Origin: a virus
Length of the DNA: 35,998 nt
Direction: 5' to 3' (one strand)
IMG/VR virus record: IMGVR_UViG_3300011115_000345
Span: 1-35,998 of that record
The number at the start of each line of letters is the position of its first letter. Position 1 is the first letter of the stretch. The translations under genes and the position numbers were made by a program. The notes under the pieces are model-generated. The model ran no database searches and had not been told where the DNA came from. It was given only the letters and a program-made list of their open reading frames with translations. This document shows positions 1 to 35,998 of the stretch, piece after piece.

Positions 1-629
1 GCCCCCGTCGTAGGCGTTGTAGCCCCGACAGTGCCGTTGATGTTGATGGAGGCTGTGCCGGTCAGGTTGGTGACTGTGCCGCTGCTGGGTGTGCCGAGTG
101 CCCCGCCGTTGACGACAAACGCCCCGGCAGTGCTTGTGTTGACCCCTAGGGCAGTAACTACACCTGTGCCAGTGGTTGTGGTGCTTGGAGCCGCACCAGC
201 CCCGCCACCAATGACCAAAGCGTTTGCTGCAAGTGCAGCCGAGGATGCCAGCGTACCCGTGGCTGTGTAGGCCAGTACGCCGCCTGATGTGCCTGCTGTT
301 AAGCCTGTGCCTCCGTAGGCCACCCCAAGGGCATTGGTGAGGTTCAGCGTGGTCAGCGTGATGGTGCTGGTCCCGCTGTTGAACGTCATGGCCCCGTTGC
401 CAGCCAACGCGCCAGCGTTGTTGTACTGAATCTGCGTGGTTGAACCCCCCGCAGGGCCAGCAGTTGCACCTGCCAACAACGTGACTACGCCTGAACTATT
501 CTTGTAGTACAGCTTGCCGTCATTGGTATTCAATGCCAATTCACCGGCGACTAAATTTCCCGCAGTAGGAACCGCAGCACCTGTTGCCGAGTAATACAGA
601 GATATTGGGGTGTAACCAGTTTGCGCCAT
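1..629 (-). CDS. Tail fibre-like protein, C-terminus missing (partial)
   Basis: Open reading frame running off the left edge; the visible 209 residues are the N-terminus. It begins MAQTGYTPISLYYSATGAAV and is rich in Gly, Thr, Ala and Ser, with a YGGTG motif and TTTTG runs of the kind seen in beta-structured phage fibre shafts. An early segment reading ELALNTNDGKLYYKNSSG resembles the N-terminal segment many phage fibres use before the shaft. The ATG at 627-629 has an AAGGA ribosome site 7 bases upstream and follows the larger fibre gene by 9 bases, so the two are probably cotranslated parts of the host-recognition apparatus. The receptor-binding tip lies outside the window. The function is inferred from composition and context. 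Confidence 0.8.
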   Translation of the reverse strand, partial: MAQTGYTPISLYYSATGAAVPTAGNLVAGELALNTNDGKLYYKNSSGVVTLLAGATAGPAGGSTTQIQYNNAGALAGNGAMTFNSGTSTITLTTLNLTNALGVAYGGTGLTAGTSGGVLAYTATGTLASSAALAANALVIGGGAGAAPSTTTTGTGVVTALGVNTSTAGAFVVNGGALGTPSSGTVTNLTGTASININGTVGATTPTTG

Positions 630-638
630 GATAGTTCC

Positions 639-2822
639 TTAAAATGTTCCGCCGGCAACGCCGTAGATTGTGCCAGTACCGCCATTGGCTATGGGAAGAA
701 TGCCCGTGACGCCAGTGGTGAGCGGCAGCCCAGTCAGGTTCGTTGCAACACCGCTTGCTGGTGTGCCAAGAATTGCCCCATCCCCCAAGGTTGCTACACC
801 TGTTACGTTGAGAGTAGTCCCAACCGTAGCCGCACTTGCCATTGCTACAAGGCCAGAAGCGTTGATCGCCGCCATCGTGCTAGTGCCGCCAGCGGTAAAT
901 GTGGCTGGGCCGGTGACGGAAAGACTGTTTGAAAATGTCCCCTGCCCAATTGCACAAGTGGCAGCGGATAGACCGCCGGCTATACTTACCGCAGATGCGT
1001 TCAATGTTGTGCCGTCAAATGTCAAATTCCCACTAACACCAAGCGCCCCCGGATTAATAGCGTATGGAATGCTCCCAGCACCAACCGATGTCATTCCTGT
1101 CCCGCCGTTGGCAATGCCTAGAGTTCCGCCAACCGTCACCGCGCCAGTCGTCGTGGTTGCTGGTGTCAACCCTGTTGTTCCAAAGGTGATTGAACTCACG
1201 CCAGAGCCAGCGCCTGAGAACTGCGCCCAAGTGATAGCCGTAGTGCCCAAAGTTCCGCCAGCATTGCTTGTGCAGACCCAACCTGTGTCGGCCAGAGTGG
1301 TTCCTGTTTCAATAAAGACGTAAGCGCCGGGAACTTGCGCCCATGTACTCATGTCAGACGCTCTTGCCCATGCTGTGGCCGACGCAACATAAATACCGTT
1401 TTCTGCTGGCGCTGTTTGGTTCTTTACCAAAACACGGTCGGTTGCAACGATTGAGATGCCATCAATTGTCTGCGCTCCAGACAATGTGATGTTTGCCGTT
1501 GTTCCCGCCACCACCGAGGCTTTGGTATCCAAGCCCTGCGCAACAGTATCGACATAGTTTTTGTTGGCAATGTCTGTGGCCGCTGACGGGGTTGTGGCAA
1601 TGGTTCCTGCCGTCACCACAAGGCTTGTAATCGTGCCAAGGCTGGTCAGCGATGAGGCCGTAACCCCAGATGCCAGTGTTGCACCAGACAGGGTTCCTGC
1701 GGGCGCAATGACTGCTGCCGTAGTGATGCTGGTTGTCAAGCCCTTGGCGTTGATGGTGATGACAGGAATTGCTGTGCTAGACCCTGTAGAACCTGCCGAG
1801 GCGACTGTGGCAAGCGTGGTTGCATTTCCTACCGATGTCACATCGCCCGTCAAGTTGGCGTTTGTGGTGACGTTCCCGGCAGTCAGTCCTGCCGCAGTTC
1901 CCGTGATGTTTGTTCCGACCAAGGCGCTCGGTGTGCCTAAAGCTGGGGTTACCAGTGTCGGGCTGTTGGACAGCACAACATTCGTCGTTCCTGTGGATGT
2001 GGTGACGCCTGTGCCTCCGCTGGCCACCGCCAGTGTCCCTGCCACCGTTACAACGCCAGTGGTCGTTGTAGATGGAGTCAAGCCGGTTGAACCAAAAGAG
2101 ATTGAACTGACGCCGGAGCCGCTGACAATTGATCCCCATGCGCCGTTTGCATAACCCTCAAACGTGGCGGTTGTGGTGTTGTACCGCAGATTGCCGTTGG
2201 TTGATGACCCGCGCTGACCTGTAGTGCCAACGGGCAAAACCATGCCGCCCGTGCCGGGAACTACAGGGTCGGATGCAATACCAATTACGGGTACGCTATT
2301 GCCATTTGCGACACTTATTTGGCTACTAGCGCCGGTAATTGTGATTTGACTAAAAGTAGACCCGTTTATGGTAACCAAACCTGTTCCCGACAGACTGGAT
2401 AGATTTTGAAGGTTTGTGTTTAAACCTATCGAAGGATTTCCGGCTACGCCATCTGCGTTGGCAATTGTCATGCCGCTGCCAACACCCAAAGCCACGTTGG
2501 CAATTGTATTCGTACCCGTTTTAACCAGTAGGCCGGTAGAGGCCGCGTTCAGAGCCGCCGCCGCCCCGGTCATGTTGACCTGCAAGGTCGTCCCAGCACC
2601 ACCGTCAGCTAAAGATAGCCCGGTGCCAGCCGTTAGGGCGCGTGCTTGAGTAAGGCCCCCCGTGGAGCCCGTTGTCAGAAACGGGTAGTTAAGCGCACCC
2701 GCGCCCGCAATGGCGCCCGTGGTGGTCTGTACCGTCACCCCGCTCTGGACGATGGGAACGCTTTCGGTGCCCGTCAGAGCCCCAGCAGAAGGCAACTGCG
2801 TGATAGTTACTTGTGCAGACAT
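639..2822 (-). CDS. Large tail fibre protein with repeated shaft modules
   Basis: 727 residues, almost all Gly/Thr/Ser/Ala/Val, with very few charged residues, typical of a beta-helical fibre shaft. A module of about 37 residues (SGVSSI.FG.TGLTP.TTTTG ending in GGTG) occurs twice, near residues 234-271 and 539-575. Between them, roughly residues 420-537, lies a segment running from NYVDTVAQGLDTKAS through DRVLVKNQTAPAENGIYV to QFSGAG. I recognise this as a recurrent insert in tail fibres of many phages. GGTG motifs recur to the C-terminus. The start codon overlaps the upstream stop (TAATG). It probably binds the host surface; the receptor cannot be told from sequence. Confidence 0.85.
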   Translation of the reverse strand: MSAQVTITQLPSAGALTGTESVPIVQSGVTVQTTTGAIAGAGALNYPFLTTGSTGGLTQARALTAGTGLSLADGGAGTTLQVNMTGAAAALNAASTGLLVKTGTNTIANVALGVGSGMTIANADGVAGNPSIGLNTNLQNLSSLSGTGLVTINGSTFSQITITGASSQISVANGNSVPVIGIASDPVVPGTGGMVLPVGTTGQRGSSTNGNLRYNTTTATFEGYANGAWGSIVSGSGVSSISFGSTGLTPSTTTTGVVTVAGTLAVASGGTGVTTSTGTTNVVLSNSPTLVTPALGTPSALVGTNITGTAAGLTAGNVTTNANLTGDVTSVGNATTLATVASAGSTGSSTAIPVITINAKGLTTSITTAAVIAPAGTLSGATLASGVTASSLTSLGTITSLVVTAGTIATTPSAATDIANKNYVDTVAQGLDTKASVVAGTTANITLSGAQTIDGISIVATDRVLVKNQTAPAENGIYVASATAWARASDMSTWAQVPGAYVFIETGTTLADTGWVCTSNAGGTLGTTAITWAQFSGAGSGVSSITFGTTGLTPATTTTGAVTVGGTLGIANGGTGMTSVGAGSIPYAINPGALGVSGNLTFDGTTLNASAVSIAGGLSAATCAIGQGTFSNSLSVTGPATFTAGGTSTMAAINASGLVAMASAATVGTTLNVTGVATLGDGAILGTPASGVATNLTGLPLTTGVTGILPIANGGTGTIYGVAGGTF

Positions 2823-3175
2823 TAGGTACTCTCAGATGGATTGGGGGCAATTGTGTCATTATTGCCGTTTTGAGTTGGGGTCTGTGTATTCTGTTGAGTT
2901 GACACGTAATACTGGCCGCTCCCGGTGCTGATAAGGTAATTGTCGTTGGCGGCCACGCTAACGTCGGGCCTTGGAAACCTCAAGTTTATCCGTTCTGTTT
3001 GACGCGCAGCGAGTCGGTAGGGATCAAGCTGATCCGCGCACCCTTGATCGCACACCCGCAGGCCCGGAAAGTTGGGGTCCGAGCCCATCGACGAGAAGGC
3101 ACGCTTACATTTGCATCTGTCACAGATTCCGATGGCAAGCGATGCGTTTCCTTCGGTGTCAAGAAAGCGCGGCAT
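2822..3175 (-). CDS. Small virion-associated protein with Cys-rich zinc-ribbon-like site
   Basis: 117 residues starting MPRFLDTEGNASLAIGICDR. A longer frame exists, but the ATG at 3173-3175 has a GGGGAG ribosome site 7 bases upstream, so I prefer it. A CDRCKCK motif followed about 22 residues later by CDQGC gives four or five cysteines spaced like a zinc-binding site. The C-terminal third is Asn/Thr/Gln-rich and looks disordered. Its first 17 bases overlap the end of the HNH gene, and its stop overlaps the fibre start. Lying between the head-completion gene and the fibres, it may be a small head-tail or tail component. I do not recognise a named family. Confidence 0.75.
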   Translation of the reverse strand: MPRFLDTEGNASLAIGICDRCKCKRAFSSMGSDPNFPGLRVCDQGCADQLDPYRLAARQTERINLRFPRPDVSVAANDNYLISTGSGQYYVSTQQNTQTPTQNGNNDTIAPNPSEST

Positions 3176-3758
3176 GTTCCAACTCCCCAACACCGATGTA
3201 CTGTTTGTTGTTGACAATGCCTGAAATAACAGAAATAAAGAATCCTGTTTTTTGGCTTATCTCGTCGTATTTGTGCCCAGCTTTTCGTAGTCGCCGAACC
3301 ATTCGGACTCGTTCTTCATCTTGTTGATATTTAGCGGCAACGCTTGCCGCATTTGCTTTTTTTCTGTTTTCGGAAATAGCTTTTGCATAGTCAGCATCAG
3401 TCTTAAAACGCCCCGAAAAAACTTGTCCTGCTGCTTTTTGATAACCTTCTTTTCGGCAAGCAGTTGCTTTAGAACGAACTCTATGCATATGGGCATCGAA
3501 GTTTTCATCTACTGCGCGGCGTTCTTTTATGTTGCGTTCCCGTTCAACGGAAAAGTCGGTGTACACAACAGGGTCAACGATGCCCTGAAGCCAGTTACAC
3601 GCCCAACGATCGCGTACATCGCCAAGCATTTTATGCCGCACCAGATGCGCTATCGCATGATCGATTGGGTGCAGCAACACCAAATTTTCAGGTGCATCAG
3701 TACCGCCCGCATGCTTGGGCTTGATGTGGTGCTTGTGAAAACCTTTAGTTAAGCTCAT
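3159..3758 (-). CDS. HNH homing endonuclease
   Basis: 199 residues from the ATG at 3756-3758. The HNH motif is near the N-terminus: HHIKPKHAGG (residues 10-19), Asn25, and the third His at 34 in LLHPIDHAIAH. This is the nickase/endonuclease fold used by free-standing phage homing genes. Residues of about 150-190 (RRLRKAGHKYDEISQKTG) look like a helix-turn-helix, as in NUMOD DNA-binding tails. The gene is wedged between the gp4-like gene, which ends 4 bases before its start, and the zinc-ribbon gene, which it overlaps by 17 bases. Its base composition is visibly richer in AT than its neighbours, as expected of a mobile gene. An upstream in-frame ATG (3833) exists but lies within the preceding gene. 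Confidence 0.88.
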   Translation of the reverse strand: MSLTKGFHKHHIKPKHAGGTDAPENLVLLHPIDHAIAHLVRHKMLGDVRDRWACNWLQGIVDPVVYTDFSVERERNIKERRAVDENFDAHMHRVRSKATACRKEGYQKAAGQVFSGRFKTDADYAKAISENRKKANAASVAAKYQQDEERVRMVRRLRKAGHKYDEISQKTGFFISVISGIVNNKQYIGVGELEHAALS

Positions 3759-3762
3759 GGCA

Positions 3763-4836
3763 TCAGCGTGTGTAAACTGAAATATTCGGGGCCAGATAAA
3801 TCGGCGACTTATCTCGTTCTTCACTCTCGGCATCGTTCAGGTACTGGGCGGCCATCTTCTCAAGGTACCCAACGCGATCCAAGGGCACACCCGGTAGCTC
3901 CAAGCTCATCCGGTGGGACAGGTTCATCAGGACCGCCTCGTACCAGCGCTGGGGTATCTCTAGCTGACCGTTCAGGGCGCCCACGTCCATGATCTGGCGT
4001 GAGTACCACACCGTCATCTGCACGAAGGGGTCGGACGGCACCGGCCACAGGTACAGCGTGGGCTGGGGGATGGTCCGGTCAAACCAGAACTGGAAGGGCT
4101 GGTTGGCCGTGAAATTCTTGTTGGGCAGGTTGGTGTAGTCGTCGCGGTTCAGCCGGGACATCTGCAGTTCGCGGGAGTTGTTGCCGAAATACAACTCGCG
4201 CAGGGCCAGCGTGGTGCCGTTGGTGGCACGCATGCGGTAGAACGCGACGTTCTGGCCGGGGTCCACGTCCGTCCACACCCACTGGTAGTCGGTTACCGCC
4301 ACGCTGGTGCCCGTGGACAGTGTCCTCCATGTCGAGCCGTCCGTGGAATATTCCAGCACGTAACTCCATGTTCCGCTACCGCCGCCGGCAATGTAAGGTA
4401 TGAACCCAATTGAGCCGATGTACTGGGTATTGGTTGTCCCAAAGCTCACGGCGATGTTGCCGTTGGTGGACGTCTGCTGGCAATACGTGGTCAGGTCGTT
4501 GTCACCGGCGTTTGAGGCCGTTCCGCCTGCGGATGAGGTGTAGGTACCCACCGGCCTGTTCATCTGCCTGTAGAGCACGTTCTGGGCGTCCACAGCGCCC
4601 ACTGGGAGGCTGTAGATGTACTGGTTAGCGTTCAGGCCAATGACGGTCTTGTTGATGGCCCAGTAGTTGATCCCAAGGTTCGCCAGATTGGACAGGAAGA
4701 AGAACAGCGACTCCTTGGCCGATTGCACTTGCTCGACCGCCAACTCTTCGGCCAGCTTACCGCACCGACGCGCACCGTGATCGATCAGCGTCTGGACGGA
4801 GATTACGGTCTGACCGACGGTGCCGGAGTACGCCAT
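3763..4836 (-). CDS. gp4-like head-completion (packaged DNA stabilisation) protein with embedded sandwich domain
   Basis: 357 residues. The N-terminal part (TVISVQTLIDHGARRCGKLA, then INYWAINKTVIGLNANQYIYSLP) and C-terminal part (PTLYLWPVPSDPFVQMTVWYSRQ, EIPQRWYEAVLMNLSHRMSL) resemble the P22 gp4 / phage head-to-tail adaptor family, which seals the portal after DNA packaging. P22 gp4 is about 166 residues. The excess here is an insert of about 125 residues (near 98-222) containing YVLEYSTDGSTWRTLST and YRMRATNG, which looks like a discoidin / F5/8 type C carbohydrate-binding beta-sandwich. The family call is from motif memory; the insert call rests on the YSTDGSTW-type pattern. It is followed immediately by the HNH gene. 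Confidence 0.7.
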   Translation of the reverse strand: MAYSGTVGQTVISVQTLIDHGARRCGKLAEELAVEQVQSAKESLFFFLSNLANLGINYWAINKTVIGLNANQYIYSLPVGAVDAQNVLYRQMNRPVGTYTSSAGGTASNAGDNDLTTYCQQTSTNGNIAVSFGTTNTQYIGSIGFIPYIAGGGSGTWSYVLEYSTDGSTWRTLSTGTSVAVTDYQWVWTDVDPGQNVAFYRMRATNGTTLALRELYFGNNSRELQMSRLNRDDYTNLPNKNFTANQPFQFWFDRTIPQPTLYLWPVPSDPFVQMTVWYSRQIMDVGALNGQLEIPQRWYEAVLMNLSHRMSLELPGVPLDRVGYLEKMAAQYLNDAESEERDKSPIYLAPNISVYTR

Positions 4837-4845
4837 GTTGTGTCC

Positions 4846-5106
4846 TTACCAGCCGGGGCAATCCCAGCGTTTTAATGATGCCTTTGCGCGGGGTGCGTCA
4901 CCCTTGGAGTGTTCCACCACGCCGCTCATGCGAGCGCAAAACGAGTCCTTGCGGGCGCCGCCCTTGGGCTGTGGGGCCTTCAGGTTTGCCCCTGTCTCCC
5001 GATTGTACTTGGCGCGACCTTTTTCAGTAAGGCCGGCTCCCTTGGATACAGGCAACTTCTCCCCCCGGCCAACAGCCAAGGATGGTGATCTGTCCTTCTT
5101 TGCCAT
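4846..5106 (-). CDS. Small basic phage protein, DUF6321-like
   Basis: 86 residues, strongly basic, with the string LTEKGRAKYNRETGANLKAP followed by PKGGARKDSFCARMSGV. I recognise this as a conserved small phage protein of unknown function, annotated DUF6321 if memory serves. No membrane segment or enzyme motif is visible. It lies between a Lys/Gly-rich protein and the gp4-like gene in the virion block. Basic charge in this setting would fit a DNA-associated or packaged protein, but that is a guess. Confidence 0.75.
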   Translation of the reverse strand: MAKKDRSPSLAVGRGEKLPVSKGAGLTEKGRAKYNRETGANLKAPQPKGGARKDSFCARMSGVVEHSKGDAPRAKASLKRWDCPGW

Positions 5107-5111
5107 GGCCT

Positions 5112-5771
5112 TTACCAGTTGGAAGACTTTTTGGATGGGCTGCAGGTAGACATGCGCCGGGTGGTGATGTGGCCGCCACTGGCTTTTGGCAAAACGGGTG
5201 CGCGGTGTCTACCTAGGTCTTCTTTAATGAATTTTTTAATCATTTCAGGACGTTGGGCGCGTTGCTTTTCCATACTCGCTACCGTTTCAGGACGCTTTGC
5301 GTTTGGTGATTCGGGGAGGTTTCCTGCTGGAATATTTCCAAAATTAGTTTGGTTTTCTCGTGGAAACTTGTAGGCATCATTTACGCCTCGGCGCCGGCTT
5401 AATGGGTCAGGTTTGCTGACGCCAGAAAGATTAACTTTTCCACCATCGTTCATCTTTTTGGACGCATGCCCGCCCTTCTTGTAGCCGTACACCTTTTCAC
5501 CGTCACCACCTTCAATGCTGTTATCCGCTGTCTGTTGGGCACCGTCCAACATGTTTTGCGGTGCTCGGCTGTTGTCACGCGAGGCTACCGTTGGCGTGTT
5601 GGGCGTGCTGGAAACCATGCCCCCAAGGCTTGCAACGCCACCATCGGCCATCCGCTTGGGCTTGGCGGCCACAAACTCTTTACCGACCTTCTGCGGGACG
5701 CCACCAAAGCCGCCCTTGGTATGGGCGGCGGCTTGCATGAGGCGCTTTTGGGAGGGTGATTTGGTGGGCAT
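5112..5771 (-). CDS. Low-complexity Lys/Gly-rich protein with GG motifs
   Basis: 219 residues, basic, mostly predicted disordered. The N-terminus MPTKSPSQKRLMQAAAHTKG is like that of small phage proteins that begin with a short SxxQ(K/R)xMxAAAH segment. It carries several copies of a short motif: MADGGVAS, YKKGGHAS, MNDGGKVN and KASGGH. The same motif recurs in other virion-block proteins of this window. No family recognised. It starts 3 bases before the end of the upstream gene's stop region and is followed 5 bases later by the DUF6321-like gene, so the three are cotranscribed. Confidence 0.7.
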   Translation of the reverse strand: MPTKSPSQKRLMQAAAHTKGGFGGVPQKVGKEFVAAKPKRMADGGVASLGGMVSSTPNTPTVASRDNSRAPQNMLDGAQQTADNSIEGGDGEKVYGYKKGGHASKKMNDGGKVNLSGVSKPDPLSRRRGVNDAYKFPRENQTNFGNIPAGNLPESPNAKRPETVASMEKQRAQRPEMIKKFIKEDLGRHRAPVLPKASGGHITTRRMSTCSPSKKSSNW

Positions 5772-5773
5772 GA

Positions 5774-6178
5774 TTAAGCGTAGGTTTTGATCATTTCGAG
5801 GACAACGGTGTACGTGTCACCCGCTGTCTGATCGGATGTGGAAAACGCGATATTTCCGTTTTTACCAGTGCCCGAATTGTTCGTAATACCGCCAATATCG
5901 GCAAAATTGTTCATGTAGTTGGTGTTTACGGTGGACAGAAAGAAAGGCACGTCTGTAGACGCGTCCCAGTACATGCGCACTTCCATGCCGTGGCAAACGG
6001 AGGTTATCTTGTTTACGATCACCCCGGTACAAGCCTTGCCGGAACCACTAGCCGCTAAACTGGATGCGGTTACTTTTGTAACCGCTGTTTCGCCTGTTCC
6101 GTCACTGATGTTCGTGAATTTCATAATGGCTAGGCGCTCGCCATCCATTAGAGTTTGACTCGTTACTGCGTCAGCCAT
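5774..6178 (-). CDS. Putative virion structural protein
   Basis: 134 residues beginning MADAVTSQTLMDGERLAIMK. The ATG at 6176-6178 is preferred to an upstream TTG because a GGAGAA ribosome site sits 5 bases before it. The sequence is beta-rich and acidic-neutral, with NISDGTGETAVTKVTAS near the start and YTVVLEMIKTYA at the end. It looks like a compact beta-sandwich of the sort used for minor capsid, head decoration or tail-tube subunits. It lies downstream of a terminator-like hairpin in the structural block. The specific role is not determinable from sequence. Confidence 0.7.
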   Translation of the reverse strand: MADAVTSQTLMDGERLAIMKFTNISDGTGETAVTKVTASSLAASGSGKACTGVIVNKITSVCHGMEVRMYWDASTDVPFFLSTVNTNYMNNFADIGGITNNSGTGKNGNIAFSTSDQTAGDTYTVVLEMIKTYA

Positions 6179-6188
6179 GATCTTCTCC

Positions 6189-6221
6189 AATTGAAAGTAA
6201 GGGGCATCTTAAGCCCCTTAC
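6189..6221 (-). terminator. Intrinsic terminator-like hairpin
   Basis: Perfect 9-base inverted repeat GTAAGGGGC / GCCCCTTAC at 6197-6205 and 6213-6221 with a 7-base loop. Read on the minus strand it is followed by TTTCAATT. It lies just after the stop of the 379-residue gene and before the ribosome site of the next gene. It probably attenuates transcription or stabilises the upstream message end; the short T-run suggests partial termination. Confidence 0.6.
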
Positions 6222-6224
6222 TTG

Positions 6225-7364
6225 TTACCGTTTAGCGCTGCCGCCTGATTTACGGACAAGAGGGGGGTTTACATTCCCCCGCCCCGCGTCCGCATCAGGC
6301 TTCATACCCAACAACCGCCTAGAGGCGGAGTAAAACTTGTTGGGCAAACCCAAGATACTTTCTCGGAGCTTGGTGTTGTCATCCGTCTGGTCCGTGTAAA
6401 CCTTATCGTAACCGCCACCGGTCATGTCTGTTCCCATGTCCGTGTTCCCGGTTCCAGTTCCGCCTCCAAACTGAAACTTGCGGACTTTGCCGCCCTCTTT
6501 GAAAGTGCCAGATTGGGCGGTGTTGCTTACCGGCTTAGAGACAGGATGCTTTGGCATTGCTACGGCACGGCCAGTGTTAACACTGCCCCCCGTAGCGAAA
6601 TGCTTTTTTGTAGCACCGCCTTTTTTCATGCCGTTCACGACGCCGCCTGTGGCGTACTCCTCATAGCCGGAATCTTTTTTTCCGCTAACCATCTTGGTTT
6701 TTTTGAAAGCGCCAGCGTCGCCCTTGATGGTCGTTTTGGTTTCTGCGGCATCGATAGCTGCACCAGAAACCTTGCCGCCGGTTTTCATGCCGTTGGTAAC
6801 GCCGCCCGTAGCCAGCTTGAGCTTGGTGCCCTTGCCGCCCTTGTGCTCCTGCATGTCGTGTTGCTTGAAGGCTTTTTTGACCATGGCCTTGTCTTGGCCC
6901 ATGTCAGCCTTGCCGCCCTTTTTCATGGCGGGCATGCCGGGAGCAGCAGGTGCCGCCATTGGGGCCGCAGGAGCGGGGCGCATAGCGGCCTTGCGTGCCA
7001 TCATGGCCTTCAGCATGGCCGCCTTGCGGGGGTCCATGGCGGGAGCCGCCATCGGGGCCGCCATAGGGGCCGCCATCGCTGGCGAGCCCATCATGCCGCC
7101 CATGGCCTTCTTCTCGGCCTTGCCGCCCTTTTTGGAGTTCAACAGGGAGCCGGACATTGCCTTGCGGCGGTCCATCATCGAGGGCTTCTTGGGAGACTCG
7201 CCTTCGCAAGCCTCTTCGGAATACTTGGCCTTGAAGCCCGCGCCCTTCATGTTGGTGTGGCCGTTCTCGTCTTTGTCGGACGAGACGTGACCACCCTTTT
7301 TCAGCTTCAGGATCACCGAAGGCTCGGTGGTCTCCATCTTCACCATTGGTTTGAATTGACCCAT
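6225..7364 (-). CDS. Low-complexity Met/Ala/Lys/Gly-rich virion-block protein
   Basis: 379 residues. A central stretch of MAAPMAAPMAAP, DPRKAAMLKAMMARKAAM and APAAPG runs makes it extremely Met/Ala/Pro-rich. Flanking regions are Lys/Gly-rich with about ten copies of a GG motif (LKKGGHVS, SKKGGKAE, MKKGGKAD, LATGGVTN, MKTGGKVS, YATGGVVN, MKKGGATK, FATGGSVN, FKEGGKVR, RKSGGSAK). The C-terminal 50 residues (NTKLRESILGLPNKFYSASR) look more ordered. No known family recognised. Placement between two terminators and next to capsid-region genes suggests a packaged or capsid-associated protein. High positive charge would fit DNA contact, which is inference. Confidence 0.7.
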   Translation of the reverse strand: MGQFKPMVKMETTEPSVILKLKKGGHVSSDKDENGHTNMKGAGFKAKYSEEACEGESPKKPSMMDRRKAMSGSLLNSKKGGKAEKKAMGGMMGSPAMAAPMAAPMAAPAMDPRKAAMLKAMMARKAAMRPAPAAPMAAPAAPGMPAMKKGGKADMGQDKAMVKKAFKQHDMQEHKGGKGTKLKLATGGVTNGMKTGGKVSGAAIDAAETKTTIKGDAGAFKKTKMVSGKKDSGYEEYATGGVVNGMKKGGATKKHFATGGSVNTGRAVAMPKHPVSKPVSNTAQSGTFKEGGKVRKFQFGGGTGTGNTDMGTDMTGGGYDKVYTDQTDDNTKLRESILGLPNKFYSASRRLLGMKPDADAGRGNVNPPLVRKSGGSAKR

Positions 7365-7374
7365 GATTTACTCC

Positions 7375-8337
7375 TTAGGCTTGAGTAACGCCAAGAGCGC
7401 CAACGCGAGTAGCGTTAGGGCCGACGGCGATAGCGGGAAGCAGAATACCCATCACTGTGCGAACGATACCGTTCGACGCAGTTGCAGGAGCGTAGGTTCC
7501 ACGCACGTCGCCCGTGGCCGTAGTGGCCGTGGCGGTGTCTGCGGCAACAAACGTACCAGCGTCTTGCGCCAAGGCACTGTTGGACTTTACGCTTGCCACG
7601 TAGGCCACGTTGAACACGCGAACAGGGATGCCAAGAACGTCGCTTGTACCAACCACAACAACCGTTGCGGAGCCAGCGATAGTCACACCAGAGATTTGGA
7701 AGAACGCCTTCAAACCCGTCACGGCAGTTGCGGCAATAGCCACAGTGATGACCTCACTCATCGCCTGCCCGTAGTAGTCGTAACCACTGACGGTAAATGC
7801 ACGAGCAGTTGTGGAGCAGTTCACCTTGACAGCGCGGGGGCAGTCTAGCTGCAACACGGTCACGCCATCCGTGCGAACGACAGACTTAACTGAAGTTCCA
7901 GCGGTCAGGGTGACAGCACCGGCGCCAGCAGCAGTTTGAGATGCGGCGATGTTGTTGGTGACGGCAGCTTGGGGAACAATGTCCCAGACGTAAACGCGAC
8001 CCAGAGGGCCAACACCTAAATCCATCGGCGACGGATTGTCAAAAGAGATGTTGCCATGAGCAGTCATCGTGGTGCTGGAGGCAGTCACAGACTGGTTGAT
8101 GGTGTACGTACCGGTGCCGCCGGTCCCGGTACCCATGGCGGTGATGTAGGTGCCGTCGGTCACGCTTGTGCCGTCAACAAATACGCCAACAGTAATGGGA
8201 GAACCAGTCAGCATGGCCGTCACGGTCAACGTCGTTCCAGACATCGAGCCGGTAAAAGTCGTGCTGTACGGGCGAAGACCCGTACCCATGTAAGTTTGGG
8301 CTGGGCCTAAGAATAGGTCATCAGAAAATTGAGGCAT
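7375..8337 (-). CDS. Virion structural protein with embedded Gly/Thr beta module
   Basis: 320 residues starting MPQFSDDLFLGPAQTYMGTG, rich in Thr, Ala, Val and Gly with few charges. Residues of about 33-93 (GTTLTVTA, VGVFVDGTSVTDGTYITA, GTGTGGTGTYTI) form a module I have seen inserted in many phage structural proteins. The rest (VLQLDCPRAVKVNCS, FTVSGYDYYGQAMSEVI) looks like beta-sandwich. It follows the capsid gene after a strong terminator. A capsid decoration or head fibre role is plausible; nothing in the sequence proves it. Confidence 0.75.
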   Translation of the reverse strand: MPQFSDDLFLGPAQTYMGTGLRPYSTTFTGSMSGTTLTVTAMLTGSPITVGVFVDGTSVTDGTYITAMGTGTGGTGTYTINQSVTASSTTMTAHGNISFDNPSPMDLGVGPLGRVYVWDIVPQAAVTNNIAASQTAAGAGAVTLTAGTSVKSVVRTDGVTVLQLDCPRAVKVNCSTTARAFTVSGYDYYGQAMSEVITVAIAATAVTGLKAFFQISGVTIAGSATVVVVGTSDVLGIPVRVFNVAYVASVKSNSALAQDAGTFVAADTATATTATGDVRGTYAPATASNGIVRTVMGILLPAIAVGPNATRVGALGVTQA

Positions 8338-8369
8338 CGTCTTTCTCCTTGAAAAGTTTGACGAATTTA

Positions 8370-8400
8370 CAAAAATGGGCGGGGATTATGGCTCCCCGCC
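8370..8400 (-). terminator. Intrinsic terminator after the major capsid gene
   Basis: Perfect 8-base inverted repeat GGCGGGGA / TCCCCGCC (8378-8385 and 8393-8400) with a 7-base loop. On the minus strand it is followed by CATTTTTG. It lies 15 bases after the capsid stop codon, and the T-run makes it the best intrinsic terminator in the window. Placed here it would raise capsid message relative to downstream genes. Confidence 0.8.
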
Positions 8401-8414
8401 AGAGCCCGTGGGCA

Positions 8415-9329
8415 TCAGATGCCCGGAGTGCCGTACAGCGCACGTGGGTCAGTGAAGCCCACGTCGTAGCGCTCGGTGGCCTTGTAGCGCATCGAGTCCG
8501 TCTCGAAGTCGCCTTCCATGGTCTTCTCCAGACGACGGCGCATCAAGAGCTTGAGGCCCTCGGGAGCGTCGGTCTGGACCCACCATGCGTTGGCACTGGT
8601 CAGACGACTTAGCACAGTAGCGCCGCCGTCCAGCAAGCCAATAGACTTGATGGGGTTGACGTCGTTATTGGCGTTGCCGGCCCGCAGAACCGACTTCAAC
8701 AGCACTTCCGATTGGAAGACGTTACCCGGAGCCACGACCAGTTGCTTGGGCACCAAACGGATTTTCTTGCCGTTGTTGTCCACAGCTTGGCGTACTTGGA
8801 TAAGCATCTGCTCAAGGGAGGTTTGCGAAAGCACAGCGGCGGTTGCCAACTGGTTGCTGAACGTGCCGTTCACGATGGGGTGAGCGGTGTTGATCAACGA
8901 CACGCCGTCGCCGCCGGGGTACGAGCTATTGAAGGCCACGTTCAACACGTTGGCGGACAGCAGTTCCTTGGTTTCCACCAGAGACTGTGCCAAGTGACGT
9001 GCGTACACCTGACCCAGACGGATGTGGTCGCCATCTTCCACAAGGACCTTGGTCAGGGCAAAAGCCAGACCGTAGACCTTGTAGACGTAGCGCTTCAGGA
9101 ACAGCACACCACCCTGTTGGTACGTCACCGGGGTGCCGTCAGGCAGTTGAGGTGCCGCGCCGAAACCGTACAGGACGGGCTCTTCGTGGTAGTTGCGTGG
9201 GATGCCGTCTTCTTCACGGAAAACCCGTGACCATTCGTCGGCGCGTTGGTCGTAAACTCCATCGAAGCATTCGTTCAAAATTGGTTCGACGATGCTTCGG
9301 AAGTCCGTACTTCTCATTGGTGCAGCCAT
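8415..9329 (-). CDS. Major capsid protein (Mu gpT-like, HK97 fold)
   Basis: 304 residues. Recognised from MAAPMRSTDFRSIVEPILNE, an aromatic YVYKVYGLAFALTKVLVEDG segment, and the run VSLINTAHPIVNGTFSNQLA then LSQTSLEQMLIQVRQ; the NTAHP element is typical of Mu gpT-like major head subunits. The C-terminal FTDPRALYGTPG is also characteristic. Length fits an unprocessed HK97-fold capsid subunit, with no obvious protease or cleaved delta domain; a separate scaffold gene lies 1.2 kb upstream. The ATG has a GGAGAATAAAC ribosome site. A terminator follows directly, which fits high expression. Confidence 0.88.
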   Translation of the reverse strand: MAAPMRSTDFRSIVEPILNECFDGVYDQRADEWSRVFREEDGIPRNYHEEPVLYGFGAAPQLPDGTPVTYQQGGVLFLKRYVYKVYGLAFALTKVLVEDGDHIRLGQVYARHLAQSLVETKELLSANVLNVAFNSSYPGGDGVSLINTAHPIVNGTFSNQLATAAVLSQTSLEQMLIQVRQAVDNNGKKIRLVPKQLVVAPGNVFQSEVLLKSVLRAGNANNDVNPIKSIGLLDGGATVLSRLTSANAWWVQTDAPEGLKLLMRRRLEKTMEGDFETDSMRYKATERYDVGFTDPRALYGTPGI

Positions 9330-9341
9330 TGTTTATTCTCC

Positions 9342-9923
9342 TTATGCAATAGCGTTTACGGTGCCAAAGAACTGCGAGCGTGAATTCACGACGCGAACGA
9401 TGACATAGGAATCACCCCAAGCATTATCTTGGTAGGGAGCAATATCAACGACACGCATGTCGCCGGGGTTACCGTTACCGACGGCAGTCGAGACACCCAA
9501 GGTGGCCTGCGACAGTCCGGTGGTTGTGGAACCGTTAGCGATGTTCGAGAAGTTGTACTCATTACCGATAGAGGTTTGAGCAATGGTGGCGTCGGATTGG
9601 ATTTCGTAGACGATGTTTTGATCGTTGTAGAAATACGCAACACACGAGCCGGTTTGGTACGCGGTGTTTGCGGGCCAGAAGTTGCTGATCTGGCGGCGAC
9701 CGCCGACATCAGTCCATTCGACACCAGCAAAGGCACCAGACCAAATTGCACCGACGGTGGCAATGATGATGGTGCCAACACCAGCGTTGTACTTGACGGG
9801 CTGGCCCTTCAAGATATTCGACGCGTAGGCCGAAGCGATACCGCCAGCAAGCGCCTGTGCGCGATCCAGACCAGAAGGGTGGAACGCAGGACGCAAGCCA
9901 AACGGAGCAGAGGTTGAACTCAT
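9342..9923 (-). CDS. Capsid-adjacent structural protein
   Basis: 193 residues beginning MSSTSAPFGLRPAFHPSGLD, then ALAGGIASAYASNILKGQPVKY. This N-terminus, followed by a Gly/Thr/Ala-rich beta region and VVDIAPYQDNAWGDSYVIVRV, is familiar from genes placed directly before phage capsid genes, where they are usually annotated hypothetical or decoration-like. It ends 12 bases before the capsid start and so is cotranscribed with it. I infer a capsid-associated role, either decoration or internal; no catalytic motif is visible. Confidence 0.75.
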   Translation of the reverse strand: MSSTSAPFGLRPAFHPSGLDRAQALAGGIASAYASNILKGQPVKYNAGVGTIIIATVGAIWSGAFAGVEWTDVGGRRQISNFWPANTAYQTGSCVAYFYNDQNIVYEIQSDATIAQTSIGNEYNFSNIANGSTTTGLSQATLGVSTAVGNGNPGDMRVVDIAPYQDNAWGDSYVIVRVVNSRSQFFGTVNAIA

Positions 9924-9936
9924 AGAGACTCCTTAG

Positions 9937-10485
9937 TTAGCCGGAAAACACCGGCATGCGATTGGGTTGCTTGTCAAAATTGCCCATTCCGTCGCCCTCA
10001 ATGCCCACCAGCGACTTGCCGTTGCTGTCCCTTGCGCCTTGGAGTTGCTCCACTTGGACGCGGATTTTTTCCGCTTCCTCCCGGGGTTTCTCGTCGTGCA
10101 TGTACGCCATGATCTCTTGGTAGACATCCATGGGTAGTTTGAACAGCAACATCTCGTTGCAGGAGATATATCCAACGTGCTCACCGGTCTTCACACGCAA
10201 GTCTTCATACCCGGGTAACTCTTCAGTTTTCACTGGAACGTACCCTTGGCGAATCTTTTTGTCGATGGAGTCGTAAGTGTTGGTTGTTGAGAGCCAGCAA
10301 AGATGCCACCCACTCAGGCTGGGTAGTTTAGGCAACGCTGCTTGCGTCCACTCCTCGGTCCACATCTTGCGACGTTCTTGCGTAGAAGCGAACTTATCCT
10401 CGGGTGCCGCACGGCTTGCGTCCTCGCTTGCGCGATCATTGCGTCCGCCGGCATTGAGAGATTTTTTAAGGCGTGATTCAGTCAT
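9937..10485 (-). CDS. Conserved phage protein of unknown function
   Basis: 182 residues, hydrophilic, with a charged N-terminus (MTESRLKKSLNAGGRNDRAS). A more ordered middle follows: LSGWHLCWLSTTNTYDSIDK, RQGYVPVKTEELPGYEDLRV and HVGYISCNEMLLFKLPMDVY. The C-terminus is helical. It abuts the scaffold gene with no gap (10485/10486). I do not recognise a named family. Its position between scaffold and capsid suggests head assembly, possibly a small accessory scaffold. Confidence 0.7.
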   Translation of the reverse strand: MTESRLKKSLNAGGRNDRASEDASRAAPEDKFASTQERRKMWTEEWTQAALPKLPSLSGWHLCWLSTTNTYDSIDKKIRQGYVPVKTEELPGYEDLRVKTGEHVGYISCNEMLLFKLPMDVYQEIMAYMHDEKPREEAEKIRVQVEQLQGARDSNGKSLVGIEGDGMGNFDKQPNRMPVFSG

Positions 10486-11421
10486 TTAGTTACTCCGGTT
10501 ACGTGATTCGGCTGCATATCGTTTGATCATCTTGGCTCGTTTTTCGGGGTTGTCCCACATCCCTGCGTCTTTCATCGCTCGCACTTGTTCAGCGGAGAGA
10601 GTAAAAGTCCGGTTTGTGCCCCCGTATGCGGCAGATGCCTCGCGTCCTGAGCTTCCCACGGTGTTCCTAGGTGTTCGTTGACTGGATTCACGCTTGTCCG
10701 CGCCATTATAGCGATGCGGCAAATACTTTTGCAACCTATTGTCCAATTCGTCCCAATAATCAGGATCGGACGGGTTCCAGCCCTCTTTTGTGAGCACCTC
10801 ATCGACCTGTTTGGCGATTTTGCTGTCGGTATCCGATAAATCGGGCTTATACCAACCGTTTCGATCAATCCACGTCGACGCGTTGCGTTGGACACCGGGG
10901 TCAATTGCGGGCGCGGACGGCCTAGCGGGCTGTTCGGCTTGCTTTCGCAGCCTTGCAAGCTGGTCAAGCTGCTGCCGGGACTCGTAGAGCGCTTCTTGGG
11001 CCTTGACAGCCGACTCTCCGTCACCAGCGCTGGTGGCCTCAGCCAGTTTCATGCGGTGGTACTCAAGCCGGACCTGCTGGTCCTCGATCGTCTTGTCCAG
11101 ACGGGCTAAATCTGCGCCTTGGGTGCGCTGTTCTACCCGGGAAAGACGGGTGCGGAGGTCCTCGTTCTCCCGCTGGATGGCCTGCAGCCGGACATCCTTC
11201 TCCTCGTTGGTCTTGCGGATCAGGTCTTTCTTGGACCGGCGGCGTGCGCGGCGTGCGGCACGCACTGCCTCGCTGTCATCGGGGTGATCGACGTCTCCGC
11301 TGTCATCCGAGGGTGTGTTTTCCCCCTCATTTTTGGGCAAAATACCCTCAGGAAGCTCCACCGTGGCGGTGCCGTCCTGTCCTTCTTCGACGTGCAAGTC
11401 GTCTTCTCTGTCGTTTGCCAT
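10486..11421 (-). CDS. Scaffolding protein (putative)
   Basis: 311 residues. The N-terminus is very acidic and disordered (MANDREDDLHVEEGQDGTAT). A basic segment follows (AARRARRRSKKDLIRK), then a long heptad-like coiled coil of about residues 70-165 (VRLQAIQRENEDLRTRLSRV; LDQLARLRKQAEQ). The C-terminus is mixed, with RTFTLSAEQVRAMKDAGMWD. This acidic, coiled-coil, C-terminally basic layout and the place between portal and capsid are those of phage scaffolding proteins, which guide procapsid assembly and are then lost. The assignment rests on layout and position, not on a sequence signature. Confidence 0.72.
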   Translation of the reverse strand: MANDREDDLHVEEGQDGTATVELPEGILPKNEGENTPSDDSGDVDHPDDSEAVRAARRARRRSKKDLIRKTNEEKDVRLQAIQRENEDLRTRLSRVEQRTQGADLARLDKTIEDQQVRLEYHRMKLAEATSAGDGESAVKAQEALYESRQQLDQLARLRKQAEQPARPSAPAIDPGVQRNASTWIDRNGWYKPDLSDTDSKIAKQVDEVLTKEGWNPSDPDYWDELDNRLQKYLPHRYNGADKRESSQRTPRNTVGSSGREASAAYGGTNRTFTLSAEQVRAMKDAGMWDNPEKRAKMIKRYAAESRNRSN

Positions 11422-11430
11422 GGTGTCTCC

Positions 11431-11886
11431 TTAAACGTAGGCTTTGAACGAGAGCGGATCGTCGGTGACCCGGGCAATCAGTTCATGGTCGTTGATCGTC
11501 ATAAACAAAACGGGATTCAGGTCGCCGTTTTCTTCGGTGGAAACAAAGCGCTCCCAGCGATCGCCGCCCCAGCGCGGAACGCGGACGTAGTCGCCTACCT
11601 GCGCCCAGCTACCCTCCGGCCACGATGCCATGGTGTCACGATTTGTGAAAGCCAATGGCCCGATAGCCACGACCTTCCCGATCATGTTGTTCCATTTCTC
11701 GTTTTCTTTGGTTTCTTCCACCAGAATGATCTTCCCCGCGCTCTTCTTGATGCGGCGAAGCTGGACGATGACGCGTCCCCCAAACGGGGATTGACCGGCC
11801 TGTATCTCTGGAAATGCCCACGCCAACTCAGTTGGATCGGACGTCTGTTGCGTGCCCACAATAGTAGGCACCTTCTGCTCACTCAT
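11431..11886 (-). CDS. GroES-like (Cpn10-fold) protein
   Basis: 151 residues from the ATG at 11884-11886, which has a strong AGGAG site; the longer frame upstream lacks one. The core FGGRVIVQLRRIKKSAGKII, then MIGKVVAIGPLAFTNRDT, then VGDYVRVPRWGGDRWERF follows the GroES order. That order is a beta strand with an R-V-x-V start, a mobile loop where GroES has GGI, the GxVxxxGxG-like turn and the VGDxV motif. The loop reads KKSAGKIILVEETKENEKW, so a mobile-loop equivalent is present. Phage GroES substitutes such as T4 gp31 help fold capsid subunits with host GroEL; the position before scaffold and capsid fits that role. Not certain to bind GroEL. Confidence 0.72.
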   Translation of the reverse strand: MSEQKVPTIVGTQQTSDPTELAWAFPEIQAGQSPFGGRVIVQLRRIKKSAGKIILVEETKENEKWNNMIGKVVAIGPLAFTNRDTMASWPEGSWAQVGDYVRVPRWGGDRWERFVSTEENGDLNPVLFMTINDHELIARVTDDPLSFKAYV

Positions 11887-11962
11887 ACTCACTCCTATCG
11901 ACATAAACCATATTTCAGGTTCGAGATGCGCATATTTCAGCGCGGCTTGGGGCCTTGCGGCC

Positions 11963-12133
11963 TTATTCGTTTTCGGCGAGTTTTGCGTTGAGGGTATCAA
12001 GGACCCATTGCAGGCCCTGATACTCCCCAACGACGCGGGAATATATGTGGTGGTCGCCCACCGGGTTATTCACCAACGACATGCGGATTTCCGCTTGCCG
12101 CACTTGGATTTGGTGAATGAGTTCTGAGATCAC
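11963..12133 (-). CDS. Small helical phage protein (56 aa)
   Basis: 56 residues from a GTG start that overlaps the upstream stop by 4 bases (GTGA). It begins ISELIHQIQVRQAEIRMSLV and continues YSRVVGEYQGLQWVLDTLNA. I recognise this as the kind of two-helix protein often encoded just after phage portal genes, of unknown function. No ribosome site is obvious before the GTG, so it probably depends on translational coupling. Confidence 0.7.
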   Translation of the reverse strand: MISELIHQIQVRQAEIRMSLVNNPVGDHHIYSRVVGEYQGLQWVLDTLNAKLAENE

Positions 12134-12294
12134 TTTTTCTTTTTAGTCAAGTGGCTTAGGCCACCAGCAGGCTTGCCGGGAGTCTTGTTGCCGCCCTTTG
12201 GCTGCATAGCGGTGCCATCGAGCTTTTCGCCCATGGCAATACGCTTGTGCTGCGGCACGTTGATCGTTCTTTGTTCGTATTCACTGGTTGACAT
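12130..12294 (-). CDS. Small basic protein (54 aa)
   Basis: 54 residues beginning MSTSEYEQRTINVPQHKRIA and ending in four lysines. It contains a PKGGNKTPG segment similar to the Gly-Gly motif of other virion proteins here. The start ATG (12292-12294) has an AAGGAG site and lies inside the last codons of the portal gene; its stop overlaps the next start. Function unknown. The basic tail could bind DNA or an acidic partner. Confidence 0.7.
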   Translation of the reverse strand: MSTSEYEQRTINVPQHKRIAMGEKLDGTAMQPKGGNKTPGKPAGGLSHLTKKKK

Positions 12295-14770
12295 TTTGAA
12301 CTCCTTGCTGTGGTTGGTTAATAGTTTCGTGCATCAACTTGGCGTTCTCGATTTGAATTCGCGCCTGATTGTTGATATTTGCAATTTGCAATTGTAGTTG
12401 TCCAGACTGCTGCGCATCCTGCGCCTTGGCCTGCATGTCGGCTTGGCCGCGCTGCTGGCTGTCCTGCAGCTTGGCCTGCGCGATCTGGCCGTCCTGCTTG
12501 TCCTTGGCGGCCTTGCGCTGCGTCTCGGCCATGGCCGTGTCCTTGACGACCTGCGCATCGGGCGGCAGCGGCGGTGGGGTCTTGTTCTGCTGCAGGGCCT
12601 GCTGGAGTTGCTGTAGCTGCGGCAGAATCTGCGAGAACACCTGCTGGCTGTCCATGGCTACGTGCTGCCCGACGGTGGCGTAGAGCTTGTCGATGACCGC
12701 CGTGAGCTTGGGGTTCTCGTAGTCGTCTATGGGCTGGCCCCCGCGCAGGTTGGTGACATAGCCGTTCATGCGGTTCAGGTACCACAGCGTCATGTGCTGC
12801 TTGATGTGCTCCACCGCGTTGGGCAGGAACGCCGGGGCGATGAACGGGTTGGCACCAAAGGATGGGTCCATGCCGAACATCAGGTGGCCTTGGATGTGCG
12901 CAATGTGGTCCTGCTGGATGTAGGCGTAGGCCGGGTGGCCCATGGACATGGCCGCGTTCTCGTCGGCCAACGTGCGCTGCTCGGGCTCGGGGACGTTCTT
13001 GAGCAACTCGCTGACGTTGGGAATCTTGAGTTGCTTGAGGAACCGCTCCTCGACCGCCTTGGCGTCGTACAGGTCGGCCTTGGCGTCCGCCCGGGACAGC
13101 ACGGCCTGCATCTGCGCCATGCGCTGGGTTTCGCTAAAGATGTGCGGGTCGCTGACGGGGATGACGTCGGTGTTCTTCTCGAAGTCTTCCCGCTCGATCG
13201 CCAAGTCGGCGACCATGTCGCCCTTGCGCATCTCCTTGAAGTGCCACCGGTTGAGCCGGCACAGCACCTTGATCAGCCGCGCCTGCGACTGGTGCAGCCG
13301 TGCGTGGATCGCCGAGTACACGGCGGCCCCCTGCTCGATCAGGGCTTGTGTGGTGCCCACGGGGCTGTTGGAGGTCACGTCAGCGATCTTCTCCTCGCTG
13401 GTGGTCACCACCCCCTTGGCGGCGCTGTCCAGCCAGCCCAGAAGCTCAAACAGCACCGGGCTCGGTTGGTTGAACGGCATGGGCATGGCGATCTTGCGGA
13501 TGTCGTCCACGCCGGGTGCGCCCTCGATCTCGGCCACCTGCGTGACCTCGATCTGCTGGGACTGGCCGCTGATCTTGGCTCCCTTGAGCTTGAGCATGGT
13601 CGCGGCGTTGTTGATGTGCGCGGAATCCAGCAGCGCACGCAGGGCGCCCGTCAGGGCCGCGCTCAGGCCGCCGATGAGGTGTGGCAGGCCGATAGCAAAC
13701 ACGCCCCGCCACGGGATGAACTTGAATTCGATGATCCAATCGAGCTTGGTCATCGTCTCGTCGCCCTCCTCCCAGTTGCGGTACAGCCCGATGACCTCGT
13801 TGGACTGCTCGTCCACCATCATGATGTACGGGGCCATCTCGCCCTTGGAGTGCGTGTCCTTCTCTAGCTCCAGCCACGTGTAGATGTGGAACACCTTGCG
13901 CAGCCCGTCCTCGTTGTCTTGGAACTTGCGCCCCTCGATCTTGTCGTTGGCCTTCTGGGCGCGGGTCTGCTCGGGCTCTTGGCCGGAGGTGACGTGGGTG
14001 CCGTCCTTGTACATCCCGCTGGCGATGCGCCGGTCGTACTCCCACTCGGTGATCTCGTGGACCTCGGCGGCACGCTGGGCGGTGTAAAAGTTGCTGGCCG
14101 CAAACGGCAGGATCATTCGGTCGATGGGCAGGAACTCCAAGCATGGGCGTTTCTTCTGCTCGTCGTACCAGAGCTTCAGGTACTGGGAGCCGCCGAGCGG
14201 CAGTTGGGTGAGCATCTGCTCCTGCTCGTCGCGGAACTCCTCAATCTGCTCGGTGATCTGCCAGTTCAGGAAATCGCGCTTGCGCTCGGCACGCTCCTGC
14301 TTGAGGTCGTCCACCTTGCCAAGTATCTTGGTGCGCACCGGGCCGTCCGGGGGGAATAGCTCCTTGATCGCCCGGGACGCAAAGTCCACGCAGCCCTCGG
14401 CCATGACCGGGTGTACCGCACGACTGGCACCAAGGAAGTTGGCCCCACCGGGGGCATCCTTGCCCAGACCCGTGCGCCGGATGCCCTCCTCGTACTGCTT
14501 GTCGCGCTCCTCGCGGGCGTTCTTGTCCTTCTCCAAAAGGCCGGTGTAGCGCAGGCCCATGGTGTTCAGGTCGAAGGTGTCAAGCTCCTCGGCCATGTTG
14601 GAGTAGAAATCCGGGGACTCCTCCGGGCCGCTGGTTTCCATGTTCACCACGGCAGAGCCGTCGGGCATCTCCATGACGTCGGAGATATCCTCGGAGAGGT
14701 CCACGTCAGCCGAGCCGTCTTCGTTCAACTCGGGATCGTTGTCGTCTTGGTCGTCGTAGGTGTCTGCCAT
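12281..14770 (-). CDS. Portal protein (P22-like, with C-terminal helical barrel)
   Basis: 829 residues. The N-terminus is acidic and disordered (MADTYDDQDDNDPELNEDGS). The body contains SRAVHPVMAEGCVDFASRAI, LPLGGSQYLKLWYDEQKKRP, LPIDRMILPFAASNFYTAQR, a long stem helix region (IGGLSAALTGALRALLDSAH) and TSNSPVGTTQALIEQGAAVY. These are features of the large portal family used by P22-like and related short-tailed phages. The last about 130 residues are Gln/Ala-rich and wholly helical (QILPQLQQLQQALQQNK; DSQQRGQADMQAKAQDAQQ), matching the long C-terminal barrel of P22 portals. P22 portal is 725 residues. The start overlaps the preceding stop (TAATG). It forms the dodecameric DNA channel. Confidence 0.88.
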   Translation of the reverse strand: MADTYDDQDDNDPELNEDGSADVDLSEDISDVMEMPDGSAVVNMETSGPEESPDFYSNMAEELDTFDLNTMGLRYTGLLEKDKNAREERDKQYEEGIRRTGLGKDAPGGANFLGASRAVHPVMAEGCVDFASRAIKELFPPDGPVRTKILGKVDDLKQERAERKRDFLNWQITEQIEEFRDEQEQMLTQLPLGGSQYLKLWYDEQKKRPCLEFLPIDRMILPFAASNFYTAQRAAEVHEITEWEYDRRIASGMYKDGTHVTSGQEPEQTRAQKANDKIEGRKFQDNEDGLRKVFHIYTWLELEKDTHSKGEMAPYIMMVDEQSNEVIGLYRNWEEGDETMTKLDWIIEFKFIPWRGVFAIGLPHLIGGLSAALTGALRALLDSAHINNAATMLKLKGAKISGQSQQIEVTQVAEIEGAPGVDDIRKIAMPMPFNQPSPVLFELLGWLDSAAKGVVTTSEEKIADVTSNSPVGTTQALIEQGAAVYSAIHARLHQSQARLIKVLCRLNRWHFKEMRKGDMVADLAIEREDFEKNTDVIPVSDPHIFSETQRMAQMQAVLSRADAKADLYDAKAVEERFLKQLKIPNVSELLKNVPEPEQRTLADENAAMSMGHPAYAYIQQDHIAHIQGHLMFGMDPSFGANPFIAPAFLPNAVEHIKQHMTLWYLNRMNGYVTNLRGGQPIDDYENPKLTAVIDKLYATVGQHVAMDSQQVFSQILPQLQQLQQALQQNKTPPPLPPDAQVVKDTAMAETQRKAAKDKQDGQIAQAKLQDSQQRGQADMQAKAQDAQQSGQLQLQIANINNQARIQIENAKLMHETINQPQQGVQNVNQ

Positions 14771-17136
14771 TATTTTGCTTTCCTGTTAAGCAGTTCGTAC
14801 TGCATCACATCCATGTTGGGTGATAGTGTAACTTTGCCTTTGATTGTTCCACGTGAAACATTGCCGCCCTTGGCATACGTTTCACGCTTGCCGTAGGTAG
14901 GCTTGTGCGCCAACACCAGCGGGCCAATCTGCACCACGTGCGCCGAACTGGTAACGGGCTTCAAAGTCTTGCGATCATAAAAGAACCCGTGCCGGCGGGG
15001 GTCCATGCCCACCTGCACGTAGTCAGGGTGGTCCAGATGCGCCTTCATGTGCTCCACGGCCTCGTCCTCGGTCATGTGGTGCAACTCCCCTTTGATGCGG
15101 GCAAAGGGTGACTTGTTCTGTTCCCCGGTAGCCACGCGCACCGCTTTTTCCGGGCTGGCGTCAAACGTGGCGTTCTTGACAGACGACACCGAATGGTACG
15201 CAGTCGGGTACTTATCCTTGCCTGAGCCTTCTTCGTCGTGAACCGAATTAACCCAGACGCCGTGGTGCTCATATGCTGGTATGTCCAATCGCAGGCCGAC
15301 CTTGCGCCCTGCAGGCCACTGCTCGTGCCCACGCCATTGGGGCTTCTTGTTTTCCATCAGCGCCCGATCGGCGTCTTCATCCGATGCGGGCTTGGGCACA
15401 AAGGTGTATGGCTTGACCGGCTTGTGCTGCCGCACCACTTTGTCGTAGTCTTTGCGTGTGATGTTGCCCGCTTGCAACGCCTTGGCGGCTTCCTCCATCT
15501 CGGGCACCTTGCGCTGAATGGCGTCGTCTTTTACCGTAGGCCGGACCTCAACCTTGCCGCCGTCCTTGTACAACGGGATGCCGTTCTTCAGCACATCCTC
15601 GCGCATCTGGGGTGTGATGTTGAAGGTGTGGACGGGTGCCATTTCTGGCGGTTGTTTCGCGGAATACTCCGCCATCATGCGTTCTTTTTCTTTGTAAGGA
15701 ATCTGACCCCATTGCGTTTCAGGGATACCGCTTGCCCGTAGCATCGCGGTCTGGCTGTGGCCCAACGGGTTGTCAACGTTGATCTGGCCCGGTTGCACTT
15801 GCACGCCGTGCTTTTTGCCGAACTTGTTCAGGAACGCCGGCACCATCTTGTCATAGAAACCCTTCATGCCCTCGCCGCCAACCTCAAGGTTTTGACCACT
15901 TAATTCCCGATAACCGGTTTCATCGGGCTTTTGCGCTAACAACTTTTGAGCCCCTTCTTTGCCAATGTACTCAGGTAACTCGGCGTGTGGTATGTTGCGT
16001 TTTTCTACTATTTGACGACCCGTTGGATCAAAGGCAAACAAAATGCCACTGTCAGGGTCATCAAGGTGCGTCATGTGCGTAATGCGGCCAACGTGCTTAC
16101 TCAGCCCATACCGCTTGGCCTGCTCCGCGCCGGGGGTGATGGCAATCTGGTCGTAGCCGTTCATAGCGGCGTGGTGGATCATCTTCTTGAGAGCCAGTTC
16201 GTGCCAGTCTTTCTTGAACGGGGCATCCGGCACGCCCTTTGACGCCAGTTGCTGGGTCTTGCGTAGCTCCTCATCCGCCCGCATGACCTGCGGCATCAGG
16301 TCCATGATGCTGCGGTTGTAGCCCTGCAGCGTCCGGTCGTGCATGGCCTGCTCCTCCGGGTTGACCGCAGCAGCTTTGCGCTGCTCCACAGCCTTTGAGT
16401 TTGCCTTGGCTTGTTGTAGCTGGTGCTTGAGAGTGCTGTGCTTGTTCTTTGCGGCATCGAGCGTCTTGTCCATGTCCACGCCCTTGGGGTGGTAGCCCTT
16501 CTCCCGGCCCTGCTGGTGCCAGTCCGACTGGATTTCCTCAAGGTGCAAGACTTTTTTGCTTGGACCTTGGTTTGGCACCACGTCTAGCATGGGGCGCAAA
16601 TGTTCTGGGTAGCCTTGTATTGCAGCTTGTGCTTCTTCTACTGTTGGGTAGTGCTGACCCTTGAATCCTGATTTACTGTTGCGCAGGGTGTAGCCCATCT
16701 CACCCGGAATAATCCGGTCCTTGGCGCGGATACTAGCCAGCACGTTGGGCGCCCCACCAAAGTGCGGTTCGACGCCGGGGAAGGTGCCCTTGGGGTGCTG
16801 GAGCAGTATCTCCCGGTAGTTGGTGCCGCCCGGTAGGGTGTAGTCCTCGTGGTGCGGCTCTACGTCTGGTACTACGTTTAAGCCACGGTTTTTTAGGATG
16901 CTTTCGGCAAACGTACTTTCCTCCGGCATGACCGCCGGCTTGGCCTTGAGCTTCTCCATGAACGCCGCCCGCTCCATCTTGGGCAGCGCTATGAGCGCCC
17001 GCAGGTTGCGGTCCTCAGCCTCCTGTGGCTTGTACCCGGGCTTCTTGGATAGCTCGGCCATGTACTCCGCCCCGGTGCCACGCGGACGCGTGGACTGCTC
17101 CATGAGCCGGTCGATGGGGGAGTAGAAGCCCTTCAT
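14770..17136 (-). CDS. Large polyvalent-like protein of unknown function
   Basis: 788 residues. The ATG at 17134-17136 overlaps the previous stop as ATGA, so it is preferred to a start 96 bases upstream. The middle carries a recurrent phage pattern: TNYREILLQHP, HLEEIQSDWHQQGREKGY, then APFKKDWHELALKKMIHHAA and GYDQIAITPGAEQAKRYGLS. I recognise this block from large polyvalent proteins of phages and conjugative elements; its activity is unknown to me. A coiled coil lies near residues 220-290. Two GG motifs occur late (LYKDGGKVEV, YAKGGNVS). Placement between terminase and portal suggests it is packaged and ejected or has a role in head assembly. Confidence 0.72.
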   Translation of the reverse strand: MKGFYSPIDRLMEQSTRPRGTGAEYMAELSKKPGYKPQEAEDRNLRALIALPKMERAAFMEKLKAKPAVMPEESTFAESILKNRGLNVVPDVEPHHEDYTLPGGTNYREILLQHPKGTFPGVEPHFGGAPNVLASIRAKDRIIPGEMGYTLRNSKSGFKGQHYPTVEEAQAAIQGYPEHLRPMLDVVPNQGPSKKVLHLEEIQSDWHQQGREKGYHPKGVDMDKTLDAAKNKHSTLKHQLQQAKANSKAVEQRKAAAVNPEEQAMHDRTLQGYNRSIMDLMPQVMRADEELRKTQQLASKGVPDAPFKKDWHELALKKMIHHAAMNGYDQIAITPGAEQAKRYGLSKHVGRITHMTHLDDPDSGILFAFDPTGRQIVEKRNIPHAELPEYIGKEGAQKLLAQKPDETGYRELSGQNLEVGGEGMKGFYDKMVPAFLNKFGKKHGVQVQPGQINVDNPLGHSQTAMLRASGIPETQWGQIPYKEKERMMAEYSAKQPPEMAPVHTFNITPQMREDVLKNGIPLYKDGGKVEVRPTVKDDAIQRKVPEMEEAAKALQAGNITRKDYDKVVRQHKPVKPYTFVPKPASDEDADRALMENKKPQWRGHEQWPAGRKVGLRLDIPAYEHHGVWVNSVHDEEGSGKDKYPTAYHSVSSVKNATFDASPEKAVRVATGEQNKSPFARIKGELHHMTEDEAVEHMKAHLDHPDYVQVGMDPRRHGFFYDRKTLKPVTSSAHVVQIGPLVLAHKPTYGKRETYAKGGNVSRGTIKGKVTLSPNMDVMQYELLNRKAK

Positions 17137-19310
17137 AGCCTGCGTTCCGTCAGCTTGATGTGGCTCCCAACGGTGCCACCACGAGCCAACTTGCCAACGA
17201 TTGCGGACTCGGGGATCACGCTTTCGTGCCAATCGTCCGGGCCGTTTTCCATGCGCACTTTGTACCCGGGCTCATACGGCGTGCGTTTGGTCTTGCCTGT
17301 TGCCGGGTCCTTGATGTGCTTACCTGTAAAAGGATCACCCTCCCGCATGGGGTTGTTGCCGTACAAAGACCGGCTCAAAATCGTGTAGGGGGGCTTGTTT
17401 TTCTTTGCCGACCACTCGGTAAACACGCGGTGCCCCTTGTCGTACTTGTACGGCAGGGATTCCACCATGTCCCGCATGTCGGCGGCGCCTTTGCGCACGC
17501 GGTCGATGAACGACTGGTGAAAGTCGTTCACGGTAGTCAGGTTCTTGTTTGCCACCACCGGGGCCTTCATGCCCGCCGATTTTGCAGCGTTGGCGATGGC
17601 CCTGCGCATGTCCTCCACGCTGCCGCCGTCCGCCATCTTGGGCATGGGCGCCCCGGGCCGCACGGGCGCCGGGTTGGGCCGCACGGGCGCCGGGTTGGGC
17701 CGCATGGCCTGCAGGGCCTGCCCTTGGGGGGTCATGCTCAGGATGTTGCTTTGCGGCCCCTGTGGGCCCCGTAGCAGCGGCGATGGGGCGTTGAGCGGGC
17801 CACCGGGTGGCGGTGCCCCGGGCGGGCCGGGGGGTGGGCCGCCTGCTGGCGCTGGTGGCTGGCCGGGAGCCCCGGGTGGGCCGCCCGCTTGTGGCGGTTG
17901 GCCGGGTGGTTGCCCGGGAACTCCCGGCAGCATCTGTTGGCCGGGGTTTTCTGGCTGGAAGTCAACGCCGCCCACGGGGAAGCCCGGTCCACCAGACGGC
18001 GGTGCGTAGGCCTTGACCTTCATGTTGGGCGCCTCGTTGGCACCGATGTCCTTGAGGCTGACGTTGCCTTTACGCAACATAACGTGGGCCAGCATCTCGT
18101 CTTGGCTGGGCTCTTCCTTGACCGCGCCGCCCGCAGCGTAGCCGACCGATCCGCCTTCGGCCTTGCCCGCATAGGTCTTGCCCATTAGGACCATGTCACG
18201 CGCAACCTCCGGCGACACATTAAGCCGACGCGCAGTCATCATGATGTTCTTAGCCAGCAACTCCAGCTTGCCCGCACCAATAGGTGTATCCACGCCGGTT
18301 TGCGGGGCAAAGGTCCCCCAAGCTAACCCTTGCGCGGATACTGGCTCTAGGCCAACCTTGTTTGCGATCTGGCTGCGCCACCACGGCGACAGCATAGCCA
18401 TCTCAGGGTTGGTGACGCTGGCGCCCGGTATGGCCTGCTTGCCCTTGACGGTCTTCCAGTTGCGGGTATCCGCCAGCCCAACGGCGCGGCTCCAGTGCGC
18501 GTCGCCCACGGGCGTGGCCGTCTGAAACCCTGTCTCCGGCACGCCACTGGCTTGGATGTATAGCGGGACCTTGGGCGTCTTCATGGTCATCTCGCCCGAC
18601 TCAAGGTACTTGGACATGGGCCCTGCTTGAGCGGTCTTGTGGTAGGCATGCCCCGGCACGTTGCGGATGTCCGCCGGGAATCGCCGGGTGCGCTTGCCTT
18701 CAGGCATGCCCGCATATTTTAGGAAGTCCTTGAACCGGCCCTGCGTGTTCAGCGAGTAAGCGGCGGTGCCCCGGGGTATCTCCGTCATGACCTCGCTGGC
18801 CGGTGATGCCATGCCGATCAGGTGGTTCATCTTGTCGTACTCACGCACCGCGTTATCAAACCCGATCAGGTGCACCATGCGCTGAAACGCCGGATCGGTG
18901 ATGTACCACGGCTCCATGCCGTGGCGCAGTGACTCGTGCTTCTGGGCCTCGCCCAAAGTGTCAACTAGCCGTTGCTCATTCTCCTTGGTCATGACCCGGG
19001 CGGCAGAGGCGGCGCCTCTGGGTTTGGCGGCGGCACCCGGTAGCGTACCGGGCAGGTTGCCCTTGCGGCCTTGGTTCATCTCGTACAAGTCGCCCCGGGT
19101 CACTCCGAATAGCTGCTTGAGAGCCGGGTCTTCCGGCGCCACGCGGGACGCGGCCTTGGCGGCAATCTCTTTGGGGTTGCCGTAGATGCCGGGGAAGGCC
19201 ATGCGCTGGGGGTCTTTGACCGTCTGCAGCTTTGGGTTTAGGTTGGCCTTGGCAGCGGCAACGCGCCGGCTGTCTTGTACGTCGTCGTCGTCAAAGTCTG
19301 AGTCTGCCAT
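17133..19310 (-). CDS. Large protein with Pro/Gly-rich linker, unknown function
   Basis: 725 residues. The N-terminal about 400 residues look globular and conserved in style: DPALKQLFGVTRGDLYEMNQ, IGMASPASEVMTEIPRGTAA, TATPVGDAHWSRAVGLAD, MLSPWWRSQIANKVGLEPVS. The series of invariant-looking Trp, Asp and His residues suggests an enzyme or a helical DNA-binding fold, but I cannot name it. Residues near 440-557 are a Pro/Gly/Gln linker that includes a tandem RPNPAPV repeat made by a 21-base DNA duplication. GG motifs occur on both sides (KAEGGSVG, YAAGGAVK, MADGGSVE, LARGGTVG). The C-terminal about 160 residues form a second domain. The stop overlaps the next start as ATGA. Confidence 0.75.
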   Translation of the reverse strand: MADSDFDDDDVQDSRRVAAAKANLNPKLQTVKDPQRMAFPGIYGNPKEIAAKAASRVAPEDPALKQLFGVTRGDLYEMNQGRKGNLPGTLPGAAAKPRGAASAARVMTKENEQRLVDTLGEAQKHESLRHGMEPWYITDPAFQRMVHLIGFDNAVREYDKMNHLIGMASPASEVMTEIPRGTAAYSLNTQGRFKDFLKYAGMPEGKRTRRFPADIRNVPGHAYHKTAQAGPMSKYLESGEMTMKTPKVPLYIQASGVPETGFQTATPVGDAHWSRAVGLADTRNWKTVKGKQAIPGASVTNPEMAMLSPWWRSQIANKVGLEPVSAQGLAWGTFAPQTGVDTPIGAGKLELLAKNIMMTARRLNVSPEVARDMVLMGKTYAGKAEGGSVGYAAGGAVKEEPSQDEMLAHVMLRKGNVSLKDIGANEAPNMKVKAYAPPSGGPGFPVGGVDFQPENPGQQMLPGVPGQPPGQPPQAGGPPGAPGQPPAPAGGPPPGPPGAPPPGGPLNAPSPLLRGPQGPQSNILSMTPQGQALQAMRPNPAPVRPNPAPVRPGAPMPKMADGGSVEDMRRAIANAAKSAGMKAPVVANKNLTTVNDFHQSFIDRVRKGAADMRDMVESLPYKYDKGHRVFTEWSAKKNKPPYTILSRSLYGNNPMREGDPFTGKHIKDPATGKTKRTPYEPGYKVRMENGPDDWHESVIPESAIVGKLARGGTVGSHIKLTERRL

Positions 19311-19319
19311 GATGCCGTC

Positions 19320-20819
19320 CTATGTTGCCTTGCGCACGGGGAGTGCGCCAAATACTGCCGCCATCGGCATCTGGGTGTTGCGCTGGAGTATGCCACCGTA
19401 GCCGTGCTCGTGGGCCAACCGCTCAAGGTCGGTGAACGCGCCCTGCCTGTTCTCCACGCCTTGGTTGGCCTTGGCCGTAAACGGCGTGACGTTGTACTCC
19501 TTAGCCAGCGCGTGCAGGTTTTCTGGGTCGCTGGCGACGTCGTACAGGTCGCTGGCGCGGGCGTGGTACTTGTGCGTGCCCAGCCCCGGCTCGCCGCGCT
19601 CGGGGTCGCCCGCGTAGAAGTACGTCCGGTCGCGCACGGCTGCCGGGTCCTGCAGCCGCTCGGCCTCCGCCCCCTTGATGCCGGTGCCGTACCGGCTCGG
19701 GTCGGTGGCGGTCAGGTTGGGCTCGTTGCTGAAGTGCGTAAGCTCCGCGCTGGCCGGGTTACCGGGCTTGATCAGGTTGCGCAGGTACGGCGGTACGCCG
19801 CCGGTGTAGTCGCCTCGGTTCATCTCAGGCGGCAGCAGGATGGAGGCCTGCGGGCCATAGGTGAAGCCCTCGCCAAGCAACTGCTGCTTGAGGTTGATGA
19901 AGCGCTCGGCCTGCGCGGTATCGCCTTTGCGGGCGGCGTGGTACGCGGCCTCGTCGAGCTTGCGGACTTGGCCCTTGATCTTGGCATTGAGCGGGGTGTA
20001 GTTCACCACGCTGTTCTGGCCGCGTGTCTCGGTGGTCATGGCGGCCTGCGCCAGCGGGCTGTACATGCCGGAGTGCGCCGCCCATGCCTTCTCTTCGCCC
20101 TTGGGCCCAAACTCGTTGCCGTGCAGCGCATGGCCGTAGAAGTCGTGGACCGCCCGGAACATCTCGGTGTCGTTGAGCCCGGTGCGCTCGTCCACGTTGT
20201 TCATGGACAGGTGCGGCTCGCCGCCTTGGAACACGTACAGGTGGCCGTTGTTGTGGATGTCGCGCAGCATCTCCCTGCTGTTGCGGTAGTTGCCCTCACC
20301 GTTGCGGTGGAAGCTCATGTTCACCGGCAACGTGTCGAACTGCTGCTTGGTTTCGTGGTTCAGGTGCTGGTAGGCCTTGGCTACCAACTCGTCGTAGTCC
20401 CGGGCGTCGCCCACGTGCTCGGGCATCTGGCGCTTGTAGGCGTCATACACGGCCTGCTTGTACTCCGGGTGACCCTCGGTAGCCAACATGAACACGCGCC
20501 CGATGGGGGCCTGCTTCTTGAGCGAGCTTTCGGTGTTGGGGATCGGCGTGTAGGGCCTGCCAAACATCTGGCGGCTGTAGTCGTGCGCCGCCCTGTGCGC
20601 GGGCGTTTGCCCGCCGCGTATCAGGTCATGGACCTGCGCATCCTCAGATGGTTGCGGAACTGCGCCTCGTGGTGATCCGGGTGCAGCTTGGGCACCGGGC
20701 CCGCCTTCTTCTCGTAGGCCTGTAGCTCTTGCTCCACTTTGCGCAGCAGCGCGTGGACGGACCCGATAGAACGGCCCTTCTTGTGTTGTGTCATATTGCG
20801 CCTCGGTAGGTGTGGGCAT
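19320..20819 (-). CDS. Large phage protein of unknown function, probable frameshift near the 5' end
   Basis: Up to 499 residues from the only upstream ATG. A conserved-looking core reads YDELVAKAYQHLNHETKQQF, then NDTEMFRAVHDFYGHALHGN, FGPKGEEKAWAAHSGMYSPL and MTTETRGQNSVVNYTPLN; this combination recurs in large phage virion-block proteins. The several His and Glu residues could be catalytic, but no activity is established. The C-terminus (LTHFSNEPNLTATDPSRYGT, DRTYFYAGDPERG) is a second recurrent module. The first about 65 codons in this frame (GPFYRVRPRAAAQSGARATG) look like out-of-frame translation, and the plausible N-terminus lies in the overlapping frame at 20621-20794. The true start of this product is therefore unsure. 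Confidence 0.7.
   Translation of the reverse strand: MPTPTEAQYDTTQEGPFYRVRPRAAAQSGARATGLREEGGPGAQAAPGSPRGAVPQPSEDAQVHDLIRGGQTPAHRAAHDYSRQMFGRPYTPIPNTESSLKKQAPIGRVFMLATEGHPEYKQAVYDAYKRQMPEHVGDARDYDELVAKAYQHLNHETKQQFDTLPVNMSFHRNGEGNYRNSREMLRDIHNNGHLYVFQGGEPHLSMNNVDERTGLNDTEMFRAVHDFYGHALHGNEFGPKGEEKAWAAHSGMYSPLAQAAMTTETRGQNSVVNYTPLNAKIKGQVRKLDEAAYHAARKGDTAQAERFINLKQQLLGEGFTYGPQASILLPPEMNRGDYTGGVPPYLRNLIKPGNPASAELTHFSNEPNLTATDPSRYGTGIKGAEAERLQDPAAVRDRTYFYAGDPERGEPGLGTHKYHARASDLYDVASDPENLHALAKEYNVTPFTAKANQGVENRQGAFTDLERLAHEHGYGGILQRNTQMPMAAVFGALPVRKAT
20621..20794 (-). CDS. 57-residue frame, probably the displaced N-terminus of the 499-residue protein
   Basis: Reads MTQHKKGRSIGSVHALLRKV, then EQELQAYEKKAGPVPKLHPD, ending RMRRSMT. 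It has a normal amino-acid mix and an amphipathic helix, and a GAGG ribosome site 6 bases before its ATG. The overlapping reading of the larger frame looks like noise. It ends in ATGACCTGA just where the larger frame becomes protein-like (VHDLIRGGQTPAHRAAHDY). Either it is a separate small gene followed by a gene with an odd start, or a one-base deletion near 20630-20645 has split one gene. Confidence 0.6.
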   Translation of the reverse strand: MTQHKKGRSIGSVHALLRKVEQELQAYEKKAGPVPKLHPDHHEAQFRNHLRMRRSMT

Positions 20820-20845
20820 GGCGTGTCCCGGTGGTTTCCTGCATT

Positions 20846-22267
20846 TTATACCGCGTAGGGGTTCTCGGCCTTGCGCGGGTTGGCGTCGGCGTAGTCGTCC
20901 TCGTCCACCCACTCTCTGGGGAAGTCGATGGTCAGCCAGCCCGCGTCGCGCAAGTATCGCAGGGCTTGGCTCATGGCGTCAACAAAGTCGTCGTGCTCGG
21001 AGCCGTCGGGGAAGCTGCATATCTGGCTGACCATGCCCTCCGCCCAGTCCCGCACGTAGCCCTTGCGGTTGCTGGACTCGGGTATCCAGACCCGGCCCGC
21101 CTTGATGATGTTCGCCACGATCGACAGCCGCTGGACCTTGTCGGCCTTGCCCGGGTTGTACGGGATCACGGGCACGCCGGCCCTGCGCAGGTCTTGGATC
21201 AGGCTGATGCCCGCGCTCTTGTCCTCCACCAGCAGCAGGTCGACGCGCTTCTTGTTCTTGCCCTCGCCGTAGACGACCTCGTACTCGTCGAGGACCTTGG
21301 GCCGCAGGTCCGGGTACTGCAGGTGCTCTTGCCAGCAGTCGATCACCAGTGCACACATGCCGCCGTCCTCGGGCTTGTACACGCCCAGCGTGATGTGCGC
21401 CGTCGGGTCGTTGATCGTCTTCTCGCTGGTCGCGCAGTCCAGCGACTGCAGCACGAACTCGAACTTCGGGAGCGGCTTGCCCGCCGGCCAGAGCTTGAAC
21501 CACTCGCGCCGGACGATGCCGCCCTCCTCCGGGTCAATGATCTCCGCGTGAATCTCCTGCCGGCCCAGCTTGGTGCCCTCGTACTGCAGTATCTGCTTCT
21601 GAAAGCTGGGCGCCAAGTTCTTGATGTTGCTGTAGGTGCTGGCCCTGCTGACCACCACGTCGTCGCCCTCACGCGAGATCAGGTCCATGACCACCGGCTT
21701 GGGCTTGGGCGTGGTGGAGGCGATCAGCTTGGTGCGCTGGCCCAGCCGGATGCCGAACTGGATCATGTCCCACGACTCCTGCAGGTACTCCCACGCCGCC
21801 AACTCGTCGCACCACCCGCCGTGGAACTGTGGGCCCCGGAATCGCTCGGGCTCGCTTGCTGGGATGCCCTTGATTAATGACCCGTTGGTCAGTGTGAGTT
21901 CGTGCAGGCTCTTGTTGTAGTCGGCCACCAGTGCCGCCGGGATCACCGACAGCAGCCCGGAGTCGCCCTCGAAGCACGTGCCCCGCAAGTCGGCGCTGGT
22001 GGGGGCTGAGACGAGCCAGCGGGTGTTGGGCTGCTCCCACGCCCACCAGCCGAGGTTCTCGGCGGCTGCCCGGGTCTTGCCGGCGCCACGGCCTGCGCAC
22101 ATGAGCCAGATGGACCACTTGTCAGTTAGTGGCTCCAGTTGGTGCTTGTGGGCCGCCATGAGCCACCGGGCACGCCACTCGAAGGCCGCACGCTGCTCCG
22201 GCTTGAGTCGTGCGTACTGCTCACGGACCTTGGGGTCCTTCAGCAGCACGGCGGCTGCGTTACTCAC
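20846..22267 (-). CDS. Terminase large subunit
   Basis: 473 residues; ATP-driven DNA packaging motor and genome-cutting nuclease. The Walker A is CAGRGAGKT (residues 57-65), the Walker B with catalytic Glu is GGWCDE (about 150-155), and a coupling motif STTPKP is at 184-189. The C-terminal RNase H-like nuclease shows Asp277 in LQSLDCATS, Glu348-Asp349 in LLLVEDKSAG and the HDDFVDA motif at 425-431. All expected catalytic acids are present and the length is usual. It overlaps the small subunit gene by 8 bases. Its product would dock on the portal encoded 6 kb downstream. Confidence 0.95.
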   Translation of the reverse strand: MSNAAAVLLKDPKVREQYARLKPEQRAAFEWRARWLMAAHKHQLEPLTDKWSIWLMCAGRGAGKTRAAAENLGWWAWEQPNTRWLVSAPTSADLRGTCFEGDSGLLSVIPAALVADYNKSLHELTLTNGSLIKGIPASEPERFRGPQFHGGWCDELAAWEYLQESWDMIQFGIRLGQRTKLIASTTPKPKPVVMDLISREGDDVVVSRASTYSNIKNLAPSFQKQILQYEGTKLGRQEIHAEIIDPEEGGIVRREWFKLWPAGKPLPKFEFVLQSLDCATSEKTINDPTAHITLGVYKPEDGGMCALVIDCWQEHLQYPDLRPKVLDEYEVVYGEGKNKKRVDLLLVEDKSAGISLIQDLRRAGVPVIPYNPGKADKVQRLSIVANIIKAGRVWIPESSNRKGYVRDWAEGMVSQICSFPDGSEHDDFVDAMSQALRYLRDAGWLTIDFPREWVDEDDYADANPRKAENPYAV

Positions 22268-22787
22268 CGGCTGCGCGGGTCAGGGCCATGTTCTTGAGCA
22301 CCTCGTCGAACACGCCGAACGACACCTCGACGGCCAGCGGTGCGTCCTCGTCGCCGGCCACCACCGTGCGGTCGCCGTACTTCTTGGGGTGCCACGCTTT
22401 TAGCAGGCGCATGCGTGTGTCGATCTGCAGCTTGCGGTGGCCGAGCATGTCCTCTTCGGTCACCGTCGTTGCGTCGTCTTCACCCCCGCTATTTGTCACA
22501 ACCTTGCGGCCAACGTGCGTGTTGTCAGCGATGTGTAAGGCTTCTTCTGCAAGTATTTCGAAGCCAACTTCCCGGGCGCGCGCGTAGTCTACCGCGAAGG
22601 CCGGGTCTTCGTCGAGCCAACGAAATATGGACTGGTAGCTTGGCATTTGCTCCTGCCGGCAGAAGTCGCGTAGCGTCTTGCCCTCGGAAAGCCAGCCGAT
22701 AATCTGGCCTTTGATCTTTTCCTTGTTTGGGTACAGCGTGTCGCCCGGTGGGCGCCCTATCTTCTTGCCTGTTTTGCTCGTTGCCAT
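22260..22787 (-). CDS. Terminase small subunit
   Basis: 175 residues from the ATG at 22785-22787 with a GGAGGG ribosome site 7 bases upstream. The N-terminal half has a helix-turn-helix (EGKTLRDFCRQEQMPSYQSI, then FRWLDEDPAFAVDYARAREV), the DNA-recognition fold typical of small terminase subunits that bind the packaging site. The oligomerising middle follows (ILAEEALHIADNTHVGRKVV), and MLGHRKLQIDTRMRLLKAWH is characteristic of this family. The gene lies directly before the large subunit. Its ribosome site is buried in a strong hairpin, so its translation may be controlled. Confidence 0.9.
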   Translation of the reverse strand: MATSKTGKKIGRPPGDTLYPNKEKIKGQIIGWLSEGKTLRDFCRQEQMPSYQSIFRWLDEDPAFAVDYARAREVGFEILAEEALHIADNTHVGRKVVTNSGGEDDATTVTEEDMLGHRKLQIDTRMRLLKAWHPKKYGDRTVVAGDEDAPLAVEVSFGVFDEVLKNMALTRAAGE

Positions 22788-22794
22788 TGAATAA

Positions 22795-22827
22795 CCCTCC
22801 AAGCGCATCTCTCAGCGCGTTGGAGGG
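22795..22827 (-). promoter_or_regulatory. Hairpin sequestering the terminase small subunit ribosome site
   Basis: Inverted repeat: CCCTCCAAGCGC (22795-22806) and GCGCGTTGGAGGG (22815-22827) with an 8-base loop. It gives a 12-pair stem with one bulged base. On the minus-strand RNA the GGAGGG arm is the ribosome binding site of the small terminase gene. It sits exactly at the border between replication-type genes and the packaging block. No long T-run follows, so control of translation is more likely than simple termination. Confidence 0.65.
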
Positions 22828-22845
22828 TAGTTTACCGGGTTTGGC

Positions 22846-23040
22846 CTACTTGCTCAACTTCAGTTGCCGCTCGCGCAGGGCGTCGATCTCCGCCCACAGC
22901 TTGACCGCGTAGTCCGAGTCGATCTCCTCGCCCCAGATTTTCAGGGTGTCGTGGCAGTCCATCAGCGCCCGTTGGCAGGTCCCGGCGTCGTAGTCGCGGA
23001 CCTTGTGGGTAAAGGTCTGGTGGCAGGTTGCGTAGCTCAT
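22846..23040 (-). CDS. Small unknown protein (64 aa)
   Basis: Starts MSYATCHQTFTHKVRDYDAG and continues TCQRALMDCHDTLKIWGEEI. The ATG overlaps the upstream stop as ATGA, which fixes the start; the longer upstream frame is a shadow of the neighbouring gene. Two or three Cys/His residues occur (TCHQTFTH, TCQRA, MDCHD), which could form a metal site, and the C-terminus is an amphipathic helix (LWAEIDALRERQLKLSK). No family recognised. Confidence 0.7.
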   Translation of the reverse strand: MSYATCHQTFTHKVRDYDAGTCQRALMDCHDTLKIWGEEIDSDYAVKLWAEIDALRERQLKLSK

Positions 23041-23231
23041 GCTGCCACCTCTTCGGCCAGCACGGCCTGTAGGCCCGCCAACAGCTTCTGGGCTTCCTCC
23101 CGGGTAAGGACCGCAGCAGCAGTCCCGTGCCGCATGGACAGGTGCAGCCATGCGCCGCCCTCGTCCCATGAGTCGATGCTGACCCTTACACCGTCCTGCG
23201 TCTTAATGATGACTTCGATTTCGTTTGCCAT
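23037..23231 (-). CDS. Small unknown protein (64 aa)
   Basis: Begins MANEIEVIIKTQDGVRVSID with a GGAGAACAGC ribosome site. The first half looks like a four-strand beta sheet (DGVRVSIDSW, GGAWLHLSMR) and the second a helix (TREEAQKLLAGLQAVLAEEV), a common layout in small phage accessory proteins. It is coupled by ATGA to the next gene. Function unknown. Confidence 0.72.
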   Translation of the reverse strand: MANEIEVIIKTQDGVRVSIDSWDEGGAWLHLSMRHGTAAAVLTREEAQKLLAGLQAVLAEEVAA

Positions 23232-23259
23232 GCTGTTCTCCTGTGTGGGTGTGTAGGAA

Positions 23260-23275
23260 GGGGGCCGGAGCCCCC
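23260..23275 (-). terminator. Intercistronic GC hairpin
   Basis: GGGGGC-CGGA-GCCCCC, a perfect 6-base stem with a tetraloop that reads TCCG on the minus strand. It lies 6 bases after the stop of the 60-residue gene. It is one of three similar GC hairpins between genes here; there is no T-run, so message stabilisation or processing is as likely as termination. Confidence 0.5.
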
Positions 23276-23281
23276 GGGGGT

Positions 23282-23464
23282 TTAGGAAACGATGCGCTTG
23301 ATGTAGCTGGCATCGCAGACGCCGCCGCTCACAATCGCGCCGCTTTTCAGCGGGTAGACCAAGCTGACGTTGAAGCCATCGATCTGAGCGATGGTGTAGA
23401 CATGGGCGTCAGGCTCGTCAAGGACGACTACGCGCATGCCGACAGATAGGTTTTTGGGGTTCAT
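23282..23464 (-). CDS. Small unknown protein (60 aa)
   Basis: Starts MNPKNLSVGMRVVVLDEPDA; the ATG at 23462-23464 is preceded by AGGAAATAAC. It reads as a small all-beta domain (VYTIAQIDGFNVSLVYPL, AIVSGGVCDASYIKRIV) with an SH3-like or KOW-like pattern (VGMRVVVLD ... VYTIAQID). No family named. The 98-base gap upstream is AT-rich and may contain a promoter for this and the following genes, though I see no clear consensus. Confidence 0.65.
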   Translation of the reverse strand: MNPKNLSVGMRVVVLDEPDAHVYTIAQIDGFNVSLVYPLKSGAIVSGGVCDASYIKRIVS

Positions 23465-23562
23465 GTTATTTCCTGTGTGTGTTTGTTGGCCGGAATTAAC
23501 CAACAACTCAACTGTAACACGAAGTTAGAGTTTGTACAGATTTATTTTGTAGGTGTTTACCC

Positions 23563-23820
23563 TTACTGAACGGTGGGCCGCTTCCAGCGGTTGCGGATCG
23601 CGTCGCCCAGCTTCTCGATCTCCACGCAGTTGTCGGCCATGCACGCGCAGGCCTCGTTCTCGATGGCGATCGCGTGCTTGGTCGTCTGGATCGCCACCGT
23701 CATCATCTCCGCCTTGGCGATAGCCAGTGCCTCGTCGAACTCCTGTTGGGTGAAAAACTTCACGTGGTTTGCGGTGCCCAGCAGTTGTCGGGCCAGTGGG
23801 GATAGCTCTGGTTTGCTCAT
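23563..23820 (-). CDS. Small unknown helical protein (85 aa)
   Basis: Begins MSKPELSPLARQLLGTANHV. The middle is one long helix (QEFDEALAIAKAEMMTVAIQ) and a Cys pair in ENEACACMADNC is noticeable. The start is 3 bases from the previous stop, after AGGAGTAAGGC. It belongs to a run of small cotranscribed genes (24380 to 23563). No function can be assigned. Confidence 0.7.
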   Translation of the reverse strand: MSKPELSPLARQLLGTANHVKFFTQQEFDEALAIAKAEMMTVAIQTTKHAIAIENEACACMADNCVEIEKLGDAIRNRWKRPTVQ

Positions 23821-23823
23821 GCC

Positions 23824-24051
23824 TTACTCCTGTGAATTGCCCATGACACGGGCTTCCATGACCTTGTTGGCCTTGCGCAGCTTAGTGTTCTCGTCCTTCA
23901 ACTCGGCCACCTTACCGGTGAGGTAGGTCAGACGGGCCTCGGCCTGCCTGATCCAGTCCGCCACCTCCGCAGGCATCCTGTACTCCGCCACGGGCTCCGT
24001 GGAGGCCGTAGAGGCCGTTTTAAGCCGTTTTGCGGCTGGCTTAGTACTCAC
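23824..24051 (-). CDS. Small coiled-coil protein (75 aa)
   Basis: The N-terminal about 25 residues are Lys/Ser/Thr/Ala-rich and disordered (MSTKPAAKRLKTASTASTEP). The remainder is a helix ending in a leucine-zipper-like heptad run (LTYLTGKVAELKDENTKLRK). The start overlaps the preceding stop as ATGA... read as GTGA/ATG at 24048-24051. It probably forms dimers. No known family recognised. Confidence 0.7.
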   Translation of the reverse strand: MSTKPAAKRLKTASTASTEPVAEYRMPAEVADWIRQAEARLTYLTGKVAELKDENTKLRKANKVMEARVMGNSQE

Positions 24052-24380
24052 CCCTCCACCTCGATGCTATCGAAGCCCTGAGGCACCGTCTGGTGCGTGC
24101 TCAGGGGTTGGAAGAAGTCGTTGATGGATTTGGTGTAGGCCACCGGGTCGTAGGGCCGGCCCAGACTGTCGTTTGCCGCAAATGCGCGGACATTGATCTG
24201 GTAGTAGGCATGCACGTACTCGCTGGTGCTCATGCTCTCCCCGGTCTTAGGGAAGTAGCGCTTGTCCGGCGTGGCCTTGACACGCTTGTGCTTGCCGGTG
24301 ATCTTGAGCACCTGCGACATAAAGTCGGTGCGATTGTCGCGGATGGTGTAGCGGGCTTTGCCCAGTGTAACGGTCTGCAT
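24048..24380 (-). CDS. Unknown protein (110 aa)
   Basis: Starts MQTVTLGKARYTIRDNRTDF with a GGAGAACACC ribosome site. A conserved-looking basic region (KITGKHKRVKATPDKRYFPK) is followed by STSEYVHAYYQINVRAFAAN. It could be a small nucleic-acid-binding protein on charge alone; no motif proves it. It follows the DUF932 gene after a GC hairpin and overlaps the coiled-coil gene by 4 bases. Confidence 0.7.
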   Translation of the reverse strand: MQTVTLGKARYTIRDNRTDFMSQVLKITGKHKRVKATPDKRYFPKTGESMSTSEYVHAYYQINVRAFAANDSLGRPYDPVAYTKSINDFFQPLSTHQTVPQGFDSIEVEG

Positions 24381-24396
24381 GGTGTTCTCCGGTTGT

Positions 24397-24412
24397 GGGG
24401 GCCGAAGCCCCC
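24397..24412 (-). terminator. Intercistronic hairpin with UUCG tetraloop
   Basis: GGGGGC-CGAA-GCCCCC; on the minus-strand RNA this is GGGGGC-UUCG-GCCCCC, a 6-base stem closed by the very stable C(UUCG)G tetraloop. It lies 7 bases after the DUF932 stop codon. No T-run follows. It could block 3' exonucleases or slow polymerase. Confidence 0.55.
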
Positions 24413-24419
24413 GGGTTGA

Positions 24420-25286
24420 TTACGCGAACGAGTGCTCGTAGCGGGCCGCGAACTCGTCCGTGGCCTTGTCCAGCTTCAGGGCCGCCATGGTGTCCGCCAG
24501 CGTCCACAGTGCCTTGTTCAGCTTCACATTCTCCGTGACGCCGCCCACCGCCCGGGTCGTGGTGCGCCGGCCAGTGCTGGAGCGGCCCGACACGCCGCCC
24601 TTGAGCATATTCTCCTGCACCCGGTTGTAGACCGTCCACAGGTCGTTCTGCTGGTCCTCCCAGCGATGCGCACGCAGCACGCTGCTGGGCACCACGGGGG
24701 CGTCGTCACCCCAGCGGACCTGCAGCGCGGAGGTGGCGAACGCCATCTGCTCGTCACGGGACAGCGTGATCGCCTTGTACTCGCCGATGCGGCTGCCGAT
24801 CTGCTTGGCATCCTCCAGAACCCGGGTGGCGCCCTCGATGACGTCGTCCACCACGTGCCCCGAGTGACGCACCCGGATGTTGTTGAACATGTCCCCGGCG
24901 ATCAGGCCGTTGCTGCACACGAACCGGAACACCCCGGACATGATCTGGTAGCTGCTGCTACCGTCGTGGCTGTTCAGCAGGATGATCTCGGGCACCTCGG
25001 TGTCGGTGACGATCTGGCTCTGGTGACGCATGCGCACCATGTGCTTGGTGTGCTCACGCTTGCCGGCGTCGCGCACCTTGGTCTGACGAATCTCGTAGGG
25101 CTCGAAGCCCTCAGTGCGCAAAGCGTCGATCACGTTGATCGTGGGAATGAAGCTGTAGCGGTCGCCACGGCTCTCATGGGCCTCGGCTGCCATCACGCTG
25201 GGGGCGTGGAAGGCAATCTGGCCGTTGGACAGGGGATGGTTCGAGCGGAACTCGGACTGCTTGGAAGAAGATGCGTAACGAAACAT
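24420..25286 (-). CDS. DUF932 family protein
   Basis: 288 residues. Recognised by GDRYSFIPTINVIDALRTEG, the KVRDAGKREHTKHMVRMRHQ segment, EIILLNSHDGSSSYQIMSGV and FRFVCSNGLIAGDMFNNIRV. This order is typical of DUF932 proteins (plasmid and phage proteins of unknown biochemical role, sometimes listed as phage/plasmid-like TIGR03299 relatives). The length is usual. The C-terminal half is helical. It lies next to the putative origin and the primase-helicase, so a role in replication or DNA protection is reasonable, but unproven. Confidence 0.88.
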   Translation of the reverse strand: MFRYASSSKQSEFRSNHPLSNGQIAFHAPSVMAAEAHESRGDRYSFIPTINVIDALRTEGFEPYEIRQTKVRDAGKREHTKHMVRMRHQSQIVTDTEVPEIILLNSHDGSSSYQIMSGVFRFVCSNGLIAGDMFNNIRVRHSGHVVDDVIEGATRVLEDAKQIGSRIGEYKAITLSRDEQMAFATSALQVRWGDDAPVVPSSVLRAHRWEDQQNDLWTVYNRVQENMLKGGVSGRSSTGRRTTTRAVGGVTENVKLNKALWTLADTMAALKLDKATDEFAARYEHSFA

Positions 25287-25305
25287 GATGAGGTCTTTCT
25301 AAAGA

Positions 25306-25319
25306 GCCCCCGAAGGGGC
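25306..25319 (-). terminator. Intercistronic hairpin with UUCG tetraloop
   Basis: GCCCC-CGAA-GGGGC; on the minus strand GCCCC-TTCG-GGGGC followed by TCTTTAG. It is just downstream of the stop of the 94-residue gene and upstream of DUF932. Same design as the hairpins at 24397 and 23260. Confidence 0.55.
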
Positions 25320-25326
25320 GGGGGGT

Positions 25327-25611
25327 TTAGCGGGAGGTAACGCGGACAGAGACGCTGACGGTGTTCTTGGTGTAGCCGTCGTACACCTCTTCACCGTTCT
25401 GCGCAATGAAGAACTCTTTGTCAAAAATCTTTTTGTCGCAATCGACGAGGGTGGCCTTGAAGAACGAACCCTCGAGGTTTGCACCAGCCAGCTTGACCGC
25501 GTCTTTGATCGCGTCAGCTTCTGACGTCAGGTCCGCGATCTGGGCGAGCAGCATGCCCAGACGATCTACCGAGCCTTCGTTCAACTGCACCACCAACTTT
25601 GCTTTTGCCAT
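25327..25611 (-). CDS. Unknown protein (94 aa)
   Basis: Starts MAKAKLVVQLNEGSVDRLGM with an AGGAGTTTCAAA ribosome site. The first half is a helical coiled-coil-like segment (LLAQIADLTSEADAIKDAVK) and the second a beta-rich segment (GSFFKATLVDCDKKIFDKEF; NTVSVSVRV). It is the first gene left of the repeat-rich region at 25612-25901 and may be transcribed from it. No family recognised. Confidence 0.72.
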   Translation of the reverse strand: MAKAKLVVQLNEGSVDRLGMLLAQIADLTSEADAIKDAVKLAGANLEGSFFKATLVDCDKKIFDKEFFIAQNGEEVYDGYTKNTVSVSVRVTSR

Positions 25612-25702
25612 TTTGAAACTCCTGTGTGTTTGTGTTTAGGACCTACCGCAACATTTGCTGCGATGACTGAAGTGTACAACAGTTTTCTTGTTTTTACTGC
25701 TT

Positions 25703-25748
25703 TCTGCAAAATATTTCTAATTTATTTTTATCTGTTGTTTTTTGCAGA
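25703..25748. repeat. Inverted repeat flanking a 28-base AT-rich stretch
   Basis: Perfect 9-base arms TCTGCAAAA (25703-25711) and TTTTGCAGA (25740-25748). The 28 bases between are almost all A and T. In a GC-rich genome this is a marked low-melting spot. Next to the GAAGC array it looks like a DNA unwinding element of an origin. Confidence 0.7.
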
Positions 25749-25754
25749 CAATCC

Positions 25755-25874
25755 CTTCAACTTCTTCAAAAAGCCGTGCTTCAAGCTTCAACCCCTAAAG
25801 GGGTGTTGAAGCAGTTGAAGCAGAATGCCGAGCTTCTGAAGCGCTTCTGAAGCACACTTGAAGCAGTTGAAGCA
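25755..25874. repeat. Iteron-like GAAGC repeat array, candidate replication origin
   Basis: TTGAAGC occurs four times direct (25806, 25815, 25858, 25867; pairs at 9-base spacing) and twice inverted as GCTTCAA (25778, 25785). Two perfect 11-base palindromes GCTTCTGAAGC stand end to end (25832-25842 and 25843-25853). A CCCC-TAAA-GGGG hairpin (25792-25803) sits between the inverted and direct pairs. TTGAAGCAGTTGAAGCA is an exact 17-base direct repeat (25806, 25858). The array lies between the primase-helicase stop and the AT-rich inverted repeat. Confidence 0.7.
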
Positions 25875-25901
25875 CGCTGTTTCTTGCCTGTTCGCATTCT
25901 C

Positions 25902-27932
25902 TTACGCCTTCGTCCGCACAGGCAACGTGATGCCGCCGGACGCAGTTTCTTGCAAGAAGCCCCCAGAAACCAGTTCTGTGAGGTCCCTCCCGACGTTCCT
26001 TTTGCGCTGGTCGCGCTTGGTTTCGTCGACCCGGGAGTACAGCGGCCACACCACGGCGACCAGTTCGTTGCGTGTCAGGATGCCCCCATCAACGGCCAGC
26101 AACTCGCCTGCCTTCTCTAGAATCAGCTTCTTGTTGGCGCCCTTGGGGCCCGCCACAGAGGCCACGCTGGCTCTGGTGCTGTCGGTGCTGGTGATGATGC
26201 AGGTCGTCTCGTTGTCGCCGTCGTCGTCCAGCCCCACCACGATGCCCTGCAGCCGGAAGCCGTACTCGTCCCCGTCGGCCCCGCCCTTCATCTTGGTCAC
26301 GCTAGCGACCCGGTCCTCGTCCACCCGGATGATCTCAAGCTCGAAGTCGGCGGCAGCACGCAGCCCGGACCAGCCCCGGGCGCCCCGGGACTCGTCCTTG
26401 CCGCTATGGTGGATCAGGATGACCATGGCGCCCGTCAGCCGGGTGATCTCCCTGCAGTACGCCAGCACCTTACCCATGTCCTCCCCGCTGTTCTCGTTTC
26501 CCCCGGCCATGACCTGCGCCAGCGTGTCCACCACGACCACTTCGAACTTGCCCTTGGCCCGCATCTGCTTGATCACCGCCTTGATGTCCACGTCTTCAAG
26601 GAAGTTGGGCGCCTGATCGATGAACTCCATGGGCAGTTCGGTGGACTGGATGCCGTTGTGCATGCAGTAGGCCTGCACGCGCTTGCGCATGTCCTCCTGC
26701 CCCTCCGCCGCGATCCAGCACACCCGGGCACCCTTCACCTTCAGGTCCCGCCACGCGACCGCCCGGGCCACTGCGGCCATCAGGTCGAGCACGAAGAACG
26801 ACTTGCCGGAGCCCGAGGCGCCGTAGATCACGCCAAGGGAGGCGTTGGGGATCAGCCCCTTGACGATCCAGCTTGGCTTCTGCCTGACAATGAACTCGGT
26901 GGTGTCCTTGAGCCGAAATCGCTCCTCACGGGCTGCCGTGACCTCCCGCACGCTCTTGTCTGCCTGCAGCAGATCGGGGCTCTGGGAGATGTCGTCGAAC
27001 CCGGCCAGCATGCCGGCCCGGGTGGTGGCCTTCGGTCGGGCCTTCTGGCAGTGCTCGACCCACAGGTACTGCAGCGCCCGGTCGGGGTCTTGGTTGCGGT
27101 GGGCGAGCGCCACGTCGAAGGCATGGTCGTTGACGGCCAGCACCGACAGCACGGTGGCGTCGTCCAGCCCCGCGCTGTACAACTGGACCCCGCACATGTG
27201 CAGGGTGCCCGAGCGGTCGCTGGCGGCCTCAGGGCCGTGCAGCAGGAACTCGCGGGCCATCGGGGAGATGTCGAGGGCATCGATGTCGGGCAGCAGCACC
27301 TCGGGGATGAGTTCGGGCATCTCCAGCGCGATGACGTTGGCCGCCGGGATGCTGGACTTGCGCAGGCTCGTGAACAGGGCCTGCAGCACCGCCGGCTGGG
27401 CCTGCACCATGGGCCGCACGCGCTTGGTGTCGCCCGTGATGGTCAGGAAGCGGGGGGAGTGGCCGGAGTAGACCTCGATGCCCACCTCGTGGTTGTTCCA
27501 GTCCGTCTCGAAGGTGCCGTGAGCGAGGATGCGCAGCCCGTGGCCGCTTGGGCTGATCTCGGTGTAGCTACCCATCGACTCGATGATCTCGCGTGCCCAC
27601 GGGGCGATCTGGCCGTTGTCTTGGCGGCAATTGTCGAGGTCGATGCCCACCACGTCCTTGACGCCGGTCAGCACGAAGCCCAAGCCCGCGTACCGGGTCG
27701 GGTTCAGCGCCAGCGTGGCGGCTGCCGACTCGTAGTCGCCCCAATCGGCGACCTTCTTGGTGGACAGCCCGTAGTGGCGGGCGTCGTAGGGTATCTTGTC
27801 GTACTTCTGTCTGGAGTCGTTCCAGATCGCTTTCCAGACGGCCCAGCGGCGCATGGCCTTGAGTTCTGGTGGGATGTTGGAGCCATTGAAGACCCGCCCG
27901 ATGGGAGGGAGGTCTGGCGTTGTCTGTGTCAT
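25902..27932 (-). CDS. Primase-helicase (primase/polymerase-like N-terminus, RepA-type AAA ATPase)
   Basis: 676 residues. The N-terminal domain has a primase-polymerase-like pattern: IPPELKAMRRWAVWKAIWND, VVGIDLDN (residues 94-101) with acidic catalytic candidates, and ISPSGHGLRI (126-135), as in the bifunctional primase/polymerase family. The C-terminal domain is a RecA-fold hexameric helicase of the RepA/AAA_25 type: LGVIYGASGSGKSFFVLDLM with Walker A at 371-378, VVVVDTLAQV as Walker B (465-470), and IHHSGKDESRGARGWSGLRA with the sensor His pair. A winged-helix-like tail follows (ILTRNELVAVVWPLYSR). It probably opens and primes the phage origin; the repeat region directly downstream is the likely target. 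Confidence 0.88.
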   Translation of the reverse strand: MTQTTPDLPPIGRVFNGSNIPPELKAMRRWAVWKAIWNDSRQKYDKIPYDARHYGLSTKKVADWGDYESAAATLALNPTRYAGLGFVLTGVKDVVGIDLDNCRQDNGQIAPWAREIIESMGSYTEISPSGHGLRILAHGTFETDWNNHEVGIEVYSGHSPRFLTITGDTKRVRPMVQAQPAVLQALFTSLRKSSIPAANVIALEMPELIPEVLLPDIDALDISPMAREFLLHGPEAASDRSGTLHMCGVQLYSAGLDDATVLSVLAVNDHAFDVALAHRNQDPDRALQYLWVEHCQKARPKATTRAGMLAGFDDISQSPDLLQADKSVREVTAAREERFRLKDTTEFIVRQKPSWIVKGLIPNASLGVIYGASGSGKSFFVLDLMAAVARAVAWRDLKVKGARVCWIAAEGQEDMRKRVQAYCMHNGIQSTELPMEFIDQAPNFLEDVDIKAVIKQMRAKGKFEVVVVDTLAQVMAGGNENSGEDMGKVLAYCREITRLTGAMVILIHHSGKDESRGARGWSGLRAAADFELEIIRVDEDRVASVTKMKGGADGDEYGFRLQGIVVGLDDDGDNETTCIITSTDSTRASVASVAGPKGANKKLILEKAGELLAVDGGILTRNELVAVVWPLYSRVDETKRDQRKRNVGRDLTELVSGGFLQETASGGITLPVRTKA

Positions 27933-28037
27933 GTGTCTACCCGTGTGCTACCCAGAAAAGGAACGACGGCGGGCGTGGGTAAGGCGCGTTCGGGCATGGG
28001 ATCAGCATGACCTAGCCGGGTTCTCGGGCAGTGTACC

Positions 28038-28256
28038 CTAGATGCCGTCGGTCAGCAGTTCCACGATGCGTGGGTCCACCAGCAGGGCTCGGCTGACCCC
28101 CGTGGCCTGCTCGATGGCGATCGCGCTTGATGGGGGCACGTAGCCCCTGCGCAGCCACGTCGAGATGTTCTGCTGGGTGCAGCCCAGCACGGAGGCCAGC
28201 TTGGCCTGCGAGCCGATGGCGCGGATGGCTTGGTCGATGCCGGTGAGGTCACTCAT
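28038..28256 (-). CDS. YdaS/Cro-like helix-turn-helix regulator
   Basis: 72 residues from the ATG at 28254-28256, with AAAGGA upstream and an ATGA overlap with the previous gene. The sequence AIRAIGSQAKLASVLGCTQQ, NISTWLRRGYVPPSSAIAIE, QATGVSRALLVDPRIVELL is a textbook Cro/YdaS helix-turn-helix: a first helix starting with I.A.GSQ..LA..LG, the turn and the NIS.WLRRG recognition helix. It presumably represses phage promoters, perhaps that at 32521-32549. Presence of such a regulator without an integrase in this window leaves open a temperate life style. Confidence 0.88.
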   Translation of the reverse strand: MSDLTGIDQAIRAIGSQAKLASVLGCTQQNISTWLRRGYVPPSSAIAIEQATGVSRALLVDPRIVELLTDGI

Positions 28257-28489
28257 GTCAGGTCCTTTGGGTGTGGGCAATTGTCTGGCACGGGGACCGA
28301 GCACCAGACGGCTTGGTAAGGGGAGGCGCCCCGGGGCGGCTGCCACCGGTCGATGTAGACGTCGGGCATCTTGTTGACCACCCGGTGGGCGTACCGGTAG
28401 GGCACCCCAGCGAAGTGGGCGATCTCGCTGAGGGTCAGGCCGTCCGAATGTACGCGCAGGGCGCTGCGCACGAGGAGTTCAGTCTTCAT
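28253..28489 (-). CDS. Small winged-helix-like protein (78 aa)
   Basis: Begins MKTELLVRSALRVHSDGLTL, then SEIAHFAGVPYRYAHRVVNK. The LTLSEIAHFAGVPYRYAHRV stretch has the spacing of a helix-turn-helix in a winged-helix domain, followed by a short beta part (VYIDRWQPPRGASPYQAVW). It could be a second DNA-binding regulator. It is ATGA-coupled to the YdaS-like gene and to the gene before it. Confidence 0.7.
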   Translation of the reverse strand: MKTELLVRSALRVHSDGLTLSEIAHFAGVPYRYAHRVVNKMPDVYIDRWQPPRGASPYQAVWCSVPVPDNCPHPKDLT

Positions 28490-28743
28490 GGCTTCTCTTC
28501 AACGGCAGCCCCGGCCAACAGCGAGTCGTACTTGTCTCGCAAATCGTTGATGCAGTCTTGCAGCATGTCCAGCCGCACCACGACGTGTGCGTCGTCGAAT
28601 GCTTTGCTGTACTTGACGCTGCCCTCGCCCTTGGTGTTGCTCCAATGTAGGTCAATCAGTTTCATGGTCGTCTCCTCTGTGGTGTTGGTTAGCCGGTACT
28701 TGATCTCGCGCTCGATGCGCTCAAACTCGTCATCTTCAGTCAT
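28486..28743 (-). CDS. Unknown protein (85 aa)
   Basis: Starts MTEDDEFERIEREIKYRLTN at an ATGA overlap; an internal ATG (MKLIDLHWSN) with GGAGACGACC upstream could also be used, giving a 59-residue form. The MKLIDLHWSNTKGEG form looks like the start of a compact beta-alpha domain ending in LDMLQDCINDLRDKYDSLLA. Two products from one frame are possible. Function unknown. Confidence 0.65.
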   Translation of the reverse strand: MTEDDEFERIEREIKYRLTNTTEETTMKLIDLHWSNTKGEGSVKYSKAFDDAHVVVRLDMLQDCINDLRDKYDSLLAGAAVEEKP

Positions 28744-28982
28744 GTGTTGCGCTCCTTGAGGTTGGTTTCCAAGGCCCGCGCAAAAAGAAGTCCTACTGTT
28801 TCTTTTTGTGGTCGATCAGCGGGCGCTAGTTTCATTTGATTCATATCGCTATAAAGTTGTGATAAAGTGGTTTTAATCTCATCATCCGTCAGCCCTACCC
28901 ACTTTCGTGGTTGCTGCGCGGCTTCCCATAGCGTCTCCAAAGACGTTAGCCATTCTGTTTTTGTCAGTGGTCTGTTGCTCAT
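28740..28982 (-). CDS. Small protein with WVGLT motif (80 aa)
   Basis: Reads MSNRPLTKTEWLTSLETLWE, then AAQQPRKWVGLTDDEIKTTL. The WVGLTDDE element is a short module found in many small phage proteins and also in the 230-residue protein encoded just before it. Both flanks are ATGA overlaps. Its C-terminal KERNT is produced by the ribosome site of the next gene being read as codons. No biochemical role known. Confidence 0.72.
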   Translation of the reverse strand: MSNRPLTKTEWLTSLETLWEAAQQPRKWVGLTDDEIKTTLSQLYSDMNQMKLAPADRPQKETVGLLFARALETNLKERNT

Positions 28983-29671
28983 GTGTTCTTCTCCTGTAAA
29001 ACTTTGGCGGCGTAAACCATTCCTGCAATGAAATATTGGTGGTCAAACATTGGGTCTTCTCCGCTCGGCATATCCTGTTTGGTCAGCCCTACCCATTGGC
29101 GTTGGGTTGGGATGCTGTACTGCGTTATCGGCCCCGGCGGAGTTATCAATCCAACCTGCTCGGCTTGCTGCTGTGCTGCGGTGGCATAGCCGAACAGTTC
29201 CGCAAACTCACCCAACATATATGTCCCCCGCGACCCGTCATCAAAGGTAATGTCGGGCGATCCGCCAGCGGTCAGTGACACAACCTCCCCGAGACTTTCG
29301 TCCTCTAGACAAATTACTTTGTCACCCACCTTTGGCATACGCATAGCCACTGGCTCTGGCTGTGCAGCAAAGTGATCCGCGAGTTCCCGCGCCTTGTGCT
29401 TGTCAATGCCTTCGCGGACTAGGCTAACTACCACCATATCGCGCCATTGGGTTGGCTCTGTCTGCTCCAGTGCAGTGCGTTTGTTCATCATGTGCGTTAG
29501 CAAAGGGCTATGACGCCCGTTTGATTGCACCATGTGCTTCGGCTCTGGCTGCTCCAGCGCGGCTGTCAGGGCGGTGATGGCTGGCCCAATAATCTCGGGT
29601 CTGCGATTGCCAGTGCTTGCGTATTCCAACGCCTCCAGCGCCATCTTCGCGGCTTGTTTCAGGTCAGTCAT
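28979..29671 (-). CDS. Modular small-phage-protein fusion with WVGLT motif (230 aa)
   Basis: Start at the ATG 29669-29671 (GGAGGGGAC site, ATGA overlap). The N-terminus MTDLKQAAKMALEALEYAST is a common short module of phage accessory proteins. A middle domain (MRMPKVGDKVICLEDESLGE, VVSLTAGGSPDITFDDGSRG) looks like an SH3-like beta barrel. The C-terminus carries RQWVGLTKQDMPSGEDPMFD and HQYFIAGMVYAAKVLQEKNT. It seems built of separate small modules that also occur singly in neighbours. Function unknown. Confidence 0.7.
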   Translation of the reverse strand: MTDLKQAAKMALEALEYASTGNRRPEIIGPAITALTAALEQPEPKHMVQSNGRHSPLLTHMMNKRTALEQTEPTQWRDMVVVSLVREGIDKHKARELADHFAAQPEPVAMRMPKVGDKVICLEDESLGEVVSLTAGGSPDITFDDGSRGTYMLGEFAELFGYATAAQQQAEQVGLITPPGPITQYSIPTQRQWVGLTKQDMPSGEDPMFDHQYFIAGMVYAAKVLQEKNT

Positions 29672-29928
29672 GTCCCCTCCTTGATGCCGTGGGCGGCTTT
29701 CCACTCCGCGACAAAAGCAATCGCGTCCAGCCCATACTCAACCAAGATGTTTTTAATCAAAGGCCACTCTGGTGGTGGCTCGGCTTGCTGCTCTGACTGC
29801 TCCAGCGCGGTGCGTAGGGCTGCTATCAAATCAGCAGTCGGGGTTTCATCGCTCCAACTCCAAGAGAGACCGTCCCAACGGTCTACCACTGCTTGCGCCG
29901 CCTGCTGCATTACTTCTCTGTTGCTCAT
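29668..29928 (-). CDS. Unknown helical protein (86 aa)
   Basis: Starts MSNREVMQQAAQAVVDRWDG after GGAGAACAC; ATGA overlaps on both sides. Contains ADLIAALRTALEQSEQQAEP, a motif of the same kind as the ALEALE/ALEQ element in the next gene, and IKNILVEYGLDAIAFVAEWK. It resembles a shorter member of the modular family of this cluster. No function assigned. Confidence 0.7.
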   Translation of the reverse strand: MSNREVMQQAAQAVVDRWDGLSWSWSDETPTADLIAALRTALEQSEQQAEPPPEWPLIKNILVEYGLDAIAFVAEWKAAHGIKEGT

Positions 29929-30170
29929 GTGTTCTCCTTGATGCGTTTCAACAAACGCGATGTAACTCCAAAGTTACCCTGTGCCATACACTTTGACATT
30001 GGGTCTGCAGGGTTTTTTACTGTCCAAGGTTTTTCTTTGTCAACAAAACAAAGTTCTTGGCTGTCGTTGATCAGTCCAATAAAGAACCGAATGCTGTCAT
30101 TTTCAACCTCGTCACCTACCCTGAAGGTAGTTTCGCCTGTGGGATTTTGAAGATAAGTTACTACGCTCAT
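29925..30170 (-). CDS. Unknown beta-rich protein (81 aa)
   Basis: Starts MSVVTYLQNPTGETTFRVGD after AAGGAGTAACC. It looks like a small beta barrel (FRVGDEVENDSIRFFIGLIN, ELCFVDKEKPWTV) with a helical tail (TSRLLKRIKENT). Codon use is less GC-rich than in the structural block. No family recognised. Confidence 0.7.
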   Translation of the reverse strand: MSVVTYLQNPTGETTFRVGDEVENDSIRFFIGLINDSQELCFVDKEKPWTVKNPADPMSKCMAQGNFGVTSRLLKRIKENT

Positions 30171-30172
30171 GG

Positions 30173-30214
30173 TTACTCCTTAATGTTGTGGGCGGCTTGT
30201 CTTAGGTTATCCAT
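30173..30214 (-). pseudogene. 13-residue relic or leader reading frame
   Basis: The frame MDNLRQAAHNIKE starts inside the end of the 70-residue gene, and its stop is 3 bases before the next start. Its sequence resembles the first residues of the MTDLKQAAKMALEAL module at 29671, so it may be what is left of a deleted module. It also bridges the only real gap in the chain of overlaps and so could serve coupling. Confidence 0.35.
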
Positions 30215-30419
30215 TGCGATCTGCCTCCCAAGTTCCGTCTTCCATTTGCTCAAACTCATTGAGTTCAGCACGGGTGTAACGAACATTGATTTTCTTCTGT
30301 TCTAACTGTGCTGCTGCCTTGCCATCTGCAAACCCTCGCTGGTACACGATCAGCAGCGTGTCGGCCTCATCGTTCAGCTTGTCCTTTGCTACTTGGCGTT
30401 TTGAGTTATAGCCTGTCAT
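30207..30419 (-). CDS. Unknown protein (70 aa)
   Basis: Reads MTGYNSKRQVAKDKLNDEAD, TLLIVYQRGFADGKAAAQLE, then KINVRYTRAELNEFEQMEDG. The YQRGFADGKAAA element recalls the G.ADG.A helix of other small proteins in this cluster (for example REAGFADGMAE at 31404). ATGA overlap with the gene before. Function unknown. Confidence 0.7.
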   Translation of the reverse strand: MTGYNSKRQVAKDKLNDEADTLLIVYQRGFADGKAAAQLEQKKINVRYTRAELNEFEQMEDGTWEADRNG

Positions 30420-30703
30420 GGCATTGCCTTTCCAAGTTCAGCAGCAGCGCGGACAATAGCGCGGCGGGTTGCGGCGTAGGGGTCTTTCTCTTCGTGAGTC
30501 CACACAAGCACGTCTACATCGTAGCCAATGGCTCCCGCATTGGCGTAGTTATCGTATTTCCCAACGATGATCTGCAATTTCACCGCCAGCCGCAGCGCAT
30601 CGCCATCGTCTTCAATGGGGTTCCACTGGTTAAACTCAATCCGCATCTTTGCCTCTTCCAGCCCACAAGCCTTCGCCGCAAGTTCCAATAGTTCTCTGTC
30701 CAT
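30416..30703 (-). CDS. Phage ABA-sandwich-like small protein (95 aa)
   Basis: The ATG at 30701-30703 is preceded by AGGGG at a good distance; an ATG 15 bases upstream is less well placed. The motif FNQWNPIEDDGDALRLAVKL and the C-terminal YAATRRAIVRAAAELGKAMP are those of a widespread small phage protein (BC1872-like, 'phage ABA sandwich'). Its role is not known to me. One base separates it from the preceding stop. Confidence 0.82.
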   Translation of the reverse strand: MDRELLELAAKACGLEEAKMRIEFNQWNPIEDDGDALRLAVKLQIIVGKYDNYANAGAIGYDVDVLVWTHEEKDPYAATRRAIVRAAAELGKAMP

Positions 30704-30704
30704 A

Positions 30705-31043
30705 TCACATCCCCTCATCGGCCAAGCATTCGGCCAAGATTAAATAAAACAATGGGTAATCAGGATCACCCAGCCGGGAATCAAAAGACTCTGTAAATTC
30801 ATTTACAGCAGTTTTTGCAAGGTAATATTCCCAGCTTGAATTGTGTTTGGGGTCTTCAGCCATCTCTCGCAACGCCGTGCTGATCGGGCCGTACTGTAGG
30901 TGGGCGTCATCCGGGTGGATGCGTTGCGGTGTTACTTCATAGTCCTGTATCACGATGCAAACAGTGTCCACCCACCCTGAGCCAAACTGCCGTTGCTCTT
31001 GTATCCTCGCCTTACGGGCGGCAGCGTGTAGTAAGCGGCTCAT
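30705..31043 (-). CDS. Unknown protein (112 aa)
   Basis: Starts MSRLLHAAARKARIQEQRQF at an ATGA overlap. The N-terminal helix is basic; GWVDTVCIVIQDYEVTPQRI and DAHLQYGPISTALREMAEDP suggest an alpha-beta fold. C-terminus acidic. No family recognised. Part of the minus-strand chain of small genes. Confidence 0.7.
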   Translation of the reverse strand: MSRLLHAAARKARIQEQRQFGSGWVDTVCIVIQDYEVTPQRIHPDDAHLQYGPISTALREMAEDPKHNSSWEYYLAKTAVNEFTESFDSRLGDPDYPLFYLILAECLADEGM

Positions 31044-31150
31044 AATTTCCCCACTCCATACCCAATTAGGTAAAAAATCACGGCTACAACCACAGGGTGT
31101 TTGAGACAACGCCCCGTGAACCACCAGTCAATAAATTTGTCAAAATTCAT
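31040..31150 (-). CDS. 36-residue single-pass membrane protein
   Basis: MNFDKFIDWWFTGRCLKHPV is followed by the hydrophobic stretch VVVAVIFYLIGYGVG, one membrane segment of about 16 residues. Start and stop both form ATGA overlaps with neighbours, and the upstream GGGGAAACAC is a good ribosome site. It is one of two 36-residue membrane peptides in this cluster. Possible roles are membrane signalling, superinfection exclusion or lysis timing; none is shown. Confidence 0.7.
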   Translation of the reverse strand: MNFDKFIDWWFTGRCLKHPVVVAVIFYLIGYGVGKL

Positions 31151-31404
31151 GTGTTTCCCCTTGCTCGGATGGCGGCAGCTAAATCTGCCGGGTGAGTTGA
31201 TTTGTCTACGTTCTCGCAAACAATAGCGCCTGCTTCCATCCCGGCAACGTAGCCACAACGGTAAGCCTCGGCAAGTGCTATTTCTGTCTTGTGTGCGGCA
31301 ACAAGGTTGGCAAAGTTAGCAAAGCCTTTAAGCCCTACAATTTCTGCCATGCCATCAGCAAACCCAGCCTCTCGCGCCAGCTTGATGATTTCGTCTTTAG
31401 TCAT
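31147..31404 (-). CDS. Small protein with AIRARGNT tail (85 aa)
   Basis: Starts MTKDEIIKLAREAGFADGMA. The end reads AIVCENVDKSTHPADLAAAI followed by RARGNT, a C-terminal element common in small phage proteins and shared with the 70-residue gene just upstream. The last codons double as the ribosome site (GGGGAAACACATGA) of the next gene. ATGA overlaps both sides. Function unknown. Confidence 0.75.
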   Translation of the reverse strand: MTKDEIIKLAREAGFADGMAEIVGLKGFANFANLVAAHKTEIALAEAYRCGYVAGMEAGAIVCENVDKSTHPADLAAAIRARGNT

Positions 31405-31613
31405 GTGTTTCCCCTTGCTCTGATAGCTTCGGCAAAATGCAGCCGTGATGGATAACGGACATGGTTTTCACACAGTTTCGCGCAAGCCTCCCTCTCAGCC
31501 TCGGCGCAGGCTTTGCCCCATGCCAGCATCTGCTCGGAGGTGTAGCCCGGTATCTGTACCTTTTCGCCTGTAGCAAAGACAGTGGCAACGGTCACAGGTT
31601 TAGGTAGTTTCAT
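31401..31613 (-). CDS. Small protein with AIRARGNT tail (70 aa)
   Basis: Start MKLPKPVTVATVFATGEKVQ is fixed by the ATGA overlap at 31610-31613; the longer upstream frame is the shadow of the membrane-peptide gene. YTSEQMLAWGKACAEAEREA is followed by CAKLCENHVRYPSRL and AEAIRARGNT. The CEN...AIRARGNT element is paralogous to that of the 85-residue gene, including 19 identical bases at the gene ends. Function unknown. Confidence 0.75.
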   Translation of the reverse strand: MKLPKPVTVATVFATGEKVQIPGYTSEQMLAWGKACAEAEREACAKLCENHVRYPSRLHFAEAIRARGNT

Positions 31614-31720
31614 AGCAGATACCCCACGAAAACTCCAATCACCAGAATCACGCATACGACAGCCACGGCAACGGCAGCGTCGCCCCAGCCCCAAGCAAAC
31701 AGGTCTTCATCGTCTTTCAT
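31610..31720 (-). CDS. 36-residue single-pass membrane protein
   Basis: MKDDEDLFAWGWGDAAVAVA then VVCVILVIGVFVGYLL: an acidic N-terminus and about 22 hydrophobic residues, a clear membrane helix at the C-terminus. A GAGGAG ribosome site lies upstream, and ATGA overlaps occur at both ends (31610-31613, 31717-31720). It falls below common annotation size limits and is likely to be missed. Function unknown. Confidence 0.72.
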   Translation of the reverse strand: MKDDEDLFAWGWGDAAVAVAVVCVILVIGVFVGYLL

Positions 31721-31809
31721 ATCGGACTCTCCTCAAAGTTGTCAGGGTTAAACGGCATCGGCGGTACAGGCCGGTTCGGGGGTAGCTGGGCGGGGAAGGG
31801 CCATGTCAT
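31717..31809 (-). CDS. 30-residue Pro-rich peptide
   Basis: MTWPFPAQLPPNRPVPPMPF NPDNFEESPI: 30 residues, nine of them proline. Supported as a gene by a GGGAGA site 5 bases before the ATG and by exact ATGA overlaps with both neighbours. It may be a real Pro-rich peptide or chiefly a coupling device. Confidence 0.55.
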   Translation of the reverse strand: MTWPFPAQLPPNRPVPPMPFNPDNFEESPI

Positions 31810-31961
31810 TTCGTTCTCCCGATCATGTTAGCTGGATGTATCAGCCACTTGGTTCCAAGGAAGCGCACGGACTTGACCCATGCGCGTTGGTTGTGCCTGT
31901 CGATGCTACGCATACCGCTGTTGAAGTGCTTACGCACCCTTGTGAGCATATTGATCTTCAT
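31806..31961 (-). CDS. 51-residue basic peptide
   Basis: Begins MKINMLTRVRKHFNSGMRSI and continues DRHNQRAWVKSVRFLGTKWL. Very basic with spaced aromatic residues. ATGA overlaps at both ends (31806-31809, 31958-31961). Charge suggests nucleic-acid or membrane-surface binding. No family recognised. Confidence 0.62.
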   Translation of the reverse strand: MKINMLTRVRKHFNSGMRSIDRHNQRAWVKSVRFLGTKWLIHPANMIGRTK

Positions 31962-32254
31962 GCTGCCACCTTCGCTGCCGCTTCGCGCTCGGCCTTCTTC
32001 TTGGCGTAGTGCGCCCGGGCGTAGACCCGCGCCTTCTCTCTGACCGTCTCGGTCTTGTACGGCTTGCGCTTCGTGGTCCTCGGCTTAGGCGCCACCGTTG
32101 ACTGCAGCGACGTGAGCCATTGAGTCTGCTCTTTGGTTATTCTCTTCAGGGTATCGATGTCGGCCAGCGCTTTCTTCAGCAGGACCTGTGTGTGGATGTG
32201 ATCCATGTCCATCTTGTCAAGGCGGCGGAATACGTTCAAGTTTTTGATGTTCAT
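31958..32254 (-). CDS. Basic helical protein (98 aa)
   Basis: Start MNIKNLNVFRRLDKMDMDHI at an ATGA overlap with GGAGAAGCACGC upstream. A coiled-coil-like part (TQVLLKKALADIDTLKRITK) is followed by a Lys/Arg/Thr-rich tail (PKPRTTKRKPYKTETVREKA) and an Ala/Lys helix (HYAKKKAEREAAAKVAA). Likely nucleic-acid binding by charge. Function unknown. Confidence 0.72.
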   Translation of the reverse strand: MNIKNLNVFRRLDKMDMDHIHTQVLLKKALADIDTLKRITKEQTQWLTSLQSTVAPKPRTTKRKPYKTETVREKARVYARAHYAKKKAEREAAAKVAA

Positions 32255-32478
32255 GCGTGCTTCTCCATGCTCTGCGCCAACAGTCCTCTGGGCCACAGGA
32301 AGGTGGAACTCTTTACCGCGCCGGCCTCCAGCAGTTCCCGTGCCGTCCACACCTTGGTTGGTGTCAGCCGAGTAAACCCCGGCGCCACGTAGCAGGGCAG
32401 GGTGTAGTGCGGCAAGAACGTGATGTCGTTGAGGACGTATACGGTCTGCTCTGTCAGGTCGTGTCTATCTGTTTTCAT
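32251..32478 (-). CDS. First gene of the minus-strand operon, unknown (75 aa)
   Basis: Starts MKTDRHDLTEQTVYVLNDIT, 43 bases below a sigma70-like promoter. Compact alpha-beta look (FLPHYTLPCYVAPGFTRLTP, KVWTARELLEAGAVKSSTFL). The ribosome site is weak (CCTAGGACACAC). Being promoter-proximal it is probably the earliest and most abundant product of the chain. Confidence 0.7.
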   Translation of the reverse strand: MKTDRHDLTEQTVYVLNDITFLPHYTLPCYVAPGFTRLTPTKVWTARELLEAGAVKSSTFLWPRGLLAQSMEKHA

Positions 32479-32520
32479 GTGTGTCCTAGGTTACCAGCAG
32501 CGACGTTGCTGCCGGAGTGA

Positions 32521-32549
32521 ATCATACAACGACTTTTTGTACTCCACAA
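32521..32549 (-). promoter_or_regulatory. Sigma70-like promoter for the minus-strand operon
   Basis: On the minus strand: TTGTGG (32544-32549), a 17-base spacer, TATGAT (32521-32526). The -10 matches consensus at five of six positions and the spacing is ideal. Transcription would start near 32513 and read the whole chain of small genes. The AT-rich setting between divergent gene blocks supports it. Confidence 0.65.
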
Positions 32550-32575
32550 TACTTTTTTCGTAAAAAGATGCACAT

Positions 32576-32629
32576 GGGCCCAAAAATGGGTATGATCAGG
32601 CCCAGCGACAACAATTCCGTTGTCGTTTT
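32576..32629 (+). promoter_or_regulatory. Leader hairpins ahead of the plus-strand cassette
   Basis: Two inverted repeats: GGGCC (32576-32580) with GGCCC (32599-32603), and CGACAAC (32606-32612) with GTTGTCG (32619-32625), 6-base loop, followed by TTTT. The second looks like a small terminator or attenuator, or a symmetric operator, 16 bases ahead of the first plus-strand start codon. A plus-strand promoter must lie upstream, perhaps around TTGTAC at 32537, but the -10 is poor. Confidence 0.5.
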
Positions 32630-32644
32630 AACGGAGATACACAC

Positions 32645-33004
32645 ATGAGCCTAGAGCTTGAACTGCAGCGCTGCACGGCGGCGCTGGAAGCCCTGACCGC
32701 CGTCTTGGGCAAGACCGCGATCTTTCCTGTCATCGACACCGTTGGCCCAACCAAGGCCGAGGTGGTGTTCCCAAAGCCTGCAGCTACCCCGCCTGCAGCC
32801 GTGACCGCGCCTGCGAAGCCCGCGCCTGCTACGGCACCCCCTTCTGACGCCATCGAGTACGCGGCGGTGGCGAAGGCCATCACGGACGTCTTCAAGGTCG
32901 ACCGGGCCAAGGTGATCGAGGTGCTGGCGAAGTTCGGCGCGGCCAAGGGCCCGCAACTCAAGCCCGCCGACTACGCGGCCTTCCTGAAGGAGTTGGCGGC
33001 ATGA
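32645..33004 (+). CDS. Unknown protein, helical ends joined by a Pro/Ala linker (119 aa)
   Basis: Starts MSLELELQRCTAALEALTAV with a GGAGATACACAC site. An N-terminal coiled coil is followed by a Pro/Ala-rich flexible linker (about residues 40-68) and a C-terminal helical domain (AVAKAITDVFKVDRAKVIEV; KPADYAAFLKELAA). First gene of the replication/recombination cassette. The linker design suggests an adaptor or ssDNA-related accessory protein; no family recognised. Confidence 0.75.
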   Translation: MSLELELQRCTAALEALTAVLGKTAIFPVIDTVGPTKAEVVFPKPAATPPAAVTAPAKPAPATAPPSDAIEYAAVAKAITDVFKVDRAKVIEVLAKFGAAKGPQLKPADYAAFLKELAA

Positions 33005-33198
33005 CCATCGTGAACATCAACCTGATCGACTCGACCGCCATCGAGGGCGTCGTGGACGTGAACTGGGTCACCGAGGGGCCCGAGCCCACGCCCGCCACGG
33101 CGTTGGCCGCCCGGGTGCTGGACTTCGTGCGCGAACTGAGCGCGGCCAACCCCGTGCCGGCCCAGCCCGACATCGTCGACGTGGAGCCCAAGCCATGA
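33001..33198 (+). CDS. Small acidic protein (65 aa)
   Basis: Begins MTIVNINLIDSTAIEGVVDV and then NWVTEGPEPTPATALAARVL; acidic, with a Pro-rich end (PAQPDIVDVEPKP). ATGA overlaps at both ends place it firmly in the cassette between the linker protein and the DUF2800 nuclease. Function unknown. Confidence 0.7.
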   Translation: MTIVNINLIDSTAIEGVVDVNWVTEGPEPTPATALAARVLDFVRELSAANPVPAQPDIVDVEPKP

Positions 33199-34346
33199 GC
33201 GGACACGCCAAGCTGTCCCCCAGCAGCGCGGTGCGGTGGATGACCTGCCCGGGCAGCGTTGCGCTGTCCGAGGGCATCGAGGACAAGTCGTCCAGCAACG
33301 CCGACGAGGGCAGCATGATGCACGCCATCGCGGCCAAGTGCCTTGAGACGGGCACCGACGCCATCGACTACGTGGGCACCACCGACAAGGAGACGAAGCT
33401 CACCTTCACCGCCAAGCAGGCCCCGGACGTCCAGTTCTACGTGGACCACGTCCGGGACATCGTCAAGGCGACCAACGGCGAACTCCGGATCGAGCAGCGG
33501 CTGCCCATCGGGTGGATGACCGGCGAGGCGGACGCGCACGGCACGGCGGACGCCGTCATCGTGGCACCCGACGAGTTGATCATCGTGGACGCCAAGTTCG
33601 GGTTCAAGGAGGTGGACGCCGAGCGCAACCCGCAGTTGCTGATCTACGCGGCGGCGGCCTTCGACGAGTTGAAGGTGGCCTACGACTTCCAGCGCGTGCG
33701 TGTCGTCATCAGCCAGCCCCGGCTGGGCGCAAAGCCGGAGTACACCTGCACGGTGGACGAGTTACACGACTTTGTCGGCAACGTGGTAGCGGCGTCGGAC
33801 GCGGTCAGCTTCGCGCCGGAGAAGCTGGTGCCGTCCCCCAAGGGCTGCCAGTGGTGCCGTGCCAAGGCCACCTGCCCCGCCCTGCGCGAGGACGTGCTGG
33901 CCGACTTCGATGTGGTCGTGCCGGAGACGGCGGACGAGGACGACCTCGCCCGGGTGATGGCGAACGCCGACATGATCGAGAACTGGGTCAAGGCCGTGCG
34001 TGCCGAGGTCGAGCGCAGGCTACTGGCCGGCACGCCCGTCAGGGGCTACAAGCTGGTGCAGGGCAAGCGCGGCAACCGGATGTGGGAGAGCCCGGAGGTG
34101 GCCGAGGCCACGCTCAAGTCGATGCGCATCAAGCACGACATGATGTACGACTACAAGCTGGCGAGCCCCACCAGCATCGAGAAGTTGGTCAAGGCGGACG
34201 AGATTGGACCACGCCAGTGGGCCAAGATTCAGGCCCTGATCACCCAAAGCGCCGGCCAGCCATCCGTGGCCCCGGCATCCGACAAGCGTCCTGCACTGGT
34301 CACGTCAGTGGATGCCTCTGGGTTTGACGACGTGACATCCCTTTAA
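33195..34346 (+). CDS. DUF2800 family PD-(D/E)XK nuclease, Cas4/AddB-like
   Basis: 383 residues. The N-terminus LSPSSAVRWMTCPGSVALSE is typical of DUF2800. The nuclease core shows Glu100 in ELRIEQRLPI, Asp119 in HGTADAVIV, the D-x-K pair Asp132/Lys134 in LIIVDAKFGFKEV, and Gln147 in NPQLLIYA. Four cysteines (Cys18, and Cys218, Cys221, Cys227 in GCQWCRAKATCPAL) have the split spacing of the iron-sulphur cluster in Cas4 and AddB nucleases. Probable DNA end-processing or recombination nuclease. The DUF2800 / DUF2815 / polymerase order is common in phage replication cassettes. Confidence 0.9.
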   Translation: MSGHAKLSPSSAVRWMTCPGSVALSEGIEDKSSSNADEGSMMHAIAAKCLETGTDAIDYVGTTDKETKLTFTAKQAPDVQFYVDHVRDIVKATNGELRIEQRLPIGWMTGEADAHGTADAVIVAPDELIIVDAKFGFKEVDAERNPQLLIYAAAAFDELKVAYDFQRVRVVISQPRLGAKPEYTCTVDELHDFVGNVVAASDAVSFAPEKLVPSPKGCQWCRAKATCPALREDVLADFDVVVPETADEDDLARVMANADMIENWVKAVRAEVERRLLAGTPVRGYKLVQGKRGNRMWESPEVAEATLKSMRIKHDMMYDYKLASPTSIEKLVKADEIGPRQWAKIQALITQSAGQPSVAPASDKRPALVTSVDASGFDDVTSL

Positions 34347-34363
34347 CCTTCTGAAAGACAATC

Positions 34364-34906
34364 ATGGAAATCATCATCAAAGACGCGCGCCTGTCGTACC
34401 CCACCCTGTTCCAAGCCCGCGAGTTCAAGGCCGGCGACGGCAAGCCCCGTTGGAGTGCAGCGTTCATCATCGAGCCGGGTAGCGACAACGACAACCACAT
34501 CAAGGCGGCCATCGAGTCCGAGGCCAAGGCCATCTGGGGCGCCAAGGCCTCAGCCATCCTCAAGACCGTGATGGGGCAGTCCAACAAGTACTGCTACAAC
34601 GACGGCAGCACCAAGGCCAACGAGGAGTACCAAGGCAAGATGGTGCTGGCGACCCACCGCTCGGCCAAGCTGACCCGCCCGCTGATCATCGACCGGGACA
34701 AGAGCCCGCTGACCAGCGACGACAGCAGGCCTTACGGCGGCTGCTACGTCAACGCCAAGGTCGAGATTTACTGCCAGACGGGCGAGAATACCGGAGTGCG
34801 TGCCAGCTTCTCGGTGATCCAGTTTTCCCGGGATGGCGAGCCGTTCTCGGCCAGCGTGCCATCCGACGTCGGCTTTGACGATCTGGGCATCGACGACTTG
34901 GTCTGA
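34364..34906 (+). CDS. DUF2815 single-stranded DNA-binding protein
   Basis: 180 residues beginning MEIIIKDARLSYPTLFQARE, then KPRWSAAFIIEPGSDNDNHI and MVLATHRSAKLTRPLIIDRD, ending FDDLGIDDLV. I recognise DUF2815, an OB-fold family related to T7 gp2.5-type single-strand binding proteins. The acidic C-terminal tail ending in a hydrophobic residue is the usual protein-docking tail of such proteins. It follows the DUF2800 nuclease by 17 bases and precedes the DNA polymerase, as expected. Confidence 0.88.
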   Translation: MEIIIKDARLSYPTLFQAREFKAGDGKPRWSAAFIIEPGSDNDNHIKAAIESEAKAIWGAKASAILKTVMGQSNKYCYNDGSTKANEEYQGKMVLATHRSAKLTRPLIIDRDKSPLTSDDSRPYGGCYVNAKVEIYCQTGENTGVRASFSVIQFSRDGEPFSASVPSDVGFDDLGIDDLV

Positions 34907-34913
34907 TTTTCGG

Positions 34914-34963
34914 GGGGAAAGCTGCCGATATTGTGGGTTCATCCATGTGCGGCGAGTACCCCC
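34914..34963 (+). ncRNA. Structured element, copy 1 of a tandem pair
   Basis: 50 bases. Predicted stems: P1 GGGG (34914-34917) with CCCC (within 34959-34963); P2 GCTGC (34921-34925) with GCGGC (34949-34953); P3 TGTG (34932-34935) with CATG (34944-34947), with one more G-C pair possible inside. The internal loop between P1 and P2 has AAA facing GAGTA, the letters of a loop E (AGUA/GAA) motif. Two further G's precede P1. It lies 8 bases after the single-strand binding protein stop. Confidence 0.65.
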
Positions 34964-34975
34964 ACCCCCTTTTCA

Positions 34976-35025
34976 GGGGAAAGTTGCCACCATTGCGGGT
35001 CTATACGCAGGCAGCGAGTACCCCC
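34976..35025 (+). ncRNA. Structured element, copy 2 of a tandem pair
   Basis: 50 bases, 37 identical to copy 1 in an ungapped alignment. P1 GGGG (34976-34979) with CCCC (within 35021-35025); P2 GTTGC (34983-34987) with GCAGC (35011-35015); P3 TTGCG (34993-34997) with CGCAG (35006-35010). TTTTT follows directly at 35026-35030, so with P1 this could end a transcript. The next gene's ribosome site (GGAG, 35038-35041) lies 13 bases downstream. Confidence 0.65.
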
Positions 35026-35049
35026 TTTTTACACACTGGAGATACACAC

Positions 35050-35244
35050 ATGAGCGCGATGAAAGAACAACTGTGGGCCATGGTCGAGGCCATCGACGAG
35101 GTATTCGGCGAAGGCTACGCCAAGAAGAACCCCGACTTGGTGGGACGGATGATGCAGGCCGAGCAGACCGGCTTCGCGGCGTACCAGATCAGCGAGGCCT
35201 TCCACCGTCTGGTGGAGGCAAAAGACGGGGAGATGGTGAAATGA
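35050..35244 (+). CDS. Small unknown protein (64 aa)
   Basis: Starts MSAMKEQLWAMVEAIDEVFG with a TGGAGATACACAC site, the same leader sequence as the first cassette gene. All-helical look (LVGRMMQAEQTGFAAYQISE, AFHRLVEAKDGEMVK). It lies directly downstream of the tandem structured element and may be controlled by it. ATGA overlap with the next gene. No family recognised. Confidence 0.75.
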   Translation: MSAMKEQLWAMVEAIDEVFGEGYAKKNPDLVGRMMQAEQTGFAAYQISEAFHRLVEAKDGEMVK

Positions 35245-35591
35245 CGTTAAACCTTCTAGACCTTTTAAAAAGTCAACTAAACGATTTTCAATTAGAAAAA
35301 CTTGACGGAAAAAGATTTACTCGTAACGATGACGCGGCAGGGGTTGCTAACGAAAGAGTCATGCGAGCGCATGAGTGGGCCCGGGGATTTGCTTATGCCA
35401 AAACCAAAAACGACATAGACGACAAGGTTCTAAACGCCCATGACCACAAAGGATGCCTAACCGTTACATGGTCAGAAATGCCTGACGCTACTGAAATTGA
35501 GGCTTATAACTTGGCATGGGTAATTAGCGCAAACGAAAATGATGTTGATCATAAGCTATTTCAATACGAAATAATAGAGCGTGATATATAA
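35241..35591 (+). CDS. Unknown AT-rich gene (116 aa)
   Basis: Starts MTLNLLDLLKSQLNDFQLEK at an ATGA overlap; the longer frame reaching upstream is a shadow of two other genes. Contains ANERVMRAHEWARGFAYAKT and CLTVTWSEMPDATEIEAYNL, an alpha-beta layout. Its codons prefer A and T at third positions, unlike the GC-rich genes on either side, which suggests recent arrival from another phage or host. Function unknown. Confidence 0.72.
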   Translation: MTLNLLDLLKSQLNDFQLEKLDGKRFTRNDDAAGVANERVMRAHEWARGFAYAKTKNDIDDKVLNAHDHKGCLTVTWSEMPDATEIEAYNLAWVISANENDVDHKLFQYEIIERDI

Positions 35592-35614
35592 CACATCTCG
35601 CAGCACATACACAC

Positions 35615-35998
35615 ATGCGAACCCTATACCTCGATCTGGAGACGTACTCCGAGACGTCCATTACGCATGGCACCCATGCCTATGCCGCAGATGCAGCGAT
35701 CCTGCTATGCGCATGGGCATGGGACGATGCCCCGGTGCAGGTGCTGGACCTTACCCTGCCCAACACCCGCCCCGACGGCATAATGGCGGCCCTTGGGTTC
35801 CCCAACACCGAGGTGGTGATCCACAACAGCCACTTCGACCGCACGGTGATCCGGCACGTCTGGGGCGTCGACATCCCCACCGACCGCATCCACGACACCA
35901 TGGTGCAGGCCATGGCGCACCGCCTGCCGGGTAGCCTCGGCATGCTCTGCGAGGTGCTGGGCCTGCCCGCCGACCAGGCCAAGGACCAGGACGGCAAG
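35615..35998 (+). CDS. DNA polymerase, family A, with 3'-5' exonuclease (N-terminal part)
   Basis: 128 residues before the window ends. The exonuclease motif I is LYLDLETYSE (Asp7, Glu9), and motif II is VVIHNSHFDRTVI with Asn71 and Asp75, followed by IHDTMVQAMAHRLPGSLGML. This is the proofreading domain of phage DNA polymerase I-type enzymes that follow DUF2800/DUF2815 genes. The polymerase domain lies outside the window. The start codon is preceded by a poor ribosome site (CAGCACATACACAC). Confidence 0.88.
   Translation, partial: MRTLYLDLETYSETSITHGTHAYAADAAILLCAWAWDDAPVQVLDLTLPNTRPDGIMAALGFPNTEVVIHNSHFDRTVIRHVWGVDIPTDRIHDTMVQAMAHRLPGSLGMLCEVLGLPADQAKDQDGK

Follow-up and report, generated by a model that had tools for sequence, protein, structure and literature searches.

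The stretch of 35,998 nt analysed here (the window; an IMG/VR virus record, all coordinates referring to its + strand) contains two adjacent repeats, at positions 34914-34963 and 34976-35025, located between a gene for a single-stranded DNA-binding protein and a small open reading frame (Table 1), which raises the question of what these repeats are and what role they may play between two phage genes. Re-alignment confirmed the description given in an initial annotation of this DNA, namely two 50-base units that align without gaps and are identical at 37 of 50 positions (74%), with a start-to-start distance of 62; the unit that is truly conserved is slightly larger than had been described, consisting of TTTTC, P1, core, P1' and ACC (34907-34966 in copy 1). 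When compared with dinucleotide shuffles, copy 1 folds with a z-score of -2.07 (7 of 200 shuffles being equally good) and copy 2 with one of -2.86 (1 of 200), while the 141-nt region as a whole folds no better than its shuffles (z -0.37). Taken alone, the two copies of the window are thin evidence for a structured RNA, and the matter was settled because homologues were found beyond them. The repeats belong to a family of folded RNA elements that had not been catalogued before and is widespread in uncultured phages, and the element is almost certainly a conserved RNA. Members of the family consist of a P1 helix of any sequence, an invariant loop-E-like GAAA/GAGUA junction, a short P2 helix, which carries an RGA bulge in some of them, and an apical hairpin that is free to vary.

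Table 1 Features of the window at and around the two repeats.
Feature	Position	Strand	Evidence
DUF2815 / Enc34-like ssDNA-binding protein gene (PF10991)	34364..34906	+	Pfam E = 4.9e-29; ORF table
U-rich spacer TTTTC, stop codon to P1, 5 nt (family mode 5-7)	34907..34911	+	Sequence; family statistics
Element copy 1, class B (without RGA bulge)	34912..34966	+	Model R2 E = 2.3e-9
Linker ACCCCCTTTTC, being the ACC flank of copy 1 and the TTTTC spacer of copy 2	34964..34974	+	
Element copy 2, class B	34976..35025	+	Model R2 E = 0.022
TTTTT 3' of copy 2, not scored as intrinsic terminator	35026..35030	+	Terminator scan
64-residue ORF, downstream of the elements, no family match	35050..35244	+	
DNA polymerase A-type gene start, 3'-5' exonuclease domain slightly under Pfam cut-off	35615..35998	+	

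The DUF2815 cistron, which terminates with TGA at 34904-34906, precedes both elements. In copy 1, P1 is formed by GGGGG (34912-34916) and CCCCC (34959-34963), followed by a loop-E-like junction in which GAA (34917-34919) and A34920 lie opposite G34954 and AGTA (34955-34958); P2 (GCUGC/GCGGC) then leads into a variable apical hairpin, and the 3' flank ACC occupies 34964-34966. Copy 2 is less typical, possessing a P1 of 3 bp (GGG/CCC) and no ACC flank; its loop-E letters are GAA (34979-34981) and AGTA (35017-35020), and its P2 (GUUGCC/GGCAGC) is again followed by a variable hairpin. A GGAG at 35038-35041 is located ahead of the 64-residue ORF.

The family was collected from IMG/VR by means of the pattern GGGGAAAGN{20,40}GCGAGTACCCC, in which the outer letters were fixed and which matched 116 stretches, and by scans in which either P1 or the loop-E letters were left free, each of these matching at least 120 stretches. 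The family is larger than the collected set, which holds at least about 200 distinct cores (183 of class A and 17 of class B). Class A has the general arrangement P1-GAAAGC-RGA-UGC-P3-G(U|AC)-GCA-GCGAGUA-P1', and class B, to which both window copies belong, corresponds to class A minus the RGA bulge and the 3' bulge, the lack of both being visible in the alignment of copy 1 to a family model (R2). The inner letters of class A were set by the search patterns and their invariance is therefore partly imposed; P1, P3 and the flanks were not set, except for GGGG/CCCC in two of the scans. Most contigs carry one element, so that the tandem arrangement of the window is unusual, although L119 and L120 also carry two.

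The proposal of the initial annotation that the repeats form a structured RNA with compensatory changes is borne out by the homologues, which covary in P1 and P3. In P1, all five pairs show double changes, with a covariation score of 0.406 as compared to 0.099 for shuffled alignments, and 93% of the P1 cells are paired as opposed to at most 57% in slid registers; the P1 covariation result is the same for a set from which the window copies are excluded. When P1 was left free in the search, its three inner pairs were found as GGG/CCC, GCC/GGC, GGC/GCC, GCT/AGC, AGG/CCT, ATT/AAT, CGG/CCG, CAC/GTG, GAC/GTC, CAA/TTG and others. In P3, pair 3 scored 0.79 (0.43 when shuffled) and pair 4 scored 0.61 (0.37 when shuffled), and in the second tandem element of L119 the P2 pairs GC/GC have become AC/GT. 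Model R2, from whose construction the window copies and their closest relatives had been excluded, returned exactly two matches when the whole window was searched, these being the two copies.

The junction between P1 and P2, with AAA opposite GAGTA, had already been likened to a loop E, and it proved to be essentially invariant: with these letters left free, AAAG/GAGTA was retained in 128 of the 129 distinct matches listed, the exception appearing to be spurious, and both window copies carry the invariant GAAAG...CGAGTA. By its sequence signature the GAA/AGUA junction would adopt the loop E or bulged-G (sarcin-ricin) fold, a three-dimensional building block found in many RNAs. The element resembles that motif in that GAA faces AGUA, with a helix on either side, and in the A.G that comes next; the bulged-G motif is a building block and not a family, whereas the phage elements form a new family around it as their fixed centre. 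A protein-coding reading, under which the region would match a translated gene, is not supported: the three frames are about equally represented among the core lengths (61/56/50 modulo 3), which argues against translation, and with interiors varying freely in length there is no conserved frame. Length modulo 3 was used as the coding test instead of the count of cores with a stop in all frames (17 of 167).

That no named RNA would match this consensus was supported by Rfam 15, for which no match at the gathering threshold was obtained in the window, nor at the element in any of 18 additional loci; at E-values of up to 10 nothing credible was found, the best sub-threshold overlap being 14.4 bits to an unrelated HCV model. 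The family is comparable to candidate motifs of the Weinberg/Breaker type and to Rfam 15 families as a class of RNA motif from comparative genomics of phages and metagenomes, and differs from catalogued motifs in that no Rfam 15 family reaches threshold over the loop-E element. Further copies in related phages, as anticipated, were found among IMG/VR relatives. When 50,697 phage records were searched by BLAST with the window and consensus elements, the only real hits were two Manatee Spring assemblies, MW202462 and its twin MW202544, the former carrying TAA-acttaac-TGAGG...CCTCA-ACC between two annotated genes; one Manatee Spring element was verified with model R2. A plasmid search yielded no credible match, and literature searches by motif letters and by topic yielded nothing relevant to the element. 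In a scan of GTDB genomes, the real matches fell mainly in Betaproteobacteria (Limnohabitans, Bordetella genomosp. 7, Comamonas odontotermitis, Pelomonas and Pusillimonas) and in one contig of an Armatimonadetes MAG, while matches in Psychrobacter, Chryseobacterium, Rhizobium, Imhoffiella, Desulfocapsa and Crocinitomicaceae are without P1 and were set aside as apparent chance hits. Among 299 other genomes from the order to which Limnohabitans belongs, a single one contained a match, and the element is therefore phage-borne rather than a host RNA. A covarying RNA family common in uncultured phages is thus absent from Rfam and essentially absent from the collection of sequenced phages.

The elements are oriented in the sense direction of their operon, and in 181 of the 249 collected cases P1 starts 5-7 nt past the stop of an ORF running in the same direction (4-8 nt in 207), a tight spacing that may in part result from compact genomes, with a limit set by the terminating ribosome. 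The T content of the spacer is 51%, compared to 24% behind other stops, TAA is the preferred stop codon, and a C immediately precedes P1 (position -1) in 122 of 200 elements. The sequence RN|WUU occurs in 71 of 161 spacers versus 251 of 2208 control stops, AU-richness being a confounder of this comparison, and the window spacer, GA|UUU, fits it. P1' is followed by RCC in 169 of 200 stop-linked elements as opposed to 4 of 125 other post-stop hairpins of the same contigs, and RCC is therefore specific to the loop-E family. Copy 1 displays both the stop spacing (5 nt) and the ACC after P1'; copy 2 alone displays neither, being located 9 nt behind the ACC of copy 1 and lacking its own, and as the sole copy of L064 it starts 6 nt past the stop.

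Neighbouring genes are diverse, with at least 59 upstream and at least 92 downstream protein families among the collected loci, and the suggested links to DUF2815 and to the 64-residue gene are consequently not supported as specific ones, DUF2815 being just one of several SSB-type neighbours. Prominent SSB-like upstream families are Enc34/DUF2815 (phrog_112), DUF669 and acidic-tail proteins ending in DDDIPF or similar; others include Pam3_Gp34, phrog_27714, Gp157 and a family of small Cys-rich peptides. The latter (L227:4405-4611 and 18 relatives) are secreted-looking (..CTYNTYCDQGRCVTCTTCCYG..), are frequent upstream neighbours and match neither Pfam nor PHROG. Downstream genes, often within 7-30 nt of the element, encode DNA polymerase A, AEP-type primase, DUF927, MazG, PDDEXK and HTH proteins. 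A minority of the elements occupy other positions: at +1 of a sigma-70 promoter scoring 11/12 (L140) or 12/12 (L212), or judged as such by eye (L181, L159); 4 nt behind a tRNA-Leu gene (L202); directly behind another element (the window, L119, L120 and L125); and as the 3'-terminal part of a larger conserved non-coding RNA. In this last group (L137, L166, L194 and L314-L320), a conserved non-coding domain of about 150 nt (GGCAGCTCAGCCGNNTGCGTAGAGC) ends in the loop-E element in 10 of 10 contigs, and no Rfam match to it was obtained in the five contigs scanned. The loop-E core occurs without a regular P1 in non-coding regions near tRNA genes of L160 (11350-11760), L279 and L289, with a perfect stem of about 15 bp further along in L160. 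In Bordetella phage BPP-1 (L299:4549-4667), a plain GC hairpin and no element is located 4 nt past the stop of the DUF2815 homologue bbp40, and in Pseudomonas phage Rollin a plain hairpin lies past the stop of the related gene.

Tentatively, and with somewhat less than even confidence, we interpret the element as a cis-acting intercistronic signal for mRNA processing or stability. It would act in cis, between the cistrons of a polycistronic phage mRNA, where a host endonuclease would cut; this could be RNase E, acting within the U-rich spacer, or RNase P, directed by the 3' RCC to the junction of C and P1. The cut would separate the upstream message, often that of an SSB needed in bulk, from the downstream replication genes, and the rigid hairpin would then cap and protect the newly generated end; elements at promoters, with P1 starting from about +1, would provide a direct cap for the 5' end. 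The flanks probably carry the cleavage or recognition information and the core would supply the rigid fold, because the flanks are unchanged when combined with another type of core (type III: stop-TTTTC-GGGGGG...CCCCCC-ACC-SD). RNase E would be favoured by the U-rich spacer and RNase P by the RCC, with no preference given to either. RN|WUU is the core motif of RNase E, sites of which are enriched around stop codons (PMC5222698), while a 3' RCC pairs with GGU of the RNase P RNA (PMC11143913). Pre-tRNA and pre-4.5S RNA, RNase P substrates with a 3' RCC(A), resemble the element in having a mostly G-initial helix, a single-stranded 5' leader and R-C-C directly behind the 3' strand, but the element has no T-arm or tRNA fold, carries U instead of A after RCC, and its cleavage is putative. 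For the cip-cel operon it is established that stem-loops between genes determine where the message is cut and how stable its ends are (PMC10311766), and these stem-loops similarly lie in the gap between cistrons of one mRNA, with a proposed function as cleavage guide or end protection by which neighbouring genes reach different levels. They share no sequence or core, unlike the phage-borne family with its invariant loop-E core, conserved flanks and fixed stop distance, for which cleavage is a proposal derived from sequence.

Counted for the processing interpretation are the P1 covariation, the fixed loop-E letters, the tight stop spacing over 59 upstream families, the RCC behind P1 and the U-rich spacer with its RN|WUU sites, along with the type III core in the same flank frame, the plain post-stop hairpins in BPP-1 and Rollin, and the elements at +1 of the L140 and L212 promoters; elements in such a promoter position also argue against a role confined to protecting the 3' end of the upstream gene. 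Counted against it are the presence of the core inside larger non-coding RNAs (the L137 group, L160, L279 and L289), where no cistrons are separated, and the lack of ACC in copy 2; AU-richness alone may account for the RN|WUU enrichment, and the stop spacing could be mere genome compactness. A plain hairpin would suffice for protection, so that the invariant loop E (and, in class A, the RGA and G(U|AC) bulges) is suggestive of a specific partner, which the processing model does not name.

Such a partner is central to an unlikely alternative, one of the two main rivals besides put-like antitermination, according to which the element is a site bound by a specific protein or ligand (SSB autoregulation, a loop-E-reading ribosomal protein or a phage repressor) or the precursor of a stable, trans-acting small RNA. 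It would account for the many invariant core letters beyond those needed for pairing, for the strong association with SSB-type genes and for the reuse of the core in larger non-coding RNAs, but the apical loop is hypervariable, class B is without the RGA and G(U|AC) features, and neither an expression platform nor a terminator switch was seen. SSB-specific autoregulation as a general rule was rejected given the 59 upstream families, among them unrelated ones such as the small Cys-rich peptides. A processed pair of small RNAs, as proposed in the initial annotation, is a conceivable reading of the tandem repeats but finds no support in the present results. A CsrA sponge (GGA in class A) was discarded, as class B has no GGA and some class A members have AGA. 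We also see little likelihood of an antiterminator of the put type, in which the nascent RNA would bind the host RNA polymerase in cis and cause it to resist pausing and termination through the rest of the early or replication operon. The precedent is the putRNA of phage HK022, a structured RNA of about 70 nt encoded by putL, just downstream of PL, and putR, about 270 nt downstream of the PR start (PMC9378689); like the element, this is a short structured phage RNA acting in cis and sometimes located at a transcription start. Antitermination would explain a rigid loop-E RNA in untranslated gaps of long operons and the elements that begin at promoter +1. However, putRNA has two stem-loops of another architecture, near promoters and with no stop-codon linkage, whereas the family (classes A and B) has one stem-loop per element, mostly behind genes inside operons; the Rfam scan shows no resemblance, the comparison containing no put model, and the conserved RCC and U-rich flanks would be given no role. 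If the element is either a processing or an antitermination signal, these phages would own a compact, exchangeable RNA part that sets SSB and polymerase levels from one transcript, and the fixed stop distance and conserved flanks render the mechanism directly testable.

The turnover of the elements bears on a further, improbable explanation, namely a mobile or recombinogenic DNA element (a cassette boundary, REP-like or attC-like) with a hairpin that forms in DNA. L064 and L110, about 97-99% identical to the window, contain only copy 2, the difference being the gain or loss of exactly one 62-bp unit between TTTTC repeats; L043, L104 and L061 (84, 80 and 70% identical around the site) have unrelated interiors at the same site, and 24 loci share one and the same interior, their neighbours representing 5 upstream and 10 downstream protein families. 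In L122 and L149, however, the P1 helices around identical interiors differ yet remain paired, an indication of recombination at the arms of a functional RNA and not of insertion, and such recombination at conserved arms would account for the turnover with no need for transposition. Neither a transposase link nor a target-site duplication was seen, the elements keep a fixed sense orientation and stop spacing, the conservation of loop E is a signature of RNA, and there is usually one copy per contig; the mobile-DNA reading is thus already weakened by fixed orientation and RNA-type covariation. An intrinsic or Rho-linked transcription terminator is highly improbable; the initial annotation had noted the TTTTT after copy 2 and had considered a terminator-linked sensor. 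The GC-rich P1, the U-rich tail of many members and this TTTTT speak for a terminator, but the tail starts with a conserved ACC before the U-rich sequence, so that the GC stem is not directly followed by a U tract, TTTTT is not a conserved part of the flank, no terminator was detected there by the scan, the next gene often lies only 7-30 nt away, and some elements begin at promoter +1.

A 116-aa ORF without family match (35241-35591) lies in a stretch of the window that is missing from the near-identical L064 and L110 and therefore represents a recent insertion or deletion.

These phages possess at least four exchangeable RNA modules, including the loop-E element, and its companions suggest a wider uncatalogued RNA repertoire. 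It is conceivable, though rather doubtful, that the element, as part of this set distributed over gene gaps, promoters and larger non-coding RNAs, serves a single host machine as its dedicated docking RNA (either RNase P, by mimicking tRNA ends, or RNA polymerase), and hence represents a new cis-acting class of phage RNA that reprograms mRNA fate. The type III module, TTTTC-GGGGGG-ATGCGTACTCCATG...GAGGCAAGT-CCCCCC-ACC, was found in 9 contigs, with a different core in the same stop/ACC/SD frame in L308, L310, L311 and L313, and in tandem with a loop-E element in L125, L135 and L259. A type II hairpin, ACACGCATG[AG]GGATTG...CAGTCC[CT]CAGCCGTGT, is present in 102 viral stretches (such as L166:6804-6860, L163:8036-8098 and L321-L397), often in long gaps and sometimes adjoining a loop-E element. 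A type IV hairpin, CGGGAAACAGTGTCGAGTATCGGGTTAGC...AATAGACACTGC.CAATGTGAGTCGGCATTGTTTCCC, follows the element in L125 and L135 and the type III module in L309 and L312.
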